Assembly: GCA_026196575.1 (NCBI GenBank) | Contig: JAPHSX010000061.1 | Coordinates: 1-37,659 of the forward strand | Length of the DNA stretch: 37,659 nucleotides | From: Gammaproteobacteria bacterium | GTDB lineage: Bacteria; Pseudomonadota; Gammaproteobacteria; Thiohalomonadales; Thiohalomonadaceae | Direction of reading: 5' to 3' | Shown here: one piece after another, positions 1-37,659 of the stretch | Layout: every line of letters begins with the position of its first letter | Position numbering within the stretch: the stretch's first letter is position 1 | The notes under the pieces: generated by a model | Told to the model about the DNA's origin: nothing | Seen by the model: the letters and a program-made list of their open reading frames with translations, nothing else | Databases searched by the model: none | Program-made: the position numbers and the translations under genes

Positions 1-1715
1 GAGAGCAGCGAATCGGCGGTTCGCGCCTTGAGCTGGATCTCGGCCCCCTCCACGGTGGTATTGCCCACCTGCGCCATGATCCATACGTCCCCATCCTTTA
101 CCGCATCGATCTCGTCCGTGATCTCTTCACGGAATATCTTCAGCTCATAGCTGGCGCCACCCCGCTCGGCACCCATGGCAAACTCCACACTATCGATGCG
201 TTCCGGCTCAAGCCCACCCTGCGACTCATAGAGCAGCATAAACGGGGTGCCATCCGCATAACGCAACGTATAGTTGGCATACTCCTCGGTCGCCGTCGGC
301 ATGCGGTAGGCACGCCCGGCACTGACCCGCGCATAGCCTGTCTCGCCCACCAGCCGGTTTACCGCCAGCCGCGGCGAGTGCAGGGTGCCCACCATACTAC
401 TCTGCTCCATCATCTCGCCAAGGTTCACCACCCAGCGCGCCGCTGGTTTCCACTCACCATTAAAGAAGAGACGCGACAGGTGGTGCCGGTAACTCGCGCC
501 GGTATCAAAATAGTCCGCCGCGGTCACCTCATCCAGGCGCAGCTCACCGCCCCACACCAGACGCGTGCTGTCGTTAAGACGAAAGCGGTGTGACAGCTCC
601 AGATTGTAGCGCTCTGACTGCATGCTGGTATCGACTGGCAGTGTTTGGTCACTCTTTCCGTAGGGATCGATAAATGGCACCATCGCTGGCGGCACCGTAA
701 CACCCAGCAGCTCGGAATAGATGTCGGATAACAACGCGGTCTGGTAGCTGTCCTCTACCTTGTGGCTGTTGTGGTAGAGCTGGGCATTAATCTCGCTCTC
801 CGAGTCGATAATGTGCTGCCACTTCAGCTGCTGATAGTGGGTGCTGTTCTGGCGCTCGCGCACCGGTGAGCTCACATCAGTGGTTTCACCCACCTCGCGC
901 GGTCCGCTCGCACCACCAAACTGCATTGTCAGGTAGTCATTCACCCCGCCGCGATAGTCGCCACGAAAGGTGAGGGCGGCGGTGCGATTATCGTCATTCA
1001 ACTCGTAGTGGTTGCCATCGGTTGCGGTGTACGCCTCAAAACCGTCATCCTCCTTGTAGCTGCCGCTGAGGCGATAGGTGAAGTCACCCCCGCCACCGCC
1101 ATAACGCAGCGTCGTCTCGCGATACTGGTCATCGTCCAGCGTCACGGTGGCGCGGCTGCCCTGCTGGGTCGAGGGGTGGCGGGTAATGATGTGGATCACG
1201 CCAAGGAAGGCGTTGCTGCCATAGGTGACGCCGTTGGGGCCACGGCTCACCTCGATGCGCTCGATATCATCGATGACCAGCGGCAGATCGGTCCACTCCG
1301 CACCGCCGGTGCCCCAGGTGTAGATCGAGCGACCGTCGATCAGCACCTGCATGCGCCGTGAATACTGGTTGGTATTGCCATGGTAGGTGACGGCGGTACG
1401 CGGCCCATCGGTATCGTGGTAGTGACCAATCTGAAATCCCGCCACCAGGCGCAACAGATCGCTCAGCTCCAGCGCACCGGAGGCCTCGATCATCTCGCGG
1501 TCAATCACCGTCACCGCCGTTGGCAACTCATCCATTGACTGGGGCAGGCGCGTGATGTTCAGCACCACCGGGATATCGAGCAGATAATCCTCCCCCTCGA
1601 AGGCGACCGCCTTGCCGGCGCAGGCGAAGCCACACAGTCCCATAAGGGCCAGCGTGACCACGGCCTCACGACGGTGTGTTGACCTGCTGTTGCTGTGGTA
1701 TTGACGAGATGACAT
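1..1715 (-). CDS. TonB-dependent outer-membrane receptor, 3' end beyond the window
   Basis: The minus frame from the ATG at 1715 stays open to the left edge (about 570 residues seen), so the C-terminal barrel end is missing. An N-terminal signal peptide with a hydrophobic core (VVTLALMGLCGFACA) is followed by a plug domain: LPTAVTVIDREMIEASG, then LIDGRSIY, then the hallmark IERIEVSRGPNGVTYGSNAF and GVIHIITR. Beta-barrel-like alternating sequence follows. TonB-dependent receptors import siderophores, cobalamin, metals or sugars using energy from TonB-ExbBD; nothing here tells the ligand, and no regulator or TonB gene is adjacent. An AAGAG-like ribosome site lies just before the ATG. It diverges from the YkgJ-type gene at 1821, so the roughly 100-bp gap should hold both promoters. 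Family assignment is secure; substrate is unknown. Confidence 0.93.
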   Translation of the reverse strand, partial: MSSRQYHSNSRSTHRREAVVTLALMGLCGFACAGKAVAFEGEDYLLDIPVVLNITRLPQSMDELPTAVTVIDREMIEASGALELSDLLRLVAGFQIGHYHDTDGPRTAVTYHGNTNQYSRRMQVLIDGRSIYTWGTGGAEWTDLPLVIDDIERIEVSRGPNGVTYGSNAFLGVIHIITRHPSTQQGSRATVTLDDDQYRETTLRYGGGGGDFTYRLSGSYKEDDGFEAYTATDGNHYELNDDNRTAALTFRGDYRGGVNDYLTMQFGGASGPREVGETTDVSSPVRERQNSTHYQQLKWQHIIDSESEINAQLYHNSHKVEDSYQTALLSDIYSELLGVTVPPAMVPFIDPYGKSDQTLPVDTSMQSERYNLELSHRFRLNDSTRLVWGGELRLDEVTAADYFDTGASYRHHLSRLFFNGEWKPAARWVVNLGEMMEQSSMVGTLHSPRLAVNRLVGETGYARVSAGRAYRMPTATEEYANYTLRYADGTPFMLLYESQGGLEPERIDSVEFAMGAERGGASYELKIFREEITDEIDAVKDGDVWIMAQVGNTTVEGAEIQLKARTADSLL

Positions 1716-1820
1716 TTTTTCTTGCTCTTTGCGACTTTCCCCGACAAAACGATCCCTGTACCCTCTATCGACACCGAGTTTCAATCATTAACCGCAATGG
1801 GTCAATCTCCACACACCACC

Positions 1821-2207
1821 ATGTCCACTCCAGCAGAGAACAAGTGCGCACGCTGCCACAACTCCAAGTGCTGCACCTATATCACCCAGCAGATCACCAC
1901 CCCGCGTGCGATGAGCGACTTCGACACCCTGCTGTGGCAGCTCTCCCACAGCGAGGTGCAGCTCTACAAGGACGAGGATGGCTGGTTCCTGCTTATCAAC
2001 ACCCCCTGTCTGCACCTGCAACCGGGGGGCGGCTGCGGCATCTACGAGGTGCGCCCGCAGATTTGCCGCGGCCACAGCAACGATTTCTGCGAACTCGACG
2101 CACCGGCAGAGGAGGGGTTTGAGCGCTTCTTCGATGGCTATGAGAGCCTGTTGAAATACTGCAAAAAGCGCTTCAAGGGGTGGGAGAAGCGGTACAAAAA
2201 AGCGTAA
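1821..2207 (+). CDS. YkgJ-type cysteine cluster protein
   Basis: A 128-residue protein opening with a C-x2-C-x4-C-C cluster (CARCHNSKCC) and carrying later conserved cysteines in GCGIYEVRPQIC, FCELD and YCKK. This spacing is that of the YkgJ / CxxCxxCC zinc- or iron-sulfur-binding family (UPF0153), small cytosolic proteins of unsettled function. The frame is open upstream to 1722, with another ATG at 1797 giving eight extra residues. I chose 1821 because the conserved cluster begins eight residues later; neither ATG has a clear Shine-Dalgarno, so the start is uncertain. It ends three bases before the convergent yrfG-like gene. Confidence 0.8.
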   Translation: MSTPAENKCARCHNSKCCTYITQQITTPRAMSDFDTLLWQLSHSEVQLYKDEDGWFLLINTPCLHLQPGGGCGIYEVRPQICRGHSNDFCELDAPAEEGFERFFDGYESLLKYCKKRFKGWEKRYKKA

Positions 2208-2210
2208 CCC

Positions 2211-2867
2211 TCAGCCTCCGGGCATGATGTCGAGAAAGGTGTCAATCGCCTCAAACTCCGCCACATCGCGTCGCCCCTGTTGCGTATCGGGCTGATAGAC
2301 CGCCAGCAGCCAGCCGATACCGTAGCGTTTGGCCGAGCGCAACACCGCCAGGCTATCATCCACCAGCAGGGTGTGGGCCGGGTCAAAGGGCTGCTCGGCA
2401 CGCAGCCGCTCCCAGAAGGCCTGCTCCTCCTTGGCCACGCCGTAGTCATGGGAGCAGATCAGCTGATCGAAGTGGCCACCCAGCTGGGTGCGCTCCATCT
2501 TCAGCCTCAGGCTCTTCATATGGGCATTGGTCACCAGCAGCACCCGCTTGCCGGCGGCGCGCACCGCATCGAGAAACTCGGTGACATGGGGGTGCACCGC
2601 GATGAGGTGATCCACCTCCTCCTTGAGCAGCGCAATATCCAGCCCCAGTTCGCGGGTCCAGTAGTCGAGGCAGTACCAGTCGATGGTGCCCTCCACCGAG
2701 CGAGTACGTCGCTCGATCTCCGCCTGCGCCGCCTCCAGCGGCAACTGATACCGCTCCGCATAACGCAGCGGTACGTGCTGCTGCCAGAAGTAGTTGTCGA
2801 AGTTGAGGTCGAGCAGGGTGCCGTCCATGTCGAGAAACACCGTGTCGATCTGCTGCCAGTCAATCAT
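2211..2867 (-). CDS. yrfG: HAD-family GMP/IMP nucleotidase (YrfG-like)
   Basis: 218 residues, close to the 222 of E. coli YrfG. Haloacid-dehalogenase motif I is DMDGT (residues 13-17, nucleophile Asp13, acid/base Asp15), motif II is the LLVTNAH stretch, and motif IV is LLVDDSLAVL. The long cap insert begins LLDLNFDNYFW, as in YrfG. Family members dephosphorylate purine nucleoside monophosphates (GMP, IMP) in the cytoplasm. The open frame extends to 3053, but that extension is low-complexity and overlaps the promoter and start of nudE, so the ATG at 2867 is preferred. Divergence from nudE and cysQ matches the yrfG/nudE neighbourhood known in gammaproteobacteria, which supports the name. Confidence 0.9.
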   Translation of the reverse strand: MIDWQQIDTVFLDMDGTLLDLNFDNYFWQQHVPLRYAERYQLPLEAAQAEIERRTRSVEGTIDWYCLDYWTRELGLDIALLKEEVDHLIAVHPHVTEFLDAVRAAGKRVLLVTNAHMKSLRLKMERTQLGGHFDQLICSHDYGVAKEEQAFWERLRAEQPFDPAHTLLVDDSLAVLRSAKRYGIGWLLAVYQPDTQQGRRDVAEFEAIDTFLDIMPGG

Positions 2868-2993
2868 TTGCCACCCATACCAAGCCTTTAATCCGCCGAC
2901 CATTCTATGGATAGCCGCGGCAGGATGCCAACGGCGCCGCTCTCGGGGTATGATCGACCGACCGGGCATCACGGCCCGCCGCAGGAACGCGTC

Positions 2994-3539
2994 ATGCCAG
3001 CCAAGCCTACCATCCTCAACAGCCAGACCCTGGCCCGCACCCGGCTGTTTCACATCGAGCAGGTGGAGTTGCGCTTCGCCAACGGCGTGGAGACATGCTA
3101 TGAGCGGTTGCTGGGCTCACCGCAGGGGTCGGTGCTGATCGTGCCGATGCTCGATGACGACACCTTCCTGCTGGTGCGCGAATATGCCGCGGGCATCGAC
3201 CGCTACGAACTCTCTCTGCCCAAGGGGCGCATCGAGGCGGGCGAGGAGCTGCTGGCGGCAGCCAACCGCGAGATTGCCGAAGAGGTGGGCTACGCCGCCC
3301 ACCACCTGCACCACCTCACCTCGCTCAGCCTCGCCCCCGGTTATCTCGGCCACTTTACCCACATTGTGCTGGCCCGTGACCTCTACCGGCAGCAGCGGCC
3401 CGGCGATGAACCGGAGCCGCTGGAGGTGGTGCCGTGGCGCATGGACGAGCTGCACACCCTATTCCGCCGCGACGACTGCACCGAGGCACGCAGCATCGCC
3501 GCCCTCTTTATGACCCGGGAGTATCTGCAACGTGGCTGA
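2994..3539 (+). CDS. nudE: ADP compounds hydrolase NudE (Nudix)
   Basis: 181 residues with a complete Nudix box at about residues 78-100 (G-x5-E-x7-REIAEEVGY), whose glutamates bind the catalytic divalent metal. NudE hydrolyses ADP-ribose, NADH and diadenosine polyphosphates, sanitising nucleotide derivatives in the cytosol. The ATG at 2994 follows a GCAGGAAC ribosome site; an upstream in-frame ATG at 2907 would add 29 residues of non-conserved sequence. The stop overlaps the GTG start of cysQ by eight bases, so the two are translationally coupled. Together with yrfG next door this is a nucleotide-housekeeping cluster. Confidence 0.92.
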   Translation: MPAKPTILNSQTLARTRLFHIEQVELRFANGVETCYERLLGSPQGSVLIVPMLDDDTFLLVREYAAGIDRYELSLPKGRIEAGEELLAAANREIAEEVGYAAHHLHHLTSLSLAPGYLGHFTHIVLARDLYRQQRPGDEPEPLEVVPWRMDELHTLFRRDDCTEARSIAALFMTREYLQRG

Positions 3540-4353
3540 CCGCCCCGATTACCTCACCTGCGACCCGTGCCTGCTGCTGGCCCCGGCGCTGGAGATCGCC
3601 ATCGCGGCGGGAAGGACGATCCTGGAGATTTATGAGGCGGGGTTTGCCGTAGAGGTAAAGCACGACCTTACCCCTTGCACCGAGGCCGATCTCGCCGCCC
3701 ACCGTCTGATCGAACAGGGGCTAAGTACGCTGACCCCCAGCGTGCCGGTGCTCACCGAGGAGTCGGCGGAGATCCCCTTTAGCGAGCGCGGACGCTGGCG
3801 CCGCTACTGGCTGGTCGACCCGCTCGACGGCACCCGGGAGTTTATCGATCGCACCGGCGAATTCACCGTCAATATCGCCCTGATTCAGGATCACCAGCCG
3901 GTGCTCGGCATCATCTATGCCCCGGTGCTCGGCGTCTATTACTACGCCTGCAAGGGTGAGGGGGCCTTCAAGCGCGAGGCGACCAACACCCCGGTGGCGA
4001 TCCGTGCCCGCCCCTGGCACGGCGGCAAGGTCACCGTCGCCTGCAGCCGCACCACCGAGCGCGGCGGCCATCTCAACACCTATCTGCAGGCACTCGGCGC
4101 ACACGAACTGGTCATCATGGGCGGGGCACTCAAATCGTGTCTGGTAGCCGAGGGCAAGGTCGATCTCTATCCACGCCTCGGCCCCACCTCCGAGTGGGAC
4201 ACCGCCGCCGCGCAGTGCATCGTCGAAGAGGCGGGGGGGCACCTCACCGACACCGCAATGCAGGTGCTGCAATACAATCGCAAGGCCACACTGCTCAATC
4301 CGCACTTCTTTGTCTTTGGCAAGGGCGACCAGGACTGGTCGGAGTTTCTATAA
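3532..4353 (+). CDS. cysQ: 3'(2'),5'-bisphosphate nucleotidase CysQ
   Basis: 273 residues of the inositol-monophosphatase fold. The metal-binding motifs are visible: EE (residues 76-77), DPLDGT (96-101) followed by REFIDRTGEFTVNIAL, and the C-terminal WDTAAAQCIVEEAGG. CysQ removes the 3' phosphate from adenosine 3',5'-bisphosphate (PAP), the by-product of sulfate assimilation and of acyl-carrier-protein loading. Translation begins at a GTG inside the last codons of nudE (8-base overlap). About 25 bases before the start there is no separate promoter space, so co-transcription with nudE is expected. Confidence 0.94.
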   Translation: MADRPDYLTCDPCLLLAPALEIAIAAGRTILEIYEAGFAVEVKHDLTPCTEADLAAHRLIEQGLSTLTPSVPVLTEESAEIPFSERGRWRRYWLVDPLDGTREFIDRTGEFTVNIALIQDHQPVLGIIYAPVLGVYYYACKGEGAFKREATNTPVAIRARPWHGGKVTVACSRTTERGGHLNTYLQALGAHELVIMGGALKSCLVAEGKVDLYPRLGPTSEWDTAAAQCIVEEAGGHLTDTAMQVLQYNRKATLLNPHFFVFGKGDQDWSEFL

Positions 4354-4371
4354 GAAAGAGAGGGTGCGAGG

Positions 4372-4572
4372 TTATTTACGCTCGTCGTAGACGGCCATCA
4401 CCGCCTTCAACTCATCCAGCACCAGCTGGCGCTCTTCGCTATCGAGGGTCTGCAACTGGGGCAGCTCCGCACCAAGCTCCATCGCCTTGATAGTGGCGCG
4501 CACCGCGTCACAGCCGCACTGGCAGAGGGCATCGACACACTGGTTGATCTGCTTTGTGTCCATCGTGCTCAT
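4372..4572 (-). CDS. Small cysteine-containing hypothetical protein
   Basis: A 66-residue acidic protein, start MSTMDTKQIN; a second ATG three codons later is possible. Residues 13-21 contain a clustered CVDALCQCGC with three to four cysteines, followed by a helix-rich tail (LDSEERQLVLDELKAVMAVYDERK). I do not recognise the family. The cysteine cluster could bind a metal, but that is inference. It ends 18 bases from the convergent cysQ. The frame extends upstream to 4803, but that part runs through the terminator zone of tRNA-Phe and looks non-coding. Confidence 0.6.
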   Translation of the reverse strand: MSTMDTKQINQCVDALCQCGCDAVRATIKAMELGAELPQLQTLDSEERQLVLDELKAVMAVYDERK

Positions 4573-4791
4573 GACACCATTCGAGGTTTGGAAAAGGGAT
4601 GGGGCGATAGCCGCCCGCCACGGCGAAAGGGCGCAGTCTACCTCATCGTTTCGCGTGAAGTAAGGACCCCGATCAGGGCAAAATCTCAGGGTATCGTTTC
4701 CACACCCCCTGCGAAGATGCGGTTTCCGGCGCCCACGCGTCAACCCACGCCGAGGGTGGCCTCGGCAAGAGTTGTATAAACGTAGGGCAAT

Positions 4792-4819
4792 AAAAAAGAC
4801 CAACCGGAAACAGTTGATC
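4792..4819 (-). terminator. Intrinsic terminator of tRNA-Phe
   Basis: On the minus strand, GATCAAC, an eight-base loop and GTTGGTC (one G-U pair) are followed by six T residues, ten bases after the CCA end of tRNA-Phe. This is a typical short tRNA terminator. Confidence 0.75.
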
Positions 4820-4828
4820 TTGGAGTGT

Positions 4829-4904
4829 TGGTGGCCAGTCTCGGAATCGAACCAAGGACACGGGGATTTTCAATCCCCTGCTCTACCGACTGAGCTAACT
4901 GGCC
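4829..4904 (-). tRNA. tRNA-Phe (GAA)
   Basis: A 76-nt cloverleaf on the minus strand. The acceptor stem is GGCCAGT/ACTGGCC with encoded CCA; the D arm is GCTCAGTCGGTAGAGC; the anticodon stem GGGGA/TCCCC closes the loop TTGAAAA, which has anticodon GAA; the T arm is CTTGG TTCGATT CCGAG. It lies 59 bases downstream of yggX in the same orientation, an arrangement seen in other gammaproteobacteria. Confidence 0.98.
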
Positions 4905-4963
4905 GAAAGGCGGCTATTAAACCGGCAGAGCGGGGTGAAGTCAAGCGGCGGAAGCAGCCGCGA

Positions 4964-5224
4964 TCAATTGCCGGGTGGGGTGAACTCCCCACCACCGCCA
5001 AAGAGAAAGCGCTCCATCTCCTTTTCCAGCATCTGGCGGTGCTTCGGATCTATCGGGGTGAGGCGGTATTCGTTAATCAACTTGGTCTGCTGCCCCAGCC
5101 ACATGCGCCACGCCTCGGCGGAGATATTCTCGAAGATCCGCTTGCCCATCTCGCCGGGGTAGGGTTGACGCTCCAGCCCCTCGGCCTCTTTGCCCAACTT
5201 CACACACTGCACCATGCGGCTCAT
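4964..5224 (-). CDS. yggX: Fe(2+)-trafficking protein YggX
   Basis: 86 residues. The start [17 protein letters not shown] and the motifs [28 protein letters not shown] and [14 protein letters not shown] align with E. coli YggX (91 residues), including the single N-terminal cysteine. YggX supports iron trafficking and protects iron-sulfur clusters, including that of MutY, from oxidative damage. An upstream in-frame start at 5272 is rejected because the family begins MSR. In many gammaproteobacteria yggX directly follows mutY; here the two are separated by a lipoprotein gene on the other strand. Confidence 0.95.
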
Positions 5225-5429
5225 AGATACCCCTGTTAAATTGATGGTAAAACCCGGAACTCGCCCGATCACCGAGAAGAAGAGTCGGATTTATATCAAA
5301 GTGTGGGCAACTTTCCAAATATCAAAGCAACCCGGGGCATCGGGTTTCACAAAGATTTCTCCTTGTACTAGACTGAATTCTGACCCATCCCCCAAGACAC
5401 CTGTTTTAAAAGAAAGGGAGCCACACACC

Positions 5430-6497
5430 ATGTTCACAAAGAGAGAATTCACGCTGCTTGGCACCTCACTGTTACTCGCGCTGGCCGGCTGCGGTGGCGG
5501 CAGCGGTGGCGATGATGTCTCGTCGCTTACCTACGATGGCCCAACCGCCGCCATTGTCATCAGCTCCGAGGAGGAGGCCGACGCCGTTGCCTCCGAGGTG
5601 GTCTCACTGGAGAGCACCTCCACCGTGCTGAGCGATGCCACCGACATTACTATTCCCCTCGGTATTGCCGCCACCGCTACTGATAGCGGCTCATCACCGT
5701 TCCAACTGAAATCCCTGGGCGAGATGGCAAAAAAATATACCGCGCTCGCGCTGAAGAGCGAGGCCACCGCCGTGGATCGGCTGGCCGGTATCACTGAATC
5801 CGAGAGTCAGGTGTGCAGCGGTGGTGGCACGGTAACGGTGACTGTCACCTACAGCGACCCGGCACAGCTTACTGCCGGTGACACCTTCAGCTTAAGCTTC
5901 AACAACTGTATCGAGGGTAGCGAAAAAACCCATGGCGCACTAACACTGTCACTCGACAGCTTTACCCTGAATCCGGATGAGACGCTGGGAGACTTTGCGG
6001 CGAGCTACACCTTCGCCAATCTAATCAGCACCAATACCGCAACCGGGGACTACGTCTGGCTGAACGGTGCCTTTAGCGCGGGCTTCAGCGGCGACGCCAT
6101 CTCCACGGCGCTGGTTATCACGCTCTCCGGCAACTCCCTGGTGATGAGTGAGCGCTCCGGCGGCGTGACCGAGCAGGCACGACTCACCAACTTCAGCTTC
6201 ACCGACACCTTGGCGACCAACGGCGACTTCAGCTTCGACCACGATTACACCTATGCCAGCACCAGCATCGGCGGCTCCATTACGGTGACTACGGAGACCC
6301 CTTTTATTGTCTATTACGGTGATAGCTACCCGACCGTGGGCCAGGTAGTGGTGAGCGGTGCAGCCGGTGCCTCGATTCGGCTGACCGCGATAGATAACCT
6401 TACCGCACTCATTGAGTATGACCTGGGCGGAGATGGCCTGTATGGCAATGAGACTATCGACCCGGCATCCAAGATGGTGAACTGGGCCGATTTCTAG
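5430..6497 (+). CDS. Predicted lipoprotein of unknown function
   Basis: 355 residues starting at the ATG at 5430, preceded by AAAGGGAG. The lipobox L18-A-G-C21 follows a hydrophobic signal, then a Gly/Ser-rich tether (GGGSGGDD), so the mature protein is lipid-anchored and probably faces the periplasm or surface. The rest is Thr/Ser-rich, beta-strand-like, with many short repeats of the pattern hydrophobic-x-hydrophobic; VCSGGGTVTVTVTYSD and the later FNNC may form one disulfide. I do not recognise a domain. It runs against mutY and yggX and ends at a bidirectional terminator. It breaks an otherwise conserved mutY-yggX pair and is therefore a likely lineage-specific insertion. Confidence 0.85.
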   Translation: MFTKREFTLLGTSLLLALAGCGGGSGGDDVSSLTYDGPTAAIVISSEEEADAVASEVVSLESTSTVLSDATDITIPLGIAATATDSGSSPFQLKSLGEMAKKYTALALKSEATAVDRLAGITESESQVCSGGGTVTVTVTYSDPAQLTAGDTFSLSFNNCIEGSEKTHGALTLSLDSFTLNPDETLGDFAASYTFANLISTNTATGDYVWLNGAFSAGFSGDAISTALVITLSGNSLVMSERSGGVTEQARLTNFSFTDTLATNGDFSFDHDYTYASTSIGGSITVTTETPFIVYYGDSYPTVGQVVVSGAAGASIRLTAIDNLTALIEYDLGGDGLYGNETIDPASKMVNWADF

Positions 6498-6523
6498 GAA
6501 AAAATAGTGCCTGCGATGGAAAA

Positions 6524-6549
6524 GGCCGGTAGCGATACCGGCCTTTTTT
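6524..6549. terminator. Bidirectional intrinsic terminator
   Basis: GGCCGGTA-GCGA-TACCGGCC is a perfect 8-bp stem with a 4-base loop. It is followed by TTTTTT on the plus strand and preceded by AAAA, so it also works on the minus strand. It sits between the convergent lipoprotein gene and mutY, whose stop codon overlaps the T tract. Confidence 0.9.
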
Positions 6550-7600
6550 ATTGCTCAAGCGTTCGCGCCAGCGACTCCAGCAGCCGCCGCACTGGCGCCG
6601 GCAGCCCCAGCTGCTCCAGTTGCGCGAGCGGCTGCCACACCATCGCACCCCCATCAGCCACCCTGTTGCCCTGCTGCTGCAGCTGAATACGTTGCGGATG
6701 AATCAGCAGATGGTAGTGGCTAAAGGTGTGTTTGATCGGCTCCAGTGCCAGCCCCCTGTCGTTAGCGCCCAGGTGTTCGTCACGCCAGCGAGCAAACGCC
6801 GCCTCATCGTCGCATTCAGGCAGGCTCCAGAGGCCGCCCCAGATCCCGGTGGGGGGACGCTTCTGCAGCCACACCTCACCGCGACCGTTCAGCACCAGCG
6901 GCATCACCACCTGCTTGACCGGCAGGGCCTTGCGCGGCTTTTTGCCGGGAAATTCGGCGACACGCCCCTGACCCAGAGCCGCGCAGTCACGGCTCATGGG
7001 GCAGCGCTCACAGCCCGGTTTGCTACGGGTACAGAGGGTGGCCCCCAGGTCCATAATCGCCTGGGTGTAGTCAGCGGTGCGCTGTTGCGGGGTATGTTCA
7101 GCAGCCAGCGCCCACAGCTGCTGCTCCACCTCGCGCCGCCCGGGCCACCCCTCGACGGCGTGGTAGCGGCTGAGCACACGCTTCACATTGCCATCGAGGA
7201 TGGGGTGGTGCTGACCCGCGGCAATGGCGAGGATCGCACCGGCGGTGGAACGGCCTATCCCCGGCAGTGCTAGCACCGCATCAAAGGTCACTGGAAACCG
7301 ACCCCCGTGCTCATCGCGGATCAGGCGGGCCGCCCGGTGCAGGTTACGGGCACGGCTGTAGTAACCAAGGCCGCTCCATAGCGCCAGCACCTCATCCTCA
7401 TCGGCGCCGGCCAAGTCGCCGACCTCGGGGAAGCGGCCCATGAAACGCTGATAGTAGGGGAGCACGGTGGCCACCTGGGTCTGCTGCAACATCACCTCGG
7501 AGAGCCACACCCGGTAGGGCGTGGGCCGCTGTTGCCAGGGGAGGTGGTGGCGTCCGTGGTCGTCATACCAGGTCAGCAGTCGCCGGGAAAAATTCGTCAT
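6548..7600 (-). CDS. mutY: Adenine DNA glycosylase MutY
   Basis: 350 residues, the E. coli length. The base-excision residues are present: Glu35 in [11 protein letters not shown], the helix-hairpin-helix [12 protein letters not shown] and catalytic Asp136 in [12 protein letters not shown]. The [4Fe-4S] ligands C190-x6-C-x2-C-x5-C206 are intact. The C-terminal Nudix-like half (from about residue 230; [11 protein letters not shown]) recognises 8-oxoguanine. MutY removes adenine mispaired with 8-oxoG. The gene starts eight bases after the asmA stop, so it is co-transcribed with asmA. Its usual partner yggX lies further along the same strand, beyond the inserted lipoprotein gene. Confidence 0.97.
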
Positions 7601-7608
7601 TTATTAAA

Positions 7609-9789
7609 CTAGAATTTGAGCATCTTCTTGAGTTTATCCTGCATCTGCTGTTCCAGCTTTTTCTTCTCGTCCTCCAGCCTCTTTTGTGCCTCCAGCTCGG
7701 CGGCCCGCTTCCGGCGCTCAAGATCGGCCTCGATCTCGGCCCTCTTTTTATCAATCTCGGCCCGCGCCTTGGCCTCAAGCACCGAGGCGAGATCGACCCC
7801 GAACTTCGGCTCGCTGAAACTGCCGCCGATGGTGACCGGGATCTTCTCACCCCTCAGCTCGCCTCCGCGCTCGCCGGCGGCGTCACGCAGATCGGAGACG
7901 ATGGTGGTATCGAGCCGCAGGTCGAGCCTCTCGCTGACCAGGTTGACCGTCCCGCTTCCAGCCACCTGGAACAGCGGACTGCGCGCCGACAGGTCACCGG
8001 TAGTGACCAGGCCATTTTTCACCGTGAAGCTGCCGCGCAGCTCACTGAAATCGGTCGCCTTCTCCGCCTCCTTGGGCGGCGGCTGCTTGTTGTAGAGCGC
8101 CTCGGCATTACGAATCAACTGGCCGAGGTTGAACCCCTTTACCGCACCCTTGACGAAGCTGAAGCTGCCGTTGCCGTTGAGGCTGCTGCGAATGGCCTGC
8201 GGTTCAATACCGCTGGCGTTCAACTTTGCCTGCAGCTCGGCGGTGCCGGTCACATACTCCTTGCCCATAAAGTCCTTGAGCAGCGGCCCGGACTCAACAC
8301 CGCCAAGCCGCTCATCCATCGACAGTTGTGCCACCTTGCCGCTGACATCGAAGGCGACATTGCCGCTGTAGCTGCCCTGGTAGAGGTTGGCAGTGAGGGG
8401 GTGGAGGCGAAAACGTCCCTTCTCGGCCTTAAGGGTGGTGACGATAGTGTCGCTGCGCAGGTTCATCGCCTTGACCTTGCCGAGGCGCAAGGTGCCATCG
8501 ATATTGAGCGCGCGCAGCAACTCCAGCGGCAACTCGGTCGCGGCAACCGCACCCGCCGTTGCTGGCGTGGCGGGAACGGGGGCCGCCGGCGCCTCACTGG
8601 GCGGCGGCAGATAACGATCCACATCGATCGTATCGAGCAGCAGGGTGTAGCGAATCACCGGGGCGGCGAAGTTGCGCAGCGAGGCGTCGCCACTGAGGGT
8701 GCTCTCATCCAGCTGCAGCGAGAGCCCGCTGAGCGCCACCTCGTCGAGCCCGCCGCTGAAGCGGCTCACCAGCCGCGCCTTGCCCAGCGCCGCAGGATCG
8801 GCCATCTCGGGCAGTTCGATACCCAGCCCCTGCAGCAGTTGGCGCGGCACAAACTCGCTACTGGCCAGCTCGCCGCTGAAACGCAGCTGTTCGAGAAGCT
8901 GCTGGCCCTGCATGGTCACCTTGAGCTCCAGGCCGGGAATGGCAAGATTAAGCGGCGCCACGGAGAGGGTCTGCGCCGCCAGATCCACCGTGGCGTTGCC
9001 GCCGATCTCCGCCTCCAGCTTGCCACCCGGCAGGGCCGCGCCACTGAGCGCGGTACGCAGCGTCATCCCGCTGGCGGCGTAACGCTGGGCGAGCGGATCG
9101 GCAGTGACCTCGGCGGCGAGCTGCAGCGAGCCACTAAGCTCGGGGGCGATGCTGACAAATTCGGTGGCGAGTTGCAGCGGGATCGGCGCGGCGATGCGGA
9201 TCTCCCCGGCTCGGAAATTGAGGTTGTTGAGCGCAAAGCGCTGCTTCAGCAGCTCATCCCGCCACTCGATATTGGCCTCCTCAAGGGCGATGCCACCAAT
9301 GGCCAGCGCCGCCAGCAGCTGTTGCAGGGTCTCGCCACCGGCCTCGCCCTGCGGCTGATCAACCTCAACCGCCGGGGCCTCACCGCCCTTGGCCAGGTCA
9401 TCCCAGTTACTCACCCCGTCGGCACGGCGCTGCAGGTTAAGCACCAGCCCACGCAGCAGCACGGTGTCGATCTCGGTCTGCAATTTGAGTAGCGGCAGCA
9501 GCTTTACCCGTGCCTCGGCCGCGCCGATGCGGGCAAAGGGCTGGTCGGCAAAGCCCTCGGCATTGCCCAGCTCCATCGCCCCCAGCTCCAACCCCAGCCA
9601 GGGGAAGAGGGAGAGCTTGATATCCCCCTCAATGGCCAGGGTGCGCCCGGTCTGCGCCTCCACCTTGCTGGCGATGGTGTCGCGGTAGTCATTGGGATCG
9701 ATAAACAGGGTTACGCCAATGGCCGCAACCAGCAGCAGTAGCAACAGCGCGCCAAACAGGCCAAGGACAATTTTCAGGATACGTTGCAT
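7609..9789 (-). CDS. asmA: AsmA family protein
   Basis: 726 residues. One N-terminal transmembrane anchor (IVLGLFGALLLLLLVAAIGVTLFI, residues about 7-30) is followed by the AsmA hallmark DPNDYRDTIASKVEAQTGRTL and then a long beta-rich periplasmic region. C-terminal AsmA motifs include FVKGAVKGFNLGQLI, DFSELRGSF and LDLRLDTTIVSDLRD. The tail (about 670-726) is a charged Lys/Glu coiled coil, EAKARAEIDKKRAEIEADLERR and onward. AsmA-like proteins are linked to phospholipid transport between the membranes and to outer-membrane assembly. The order tRNA-Gly, asmA, mutY, yggX, tRNA-Phe on one strand fits a conserved gammaproteobacterial block. The antisense open frame over most of this gene is a codon-bias shadow. 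Confidence 0.92.
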   Translation of the reverse strand: MQRILKIVLGLFGALLLLLLVAAIGVTLFIDPNDYRDTIASKVEAQTGRTLAIEGDIKLSLFPWLGLELGAMELGNAEGFADQPFARIGAAEARVKLLPLLKLQTEIDTVLLRGLVLNLQRRADGVSNWDDLAKGGEAPAVEVDQPQGEAGGETLQQLLAALAIGGIALEEANIEWRDELLKQRFALNNLNFRAGEIRIAAPIPLQLATEFVSIAPELSGSLQLAAEVTADPLAQRYAASGMTLRTALSGAALPGGKLEAEIGGNATVDLAAQTLSVAPLNLAIPGLELKVTMQGQQLLEQLRFSGELASSEFVPRQLLQGLGIELPEMADPAALGKARLVSRFSGGLDEVALSGLSLQLDESTLSGDASLRNFAAPVIRYTLLLDTIDVDRYLPPPSEAPAAPVPATPATAGAVAATELPLELLRALNIDGTLRLGKVKAMNLRSDTIVTTLKAEKGRFRLHPLTANLYQGSYSGNVAFDVSGKVAQLSMDERLGGVESGPLLKDFMGKEYVTGTAELQAKLNASGIEPQAIRSSLNGNGSFSFVKGAVKGFNLGQLIRNAEALYNKQPPPKEAEKATDFSELRGSFTVKNGLVTTGDLSARSPLFQVAGSGTVNLVSERLDLRLDTTIVSDLRDAAGERGGELRGEKIPVTIGGSFSEPKFGVDLASVLEAKARAEIDKKRAEIEADLERRKRAAELEAQKRLEDEKKKLEQQMQDKLKKMLKF

Positions 9790-9884
9790 GCGGAGACTCC
9801 CTCTAGCACGGATGACCGTTAACGAGCGTTTGCATACCCCTCACGGGCGGGAAACAGGAAACAGGGCGAACAGGGTGGGGGATT

Positions 9885-9958
9885 TGGAGCGGGTGAAGGG
9901 AATCGAACCCTCGTATGAAGCTTGGGAAGCTGCCGTTCTACCATTGAACTACACCCGC
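9885..9958 (-). tRNA. tRNA-Gly (CCC)
   Basis: A 74-nt cloverleaf. The acceptor stem is GCGGGTG/CACCCGC with encoded TCCA end, the D arm is GTTCAATGGTAGAAC, the anticodon loop is TTCCCAA (anticodon CCC) and the T arm is GAGGG TTCGATT CCCTT, matching E. coli glyU closely. The anticodon stem GCAGC/GCTTC carries one internal C-U mismatch (second pair), whereas the E. coli equivalent is fully paired. It lies just upstream of asmA. Confidence 0.95.
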
Positions 9959-9998
9959 AGTGTGCGCGAATTCTACCACCCAACCGTGGCCACTGAAA

Positions 9999-11828
9999 CT
10001 ACAATGTCTTCCACAGGTCGGAAAAATCATCCACCCCCCTTTCGCCCTGCCCCACGCCCTGCCCCTGGGTAAGGTCGTGCAGCTGCCGGTTCACCTCCGG
10101 CAGCGACATCTCCTCATCGGTCACGGCCGACAGCACCTGGAAATGGTAGGCGTCGAAGAGGGGGGAGAGCACTACCCGGTCGTGCAGGGTGAGCGGCACC
10201 TCCTTGCCATCCACCACCATATAGAGGCTCTTGTCGCGAATCCCCGGCAGGTGGGGCAAAAAAAGCTGCGGCCGGTGATCCTCGCCGATACCGAGCAGGC
10301 AGTTCAGTGCCGTATCGCGCTCATCGTGATGCACCACCACCAGAACCGGCTCCATACTGGCGGCAAGACGCATCACCCCCACGCTCAGCCGCTCATCATC
10401 CTCATTCAACCAGCGCACCATGCAGAGCTGCGGCGGCTCCGCGGCGCTGTGGCGGTAACCCAGCAGCTCGCCCACCTGCAGCGACTCGATATTGCCCTTG
10501 TCGAACTCCAGCCCATATCCCGCCGCGGTATGGTTACGCTGGCGCACCGGAATAAAACAGTACTCCTTCTCCCGGGCCTCCCGCGCCCACGACTTCTGGT
10601 TCACCTCGGTGGAGTAGAAAATGGTTTGCCAGACATCCTTCACGGGCCGGGCGCCCATCACCCTTCCTGGATCCAGCACCCGCTCCGCCTCATCCTCCAC
10701 CAGCGACAGCTTGCGCAGCTCACCGGAGAGCTGCTGATCACTAATCCCCCGTGCCGTGGCATCACCCCCCTCCTGCAATAATTGGTAGAGGCTGTTCATA
10801 CCAATCGCCACCTCAGCCTGCTCATCACTCGCCTTGCGCGCAGCGCGCTGCAGCTCCGGGGTGTGCCAGCTCTGCTGCAGGATCTCCAGGGTTTCACGCG
10901 TGATCTCGCCGCCACCCTTGAGACGAAACGGCGCATCGTATCGCGCCTGCTCCAGCTGCGCGGCGATAAAACCGGCCAAACCATTCAGGTCAAGGGAGAT
11001 GCCCGCCTGCCGCTCACCATCGCAATCGTGGCAACACTCGCTGGTCAGATTGGCGTGGGCGGCGTCCGCCTCACGACGCACACAGTAGCCGACCTGGCCC
11101 TCGGCACGCTCGCTGGCGGCGATCAACTCCGTCCGCTCAAGCCATAGCGGCATGTTGGCGTGAACCTGCGCCATCTGCGCCTTGCTGAAGAGCCGCGGAT
11201 CCAGCATCGACAACAGCAGGATCTGCTTATACTCCCGCTCGATAGTGCCCTGGCCCGCGCCCAGCGGCAGCTCAAGCTTGTTGTGCTGGCGATGGTTCTC
11301 CACCGCCTCCCAGTAGAGACGGTGCACCGCCAGCCAGATCCCCGCCGGCACGGCGCGGTGAATCAAACGGTAGTTGCAGAGAATGCGATTCAGATAGTGG
11401 AGCAGGCGGTGTACCGACACCACCCAGACGCGGCGGTGGGTCATGCGGAAAAACCAGGAGGCATCCTCATCACTGTTAAGAACGCACTGGTAGCCAATCA
11501 CCATCTCGCGCAACAGGCTGTTGGCAAACTGTGCCACCCGCAACCCCTTGCCGGAGAGGGGAAAGGGGAGATCGCTGTAGTGTCGCCCCAGCGACTCCAG
11601 CACCGCATGCAGCGGTGCACTCAGCCGCTCCGCCAGCTCAAAACGGTTACCCAGCGGCAGCTCAAGCCGATTGACCTCATACAGTACCTGGTAGAGACGC
11701 CTTGCCGTCTCGCCCATATTGCCCAGCGGCAGCTCCGCCACCCAGCGCTCCACCGCGGCGCCACTGGTATCAAAGGAGTCCTCGCCGGGTGGCTGCTGCT
11801 CGGGGAGACGAAATGAGAGAGATTCCAT
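9999..11828 (-). CDS. Large cytosolic protein with ELPLG motifs, possible atypical PilZ-like C-terminal domain
   Basis: 609 residues, starting MESLSFRLPE; the nine-base-shifted upstream extension is rejected as proline-rich non-coding sequence. There is no signal or membrane segment. The short motif ELPLGN/A occurs three times in the N-terminal half, the first two in helices of the form ELPLGN-x(n)-E-x-A-x-R/E-L. A Cys/His cluster ECCHDCDGE lies near residue 270. Residues about 415-500 (CFIPVRQRNHTAAGYGLEF...LQVGELLGYR...VRWL...LSVGVMRL) resemble the barrel region of proteins sometimes labelled atypical PilZ/cyclic-di-GMP-binding. That is recollection of a pattern, not an established match, so I leave function open. 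It diverges from thiS, with a TATAAT box in the shared gap. Confidence 0.75.
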   Translation of the reverse strand: MESLSFRLPEQQPPGEDSFDTSGAAVERWVAELPLGNMGETARRLYQVLYEVNRLELPLGNRFELAERLSAPLHAVLESLGRHYSDLPFPLSGKGLRVAQFANSLLREMVIGYQCVLNSDEDASWFFRMTHRRVWVVSVHRLLHYLNRILCNYRLIHRAVPAGIWLAVHRLYWEAVENHRQHNKLELPLGAGQGTIEREYKQILLLSMLDPRLFSKAQMAQVHANMPLWLERTELIAASERAEGQVGYCVRREADAAHANLTSECCHDCDGERQAGISLDLNGLAGFIAAQLEQARYDAPFRLKGGGEITRETLEILQQSWHTPELQRAARKASDEQAEVAIGMNSLYQLLQEGGDATARGISDQQLSGELRKLSLVEDEAERVLDPGRVMGARPVKDVWQTIFYSTEVNQKSWAREAREKEYCFIPVRQRNHTAAGYGLEFDKGNIESLQVGELLGYRHSAAEPPQLCMVRWLNEDDERLSVGVMRLAASMEPVLVVVHHDERDTALNCLLGIGEDHRPQLFLPHLPGIRDKSLYMVVDGKEVPLTLHDRVVLSPLFDAYHFQVLSAVTDEEMSLPEVNRQLHDLTQGQGVGQGERGVDDFSDLWKTL

Positions 11829-11890
11829 GAGTAACCCTGGTTTTGTTGGCGGTGGCCGCGGCCTGTCCGGCGGCAATAAACACATTCTAT

Positions 11891-11896
11891 ATTATA
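11891..11896 (-). promoter_or_regulatory. Candidate -10 box for the 609-residue protein
   Basis: The minus strand reads TATAAT here, in an AT-rich island within the GC-rich 167-bp gap between the divergent 609-residue gene and thiS. It is 63 bases from the minus start codon. The -35 region (TTTCGC or TTCGCC) is poor, so the assignment rests on the perfect -10 and the position. Confidence 0.35.
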
Positions 11897-11995
11897 GTGA
11901 TATCCGGCATCCGGGCGAAATGTACCTGCAACGGCTGCTATTTTTCATTTTGCGCCGTTGACGTGGGCGAAGCGTAGAGGCTAGGCTTGGCGCCC

Positions 11996-12196
11996 ATGAA
12001 GATCACGCTCAACGGTGAGGCACGCCAGGTGCCCGACAACTGCAGTGCCGCCCGGCTCATCGAGGAACTCGGCCTTGCCGGGCGGCGCGTCGCCATGGAG
12101 GTCAACCAGGAGATCGTGCCGCGCAGCCGCTACGCCGAGCAGACCCTGCAGGCCGGTGACAAGGTGGAGATCGTCCACGCCATCGGCGGCGGTTAG
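11996..12196 (+). CDS. thiS: Sulfur carrier protein ThiS
   Basis: 66 residues with a ubiquitin-like pattern and the required C-terminal di-glycine (ends VEIVHAIGGG). ThiF adenylates and thiolates the C-terminal glycine, and ThiG then uses the thiocarboxylate for thiazole synthesis. The ATG at 11996 gives the family length; a TTG nine bases upstream is unlikely. It precedes thiG by 82 bases on the same strand. No THI-box riboswitch is apparent in the leader. Confidence 0.95.
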   Translation: MKITLNGEARQVPDNCSAARLIEELGLAGRRVAMEVNQEIVPRSRYAEQTLQAGDKVEIVHAIGGG

Positions 12197-12278
12197 CCCC
12201 TCCCGTCAGCGCACGTTATAATCTCCTTTGCCCCGGCGCGGCCCGGCCGCCCACACCCCGAACCCGCAGGAACTGCAC

Positions 12279-13067
12279 ATGTCACAGCACAACGACCCCC
12301 TGATCATCGCCGGCGTGGAGTATCGCTCCCGTCTCCTCACCGGCACCGGCAAGTACAGGGATCTGGAGGAGACCCGCCTCGCCACCGAGGCGGCCGGGAC
12401 CGAGATCGTCACCGTGGCCATTCGCCGCTCCAACATCGGCCAGGACCCAAGCCAGCCCAACCTGCTCGACGTCTTGCCGCCGGAGCGCTACACCATCCTC
12501 CCCAACACCGCCGGTTGCTACACCGCCGAGGATGCGGTGCGCACCTGCCGCCTGGCCCGCGAACTGCTCGACGGCCACAAGCTGGTGAAGCTGGAGGTGC
12601 TGGGCGACCAGCAGACCCTCTACCCCGACGTCACCGCCACCCTGGAGGCGGCCGAGATCCTGGTAAAGGAGGGGTTCGACGTGATGGTCTACACCTCCGA
12701 CGACCCTATCCTCGCCAAGCGCCTGGAGGAGCTCGGCTGCTGCGCGGTGATGCCGCTGGCCGCCCCCATCGGCTCAGGGCTCGGGGTGCAGAACCCCTAC
12801 AACATCCTCACCATTGTCGAGAACGCCCGCGTGCCGATCCTGGTCGACGCCGGGGTGGGTACCGCCTCCGACGCCGCCTTCGCCATGGAGCTCGGCATCG
12901 ACGGCGTGCTGATGAACACCGCCATCGCCAGCGCCAAAAATCCGGTGCTGATGGCCTCGGCAATGAAAAAGGCAGTCGAGGCCGGACGCGAGGCCTTCAA
13001 GGCAGGGCGCATCCCGCGCAAGCGCTACGCCTCCGCCTCCAGCCCTATCGACGGTACCTTCTTTTAG
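12279..13067 (+). CDS. thiG: Thiazole synthase ThiG
   Basis: 262 residues, a TIM-barrel enzyme that condenses 1-deoxy-D-xylulose 5-phosphate, dehydroglycine and ThiS thiocarboxylate into the thiazole phosphate of thiamine. The Schiff-base lysine is Lys104 in LVKLEVLGD. Other family motifs are [39 protein letters not shown] and [10 protein letters not shown]. The start is at 12279 (MSQHNDP); a longer frame from 12228 adds only proline-rich residues. It lies downstream of thiS in a probable two-gene operon. Other thi genes are not in the window. Confidence 0.97.
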
Positions 13068-13083
13068 GGTAGAGGGCAGCCCC

Positions 13084-13105
13084 ATCGCGGCAGAGCCGCT
13101 CCTAC
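13084..13105 (-). repeat. REP-like half element
   Basis: These 22 bases, between thiG and the CorA/ZntB gene, are the reverse complement of the first 22 bases of the 52-bp repeat at 22500 and 22603 (core GTAGGAGCGGCTCTGCCGCG). The core is itself a short palindrome, GCGGC-TCT-GCCGC, as in REP sequences of pseudomonads. It may act as a 3'-end stabiliser or attenuator for thiSG mRNA. Confidence 0.7.
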
Positions 13106-13169
13106 ACCGTGGCACCATCGACAACCCGCACGCCCTGTCGTTATATTCGGGATACCGAGGGAGAGAGTG

Positions 13170-14129
13170 ATGGAGATCCTGCATATAGAACCGGGCCAGA
13201 TTACACCGTGGCCGGCGGAGGGCGAAATGCCCGCCAGCGGGCTGTTGTGGATCGACTGCCAGCGCGGCACCGACAGCGACTGGCCCGCACTGCTGCAACG
13301 CCTTGACGGCACCGTGATCCACGAACGCCACCTGCACGACAGCCTCAACGAGGGCCACGCCTCCTTCTACGACTTCACCAGCGACTACGACATGATCATC
13401 TTTCGCGGCATGGAGGGGGGTGATTTTGCCGAGGGCGCCCGCACCCTGCCGATCACCTTCTTTATCAGCGAGCGCATCCTGGTCACGGTAGAGTCCGGGA
13501 GGGGCCACTCTATCGCTGCGGTGCGCCAGCGCCTCTCGCTGCGCAGCCAGCGCCTGCCGACCGAGCCCAGCGCCCTGTTGCACCTCATCCTCAACACCAT
13601 GGTGGATCGCCTGCTGAGTGTGCGCGAACCGCTGATCGCGTGGATGGAGCGCCTCAGCGACATACTGCTCAGCGAACGGCCGGGCAGCGATGACTGGCAG
13701 GGGCTGCTGGCGCACCGCCGCCGCCTGCGCCAGCTGGAGATCCTCTGCGAGGAGCAGGAGGATGCCATCCTCGCCTGGCGCGACAGCGACCCCGACGGCC
13801 TGAGCGAGCCGTTGCGGGTGCGTTTTACCGACCTGCTGGAGCATATCCGGCGCATGACCAAATTTGCCCAGCAACAACAGCATGAACTGGAGTCGGTGCT
13901 ACAGCTGCACTTCTCCGCCGTCGCGCACCGCACCAACGCCATCATGCGCGCCCTCACCCTGCTCTCGGCGATCTTCCTGCCACTCACCCTCATCGCCGGC
14001 ATCTACGGCATGAACTTCGAGAACATGCCCGAGTTGCAGAGCCGTTACGGCTACATCCTCACCCTGGGCGGCATGGCCCTGCTGGCCGTGCTGCTGCTCA
14101 CCCTGTTCCGTATCAAGCGCTGGTGGTGA
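13170..14129 (+). CDS. zntB: CorA-family zinc/magnesium transporter (ZntB-like)
   Basis: 319 residues. A large cytosolic N-terminal domain is followed by two C-terminal transmembrane helices, the first ending in the family signature YGMN (IYGMNFENMPEL) and the second GYILTLGGMALLAVLLLTLF, then a basic tail. The motif matches the CorA/ZntB metal-ion channel family. The presence of NFENMPEL with an acidic loop fits both the ZntB and CorA branches, so zinc versus magnesium selectivity is not settled. ATG 13170 is preferred over the adjacent GTG because GAGGGAGAGAG lies just upstream. Confidence 0.85.
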   Translation: MEILHIEPGQITPWPAEGEMPASGLLWIDCQRGTDSDWPALLQRLDGTVIHERHLHDSLNEGHASFYDFTSDYDMIIFRGMEGGDFAEGARTLPITFFISERILVTVESGRGHSIAAVRQRLSLRSQRLPTEPSALLHLILNTMVDRLLSVREPLIAWMERLSDILLSERPGSDDWQGLLAHRRRLRQLEILCEEQEDAILAWRDSDPDGLSEPLRVRFTDLLEHIRRMTKFAQQQQHELESVLQLHFSAVAHRTNAIMRALTLLSAIFLPLTLIAGIYGMNFENMPELQSRYGYILTLGGMALLAVLLLTLFRIKRWW

Positions 14130-14221
14130 GAAGCACACTACACTTAACGGGCGGTTACGGGGCATGACTGGCATGGCGAGCGATAAAATTTGAAGAGACA
14201 TTCCAGCCAGGAGAGGTGGCG

Positions 14222-15499
14222 ATGGCAGCACAGCTGACCGGGCAGTTACGAGACGACGATATTCAGCAAACCCTGGGGCTGGATAGGCAGCGGGGCACGC
14301 GCTGGCGCTGGGTTGCCGCCCTGCTGTTTTTGCCGCTGCTCGCCCTGTTGCTCTATGGCGGGTTTGCCGCCGATCCGGCTGCCACCCCCAGCTATCGCAC
14401 GGTGCCGGTCGTGCGCGGCGGCCTCACCCTGACGGTAACCGCCACCGGCACGTTACAGCCGCTCAATCAGGTTGAGGTGGGAAGCGAGCTCTCCGGCACC
14501 ATCGCCAGCGTTGCGGTCGACTTTAATGACCAGGTGAAGGCGGGGGCGGAGCTGGCCCGGCTCGACACCTCGACCCTGGAGAACCGTATCGTCGAGGGGC
14601 GCGCCTCGCTGCAGGCGGCCGAGGCCCGCGTGCAGGAGGCGCTGGCCACCGAGCGGGAGATGGCGGCCGCACTCAACCGCTGCCGTGAGCTGGCGCGCCA
14701 GCAGATGTGCGCACCGCATGACCTCGATGCGGCGCAGGCCGCTCACGCCCGCGCCAGCGCCGGGGTGAGCAGTGCCCGCGCCCAGGTGGCCATCGCCCAG
14801 GCGGCGCTTGACGGCCAGCTGACCAATCTGGCCAAGGCGACCATCCGCTCGCCGATTGACGGCATCGTCCTCGACCGCAAGGTGGAGCCGGGGCAGACGG
14901 TGGCCGCCTCGTTCCAAACCCCAGTGCTCTTTACCCTGGCCGAGGATCTGGCGCGCATGGAGCTGCTGGTTGCGGTGGATGAGGCCGACATCGGCCGCGT
15001 GCGCCCCGGCCAGCGGGCGGGCTTCAGTGTCGACGCCTTCCCCGATCGCCCCTTCAGCGCCACCATCACCCAGGTGCGGCGTGCGCCGCAGACGGTCGAG
15101 GGGGTGGTGAGCTACCAGACGGTGCTCGGGGTGGAGAACGCGGCGCTGCAACTGCACCCCGGCATGACCGCCACCGCCGAGATCGTCACCCGCGAGGTGG
15201 CCGATGCCCTGCTCATCCCCAATGCCGCACTGCGTTATGCGCCGCCACCGGCCGAGACAAAGAGCCGTGCGGGCGGCGGGAGCCTGCTCAGCCAGCTCTT
15301 CCCGCGTCCGACCCGCACGCGCCCCGCGCGGCCCAAGGGGGAGGGGGCCGAGCGCGAGGTGTGGCTGTTGCGCGACGGGGAGCCGCAGCCCCTCACCATC
15401 AAGGTGGGCGAGAGCGACGGGGTGCACACCGAGGTAATGGAGGGGGGTCTGGAGCCGGGGATGGCGCTCATCACCGAGAGCGTGCAGGCACCAAGGTGA
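14222..15499 (+). CDS. MacA-like periplasmic adaptor (RND/HlyD fold)
   Basis: 425 residues. One N-terminal transmembrane anchor (about residues 25-46, VAALLFLPLLALLLYGGFA) precedes a biotinyl-lipoyl half-motif (GTLQPLNQVEVGSELSG...VDFNDQVKAGAELARLD). A coiled-coil hairpin with AEARVQEALATEREMAAALNR comes next, then the second lipoyl half (IRSPIDGIVLDRKVEPGQTV) and a beta-barrel domain. Such adaptors link an inner-membrane ABC exporter to an outer-membrane channel. ATG 14222 sits six bases after AGGAGAGG. Its stop TGA overlaps the next ATG (TGATG), so the operon is translationally coupled. The exported substrate cannot be told. Confidence 0.92.
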   Translation: MAAQLTGQLRDDDIQQTLGLDRQRGTRWRWVAALLFLPLLALLLYGGFAADPAATPSYRTVPVVRGGLTLTVTATGTLQPLNQVEVGSELSGTIASVAVDFNDQVKAGAELARLDTSTLENRIVEGRASLQAAEARVQEALATEREMAAALNRCRELARQQMCAPHDLDAAQAAHARASAGVSSARAQVAIAQAALDGQLTNLAKATIRSPIDGIVLDRKVEPGQTVAASFQTPVLFTLAEDLARMELLVAVDEADIGRVRPGQRAGFSVDAFPDRPFSATITQVRRAPQTVEGVVSYQTVLGVENAALQLHPGMTATAEIVTREVADALLIPNAALRYAPPPAETKSRAGGGSLLSQLFPRPTRTRPARPKGEGAEREVWLLRDGEPQPLTIKVGESDGVHTEVMEGGLEPGMALITESVQAPR

Positions 15500-16209
15500 T
15501 GGCGGCGAGGGCAGCGCTGATCGAACTTGCGGCGGTGCGCAAGCGCTATGGCCGTGGGCAGGCGGAGGTGGCGGCGTTGCGCGGTATCGACCTGCGCATT
15601 GATGATGGCGAGTTCGTGGCGGTAATGGGGCCGAGCGGCTCGGGCAAATCGACCTGCATGAATATCCTCGGCTGTCTCGACACCCCCTCCGGCGGCCACT
15701 ACCGTTTTGACGGGGTCGATGTCGGCACCCTCGACCATGACCAGCGTGCGCTGCTGCGCCGCCACTATCTGGGCTTTGTCTTCCAGGGGTTCAACCTGCT
15801 CAACCGCACCTCGGCGCTGGAGAATGTGGAGCTGCCGCTGATCTATCGCGGCCTGCCCGCCGCAGAGCGCCACCGCCTCGGCATGGAGGCGCTGGCGCAG
15901 GTGGGGCTTGCGGGGTGGGAGCACCACACCCCGGGCGAGCTCTCCGGCGGCCAGCAGCAGCGGGTGGCCATCGCGCGGGCCATCGTCACCCGCCCCCGCG
16001 TACTGCTGGCCGACGAGCCAACCGGCAACCTCGATACCGCCCGCGGCCACGAGATCATGGAGATGTTGCGGGGCTTCAACCGCGACCTCGGGGTGACCAT
16101 CGTGATGGTGACCCACGAGGCGGAGATCGCCGCCTACGCCGCGCGCGCCATCCACTTTGTCGACGGCGCGCTGGTCTCGGACCGGCACAATGGCGAGGTA
16201 CGCCCGTGA
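15499..16209 (+). CDS. MacB/LolD-type ABC transporter ATPase
   Basis: 236 residues with Walker A GPSGSGKST (residues 44-52), Q-loop FVFQGFN, signature LSGGQQQR, Walker B VLLADEPTGNLD and switch histidine VMVTHE. This is the FtsE/LolD/MacB ATPase group that powers mechanotransmission-type exporters. In E. coli MacB the ATPase and permease are fused; here they are separate genes. The start overlaps the adaptor stop by one base, and the end overlaps the permease GTG start by four bases. Confidence 0.95.
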   Translation: MAARAALIELAAVRKRYGRGQAEVAALRGIDLRIDDGEFVAVMGPSGSGKSTCMNILGCLDTPSGGHYRFDGVDVGTLDHDQRALLRRHYLGFVFQGFNLLNRTSALENVELPLIYRGLPAAERHRLGMEALAQVGLAGWEHHTPGELSGGQQQRVAIARAIVTRPRVLLADEPTGNLDTARGHEIMEMLRGFNRDLGVTIVMVTHEAEIAAYAARAIHFVDGALVSDRHNGEVRP

Positions 16210-17411
16210 TCGGCAACGCCCTGCTGCTGGCGCTGCGCTCCATCCGGCGCAACGTGCTGCGCTCCTTTCTCACCACCCTGGGGATCGTCATCGGTGTCGC
16301 CTCGGTGATCATCATGGTCAATCTTGGCAGCGGCGCCACCCTGCAGGTAAGCCAGCAGATCGCCAACCTCGGCAGCAACCTGCTCTTCCTGCATGCCGGT
16401 CAGCGCTTTGGCCCCGGCGCCCGCGCTCAGGCCCCCCCCTTCAAGCTGGCCGATGTGAACGCCATCGAGCGCGAGGTGAGCGGGGTCGCGGTGGCGGCGC
16501 CGCAATCGTCACAGGCGATGGTGGTGATCTTCGGTAACGAGAACTGGTCGACCAGCGTCAACGGCAGTGACAACCGCTACTTCGAGGTGGGCGGCTGGCA
16601 GCTGGCGCGCGGGCGCCTCTTTGGCGAGAGCGAGCTGCGCGCCGGCAGCAGTGTCTGTGCCATCGGCGAGACGGTACGCCGGCAGCTGTTTGGCGCACAG
16701 GACCCCATCGGCAGCACCATCCGCCTGAAGAAGATCGCCTGCGAGGTGATCGGCCTGTTGCAGAAGAAGGGGCAGTCGGCCGGCGGGAGTGATCAGGACG
16801 ACGCCGTGGTAATTCCGCTGCGCACCTTCTGGCGGCGCATCGCCGGCAACCAGAATGTCGATCGTATCCGCATCTCCGCCCGCGAGGGGGTCGCCACCGC
16901 CACGGTGCAGCGCGACATCGAGCGGCTGATGCGCGAACGCCGCCGCATCGGTGCGGGGGATGACGATGACTTCAGCGTGATGGACATGCAGGAGCTGGCG
17001 CAGACCCTCACCGGCACCACGCGGATATTGACCACCCTGCTGGGCGCGGTGGCGGCGGTGAGCCTGCTGGTGGGGGGGATTGGCATCATGAACATCATGC
17101 TGGTCTCGGTGACCGAGCGCACCCGCGAGATCGGTATTCGTCTGGCCATCGGCGCCCTGGCGCGCGATGTGTTGACCCAGTTTCTGGTCGAGGCGGTGGT
17201 GCTCTCCTCGCTGGGCGGCCTGGTTGGTATCCTGCTGGCCCTCGCCGCCTCCTGGTTTATCGCCGGACTGCTCGCCATCCCCTTCGTGGTGGAGCCGGGC
17301 ATGGTGCTGGTTGCCCTGCTCTTCTCCATGGTGATCGGTATCGCCTTTGGCTACTTCCCGGCGCGCAAGGCGGCGCGTCTCAACCCCATCGATGCCCTGC
17401 GCCACGAGTAG
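16206..17411 (+). CDS. MacB-like FtsX-family ABC permease
   Basis: 401 residues. The N-terminal helix (FLTTLGIVIGVASVIIMVNLG) is followed by a MacB periplasmic core domain (about residues 45-270) and three C-terminal helices. The FtsX motif GGIGIMNIMLVSVTERTREIGIRLAIGA is split here as GGIGIMNIMLVSVTERTREI and GIRLAIGA. The C-terminal signature is FPARKAARLNPIDALRHE. Translation starts at GTG 16206 inside the end of the ATPase gene. With its two upstream neighbours it forms a tripartite efflux or export system lacking its own outer-membrane component. Confidence 0.95.
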   Translation: MIGNALLLALRSIRRNVLRSFLTTLGIVIGVASVIIMVNLGSGATLQVSQQIANLGSNLLFLHAGQRFGPGARAQAPPFKLADVNAIEREVSGVAVAAPQSSQAMVVIFGNENWSTSVNGSDNRYFEVGGWQLARGRLFGESELRAGSSVCAIGETVRRQLFGAQDPIGSTIRLKKIACEVIGLLQKKGQSAGGSDQDDAVVIPLRTFWRRIAGNQNVDRIRISAREGVATATVQRDIERLMRERRRIGAGDDDDFSVMDMQELAQTLTGTTRILTTLLGAVAAVSLLVGGIGIMNIMLVSVTERTREIGIRLAIGALARDVLTQFLVEAVVLSSLGGLVGILLALAASWFIAGLLAIPFVVEPGMVLVALLFSMVIGIAFGYFPARKAARLNPIDALRHE

Positions 17412-17420
17412 CGGTAACGC

Positions 17421-19049
17421 CTACCCCCTCTCCACCATCTCCACCATACTCAGCGCCACCGCCTCCGCCACCTCGATGCCATCCACCGCCGCCGAGAGGA
17501 TGCCGCCGGCGTAGCCTGCCCCCTCGCCCGCCGGGTAGAGTCCCCGGGTGTTGATGCTCTGGTAGTTATCGCGGTTACGCTTGATACGCACCGGCGAGGA
17601 GGTGCGGGTCTCCACCCCGGTGAGCAGGGCATCGTGCATGGCATAGCCCTTGATCTGCCGCTCGAAGGCGGGCAGTGCCTCGCGCAGGGCGGCAATGGCA
17701 TAGTCGGGCAGGGCGGTGCTGAGGTCGGTGAGGTGGACCCCGGGGGTGTAGGAGGGGTGCACGCTGCCGAGCGCGGTGGAGGGTTTGCCCTGGAGAAAAT
17801 CGCCGACCAGCTGTGCCGGTGCATCGTAGTTGCTGCCGCCAAGCTCAAAGGCGCGCGACTCCAGTTCGCGCTGCAGTGCGATCCCCGCCAGCGGGTCATC
17901 GCCGGTAAAGTCCTCGGGGGTGATGCCGACCACGATACCGCTGTTTGCATTGCGCTCGGCGCGTGAATACTGGCTCATGCCGTTGGTTACCACGCACCCC
18001 TCCTCGGAGGTGGCCGCCACCACGGTGCCGCCGGGGCACATGCAGAAGCTGTAGACGCTGCGCCCGTTCTTGCAGTGGTGCACCAGCTTGTAGTCGGCCG
18101 CCCCCAGGTCGGCGTGGCCGGCAAACTGGCCGTAGCGGCACTGGTCGATGAGCGACTGCGGGTGCTCGATGCGAAAGCCGATGGAGAAGGGCTTGGCCTC
18201 GATGTAGACCCCGCGCCGGTAGAGCATCTGGAAGGTGTCGCGGGCGCTGTGGCCGATGGCAAGGATGAGGTGGTCGCAGGCGATCTGCTCACCGCCGGCC
18301 AGCACCACGCCACGCACCTGGCCCGCTTCAATCTCGATATCCGCCACTTTGCTCTCAAAGCGGAACTCGCCGCCGAGGACGATGATCTCGGCGCGGATCT
18401 TCTCCACCATGCTCACCAGGCGGAAGGTGCCGATGTGCGGCTTGCTGAGGGTGAGGATCTCCTCGGACGCCCCCGCCTTCACAAACTCCTGCAGTACCTT
18501 TACCCCCAGGTGGCGCGGGTCCTTAATCTGGGTGTGCAGCTTGCCGTCGGAGAAGGTGCCCGCCCCTCCCTCGCCAAACTGCACGTTCGACTCCGGGTTG
18601 AGCCTGTGCTCGCGCCACAGTGCCCAGGTATCTTTGGTGCGCTCACGCACCGCCTTGCCGCGCTCCAGGATCAGCGGCTTGAAGCCCATCTGCGCCAGCA
18701 GCAGACCCGCCATGAAACCGCAGGGGCCGGTGCCGATGATCACCGGGCGACTATTCAGCCCGTCAGGGGCGCGGGTGACGAAGTGGTACTGCGTGTCCGG
18801 TGTCGGGCGGATGGTGTGGTCAGCACTGAACTGCCGCAGCAGCTGCGCCTCCATCGACGCATCGGCCAGCGTCACATCCAGTGAGTAGACCAGCAAGATG
18901 GCGCTGCGCTTGCGTGCATCGTAACCGCGACGGGCCACAGTGTAGCTGCGCAGTGCCGAGGCCGGGATCTGCAGACGTTGCAGGATCGCCTGCGCCAGCG
19001 CCTCGGGAGCATGGCCCAGGGGAAGTTTGATCTCTGTGAGTCGCAACAT
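17421..19049 (-). CDS. FAD-dependent dehydrogenase, COG2509 type
   Basis: 542 residues. A small N-terminal domain (1-100) precedes a dinucleotide-binding motif IIGTGPCGFMAGLLLAQMG, then GKAVRERTKDTWALW and NVQFGEGGAGTFSDGKLHTQIKD, strongly conserved in this flavoprotein family. VYSFCMCPGG, the later GEGAGYAGGI and TRTSSPVRI are also typical. The reaction is unknown; some family members are annotated as FAD-dependent oxidoreductases. The gene converges on the ABC permease with a 9-bp gap. Confidence 0.93.
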   Translation of the reverse strand: MLRLTEIKLPLGHAPEALAQAILQRLQIPASALRSYTVARRGYDARKRSAILLVYSLDVTLADASMEAQLLRQFSADHTIRPTPDTQYHFVTRAPDGLNSRPVIIGTGPCGFMAGLLLAQMGFKPLILERGKAVRERTKDTWALWREHRLNPESNVQFGEGGAGTFSDGKLHTQIKDPRHLGVKVLQEFVKAGASEEILTLSKPHIGTFRLVSMVEKIRAEIIVLGGEFRFESKVADIEIEAGQVRGVVLAGGEQIACDHLILAIGHSARDTFQMLYRRGVYIEAKPFSIGFRIEHPQSLIDQCRYGQFAGHADLGAADYKLVHHCKNGRSVYSFCMCPGGTVVAATSEEGCVVTNGMSQYSRAERNANSGIVVGITPEDFTGDDPLAGIALQRELESRAFELGGSNYDAPAQLVGDFLQGKPSTALGSVHPSYTPGVHLTDLSTALPDYAIAALREALPAFERQIKGYAMHDALLTGVETRTSSPVRIKRNRDNYQSINTRGLYPAGEGAGYAGGILSAAVDGIEVAEAVALSMVEMVERG

Positions 19050-19244
19050 GGGTGCTCCGTGCCGGGGGAATGACGGAAAAGCGGCCTATATTACCCCCTC
19101 GGCCATGCACTGTCCCCTGTTCAATAATGGACTCACCCATGGGATCCAGGGCGAGATCGTACTGCTTTTTATCTGGGAATTATGCGGTGATCATTTCCCG
19201 TCGCACCATAGTAAAATGACGCGACCGCCATCCGAGAACCGACC

Positions 19245-20489
19245 ATGTCCACCGATAACCCCACCATAGCCAACGAAGTTAACCCCTTCTTCCAGCTGCT
19301 CAGCGACGCCGCCAATCAGGGGGCGTTGCAGCGCCTCATCCTGAGCAAATATATCGGTGCGGAGGAGGCGCTGAAGCGGCTGGTGGTACGCCCGCTGCTG
19401 CTGCGCGAGGTGGAGAGTCTCAGCTTTGTCTACAGCTACCAGACGCGCGACATCACCAGAAACCACCCGCGCACCGAGGGGCTGGCGCTGCTCGCCACGC
19501 TACTGGGCAGTGATTTCAAGAGTGCCCACCTCTTCACCCAACAGGAGGAGGTGCAGCTCAATATCACCAAAAAGGGCAAGGCGCAGCTGCACCGCCGCGC
19601 CAGCGCAGCGAGTGCAGAGGTGAGCCACCAACACGACCGGGAGAAGCGGCGCTTCGTGCCGCTGGAGCGGCCATTCCTGGTGGAGCTGGGGGTAACCGAT
19701 CGCCAGCACCAGCTGATCCCCGCGATGTCGCGCAAGTGGAAGCAGATCAACAAATTCATCGAGGTGTTCCAGCGCGCCTTCGACGCCTCGCCGCTGCAGG
19801 GCGCCGACTCGATAGAGGTCTACGACTTTGGCTCGGGCAAGGGCTATCTCACCTTTGCCATTCACGACTTTTTGCGCCATAGCCGCCAGCTTGCGGCAGA
19901 GGTGACCGGGGTGGAGCTACGCCAGCCGCTCATCAACCTCTGCACCACGGCCGCCAAGCGCCTGGGGCTGGAGGGGCTCACCTTTCGCGCGGGGGATGTG
20001 CGCCACTACACACCGGCGCGGCTGGATGTGATGATCGCCCTGCACGCCTGCGACACCGCCACCGACCATGCTATCCACATGGGCATTCGCAGCAACGCGG
20101 CGATCATTATGTGCGCCCCCTGCTGCCACAAGGAGGTGCGCCCGCAGATGCACAACCCGGCGGTGCTCCAGCCGATGCTGCAGTATGGCGTACACCAGGG
20201 ACAGGAGGCGGAGATGGTGACCGATGCCCTGCGCGCCCTGCTGCTGGAGGCCAACGGCTACGACACCCAGGTGTTCGAGTTTGTCTCGCTGGAGCACACC
20301 AGCAAAAATAAGATGATCCTGGCGGTAAGGCGCAACCAGCCGGGTGACGCGCAGCCGGTGCTGGCGCAGATCGCCGCGCTCAAGCAGTTCTACGGCATCC
20401 GTGAACAGTGTCTGGAGAGTCTGCTGCTGGGGCGACCGGATAGCCCTGACACGAGTTGCCCTGGCAACTGCGGCTGCCAGGGTTTGTAA
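19245..20489 (+). CDS. Class I SAM-dependent methyltransferase (Methyltransf_32-like)
   Basis: 414 residues. The SAM-binding motif is VYDFGSGKGYLTFAIHDFL with a following acidic residue in GVELR, then MIALHACDTATD and APCCHKE, the latter two typical of the RRNAD1/GSTCD/METTL25-like group. An N-terminal domain of about 180 residues precedes it, with FFQLLSDAANQGALQRLILSKY. The substrate is unknown; RNA is plausible from relatives. The last residues read CPGNCGCQGL, and their codons form a GC-rich hairpin. A divergent promoter zone of 195 bp separates it from the flavoprotein gene. Confidence 0.85.
   Translation: MSTDNPTIANEVNPFFQLLSDAANQGALQRLILSKYIGAEEALKRLVVRPLLLREVESLSFVYSYQTRDITRNHPRTEGLALLATLLGSDFKSAHLFTQQEEVQLNITKKGKAQLHRRASAASAEVSHQHDREKRRFVPLERPFLVELGVTDRQHQLIPAMSRKWKQINKFIEVFQRAFDASPLQGADSIEVYDFGSGKGYLTFAIHDFLRHSRQLAAEVTGVELRQPLINLCTTAAKRLGLEGLTFRAGDVRHYTPARLDVMIALHACDTATDHAIHMGIRSNAAIIMCAPCCHKEVRPQMHNPAVLQPMLQYGVHQGQEAEMVTDALRALLLEANGYDTQVFEFVSLEHTSKNKMILAVRRNQPGDAQPVLAQIAALKQFYGIREQCLESLLLGRPDSPDTSCPGNCGCQGL
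20459..20482 (+). terminator. GC-rich hairpin across the stop region of the methyltransferase gene
   Basis: CCCTGGCA, eight-base loop, TGCCAGGG is a perfect 8-bp stem followed by TTTGT. It is inside the last codons of the methyltransferase gene and 20 bases before the ribosome site of the next gene. It may be a weak terminator or attenuator; the T run is short. Confidence 0.5.
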
Positions 20490-20512
20490 CTTAACGAAAC
20501 GAGGAGAGTGCA

Positions 20513-20836
20513 ATGAGCATGATAAAGATCTGGATTGGTGGTCTGTTGGCGCTCTATCTGGCGGGCTGCACCTGGGTGCCGGTGAGCACACAGGGCGAGA
20601 AGGTGCGGGTGCTGACGGCGGCCGAGGTGGCTGAGTGCCAGCGCGTCGGCAAGACCACGGTCACCACCGCGGGCAGGGTGGCGGGACTGGAACGCTATGC
20701 AGAGAAGATCCAGGCCGAATTGCACACCCTGGCGCGCAACTCCGCCGTTGAGCTGGGCGGTGACACGGTGGTGCCGCTGGAGACCCCGGTCGAGGGGCGC
20801 CAGGTCTACGAGGTCTACCGCTGCATGCCGCGGTAA
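20513..20836 (+). CDS. DUF4156-type small lipoprotein
   Basis: 107 residues. The signal peptide MSMIKIWIGGLLALYLAGC ends in a lipobox (L-A-G-C19). The mature part, with VRVLTAAEVAECQRVGKTTV and ELHTLARNSAVELGGDTVV followed by YEVYRC, fits the DUF4156 family of small enterobacterial-type lipoproteins of unknown role. Two or three cysteines may pair. GAGGAGAG precedes the ATG. Confidence 0.85.
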   Translation: MSMIKIWIGGLLALYLAGCTWVPVSTQGEKVRVLTAAEVAECQRVGKTTVTTAGRVAGLERYAEKIQAELHTLARNSAVELGGDTVVPLETPVEGRQVYEVYRCMPR

Positions 20837-20920
20837 CCGGCCGTGGTTGTAGCGAAATCTATGGGTCACGGTACCAAGCGGGGTATAGTGCCCCCTTCAA
20901 CCAATGGCGAGGGCGTGGCG

Positions 20921-21169
20921 ATGGTGATAAAACAGCGTAAAGGGGTGTTGCAGCGGGTATCGCTGGGGGCGGGGGTTTTGGGATTTATTCTGGCAGTGGT
21001 GTGTGGCGTGCTGCTCTACGGGCGCATGGGCGAGACAACTGGGCACGACCCCATCACCGCCAGCCTGATGGCCTCCATCTTCTTCTTCCTCTGTGTCGGC
21101 GGCATCCTTACCTTTATCGGCATGTGCAACCTGCCCAATTTCAAGTTCGACCAGCCGAAGGAGGAGTAG
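20921..21169 (+). CDS. Small two-helix membrane protein
   Basis: 82 residues. A basic start (MVIKQRKG) is followed by a helix (LGAGVLGFILAVVCGVLLYG), a short polar loop and a second helix (ASLMASIFFFLCVGGILTFIGMC), then NLPNFKFDQPKEE. I do not recognise the family. The start at 20921 follows a weak GGCGAGGGCG; a longer frame from 20843 is not preferred. Confidence 0.65.
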   Translation: MVIKQRKGVLQRVSLGAGVLGFILAVVCGVLLYGRMGETTGHDPITASLMASIFFFLCVGGILTFIGMCNLPNFKFDQPKEE

Positions 21170-21205
21170 CGGTTTCCTCTTTTCGGGCAGTCGTCTCCTG
21201 AGCGC

Positions 21206-21748
21206 ATGAGTCAGCTCCCCTCCAGCTCCATTACCCTTAGCCTCTCGGCGCAGTGGGTCGACGACTATTGCCGCGATCTGGCACGGCGCACCTCATCGGC
21301 AGAGAAGCGCCTGGCGGCACTGGATGCACTGAACACCTTTGTGGGTGTGGCGGCCACGCCGGATGAACAAGCCACTGCCGCCTTTACCGCGATCCGCGCG
21401 ACCCTGATGCAGCATACCGAACAGGCGCGTGCCGAGTTGTTGCAACACTCTGCCACGCAGCTCGCCGAGGCACTGCGCCAGCAACAGCTGGCCCGTGCCG
21501 CCACCCTCTTCTCGGCACTATCACGCGATGCCTTCTGGCAGCTGCTGGAAAGGGTGGAGACGATCCTGGGACCGCAACAAACAGTGCAGCTTGCGGCCTG
21601 GTGCAAGGAGTGGCTGGCGCAGATGAAAGAGCTCGCGGCGCAACATAGCCCCTATCCCGATGCCATCGATTTCAAGGCATCCGGTATCGACCTTGCCGAG
21701 TACCTGATGATGAGCGACATCAACAAATTTTTTCACCACCTACACTAA
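21206..21748 (+). CDS. Hypothetical helical protein
   Basis: 180 residues, predominantly alpha-helical and rich in Ala, Leu and Gln, with no signal peptide or membrane segment. No catalytic motif is apparent. The N-terminus is MSQLPSSSITLSLSAQW and the C-terminus EYLMMSDINKFFHHLH. GC content and codon use match the neighbours, so it is likely a real resident gene. Function unknown. Confidence 0.65.
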   Translation: MSQLPSSSITLSLSAQWVDDYCRDLARRTSSAEKRLAALDALNTFVGVAATPDEQATAAFTAIRATLMQHTEQARAELLQHSATQLAEALRQQQLARAATLFSALSRDAFWQLLERVETILGPQQTVQLAAWCKEWLAQMKELAAQHSPYPDAIDFKASGIDLAEYLMMSDINKFFHHLH

Positions 21749-21826
21749 AAAGATCACAGCGCGCCAACTAACGAACGAAGGCGCTACACTTATGCCAAGC
21801 GAATAACTATCAGGAGGGAGACATAA

Positions 21827-22462
21827 GTGCTGCGATTCATTATGCGCCATATACTGACCGGGCTAATGACCATCCTGCCGGTAGTACTCACCCTCTACCT
21901 GCTCTACTGGTTCGCCGTCACCGCCGAGACACTGTTGGGGGATCTCATCCGCCTTGTCATTCCGGCGGCGATCTACTGGCCCGGCATGGGGCTGGCGGCA
22001 GGGGTGTTGGCGGCCTTTGTCATTGGACTGTTGATGCGCGCCTACCTGGTGCAGCGTCTGTTCGCCATGGGTGAGCAGTTGATCTACCACACCCCGCTAA
22101 TCAAGTCCGTCTACCGCGCGCTGCGTGATTTTCTCGACTACTTCTCGCCCAACAAGCCGAAAGAGTATGAGCAGGTAGTGGCGATAACATTTGGTGACAG
22201 TGGCATGCAGATGCTCGGCTTTGTCACCCAAAATGACTATCAGCGCCTGCCGGAAGATTTTCGTGATGACGAGAGCGTCCTGGTCTACATCCCGATGAGT
22301 TATATGATCGGCGGCTTTGCCGTATTGATGCCACGCAGCGCACTGCGGCCGGTGAATATGGGCATGGAGGAGGCGATGCGCTTTATTCTCACCGCCGGTG
22401 TCACCACCAGCGCCAGCAGTCGCCCCTCTGAAAAAAATGTGCAGCCGGAAAAGGATGGCTAG
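21827..22462 (+). CDS. DUF502 family inner-membrane protein
   Basis: 211 residues. Two N-terminal transmembrane helices (GLMTILPVVLTLYLLYWFAV and GLAAGVLAAFVIGLLM) are followed by IYHTPLIKSVYRALRDFLDYF, VAITFGDSGMQMLGFVT and VYIPMSYMIGGFAVLMPRSALRPVNMGMEEAMRFILTAGV, split here for length. These fit DUF502. The GTG at 21827 is used, preceded by AGGAGGGAG with ideal spacing. Function is unknown; homologues are conserved membrane proteins. Confidence 0.9.
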   Translation: MLRFIMRHILTGLMTILPVVLTLYLLYWFAVTAETLLGDLIRLVIPAAIYWPGMGLAAGVLAAFVIGLLMRAYLVQRLFAMGEQLIYHTPLIKSVYRALRDFLDYFSPNKPKEYEQVVAITFGDSGMQMLGFVTQNDYQRLPEDFRDDESVLVYIPMSYMIGGFAVLMPRSALRPVNMGMEEAMRFILTAGVTTSASSRPSEKNVQPEKDG

Positions 22463-22498
22463 AAAAATTTGTGACTACTCACACAGATATCGCTGTTT

Positions 22499-22550
22499 CG
22501 TAGGAGCGGCTCTGCCGCGATAGAGAGCGAGGGAGCCAGAGGCGCTCCTA
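22499..22550 (+). repeat. 52-bp REP-like repeat, copy 1
   Basis: Identical to 22602-22653. Its ends are imperfect inverted repeats (TAGGAGCGGCTCT and AGAGGCGCTCCTA), and its 5' half contains the palindrome GCGGCTCTGCCGC. The same 5' core recurs inverted at 13084. Confidence 0.85.
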
Positions 22551-22601
22551 CGGTTTATCCCCCTCATCCCGGCCCTAACGATGCACCGCGTGGCGACGTT
22601 G

Positions 22602-22653
22602 CGTAGGAGCGGCTCTGCCGCGATAGAGAGCGAGGGAGCCAGAGGCGCTCCTA
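22602..22653 (+). repeat. 52-bp REP-like repeat, copy 2
   Basis: An exact second copy of the unit at 22499, in direct orientation, separated by 51 bases of unrelated sequence. Direct tandem spacing of REP units is common in BIME-like arrays. Confidence 0.85.
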
Positions 22654-22774
22654 GGGTTTTTATCGTTGCCCCGATGTGAAGGGGTGGTAGCCATGTCAGG
22701 GTGCGAGTAGCTACGAAAAATTTGTGAGATGCTACTTCAATCGTTTTTCCGTTCAACTCTTCCAAGGATTAAAT

Positions 22775-23041
22775 ATGCGTAAACAAGTCGTTATGAGTGT
22801 ACTGGTAATGGCCATAACCTCACTCCTCAACCCCGTCACCACAGTGCACGCCGAGGAGGGTACCGCGTGGAGTGATATCAAAGAGGGTGCCAAGAAGACT
22901 TGGGGGGGCGTGAAGGAGGGCTCCAGGGAGGCATGGGGTGATGTCAAGGGGGAGTCGAAAGAGGTCGCCGGCGAGGTGACGCAGGGGTCGAAGGGCGCGT
23001 GGCAGTCGATCAAGGAGCTATTTACCGGAGATGAGTCATGA
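22775..23041 (+). CDS. Secreted protein with five tandem 11-residue repeats
   Basis: 88 residues. A signal peptide (1-26, ending VTTVHA) is followed by five consecutive 11-residue units: AWSDIKEGAKK, TWGGVKEGSRE, AWGDVKGESKE, VAGEVTQGSKG and AWQSIKELFTG. Each unit has W/A at position 2, a hydrophobic residue at 5, and Lys/Glu or Gly around it, a pattern of amphipathic helical repeats like those of LEA-type or apolipoprotein-like proteins. Periplasmic location is predicted. ATG 22775 follows AAGGA. Its TGA overlaps the ATG of the next gene (ATGA), so the two are coupled. Function unknown. Confidence 0.8.
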   Translation: MRKQVVMSVLVMAITSLLNPVTTVHAEEGTAWSDIKEGAKKTWGGVKEGSREAWGDVKGESKEVAGEVTQGSKGAWQSIKELFTGDES

Positions 23042-23379
23042 TCCATTTGCAACAGGCACTGCGCGCTTGGGGAACCCCCGACTTTAACGACGCATTAAAA
23101 CATGAGTTGGAGCAGCTGCCGGCGGAGCAGTTGCCACTGCAGCAGGGTTTGGCACACAGCTCCTATGTCAGTGGTGAATCCTTCAAGGTGATGGTAATTA
23201 ACGCGACCGACGCGGGGCCGCTGCTACGCTGCAAGGTCGGGGTCTTCTACACCGGCATCATTGCCGGCTGCAGCTGCGCTGACGACCCCAGCCCCACCGA
23301 CGTGCAGCCCGAGTATTGCGACCTGCAACTTGAGATCGACAAGGCAACGGCCACCACGGCGATCACGCTACTTCCGTAG
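23038..23379 (+). CDS. Hypothetical protein coupled to the 11-mer repeat gene
   Basis: 113 residues, cytosolic as far as can be seen (no signal or membrane helix). A central beta-rich part contains VMVINATDAGPLLRCKVGVFYTG, split as VMVINATDAG and LRCKVGVFYTG, followed by IIAGCSCADDPSP and EYCDLQLEIDKATATTAITL. This layout of strands around a C-x-C resembles small domains found near other stress genes, but I do not assign a family. It overlaps the upstream repeat-protein gene by four bases. Confidence 0.7.
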   Translation: MIHLQQALRAWGTPDFNDALKHELEQLPAEQLPLQQGLAHSSYVSGESFKVMVINATDAGPLLRCKVGVFYTGIIAGCSCADDPSPTDVQPEYCDLQLEIDKATATTAITLLP

Positions 23380-23405
23380 CGCGTCGCCGTGCATTACACA
23401 ACACG

Positions 23406-23597
23406 TTATTTGTGGGTAGGGCAGGTATTGACGCCCAGCATGGCGTAGAGCGGACAGCGCCCCATCAGCCCGGTCGCCAGCAGGATCACCCCCAGCCACC
23501 CCCACACCCCAATCGTCCCCATAAGGGTGAGCGCGATCAGGATCAGACCCACAATAATGCGTACTACCTTATCGATCATTCCCACATTGATGTTCAT
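23406..23597 (-). CDS. DUF2892 family membrane protein
   Basis: 63 residues: MNINVGMIDKVVRIIVGLIL, then ALTLMGTIGVWGWLGVILLATGLMGRCPLY and AMLGVNTCPT, split for length. The opening N-x-G-x(2)-D-x(2)-R-x(3)-G and the end R-C-P-L-Y-x-L-x-G-x-(N/S)-T-C define the DUF2892 / YgaP-like transmembrane family. ATG 23597 follows GAGGTGG; a GTG three codons earlier is less likely. Confidence 0.9.
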   Translation of the reverse strand: MNINVGMIDKVVRIIVGLILIALTLMGTIGVWGWLGVILLATGLMGRCPLYAMLGVNTCPTHK

Positions 23598-23730
23598 CGT
23601 CGCCACCTCGCTACACTCGCCTCAAGAGAGTAAGAATATAGACCAGAATCACGCCACGTGAAGGGGGCGCGGTTAACGAACACGACAATGGCACAGGCCT
23701 TTGCCCACTCTGCGGCGCGGGGTGTATTGT

Positions 23731-25407
23731 CTAGAATGCAGGCTGACTGCTTTCGAGCAACAGCGCCGTGCCGGTGATCGCCGTTTGTGACGGCGGGGTG
23801 TTGCCCTGCAGCCCATAGGTAGCGGCGATCCCCTCGGCGTTGCTACCGATAAACTGCATATCGACCCTTCCCACAAGGGCGTTCGAGGTGTCTTCTATCT
23901 TGATACCCAAATCCGTATTCAAGGCGTCGGTAATGCTCACACTGCCAAGGCTGGTGGCATTAAATGATGTTGTGCCAACGGTGCCCGAGAGGTAGACGCT
24001 ATCGACTGATTGAGCATCAAAGTTGACGTACATGTCGAAGGACTGCAGAGCACCGACATTGCCCGCCTGATCAGTCGGCATGGTACCGCCGGACAACATG
24101 TAACTAACGTATCCGCTGCGCGCCTGCACCACGGAGAGCGGCGTGATGTTGGGGGTATAGATATAGTGAAAACTACCGACAGCCTGTTCAGCTATCCCGT
24201 TCTCCAGCACTACAAAATCACCCTCCCAGCGACCCCAGTTGATCCCAATCGTGGCATCACCCCCGAGATCAACCAAAGAGGCGGTGCCAGCATCAAAAGT
24301 GCATGGATTACATTCAACATCATATACCGTGGCACTGACCGGGATATTTCCCGCCCCACCCACGGTATCAAGATAAACCTCATTGGGCGAGTAGTTGAAA
24401 ATAACCCCCCCTTCTGCCGCGATACCATCGACATTTGTACCGACAAAACCCATACCGACCATACTACCAATTGGCGCCAACGTAGCCGTGGTGGTGGTTG
24501 GCTCCTCGGGCAATGGTTCCGTGGGCAGCGGCTCTTCTGGTAGCGGCTCTTCTGGCAGCGGCTCCGTGGGCAAGGGCTCCTCGGGCAGCGGCTCTTCGAG
24601 CACGGTATCAGATATGGGCGTGATAACTGCATCCTCCTCCACGGTACCGATAGTGATTACAGTTGTCTCGTCAGAGAGCTGACTCTCGCTCACATCGGCT
24701 GCATCTGTGGTGCTACCATTGCCGGTCTCCTCATCCCCCGCGCCGTCAGCGGCCTGCCCATCCTCATCCTGCAGGGGGTAGAAGTCCGGAAGCCGCAACA
24801 GCGCACCGGCCTGCTCGGATGCGTTACGCACACGAAAATTTTGACTGGTGGAGAAGAGGCTGGCGCCGCCGTCATTTTCAACCACAATCGAGCCATGCTT
24901 GACACCGCCATAAAGCTGAACCTCGCCGGAGGGGAGGCGGTGCAAATAGGCGTGATAGGCGGTACCGCGAATCCCGATGGTGGCGACCGGGGTATTTACG
25001 CGGTAGTTCTCCGGATTCTTTTTGCCTATGGCGCCGGTAAGGGTGCGCATGCCGCCCTTGAGCAGTGAGTAGATGGCCCGCTCCCTGTCCGGCTCATTGG
25101 CGTCGAGTTGGTATTCATCCACACGAAACTGGCTCGACTCGGGGAGGCTTAACAGGCTGCCATCGCTAAAGCGGATCTGCGCGCGCCCCCCCTGCGCCAC
25201 GGTGATGGTATCGCCCTCAAGGATCTGACTACGCCGCTTCAGCACACGCATGGCGCCGCCGGCATCCTCTGCCGTAACCTCGCCGACCGCGAGCAGCACG
25301 ATACCGGCCGTGCCCTGAGCGGCCGACAGAGCACCAGGTACAACAAGAACGCCAAAAAGTAACAAGGCCGACAGTTTTGAGATAACTAATCTGAAATAGT
25401 GCTTCAT
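23731..25407 (-). CDS. FecR-domain protein with Pro-rich linker and Slam-type C-terminal barrel
   Basis: 558 residues from ATG 25407. A signal peptide (1-29, no lipobox) precedes a FecR domain at about 62-195: ILEGDTITVAQGGRAQIRF, SDGSLLSLPESS, then NYRVNTPVATIGIRGTAYHAY. An acidic spacer follows, then a proline-rich linker of EEPLP/TEPLP units (271-303). The C-terminal 250 residues are beta-rich with two related motifs, FVGTNVDGIAAEGG (321-334) and FIGSNAEGIAATYG (519-532). These resemble the G-x-N-A-E-x-hydrophobic-G-G motif of TbpB-like eight-stranded barrels that Slam proteins export. The gene is 13 bp downstream of a Slam-like barrel gene. FecR family members usually signal in trans-envelope regulation; here surface exposure or secretion is inferred, not shown. 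The C-terminal barrel call is tentative. Confidence 0.85.
   Translation of the reverse strand: MKHYFRLVISKLSALLLFGVLVVPGALSAAQGTAGIVLLAVGEVTAEDAGGAMRVLKRRSQILEGDTITVAQGGRAQIRFSDGSLLSLPESSQFRVDEYQLDANEPDRERAIYSLLKGGMRTLTGAIGKKNPENYRVNTPVATIGIRGTAYHAYLHRLPSGEVQLYGGVKHGSIVVENDGGASLFSTSQNFRVRNASEQAGALLRLPDFYPLQDEDGQAADGAGDEETGNGSTTDAADVSESQLSDETTVITIGTVEEDAVITPISDTVLEEPLPEEPLPTEPLPEEPLPEEPLPTEPLPEEPTTTTATLAPIGSMVGMGFVGTNVDGIAAEGGVIFNYSPNEVYLDTVGGAGNIPVSATVYDVECNPCTFDAGTASLVDLGGDATIGINWGRWEGDFVVLENGIAEQAVGSFHYIYTPNITPLSVVQARSGYVSYMLSGGTMPTDQAGNVGALQSFDMYVNFDAQSVDSVYLSGTVGTTSFNATSLGSVSITDALNTDLGIKIEDTSNALVGRVDMQFIGSNAEGIAATYGLQGNTPPSQTAITGTALLLESSQPAF
24499..24597 (-). repeat. Proline-rich 5-residue coding repeats in the FecR protein
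   Basis: Encodes about seven tandem EEPLP/TEPLP units as 15-bp near-identical DNA repeats, linking the FecR domain to the C-terminal domain. Such repeats can expand or contract by slippage, so linker length may vary between strains. Confidence 0.85.
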
Positions 25408-25420
25408 GAGACGGCCCCCG

Positions 25421-26758
25421 TCAGAACTCGTAACGCAGGCCGACACTGGCCTGGGTGCGGGTGTAGTTGAACATATCGATATTGGCATCGTTACGACTGT
25501 AGGTGACGCCACCCCTGAGCTGCCACTCCTTGCTCAGCAGGTGGGTGATCGATACATCCAGCGAACTCAGGAGCTCCTTGCGCCTGGGGAGAAGACCAGC
25601 AAGATAGTGTGTGCTGTAGTGGCTGTGCGTGGCGCCATATTTGAGACCCCAACCGGTAGCATCGCCCAACTGCCAGTTACCCGCAAGCTGCACGCCGTAG
25701 ATCGTGCGATCAGCCTGGGCGCGAGCCGCATCGCTATCACTCTCCGCTATCTCCCTGCCGGCGGAGAGTGACGCCACCCAGTTCATACCGTCCATTGCCC
25801 GCAGCAGCTGCACTCCCACGGTGTACTGTCGCGAGTCCTTGAGCGGTGCCTCCGGATAACTGAGATCCAGTGCCGTAAGGGTGACACCAAACTGCTGTTG
25901 CGCCCCCTGCAGCCAGGTGTTTTCAGCGGTGAGGCCAACAAGATTGCGACTGACCGTCTCATCCACACTGTATTGCTGCAGCAACAGCGCCAGTTGGCGC
26001 CGCTGGTTTTCACGCTGCCAGCGGCCGCCGCCCTGCAGCGTGGCAAGGGCGTTGTCATAGTGCCCCTCATTGGCGTGCCGGCGCCACGCACCGTCCACAC
26101 TGGCGAACAGCGAGGAGTGCTGCGTCAGCGGATGATTGACGCGCCCGCCGAGCAACAACGCAGTAAATGTGTCATCCGTCTCCAGCACACTGCTGTCGAG
26201 TGTCCACGGCAATGCACTGTCGGCAAGCGGGTCGGCGGGGCCCGCATTGATGTTGCTGTCACTGCCCGTCATCAGCTCGATATAGGCCTTGGCCGTGGTC
26301 TGGTAGCGACTCTCGCGCAGGCGAATGGCAGCCAGAAAGCGCTCGATATTGAGGGCGACCTTTGCGGGGGGGCGTGAGCGCAAGACCCGCTCAAATGCCT
26401 GGCGCGCACGGGCATCATCCCCTTGCAGGTAGTAGCCACGCGCCAGCTCCAGTCGCGCCCGATGGTGTTCGGGCTGCCGATAGACCACGCGCTCCAGGGC
26501 GAAGACGCCCTCATGCACCTCTCCGCTTTCGATGGCGGCGACACCATAATAGAAGTCGAAACTGACATCGCCCTCCAGCTGTTGGCGATAGCGGCTTGCC
26601 AGTGCATAGGCCTCTTGGTACTGACCCTCATCACTGAGACGTTGCAGCTCATCGAGCGGCTCCGCGGCGTATGCTGCCGGAGAGAGCGAGAGAAGAGAGA
26701 GCAACGCGAGCATGGCGCCGCAAAATCTGCCGTGTGACCGCACATCGCGTGAATCCAT
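25421..26758 (-). CDS. Slam/DUF560-type TPR and outer-membrane beta-barrel protein
   Basis: 445 residues. A signal peptide (1-32, ending SPAAYA) precedes TPR-like helices at about 35-145 (QYQEAYALASRY, HEGVFALERVVYRQPEHHRA, GDDARARQAFERVL). Residues 165-174, GSDSNINAGP, match the barrel-entry motif of DUF560 proteins. The rest alternates like a transmembrane barrel and ends YEF with a terminal phenylalanine, as outer-membrane proteins do. DUF560/Slam proteins move surface lipoproteins or secreted barrel proteins across the outer membrane. The next gene, FecR with a possible TbpB-like barrel, is its natural substrate candidate. The gene starts 55 bp after the cyclase stop, so one operon is likely. 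Confidence 0.82.
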   Translation of the reverse strand: MDSRDVRSHGRFCGAMLALLSLLSLSPAAYAAEPLDELQRLSDEGQYQEAYALASRYRQQLEGDVSFDFYYGVAAIESGEVHEGVFALERVVYRQPEHHRARLELARGYYLQGDDARARQAFERVLRSRPPAKVALNIERFLAAIRLRESRYQTTAKAYIELMTGSDSNINAGPADPLADSALPWTLDSSVLETDDTFTALLLGGRVNHPLTQHSSLFASVDGAWRRHANEGHYDNALATLQGGGRWQRENQRRQLALLLQQYSVDETVSRNLVGLTAENTWLQGAQQQFGVTLTALDLSYPEAPLKDSRQYTVGVQLLRAMDGMNWVASLSAGREIAESDSDAARAQADRTIYGVQLAGNWQLGDATGWGLKYGATHSHYSTHYLAGLLPRRKELLSSLDVSITHLLSKEWQLRGGVTYSRNDANIDMFNYTRTQASVGLRYEF

Positions 26759-26813
26759 CTTGACTACCGTCTCTTACGTTATTGTGAAATGAAAAAAGAT
26801 TAGCATAGCGCGG

Positions 26814-29051
26814 TTACGCTCCACCACCTTTTTGCCGGTGCTGATAGACCCCATCCCAGTCGCTGGCGGGAGGATGATCACGGTAGTGAGCGCAGCGCTG
26901 GGCGTAAAGCTGGTAGAGGGGGTGTGATGCCCGCCCCTCGAGCCGGCAAAAGATCGTGTGCGCCTCTTGCCACGCCATCCGGCGATAGGCCTGCAGCGCC
27001 AGGGCGTACTCCTCCAGCTGCTGATAGGCGACCTTTCCCGCGGGCTGCTCCAGATCCAGCGGCTCGTAGATACGCACCGCCTCGCGCTTCCCCTTCACCC
27101 TTACCCGGTCAATTTCACGACACGGGATGGCGCCCTGCAACTGCAGATAGGTCGCCTCACCGATCAGCATCGAGACGCCGTAAAATTTGGTGAGCGCCTC
27201 CAGCCGCGAACCCTGATTGACCGCGTCCCCCAGCACAGTATAGGCACGACGGTATTCGGAGCCCATGTCACCGACGTTCATCGGCCCGCTATTGATGCCG
27301 ATGCCGATATGCAGTGCGGGCAACCCCTCCTGCTGGAATTGTTGATCCAGTTGCACGGCCTGACGCAACATCTCAAGCCCTGCCTGTACTGCGTGGCGCG
27401 CATGCTGTTCGTTGTGCATCGGCGCCCCCCAGAAGGCCATGATCATGTCGCCGACATATTTGTCTATGGTGCCGTGCTGCTCAAAGATAATACGCGTCAT
27501 GGGGGAGAAGAAGCGGTTGAGGAGCTGCTTGAGTTGTCCGGCAGGGAGTGTTTCGGAGATGGCGGTAAAGTTGCGGATATCGGAGAACATGACAGTCATC
27601 TCCCGCAACTCACCCTCGAAGCCATATGAGGCCTCCGGGTGATCGCTCATCTCCTGCACCAGTTGGGGCGGTATGTATTGACCAAACATACCCTTGAGCT
27701 CCCGTCTGGCGCGCGCCTCGTGCAAAAAACCGTAGGCGAGATTGAAGGTGGAGACGGTAAACAGCATCAGCAGCGGAAGCGCCATCTCAAGGATAAAATG
27801 CATCTGCTGCCAGATCAGAAAATTAAACGTGATAAGGGCGAACGAGAGAAACAGGCTGCCCAGTATCAGCCGCAGCGGGGTAAGCAGCGGCTGCAACAAG
27901 GCGATGAGCAGACCCAGTGCCAGGGTGGCGATAAATTCGACACCGTTGGCCCATTCGGGCCGCGAGGCAAAGCGCTGATCCAGGGCGCCGGCGATAAGGT
28001 TGGCATGAACCTCCACCCCGGGATAGATCGATTGCACCGGGGTGCTGCGAAGATCGAACAGCCCGTGCGCGGTGGTACCAATAAGGGCGATAGCGCCCTC
28101 GAGTCGTTCATTATCGGCGCGTGCATTAAGCACATCGGTGGCAGAGATATAGGAAAAACTCCCCCAGCCTCCCCGATAGGGCACGACGGCACGCGCCGCG
28201 CTGTCGGTGGGAATCGTAAGCTGGCCTATGGTAATGCCCTCGATCACCTGACGCTCACCGATCAGTGCCGTATGCACCTCGATCTCATCGACAAGCTGAA
28301 ACAGACGCAGGATCTCCACGGAGAGCGAGGGATAGATATGATCACCGATACGAGCCAGCATCGGTGCCCGGCGGATGATGCCATCGCGGTCGGTGAGCAA
28401 CGAGAAAAAACCGCCGTAGGGGGTGGCCTGCTGCAACGAGGGAATGTTGGCGGTAAAGTTGGTGGCCGTGTTAGTGAGCGCCTGGCGTGCCGCATCGAGA
28501 TTTTTTATTGGCGGCGGCGCAGGCAACAAGCCGACCGGGGTGTCTTCGCGAAAATCGTAAACATAACCGAGGACGACGTCACGCCCGCGAAGCGCATCGG
28601 CAAAACGCAAATTATTGTCAAAGCGATCAAGCCGCTGCTGTAGCGACCGGATGAGGGTGCGCTGCTCCTCTGTTGCCGGCTCCCGGCGCAACACCTCGAT
28701 AATATTTTCAGCGCTATTGCGCTCGGCCTCGGGAAAGACGATGTCAAAACCGATAATCGCCACGCCCTGTGCAGCAAGCCTATCGACAAGCTGGGCGATA
28801 ATATGGCGCGGCCATGGCCAGTGGCCAACCTCTTGCAGACTTTTTTCGTCGATATCGATAATGACAATGCGCCTATCCACCGTTGGCTCGGGCAAAGAGA
28901 GATTGAGGCGCAGATCATAGGCTAACGCCTCCAGCCGTTTCAGCGGAACCCGCAGCGTGTCGGGGGCCGCGAATTGCCACCAGATAAAAAACGCCACAAT
29001 AGCGCCGCCAATGGCGAGTGGCCGTTTACGCGAGGAGAGTGCCGCGAGCAT
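26814..29051 (-). CDS. CHASE2-domain adenylate cyclase
   Basis: 745 residues. An N-terminal anchor (13-28) leads into an extracytoplasmic CHASE2 sensor (about 30-355) with VIIDIDEKSL, GHWPWPR and GFDIVFPE. Three helices at about 370-440 and a linker (GMFGQYIPPQLVQEM) connect to a class III cyclase. Metal-binding Asp491 (MFSDIRNF) and Asp535 (DKYVGDM), base-selecting Lys531 and Thr605 (AYTVLGDAVN), and transition-state Asn612/Arg616 (VNQGSRLE) are present. The Lys/Thr pair points to ATP, not GTP, so cAMP is the expected product. The first gene of a minus-strand operon with the Slam-like and FecR genes. The CHASE2 ligand is unknown. Confidence 0.93.
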   Translation of the reverse strand: MLAALSSRKRPLAIGGAIVAFFIWWQFAAPDTLRVPLKRLEALAYDLRLNLSLPEPTVDRRIVIIDIDEKSLQEVGHWPWPRHIIAQLVDRLAAQGVAIIGFDIVFPEAERNSAENIIEVLRREPATEEQRTLIRSLQQRLDRFDNNLRFADALRGRDVVLGYVYDFREDTPVGLLPAPPPIKNLDAARQALTNTATNFTANIPSLQQATPYGGFFSLLTDRDGIIRRAPMLARIGDHIYPSLSVEILRLFQLVDEIEVHTALIGERQVIEGITIGQLTIPTDSAARAVVPYRGGWGSFSYISATDVLNARADNERLEGAIALIGTTAHGLFDLRSTPVQSIYPGVEVHANLIAGALDQRFASRPEWANGVEFIATLALGLLIALLQPLLTPLRLILGSLFLSFALITFNFLIWQQMHFILEMALPLLMLFTVSTFNLAYGFLHEARARRELKGMFGQYIPPQLVQEMSDHPEASYGFEGELREMTVMFSDIRNFTAISETLPAGQLKQLLNRFFSPMTRIIFEQHGTIDKYVGDMIMAFWGAPMHNEQHARHAVQAGLEMLRQAVQLDQQFQQEGLPALHIGIGINSGPMNVGDMGSEYRRAYTVLGDAVNQGSRLEALTKFYGVSMLIGEATYLQLQGAIPCREIDRVRVKGKREAVRIYEPLDLEQPAGKVAYQQLEEYALALQAYRRMAWQEAHTIFCRLEGRASHPLYQLYAQRCAHYRDHPPASDWDGVYQHRQKGGGA

Positions 29052-29305
29052 CCCGACCCCTCAGCCGCACCGCACGGCTAACGGAGATACCGGCATGGGG
29101 GTTATACGGTAGTGGTACGGCATGGGCATGGCGGCGGCACTGATGGTGGACAGGCTGAAGATGATAGGTAGTCGCACAGACTGATGCAACGTGTCCCTGG
29201 GCCATATGTGCCGCCTGCTGCTGGGCAAGGAGCAGTGCGCGACAATGGACAGCCCCACCCCACCCTGCGTATTCTTGCGGTGACACCACGCAACAAGGAA
29301 CAGAC

Positions 29306-29512
29306 ATGGCACGGCGTATCTCGATTAAAGAGGAGTACCTGGCGCACAGCGACGAGACCACGCTGCGCACGGTACTGGAGGCACTGAGCAGGGAGTTTCT
29401 GCTGATCCCGCTAGAGGATTACTACATCGAGATCAACGACATGGACGATGCGGCGGTACGGCGCGCGCTGGATGAATTCAGGCGCGATATCGAATTGAAC
29501 ACACGGCGTTAA
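29306..29512 (+). CDS. Small acidic hypothetical protein
   Basis: 68 residues, no signal or membrane helix, with alternating charged residues (DDAAVRRALDEFRRDIEL). ATG 29306 follows CAAGGAAC. It lies 19 bases before djlA in the same orientation and so may share its transcript. The preceding 254-bp gap to the divergent cyclase should hold both promoters; no clear boxes were found. Function unknown. Confidence 0.6.
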   Translation: MARRISIKEEYLAHSDETTLRTVLEALSREFLLIPLEDYYIEINDMDDAAVRRALDEFRRDIELNTRR

Positions 29513-29531
29513 CCCGAAAGACGGTACTCTG

Positions 29532-30326
29532 ATGAGTTGGTGGGGCAAAATATTGGGCGGAACCTTCGGCTTCATCATGGGCGGCCCTCTGGGGGCGGTG
29601 TTGGGGGCGGCGCTGGGCCACAACTTTGACAAGGGGCTGGGGCGCTTCGCCGAGGGGGCTTCGCCCGGCGGTCAGGCCCGCACCCAGCTCGCCTTCTTCG
29701 CCGCCACCTTCTCGGTGATGGGGCGCCTAGCCAAGGCCGACGGCCGGGTCAGTGAGGATGAGATCGCCTTTGCCAAGGCGGTGATGGCGCAAATGCAGTT
29801 CAATGCACAGCAGCGCAAACTCGCCATCGATCTCTTCACCCAGGGGCGGCAAGCCGATTTCGATCTGGACGGGGTGTTGCGCCAGTTTCGCGCCGAGTGT
29901 CACCGCCGCCACACCCTGATGCAGATGTTTCTCGAAATCCAGCTGCAGGCCGCCTACGCCGATGGCGCGCTGCACCCAGCCGAGCGCGAACTGTTGCTGC
30001 ACGTCTTTGCCGAGCTGGGCTTCAGCCACCACGAGTTTGACCATCTGGATGCACTGGTGCGCAACGCCCGCGCCAACGGCGGTTACGCCCCGCGCGGCGC
30101 GACACCGGCACCCACACTGGCGGAGGATTACGCCGTGCTCGACGTGGCCAAAGCGGCCAGCGACGCCGAGGTAAAGAGGGCCTACCGCCGCCTGATGAGC
30201 CAGCACCACCCCGACAAGCTGGTGGCCAAGGGGCTGCCGGAGGAGATGGTCAAACTGGCCAACGAAAAGACCTCGCAAATCCGCAAGGCCTACGAACGCA
30301 TCAAGGCCGCGCGCGCAATGCGCTGA
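29532..30326 (+). CDS. djlA: Co-chaperone DjlA
   Basis: 264 residues. A short N-terminal membrane segment rich in glycine (GKILGGTFGFIMGGPLGAVLGAALGH, split here as GGTFGFIMGGPL and GAVLGAALGH) precedes a TerB-like helical domain (FAATFSVMGRLAKADGRVSEDE). The C-terminal J domain has YAVLDVAKAASDAEVKRAYR and the essential HPD in QHHPDKLVAKG. DjlA recruits DnaK at the inner membrane and modulates envelope signalling. Length and layout match the family. Confidence 0.95.
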   Translation: MSWWGKILGGTFGFIMGGPLGAVLGAALGHNFDKGLGRFAEGASPGGQARTQLAFFAATFSVMGRLAKADGRVSEDEIAFAKAVMAQMQFNAQQRKLAIDLFTQGRQADFDLDGVLRQFRAECHRRHTLMQMFLEIQLQAAYADGALHPAERELLLHVFAELGFSHHEFDHLDALVRNARANGGYAPRGATPAPTLAEDYAVLDVAKAASDAEVKRAYRRLMSQHHPDKLVAKGLPEEMVKLANEKTSQIRKAYERIKAARAMR

Positions 30327-30331
30327 CAGCG

Positions 30332-30350
30332 CCGTTGAACGTATCAACGG
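30332..30350 (+). terminator. Possible terminator after djlA
   Basis: CCGTTGA, five-base loop, TCAACGG is a perfect 7-bp stem six bases after the djlA stop. The following TCTGTCGGATTTATTT has only a weak T run, so function is uncertain. Confidence 0.4.
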
Positions 30351-30388
30351 TCTGTCGGATTTATTTACACGGAGTTTCCACGACCATC

Positions 30389-30501
30389 ATGAACCAGCAC
30401 CCCGCCAGCCCCATCCCCGAGCAGCGCCTTAACGACTTCATCACACGCTGGCAAAAGGTCGGCGCCAGCGAGCGCGCCAACTACCAGCTCTTCCTTACCA
30501 G
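30389..30501 (+). pseudogene. N-terminal remnant of a type II DNA methyltransferase gene
   Basis: The ATG at 30389 encodes about 37 residues ending FITRWQKVG and SERANYQLFL. That is the beginning of the large class I DNA methyltransferases of restriction-modification systems, whose members go on for 900 or more residues (typically ...ERANYQLFLxELCDLL). Here homology stops at about 30501, and the sequence passes through a palindromic element (30518-30600) and then an integron cassette. The rest of the gene is absent from the window. Family identity rests on recalled N-terminal sequence and is inference. Confidence 0.6.
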
Positions 30502-30517
30502 TAATGGAGGTACCGAT

Positions 30518-30600
30518 AACGGGGTCCGGTCTCGCATCATGACATCAAGTCTAAAAGAAACTTCGGATGGAGATACTACAACGCGAGACCCGACCCCGTT
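30518..30600. repeat. MITE-like palindromic element, diverged copy
   Basis: AACGGGGTCCGGTCTCGC and its near-perfect inverted copy GCGAGACCCGACCCCGTT (one mismatch) enclose about 47 bases. The inner right end (TACTACAACGCGAGACC) matches the right end of the elements at 36627 and 37547 (TGCTACAATGCGAGACC). It lies between the methyltransferase remnant and the integron cassette, ending six bases before the cassette start. Confidence 0.7.
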
Positions 30601-30606
30601 TCTCCG

Positions 30607-31184
30607 TTGGATTCAGAAAAGATGATTCAAGCATTGGTAATTTTGTTGGTCATGGCGTCCAGTGCTTCGGCGGAGCAGTCGCTGGATGAACTGGAGCAAA
30701 TTGATATAACGATACATGCTGCTCCGAACTACCCGGGACGAATCAATCCACTCCAAATCACAACGAAGGGCGAGTTAACGGAATGGGCGAAACCACTTGC
30801 TTACGAAGAAACTGATGTCGGGAAGGGGGTTACGTCGTTTATTGTGAAGTGGCCGGAAGCGACAGTAAGCGGCTTTTTCCCCTCGTCACACTGCTGTACT
30901 GAGGTATTATTCGGTGAATTTGTTACTAACTCTAAGAAGTGGAGCTTCTTTGGGAAGATCAGGATTGGCGACACAGCCGATAAAGCCCTTTCAGACCTTG
31001 CGCCTATAGCAAAGCGTGATAAGGACAAGATGAAATACTGTGGACTCAATGAGTGTGCGGTATTTACCATTAAGAATGGTCGTATCAGTGAAGTGTCACT
31101 GCTGCTTTATACCGACTGAATCCAACACGCGCTTCACCGGACGGAAATTACGCTGCGCCCCATTCCAGCTGGTGAGCTTGTCCG
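30607..31184 (+). mobile_element. Integron gene cassette, complete, no integrase in the window
   Basis: The cassette begins at the cleavage point G|TTGGAT (30606-30612) and ends at G|TTGGAC (31184-31190), the R' box of its attC. The attC R'' box, ATCCAAC (31120-31126), is exactly complementary to the start box GTTGGAT, as expected when both derive from one attC of the circular cassette. It carries one ORF that fills nearly its whole length, the usual cassette organisation. About 578 bp long. No intI gene or attI was found, so this would be a cassette outside an integron (CALIN or secondary-site insertion). Confidence 0.72.
30622..31119 (+). CDS. Cassette-encoded secreted hypothetical protein
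   Basis: 165 residues from ATG 30622, with a GAAAAG weak ribosome site; an in-frame TTG at 30607 is within the cassette boundary. Signal peptide MIQALVILLVMASSASA is cut before EQSL. The mature part has VTSFIVKWPEATVSGFFPSSHCC, split as VTSFIVKWPEAT and GFFPSSHCCTEV, then GKIRIGDTADKALSDLAP and KYCGLNECAVFTIKNGRISEVSLLLY. Cysteines at CC and CGLNEC may form periplasmic disulfides. I recognise no family. GC content is lower than that of the flanking djlA, fitting acquisition. Confidence 0.72.
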   Translation: MIQALVILLVMASSASAEQSLDELEQIDITIHAAPNYPGRINPLQITTKGELTEWAKPLAYEETDVGKGVTSFIVKWPEATVSGFFPSSHCCTEVLFGEFVTNSKKWSFFGKIRIGDTADKALSDLAPIAKRDKDKMKYCGLNECAVFTIKNGRISEVSLLLYTD

Positions 31185-31190
31185 TTGGAC
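31120..31190 (+). other. attC recombination site of the cassette
   Basis: R'' ATCCAAC (31120-31126), L'' GCTTCACC (31131-31138), central region, L' GGTGAGC (31171-31177), R' GTTGGAC (31184-31190). L'' and L' pair with one extra T bulged on the L'' side, a feature of attC sites used for strand choice. R'' follows the RYYYAAC and R' the GTTRRRY consensus. Size (71 bp) is typical. It begins directly after the cassette gene stop. Confidence 0.75.
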
Positions 31191-31258
31191 AACGGATTAA
31201 GCCCGATCTGTTATGTTTATAAGTCCAACTTCTCTAAATAGCGACAAGGAGAGTAAGA

Positions 31259-31768
31259 ATGGAAATTAATGTTCTACCTAAATACGATATGAGTGACAAT
31301 CCCACAAACTGTTGCCCACGATTTAAACCAGAAGGATGGGATGAACAAGAACTTCACTTTAAAAACAAACTGTTTGTCAAAGCAAAAACCAGGAGCATTT
31401 TCCATATCCCTATTAATATGGGATCAGTTTTTCCGAAAACATTTAGCGCCATAGAAAATGTAAAAGCAAAAGATGAAAATGATTTTATTGTTTTATCTTA
31501 TGATCCATCCGCATGGACTGGAGAGCATTATTTTTCAGTAAGTAAAGATGTTCCAGGTCAGGAAATGGTTCATATGACGGGGGGTTATTTGACAAAGGTT
31601 TTTGAGGGGCCATATAAAAACGCACCCAAATGGGAAAAAGAAATAAAAGCATTTGTAGAGGGCAAAGGGAAGCATGTAAAGAAAACATATTTTTTCTACA
31701 CTACATGTCCGAAATGCGCAAAATATTACGGAAAAAATTATATGGTGGCTGTGTCAGAGGTTGAATAA
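31259..31768 (+). CDS. AT-rich hypothetical protein with C-terminal CPKC motif
   Basis: 169 residues, ATG 31259 five bases after AAGGAGAG. Markedly AT-rich relative to neighbours. An NCCPRFKPEGWDEQEL start, FHIPINMGSVF, VSKDVPGQEMVHMTGGYLTK and FFYTTCPKCAKYYGKNYMV, split here at length, match a small-protein family seen in diverse bacteria and archaea and often given the vague label hydrolase. Possibly a GyrI-like ligand-binding fold. It lies just behind the attC, so it may be a second cassette, but no attC follows it. Confidence 0.7.
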   Translation: MEINVLPKYDMSDNPTNCCPRFKPEGWDEQELHFKNKLFVKAKTRSIFHIPINMGSVFPKTFSAIENVKAKDENDFIVLSYDPSAWTGEHYFSVSKDVPGQEMVHMTGGYLTKVFEGPYKNAPKWEKEIKAFVEGKGKHVKKTYFFYTTCPKCAKYYGKNYMVAVSEVE

Positions 31769-32120
31769 AATAAAACATAATCGGTAGCCAAGTGTCTCTA
31801 ACCATCCGCCGCCCCACAACACCCCACATGCGGTTCCATACACACAGCACACAGATCTTGATATTCGCTTTTTTCCCCAACAACTTTTACCCCCCACCCC
31901 CATTCACAAACGAACAGTTAACAAGGGATTACCATCGCATCGCGTCAGTGCCGCTCCTGCGGTGTTTTTAAAATATGGATATCGTTCCCACGCTCTCGCG
32001 CGGGGTCGATATAGGGTATGTGAACAGTGGCGATAAAGTGTCGGGGCGGGGACGATAAGGTTAGTTCCCGCTTTCAGATAGTGAAAATGATCTTCGGCGG
32101 GTCATTACCTTCCTGGCCCT
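31769..32120. other. Intergenic stretch without a recognisable gene
   Basis: 352 bases separate the AT-rich gene and the convergent DsbA-like gene. I see no convincing ORF, attC or terminator. It contains CCCACGCTCTCGCGCGGG-like imperfect palindromic fragments of the REP kind. Confidence 0.6.
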
Positions 32121-33137
32121 TTACTGACCACTGCTGCCGAGGTATTTCTCCAACATCTGTTTGAAGGCGGCCTCGGGCTGGGCGCCTGATAGTAACTCGC
32201 CTTCCAGTAACCCCTTTTTCGCGTCGTAGCGTCCGATAATAAAGCCTGGGGTGCCGGTAATGCCGGCGGCCTTGCCAACCTCAATATCGCGTGCGACCAG
32301 GGGGCGATATTTTTCGCTATCGAGGCAGCTGTCAAACTTTTTCAGATCAGCTATAGCGATCTTTTTGGCGATCGCCTTCAGCTCGCCCACTGACTGGTTG
32401 CGCTGCTGTTTATAGAGCTGGTCGTGCATCTCGGTGAATTTTCCCTGCTCACGCGCACACTCATTGGCGATGGCCGCGGAGTCGGCGTCGTTATGGAAGT
32501 CTAGGGGGAAATGGCGGTAACCGAAGGCGACCCGATCCCCGTACTGCTGCAGCAGCCTCTTAAGCACCGGCTGGACGCGCTGGCAATAGGGACATTGAAA
32601 GTCGGAAAACTCCAGCAGCATCACCTGACCATCTCTCTTGCCGTAGAGGTAGGCGGTCTCTACGGGTGCCTTGATCAGCAACGCCAGCGGCGCCGCAAGG
32701 CTGGTCTTGATCTCACCGCGCGCCAGGGCATCACGATAGAGCCGGTCGTCGTGCATGGCCTGCTGCAGCGCCTCCAGATAGCTGCGGATCTGCGGCCCCA
32801 GCTGCTCGATGGTGCCGCGCTTGCTCAGTTCATTGCTCTGGTAGAAGGAGGCTATTTGTGCCTCGGTGATGGCCGCCTGGTCACCACTGCCATATTTGGC
32901 GGGGTCGCGCTCTCTCAACTCGTTTAACGCCTGGGTGCGAAACGCCTGCTCGATGGCTTCATGGAGCTGGCTTCGCAGCTTGTGAATCTCACCGGTTTCG
33001 ATATCTTCCAGCCGGATCACCGTGGCGCCAACTTCGCCAATCGCCGTCTCTGCGGTGGGCAGCGGATCGGCCGGGGCGGCAACTACGGGGCCAGTGAACA
33101 GGGCGGCACCAAGGAAGAGGGGGAGGAGTGATTTCAT
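32121..33137 (-). CDS. DsbA-family thiol-disulfide oxidoreductase with extended N-terminus
   Basis: 338 residues from ATG 33137. Signal peptide 1-20 (GAALFTGPVVA). Residues about 25-150 are a helix-rich extension (LHEAIEQAFRTQALNELRER), unlike classical DsbA (about 190 mature residues). The thioredoxin-like domain follows with LLEFSDFQCPYC (active site C182-P-Y-C185), QYGDRVAFGYRHFPL, and the cis-proline loop GITGTPGFIIG. It is a periplasmic dithiol-disulfide exchanger of the DsbA/DSBA-like thioredoxin (Thioredoxin_4) group. The extension resembles helical SurA-N-like regions in some long relatives; its role is unknown. Confidence 0.88.
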   Translation of the reverse strand: MKSLLPLFLGAALFTGPVVAAPADPLPTAETAIGEVGATVIRLEDIETGEIHKLRSQLHEAIEQAFRTQALNELRERDPAKYGSGDQAAITEAQIASFYQSNELSKRGTIEQLGPQIRSYLEALQQAMHDDRLYRDALARGEIKTSLAAPLALLIKAPVETAYLYGKRDGQVMLLEFSDFQCPYCQRVQPVLKRLLQQYGDRVAFGYRHFPLDFHNDADSAAIANECAREQGKFTEMHDQLYKQQRNQSVGELKAIAKKIAIADLKKFDSCLDSEKYRPLVARDIEVGKAAGITGTPGFIIGRYDAKKGLLEGELLSGAQPEAAFKQMLEKYLGSSGQ

Positions 33138-33359
33138 GGGATGTTCCTGATATCGGTAAGCTATCAACCCGTGACTGAACGGGTTTTCCGTAGCGGTTTA
33201 TGGTTTCTCTTGCAACAGTCCGGTAAAGAGTCGTCACTATACACGACACCGCCTTACAAACCAGACGCGCCGTGTACCCGTTAGTCCACCCTCTCTGCCC
33301 AGAGTTCCGTCGTCGGTGCGCCCACGGCCACCCGCTCCCGTACCGTGACCCTGTGGGGT

Positions 33360-34025
33360 TCACTCAAAAAAACGGGCAAAGCTCTCCACCGGTTCGCGCG
33401 CGGTGCGGTAGCGGTTGACCTCCGCCTTCTCCTCGGCATAGCCCAGGGCCATACCGCAAACAAGGATGAGTCCGTCATCATAGCCCAGCTCCTCCTTGAC
33501 GATCTGCGGGTAGTCGGCAAGCGAGGCCTGGGGACAGGTGGCCAGCCCCGCCTCCACCGCGGCCACCATCAGCGACTGCAGGAACATGCCGTAGTCCAGG
33601 TAGGAGCCGGTAGACAGAATGGGATCGATGAAGAAGAGCAGCATCACCGGGGCGTCGAAGGCGCGAAAGTTGGCGGCACGCTGCTCCAGTTGGCGGGCCT
33701 TGTCGTCGCGTTCTATGCCAAGGGCGCCGTAGAGCGCCAGGCCGCAGGCGAGGCGGCGCGCCTTGTAGGGCTCCTGCCAGCTGGCGGGGTAGTAGGGGTA
33801 CTCCATGCGCGACGGCTCGCCGTGGCGCAACGCCGCCTCCAGCCGCTGTTGCAGGCGCAGTTTGCTCTGGCCGCTGACCACCGCCACCTGCCACGGCTGA
33901 CTGTTGACCCCGGATGGGGCGTGGCGGGCAGCCTCCAAAAGGCGGTAGATCGTCTCCGGCGCCACCGGCCGCGTCTGATAGGCGCGAATCGATTGTCGCT
34001 GTTGTATCGCCTCGATGACGTTCAT
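33360..34025 (-). CDS. Nitroreductase family protein
   Basis: 221 residues from ATG 34025, after AGGGGGAA. N-terminal flavin-binding RQSIRAYQTRPV and APSGVNSQPWQVAVVSG (with the Asn-Ser-Gln-Pro-Trp motif), then QSLMVAAVEAGLATCPQASLADYPQIVK and the later GMALGYAEEKAEVNRYRTARE. FMN-dependent NAD(P)H reductase fold; the true substrate is unknown. Split motifs quoted here are shorter than the full run. A 222-bp gap separates it from the DsbA-like gene. Confidence 0.92.
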   Translation of the reverse strand: MNVIEAIQQRQSIRAYQTRPVAPETIYRLLEAARHAPSGVNSQPWQVAVVSGQSKLRLQQRLEAALRHGEPSRMEYPYYPASWQEPYKARRLACGLALYGALGIERDDKARQLEQRAANFRAFDAPVMLLFFIDPILSTGSYLDYGMFLQSLMVAAVEAGLATCPQASLADYPQIVKEELGYDDGLILVCGMALGYAEEKAEVNRYRTAREPVESFARFFE

Positions 34026-34257
34026 GGTTCCCCCTGTTGAACTGCTGCGGCCCATCAGAGCGCGACTTTGCGCCCTGACGGGCTATTAACCATCTCCCCG
34101 CCTCAACACGTTACCACTGTTACCTAACGTAACACCCATCTGTTACGCATCGTAATGCCCTTCCCGCCAGCTTCCTCCAACTTATTGATTTATATGGTCA
34201 TGGCGACGGCACGACGCTTGGCATGGCAACCGGATACACAGTGATCCACGAGACAAC

Positions 34258-34609
34258 ATGAGCAACGATTCCCTGCAGGACGTGATCGATTTTCTGCGTA
34301 ACCACGCCACCTTTGATCAGATGGCCGTGCCCCGCCTGGCGTTTCTGGCACGGCGGCTGCGTCCGGTCTTCTTCGCCCGTGATGAGACGGTGGCCACGCC
34401 GGAGTCGGGGGTGGCGGATCACCTCTACATCATCAGGAACGGGCGCATCCGCAGCGAGCTGCCCGGCCAAGTAGGGCAACCCCGCAGTGGTAGCTGGTGA
34501 GCGGCGGGAGTTTCCCCATCGGCACCCTACTCTCGCGCCACCGAGGAGAGCCTCTGCTACGAGCTGCCGCGCGTGTCGGCAGCATCGCCTCCCCGAGGGG
34601 GAGTAGTTG
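34258..34609 (+). pseudogene. Decayed cNMP-binding/CBS/DUF294 nucleotidyltransferase gene
   Basis: The first 70 residues (FLRNHATFDQMAVPRLAFLA, FFARDETVATPESGVADHLYIIRNGRIRSE) read like the N-terminal cyclic-nucleotide-binding domain of the cNMP-CBS-DUF294 family. The frame then stops at 34500. In another frame LVSGGSFPIGTLLSR resumes (34494-34538), and back in the first frame TEESLCYELPR (34540-34572) appears. So the gene carries at least two frameshifts and lacks the CBS and nucleotidyltransferase parts, which are usually over 500 residues. Confidence 0.75.
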
Positions 34610-34628
34610 CGGCATTTAAACCAAGCAC

Positions 34629-34645
34629 GGGGCGACAAACGCCCC
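34629..34645 (-). terminator. Possible terminator downstream of thrC
   Basis: GGGGCG, five-base loop, CGCCCC is a perfect 6-bp stem ten bases after the thrC stop on the minus strand, followed by GTGCTTGGTTT. Weak T run, so tentative. Confidence 0.4.
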
Positions 34646-34655
34646 CTGAACGGCG

Positions 34656-36125
34656 TTACAGAAAATCGAGGATGGACTGCTCAATCTGCGCCTTGTCGAT
34701 GATGGTGCCCTGGGTGATGGGCTTGCTGAAGAGCCCCGCGATCATCGCCGGGATGGCAATCCCCGCCCGCGCGGCGATCGCCTTGAGGGCATCGCTATCG
34801 CTGGCGCCCACCTCACCGGTAAGGGCGTTGGCGATCACCGGCGAGAATTTGGTCCACTCGGCGGTGGAGTAGACGATGCTCTTCAGCGGCTCACTGCGGC
34901 AGGTGGCGTGCGCCTTGAGGCAGGTGGCGGTGTGTGGGTCCATCAGGTAGCCCTTGGCAAAGGCCTCCCGGATGTAACGCTTGCCCTCCTCGTCGTCACA
35001 GAAATCGGCGGCGAAGATCGCCTGCAACCGCTCCAGCTCCTCGGCGCTCAACTCATAGTGCTTCTCGTTATCAAGCTGCGTCATCAACTCCCGGGTACGC
35101 GCCGCGCCGAACAGGTCGAAAAGGATGCGCTCGATGTTGGAGGACTTGAGGATATCCATCGCCGGCGAGGTGGTGGGGATCACCGCCAGCTGGCGCAGGT
35201 CGTAACGCCCATCGCGAATCAGCTGGGTGAGGATGTTGTTGCGGTTGGAGGCGATAAGGATCTTCTCCACCGGCAGGCACATGCGCATCGCATAGTAGCC
35301 ACCGAGGGCGTTGCCGAAATTGCCGCTCGGCACGTTGAGGTAGACCTTCTCCCCCAGCGCGATCGCCCCCTGGCGCACCAGCTCCAGATAGGAGTGGATA
35401 TGGTAGATGGTCTGAAAGATGATGCGCCCGAAGTTGACCGAGTTGGCGGCCGAGAGGTGGATCTGCTTCTCCTTGAGCTTCGCCTTGAAGACCGCGGAGC
35501 CGAGCAGCTGCTTGAGCGCCCCCTGGGCATCGTCAAAGTCGCCGTGAATGCCGATCACCTTCAGGTTGGCGGCATCCTCGGTCACCATCTGCAACCGCTG
35601 CACATCGGAGGTGCCGCCGTCCGGATAGAGACAGGCCACCCGCACATTGGCGCGGTTCTTGAAGGTCTCCAGCGCCGCCGGGCCGGTATCGCCCGAGGTG
35701 GCCGCCAGGATCAGGTACTCCTCGTTGCGCTGCTGCGCCAGTGCCGAAAGCACCACGCCAAAGGGCTGTAGCGCCATATCCTTGAAGGCACGGGTCGGGC
35801 CATGGTAGAGCTCACTCACATAGAGATCGTCATCCACCCGCACCACCGGCACCGGGTTCTTCGGGTCGTCAAAGTGGTCGTAGAGGGCCAGCGCCTCTTC
35901 GATCACCGCCGGCTCGATGTCGATCGCGAAGGCGGCAAGGATGTCACGCGCCAGCCCCTTGTAGTCTGAGTTGAGATGATCGGCGAGGAAGGATGACCCC
36001 AAATCGGGCAGCGACTCCGGGGAGTAGATACCGCCAAAGGAGGACATGGGGCTGAGGATCGCCTCGGAGAAGCTGACCTTTAGCGGGTGCTGGCCGTCAT
36101 TGCCACGGGTTTCGATAAAGTTCAC
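34656..36125 (-). CDS. thrC: Threonine synthase
   Basis: 489 residues, the long fold-type II form. The PLP-lysine is Lys115 in GPTRAFKDMALQ, the phosphate-binding loop follows in LAATSGDTGPAALETF, and VNFGRIIFQTIYHIHSY and VPSGNFGNALGGYYAMRM are conserved. It converts O-phosphohomoserine to threonine in the cytoplasm. Translation starts at GTG 36125, with AGGA seven bases upstream (minus strand). No hom or thrB is in the window. Confidence 0.96.
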   Translation of the reverse strand: MNFIETRGNDGQHPLKVSFSEAILSPMSSFGGIYSPESLPDLGSSFLADHLNSDYKGLARDILAAFAIDIEPAVIEEALALYDHFDDPKNPVPVVRVDDDLYVSELYHGPTRAFKDMALQPFGVVLSALAQQRNEEYLILAATSGDTGPAALETFKNRANVRVACLYPDGGTSDVQRLQMVTEDAANLKVIGIHGDFDDAQGALKQLLGSAVFKAKLKEKQIHLSAANSVNFGRIIFQTIYHIHSYLELVRQGAIALGEKVYLNVPSGNFGNALGGYYAMRMCLPVEKILIASNRNNILTQLIRDGRYDLRQLAVIPTTSPAMDILKSSNIERILFDLFGAARTRELMTQLDNEKHYELSAEELERLQAIFAADFCDDEEGKRYIREAFAKGYLMDPHTATCLKAHATCRSEPLKSIVYSTAEWTKFSPVIANALTGEVGASDSDALKAIAARAGIAIPAMIAGLFSKPITQGTIIDKAQIEQSILDFL

Positions 36126-36334
36126 GGTTATTCCTGGATGGCTGCTGAGGTGAATCGGATTGGCGCATTATAACGAACTGGCCGCCCCGCTTCCTCCCGA
36201 TTTTGGCCCCCGACAGGGGAAGATCATCCCTCATTTATCTGGTAAATACGCGGTCCCACGCCCCCGCGAGGGACCGCAAGACCGGCACCGGTGTTGATAG
36301 GTGGATGCGTGGTGTTTGTCCGCCCTGCCCTATA

Positions 36335-36380
36335 ACGGAGTTTGTAGGGTGCCGCCGCCAGGCTGGTGGGCAAACTCCGT
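36335..36380. repeat. Palindromic intergenic repeat, unit 1
   Basis: ACGGAGTTTG (36335-36344) and CAAACTCCGT (36371-36380) are perfect inverted repeats around the core TAGGGTGCCGCCGCCAGGC, shared with unit 2. Confidence 0.75.
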
Positions 36381-36454
36381 GACGATAGTGGCGGTGCTGT
36401 AGGTCACGTTGCGCAAGTTACGTGACTGCCGGTGGGGTAGGGGCTTTTCCCGCA

Positions 36455-36523
36455 GCGGTTTTGTAGGGTGCCGCCGCCAGGCGCACCGGTTTTGTAGTGG
36501 GGTTGACGCCCCATACAAAACCG
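36455..36523. repeat. Palindromic intergenic repeat, unit 2
   Basis: Contains the same TAGGGTGCCGCCGCCAGGC core, then CGGTTTTGTA-G-TGGGG, a six-base loop and CCCCA-TACAAAACCG: a 15-bp stem with one bulged G. The first CGGTTTTGTA (36456) also matches, so alternative foldings are possible. Confidence 0.75.
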
Positions 36524-36626
36524 TAATGTCAAGACTTGACCCCTTTTTTTCGGCAATCAATGCCCCCCCATCGATCCGTTGGTCAACTTTTAATCCCTCC
36601 GTCCCCTTTTATTGGGCTTCTGAAAG

Positions 36627-36741
36627 AATAGGGTCAGGTCTCGCCTTGTAGCACCTTCTGACGAACAACACGTTCAACTTAGCAAGATGAATCCAGAAGA
36701 CCAAAAAGGCGACATGCTACAATGCGAGACCTGACCCCATT
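36627..36741. mobile_element. MITE-like palindromic element, copy A
   Basis: 115 bp with inverted ends AATAGGGTCAGGTCTCGC and GCGAGACCTGACCCCATT (one mismatch), extended inward by TTGTAGCA / TGCTACAA. Together with the 9 bases before it (GAAAGAATA onward), it is nearly identical to the element at 37547. No ORF. It abuts the truncated attC of the DUF1294 cassette. Ends of this style are common near IS200-like (Y1/RAYT) transposase genes; that origin is recollection. Confidence 0.8.
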
Positions 36742-36772
36742 CTTCCTCAGACTCCGACCCCATTGATCTGTT

Positions 36773-36779
36773 GTTAGCT
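36773..36779 (-). other. Truncated attC: R'' box of the DUF1294 cassette
   Basis: Minus strand AGCTAAC, overlapping the DUF1294 stop codon, is exactly complementary to GTTAGCT at the cassette start. It is followed by AACAGATCAATGGGG and then the MITE-like copy A instead of a folded attC, so the site looks cut short. Confidence 0.55.
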
Positions 36780-37244
36780 TCTATATATGTAACCAAAGCT
36801 TTTTCTATTGAACCCAGTAATGACCTGTATAGCCTTAGCGACATTTCTGTCTGTAACGTTGTTTAGCAACATACTTTCAAGCTTAACAACATTGGCATAT
36901 AAAGCGCTGTTGCCTTTTTGTGTATGCGCCCAACCAATGGCTGATATATTTACAATAACCGTGAGCCAAAATACTATGCGGAAGCTTACTTTCTTTGTTT
37001 TATGGCGCAATCTTTGCTGCGCCACAATTGCGCCAGGCCACCCGAACAGTAAGGAATGAATATGAAGTGTATTTTCGGGTATGCGCCACTCAGACCTTTC
37101 TGCTGCCGACTTGTCTTTGGCATATACAAAATATGTAATTATGCTCACGACAACAAACAACAATGGAAGAAGCAATGGTGTAAAACCGTAATAATATGAG
37201 TATGCAAGCCCAAACGGCAGAACAATTACTGGTAAATAGTTCAT
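36774..37244 (-). CDS. DUF1294 membrane protein in an integron cassette
   Basis: 156 residues. Three or four hydrophobic segments (VIVLPFGLAYSYYYGF, LLLPLLFVVVSIITYFV, IVFWLTVIVNISAIGW) surround conserved DUF1294 motifs: YAKDKSAAE (41-49), WRIPENTLH (53-61), GWPGA (69-73) and RHKTKK (80-85). Function unknown. AT-rich against its neighbours. Upstream (minus) is an attC ending GTTAGCT at 37267; the gene stop TAA lies inside AGCTAAC (36773-36779), which matches that start box exactly. This is the start/R'' relation expected for a cassette. The remainder of its attC is missing. Confidence 0.85.
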   Translation of the reverse strand: MNYLPVIVLPFGLAYSYYYGFTPLLLPLLFVVVSIITYFVYAKDKSAAERSEWRIPENTLHIHSLLFGWPGAIVAQQRLRHKTKKVSFRIVFWLTVIVNISAIGWAHTQKGNSALYANVVKLESMLLNNVTDRNVAKAIQVITGFNRKSFGYIYRS

Positions 37245-37266
37245 TCTTTCTATGTTCTCTTTATAA

Positions 37267-37339
37267 AGCTAACGCCTGCGTTCAACGGCGACAAAGCCGC
37301 GAAGCGGGTTTGGCGTCCGACTGGAACGCATTGTTCATC
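37267..37339 (-). other. attC site upstream of the DUF1294 cassette
   Basis: On the minus strand: R'' GATGAAC (37339-37333), AATGC, a GTTCCAG-containing L'' arm, a GC-rich stem-loop (CCGC TTCG CGG core), L' GTTGAAC, GCAGGC, R' GTTAGCT (37273-37267). Spacers of 5 and 6 and the arm order follow 60-bp-type attC sites such as that of aadA. R'' departs from RYYYAAC in two bases but keeps AAC. 73 bp long. Confidence 0.72.
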
Positions 37340-37345
37340 TGTAAT

Positions 37346-37477
37346 CTATAGGTATCGCGCACGAAGATACTCCAGGTACTGCTTCGGAACCCCTGAGGTC
37401 TGCTCCAATTTTTTGACGAGTTCTTGGTACGAAAATGCCTTAAATCGAAGCTCTGCGTTTAAACGCTCGGAGAACAT
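37346..37477 (-). CDS. Short ORF ahead of the attC, possibly truncated gene
   Basis: 43 residues (MFSERLNAELRFKAFSYQEL and onward), ATG 37477 with an ideal AAGGAG ribosome site six bases upstream. The same frame is open further upstream to 37576 (LFYVYFDSAGAEGDTHKKEI), where it enters the repeat at 37547. Either a small intact cassette ORF or the tail of a gene cut by the repeat. The stop lies six bases before attC R''. Pattern like a small helical DNA-binding or DUF6471-like end is possible but not claimed. Confidence 0.5.
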   Translation of the reverse strand: MFSERLNAELRFKAFSYQELVKKLEQTSGVPKQYLEYLRARYL

Positions 37478-37546
37478 ATTGATCTCCTTCTTGTGTGTGT
37501 CGCCTTCTGCGCCAGCACTGTCGAAGTAAACGTAGAACAAGGAAAG

Positions 37547-37659
37547 AATAGGGTCAGGTCTCGCCTTGTAGCACACCTTCTGACGAACAACACGTTCAAC
37601 CTAGCAAGATGAATCCAGAATACCAAAAAGGCGACATGCTACAATGCGAGACCTGACCC
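37547..37659. mobile_element. MITE-like palindromic element, copy B, reaching the window end
   Basis: Nearly identical and parallel to copy A (36627): differences are an extra AC after GTAGC (GCACACC against GCACC) and two substitutions (AACCTAGC / AACTTAGC; GAATACC / GAAGACC). The right end GCGAGACCTGACCC coincides with the window end. Copies A and B bracket about 800 bp containing both minus-strand cassette genes. Confidence 0.8.

What the first reader, a model, noticed from the sequence alone, without database searches (positions are those of the whole stretch)
23731..29051. CHASE2 adenylate cyclase, Slam-like translocon and FecR-barrel protein in one operon
Seen: three consecutive minus-strand genes with gaps of 55 and 13 bp. 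The cyclase has an intact Lys/Thr ATP-selecting pair and all metal ligands, and an extracytoplasmic CHASE2 domain. The second gene has a TPR region, GSDSNINAGP and a barrel ending in Phe, which is the DUF560/Slam layout. The third is a FecR domain joined by Pro-rich repeats to a C-terminal domain with two GxNxEGIAA-type motifs, similar to the GPNAEELGG motifs of TbpB-like barrels exported by Slams. Knowledge: Slams export TbpB-type barrels; FecR domains take part in trans-envelope signalling; CHASE2 senses unknown external cues. Inference: the Slam-like protein delivers the FecR protein to the surface or outside, and this is linked to cAMP production. A FecR domain carried on a Slam substrate with a cyclase partner would be a new type of envelope signalling system.
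Basis: partly seen in the sequence, partly recalled or inferred. Interest (0 to 1): 0.78.

Follow-up and report, generated by a model that had tools for sequence, protein, structure and literature searches.

The report
Export-linked FecR surface protein with cyclase
Three neighbouring genes appear to encode a surface-display pump, the protein it displays (whose front end is a signalling domain) and a membrane enzyme that makes the messenger cAMP; the trio recurs across many proteobacteria and looks like a sensor that crosses both membranes, although no step has been tested in the laboratory.

Summary
The three genes are real and the domain reading is right. The 445-residue protein is homologous over its whole length to Slam/T11SS (DUF560) translocons: TPR region plus a predicted 14-stranded barrel; profile-profile E 7e-44 against bona fide Slams. 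The FecR protein ends in a confidently predicted TbpB-type lobe (pLDDT 95). Its closest solved structures are almost all known Slam cargo (TbpB, fHbp, NHBA, HpuA), and a sequence profile of it hits only Slam cargo in the whole PDB. The cyclase has CHASE2 and all catalytic residues.

The set recurs. In 62 of 80 FecR-anchored loci the barrel gene lies directly upstream, and the CHASE2 cyclase is the commonest other neighbour. 54 of 57 sampled genomes with the pair carry a CHASE2 protein, against 144 of 312 without. FecR proteins carry one to seven TbpB-type lobes but a single FecR.

The claim of a wholly new system needs trimming. CHASE2-cyclase/FecR/TPR clusters were reported in Campylobacterota, and Sinorhizobium NsrA (FecR-TPR-barrel in one chain, beside the cyclase CyaK) is an experimental precedent. 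New here: the FecR protein is T11SS-type cargo and the TPR protein its likely translocon. Translocation, the final place of the FecR domain and signalling to the cyclase are inferred.

The parts
26814..29051 (-). CHASE2-domain class III adenylate cyclase, 745 aa; N-terminal TM 11-30, CHASE2 31-381, three TM spans 367-438, catalytic domain 483-657
27909..28961 (-). CHASE2 extracytoplasmic sensor domain (residues 31-381)
   Evidence: E 3e-59
27081..27605 (-). cyclase catalytic domain (residues 483-657) with D491, K531, D535, T605, N612, R616
25421..26758 (-). Slam/T11SS-like outer membrane translocon, 445 aa
26309..26659 (-). TPR region (residues 34-150)
25424..26296 (-). predicted 14-stranded barrel (residues 155-445), with DSNIN motif at its start and terminal Phe
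   Evidence: pLDDT 93; closest to CymA and OmpG; hhalign to Slam barrels E 2.7e-30
23731..25407 (-). FecR protein with TbpB-type C-terminal lobe, 558 aa, Sec signal peptide without lipobox
24952..25212 (-). FecR domain (residues 66-152)
   Evidence: E 7.5e-13; weak LapA retention-module similarity
24496..24807 (-). acidic, Pro/Thr-rich linker with PLPEEPLPTE repeats (residues 201-304)
23734..24495 (-). TbpB-type lobe (handle plus C-terminal barrel), residues 305-558
   Evidence: (pLDDT 95.2, pTM 0.91)

Best explanation
The operon encodes a trans-envelope cAMP sensor built on a type 11 secretion (Slam-like) pair. (1) The 445-aa protein is a T11SS-family outer membrane translocon [homology and fold shown by computation; activity inferred]. 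(2) It moves the C-terminal TbpB-type lobe of the FecR protein to the cell surface [inferred from lobe fold, adjacency and family precedent]. (3) The N-terminal FecR domain stays in the periplasm, joined to the lobe by the long acidic Pro-rich linker that threads the translocon [inferred; favoured by FecR-TPR-barrel fusions, a single FecR however many lobes, and weak similarity to LapA retention modules]. (4) A ligand bound by the displayed lobe, or the display state itself, changes the FecR domain, which acts on the periplasmic CHASE2 domain, and the cyclase changes cAMP output [inferred from co-occurrence and from NsrA/CyaK].
For: Translocon: AF2 TPR helices 34-150 then 14 strands 155-444, pLDDT 93; hhalign with six bona fide Slams E 7e-44, barrel alone 2.7e-30, against 5e-9 (partial) for BBP2_2 and none for BcsC; 23 of 50 family members hit SlipAM at E<=1e-3, many over Pfam's cut-off. 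Cargo: AF2 pLDDT 95.2; VIA-align top 50 almost all fHbp, TbpB, NHBA, HpuA at Z 10-12; Foldseek first hit TbpB; PDB profile search gives six hits, all Slam cargo; slam_lipo in 10 of 39. Coupling: barrel directly upstream of FecR in 62 of 80 FecR-anchored loci, median gap 15 bp; CHASE2-AC the commonest other neighbour, 38 loci against 12 for the next, in 17 of 51 pair loci, about 1% expected by position; 54 of 57 pair genomes have CHASE2 against 144 of 312, p 4e-13, the three exceptions being MAGs 64-77% complete. Alphaproteobacterial copy with all three genes in a row. Periplasmic FecR: FecR-TPR-barrel fusions in Saccharospirillum and in NsrA, which sits beside CyaK; one FecR with 1-7 lobes; linkers 56-160 aa in 20 of 21 proteins measured, median 100; retention_LapA match in 16 of 17, best 7.6e-10 but below its cut-off.
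Against: No experiment shows translocation, surface exposure, FecR-CHASE2 contact or cAMP change. The window's barrel alone gives no Pfam SlipAM match. In two thirds of pair loci the cyclase is not nearby, so it may be one of several outputs. The genome-level association is not corrected for lineage or genome size. 12 of 102 complete FecR partners show no C-domain. No complex was modelled.
Confidence: 0.5

Rival explanations
1. Plain T11SS pair: the whole FecR protein, FecR domain included, is secreted like hemophilin or displayed outside, and the FecR domain works extracellularly (adhesion, matrix or ligand binding). The cyclase regulates or is regulated by the pair only through transcription.
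For: The cargo has a type I signal peptide without lipobox, like soluble T11SS cargo described in PMC8406197. Translocon and cargo fold are as in secreting systems. In most pair loci the cyclase is not adjacent. The FecR domain also resembles the leptospiral surface-protein models Lsa33 and LipL45.
Against: CHASE2 is in nearly every genome with the pair. FecR is fused to the periplasmic side of barrels in L151 and in NsrA, which points to a periplasmic role.
Confidence: 0.22
2. The barrel is a receptor or channel, not a translocon, as proposed for NsrA. The FecR protein with its TbpB-like lobe is entirely periplasmic and relays the state of the barrel to CHASE2.
For: NsrA, an outer membrane barrel with FecR and TPR domains, is needed for signal perception through CyaK (PMC7529298; domains). 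Barrels of this family outside cluster 1 have no proven secretion activity (PMC12282271).
Against: The lobe is TbpB/fHbp-like and such lobes are known Slam cargo; up to seven lobes in a row suit surface display better than a periplasmic relay.
Confidence: 0.15
3. The cyclase is a genomic neighbour without functional link to the pair.
For: Variable position and orientation of the cyclase; absent from two thirds of pair loci.
Against: Neighbourhood frequency far above chance and genome-level co-occurrence; same link reported independently in Campylobacterota and experimentally for NsrA/CyaK; three genes in a row in gamma- and alphaproteobacteria.
Confidence: 0.1

Closest known systems
NsrA/CyaK of Sinorhizobium meliloti (Garnerone 2018, cited in PMC7529298 and PMC13001267)
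   Same: FecR domain, TPR region and outer membrane barrel next to a CHASE2 adenylate cyclase; experimentally a trans-envelope route to cAMP
   Different: FecR, TPR and barrel are one 1219-aa chain; no TbpB-type lobe was detected; the window splits the parts into a Slam-like protein and a FecR-lobe protein
Campylobacterota CHASE2-cyclase / phosphodiesterase / FecR outer membrane protein / TPR protein cluster (PMC9239204)
   Same: CHASE2 cyclase with FecR and TPR genes, proposed to act in one pathway
   Different: The paper, as far as read, does not identify Slam homology or a TbpB-type cargo lobe; the cluster has a phosphodiesterase, which the window operon lacks
Slam / type 11 secretion with TbpB, fHbp, hemophilin cargo (PMC8406197, PMC12282271)
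   Same: TPR plus 14-stranded barrel beside a gene for a handle-barrel cargo
   Different: Cargo carries an N-terminal FecR domain and long linker; neighbour is a cyclase rather than TonB or haem uptake; those papers do not mention FecR or cyclases
CHASE2 histidine kinase plus LysM-FecR operon, BiofilmReg of Burkholderia (PMC5192318)
   Same: A CHASE2 sensor paired with a secreted FecR-domain protein
   Different: Output is a histidine kinase; FecR is joined to LysM; no outer membrane barrel is mentioned
FecA-FecR-FecI (established knowledge)
   Same: A FecR domain in trans-envelope signalling
   Different: No sigma factor or TonB receptor among the three genes, and the window FecR protein has no membrane span besides its signal peptide

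Membership tests
T11SS/Slam outer membrane protein (DUF560, PF04575) | N-terminal TPR domain | tested here: met
   TPR hits; helices 34-150 in the model
T11SS/Slam outer membrane protein (DUF560, PF04575) | C-terminal 14-stranded barrel ending in Phe | tested here: met
   14 strands 155-444, pLDDT 93; best fold matches CymA and OmpG, Z 20-22
T11SS/Slam outer membrane protein (DUF560, PF04575) | Sequence homology to bona fide Slams over the full length | tested here: met
   hhalign E 7e-44; control families much weaker
T11SS/Slam outer membrane protein (DUF560, PF04575) | Pfam PF04575 match over the cut-off | tested here: inconclusive
   Window protein alone does not match; 23 of 50 homologues match at E<=1e-3 and many pass the 22-bit cut-off
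T11SS/Slam outer membrane protein (DUF560, PF04575) | Translocates cargo across the outer membrane | not testable with these tools
   needs a secretion assay
TbpB-type T11SS cargo | C-terminal handle plus eight-stranded barrel lobe | tested here: met
   Model pLDDT 95; matches TbpB lobes over residues 1-252 and the fHbp C-terminal barrel over 114-253 of the modelled domain
TbpB-type T11SS cargo | Sequence relation to known cargo | tested here: met
   All six PDB hits of the profile are Slam cargo, best E 4e-4; TbpB_B_D and slam_lipo hits in members
TbpB-type T11SS cargo | Gene next to its translocon | tested here: met
   62 of 80 loci
TbpB-type T11SS cargo | Surface or extracellular location dependent on the translocon | not testable with these tools
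   needs an experiment
FecR-type anti-sigma regulator (FecIRA) | FecR domain PF04773 | tested here: met
   E 7.5e-13
FecR-type anti-sigma regulator (FecIRA) | Cytoplasmic anti-sigma segment with a membrane span before the FecR domain | tested here: not met
   Only hydrophobic span is residues 4-33, at the extreme N-terminus as in a signal peptide
CHASE2 class III adenylate cyclase | CHASE2 plus catalytic domain with both Asp, the Lys/Thr pair, Asn and Arg | tested here: met
NsrA/CyaK-like FecR-barrel-cyclase signalling | FecR, TPR and outer membrane barrel beside a CHASE2 cyclase | tested here: met
   NsrA domains
NsrA/CyaK-like FecR-barrel-cyclase signalling | Loss of the barrel gene abolishes cAMP signalling | not testable with these tools
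   needs an experiment

The most novel reading that the evidence does not exclude
A widespread class of FecR proteins with one to seven TbpB-type lobes is T11SS cargo that stays stuck in its own translocon: lobes outside, FecR inside. The secretion channel then doubles as a signal-transducing receptor that feeds CHASE2 cyclases, so the cell reads surface binding, or the state of its own export, as cAMP.
Probability: 0.4. Interest if true: 0.85.

Novelty: new variant of a known kind. Interest (0 to 1): 0.72.

Why it matters
CHASE2 domains are common but their cues are unknown. This places a defined translocon-cargo pair in front of a CHASE2 cyclase, which makes the input testable. It also extends T11SS cargo from nutrient capture and adhesion to signalling, suggests functions for many unannotated FecR and TPR proteins of environmental bacteria (the barrel family is in 65 of 369 sampled genomes of the class), and relates NsrA, a plant-signal receptor, to the Slam-like architecture.

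Tried and rejected
BcsC-type and BBP2_2-type barrels as the true family of the 445-aa protein: rejected, profile comparison far weaker than to Slams, although Foldseek ranks BcsC first on fold. Slam did not appear among solved-structure hits of the barrel; this is no evidence against it. FecIRA anti-sigma reading: no membrane span beyond the signal peptide. Lipoprotein cargo: no convincing lipobox in the family. First genome-contig scan with the barrel found nothing and alignment A2 had no usable pattern; the FecR alignment worked. The NsrA paper itself is not held. The comparison of CHASE2 frequency near barrels with and without FecR is in the right direction but not significant (17/51 against 1/11, p 0.15). 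One catalytic-domain query was out of frame and was repeated.
Full report
Observation. The window lies in a 2.74-Mb gammaproteobacterial genome (class judged from its nearest relatives). The three minus-strand genes are as described: CHASE2-cyclase 26814-29051, TPR-barrel 25421-26758, FecR protein 23731-25407, with gaps of 55 and 13 bp. Pfam supports CHASE2, cyclase, TPR and FecR. The cyclase has D491, K531, D535, T605, N612 and R616 and aligns with the solved CyaB domain 3r5g at E 3e-35. The FecR protein has a signal peptide, a FecR domain (66-152), a linker 201-304 with 19 Glu, 16 Pro, 12 Thr and 10 Asp, and a C-terminal region with GTNVDGIAA and GSNAEGIAA.

The barrel protein is Slam-like. 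On its own it gives no Pfam SlipAM match, but 23 of 50 homologues do at E<=1e-3, and many pass the Pfam cut-off in whole-genome searches. AlphaFold2 with 60 sequences gives TPR-type helices at 34-150 followed by exactly 14 strands, pLDDT 93. A profile of 60 family members against six bona fide Slams aligns over 384 columns at E 7e-44; barrels alone give 2.7e-30, against 5e-9 (partial) for BBP2_2 and nothing for BcsC.

The FecR C-terminus is a TbpB-type lobe. AlphaFold2 of residues 305-558 with 36 sequences gives pLDDT 95.2 and pTM 0.91. Foldseek ranks TbpB first. In the second look almost all of the best 50 entries are fHbp, TbpB, NHBA and HpuA at Z 10-12; the exceptions are two Ail entries. 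By sequence alone, a profile of 39 such domains returns six PDB chains at E<=10: hemophilin, TbpB, a haemophore and three NHBA. All are Slam/T11SS cargo by established knowledge. NCBIfam slam_lipo is hit by 10 of 39.

The parts travel together. In the class sample the barrel family is in 65 of 369 genomes. Of 62 barrel loci read, 51 have an adjacent FecR gene and 17 of these also have a CHASE2-cyclase nearby. From the FecR side, 62 of 80 loci have the barrel directly upstream, median gap 15 bp, and 23 have a CHASE2-cyclase, 18 of them together with the barrel. CHASE2-cyclases are the most frequent other neighbour, 38 loci against 12 for the next. At genome level 54 of 57 genomes with the pair hold a CHASE2 protein, against 144 of 312 others (p 4e-13); the three exceptions are MAGs 64-77% complete. 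This is not corrected for lineage or genome size. The same three-gene row is on an alphaproteobacterial plasmid of Paracoccus aminophilus, whose FecR protein matches TbpB_B_D.

How it may work. FecR proteins have a single N-terminal FecR domain and one to seven lobes in tandem, with linkers of 56-160 residues in 20 of the 21 proteins measured (the exception contains an extra lobe). Natural FecR-TPR-barrel fusions exist in Saccharospirillum and in the S. meliloti pSymB gene directly upstream of a CHASE2 cyclase. Position, size and neighbour identify the latter as NsrA/CyaK (PMC7529298). In these fusions the FecR domain is expected on the periplasmic side. The FecR domain also resembles LapA retention modules, below the curated cut-off. 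I therefore favour a retained-cargo model: lobe outside, FecR in the periplasm, CHASE2 reading FecR. Translocation, retention and signalling are inferred.

Comparison. The cyclase/FecR/TPR grouping is on record for Campylobacterota with a phosphodiesterase (PMC9239204); a PDEase_II-like gene also accompanies some loci here. NsrA/CyaK shows that such an arrangement can signal. I found no paper in the held library that joins FecR domains with T11SS, DUF560 or TbpB, and the two T11SS surveys do not mention FecR or cyclases. The library lacks most subscription journals. The finding is therefore a new variant: T11SS pair plus CHASE2-cyclase signalling.

Noticed in passing
L119:7887-14816 (Oceanospirillum sediminis); also L084, L136, L157, L168: FecR proteins with up to seven tandem TbpB-type lobes and a single FecR domain (2310 aa).
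   Followed up: partly
L151:2705-4834; L248:3229-6885: Natural FecR-TPR-barrel fusion in Saccharospirillum, and the same domain order in NsrA of S. meliloti pSymB.
   Followed up: partly
L194:8697-10847 and 11 similar loci: A TPR glycosyltransferase of family 41 (OGT-like) lies near the pair, mostly in betaproteobacteria; the displayed lobe may be glycosylated.
   Followed up: no
L123:9535-10323 and 6 similar loci: A metallo-beta-lactamase-fold protein with a class II cAMP phosphodiesterase match lies beside the module, in Neptuniibacter/Marinobacterium loci among others.
   Followed up: no
L121, L125, L130, L132, L061, L141, L195: A second, short FecR protein without a lobe lies directly upstream of the barrel gene.
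   Followed up: no
G000:C31:89287-90234 (L236): A second CHASE2 cyclase in the same genome, without FecR or barrel neighbours; the genome has only one FecR gene and ten cNMP-binding stretches.
   Followed up: partly
L063:3971-6808: The FecR-lobe gene of G053 appears split into several ORFs (FecR part and lobe fragments), possibly broken.
   Followed up: no
L164, L165, L170, L189 (Massilia): CHASE2 cyclase several kb from a short FecR protein, with no Slam-like barrel in the locus.
   Followed up: no
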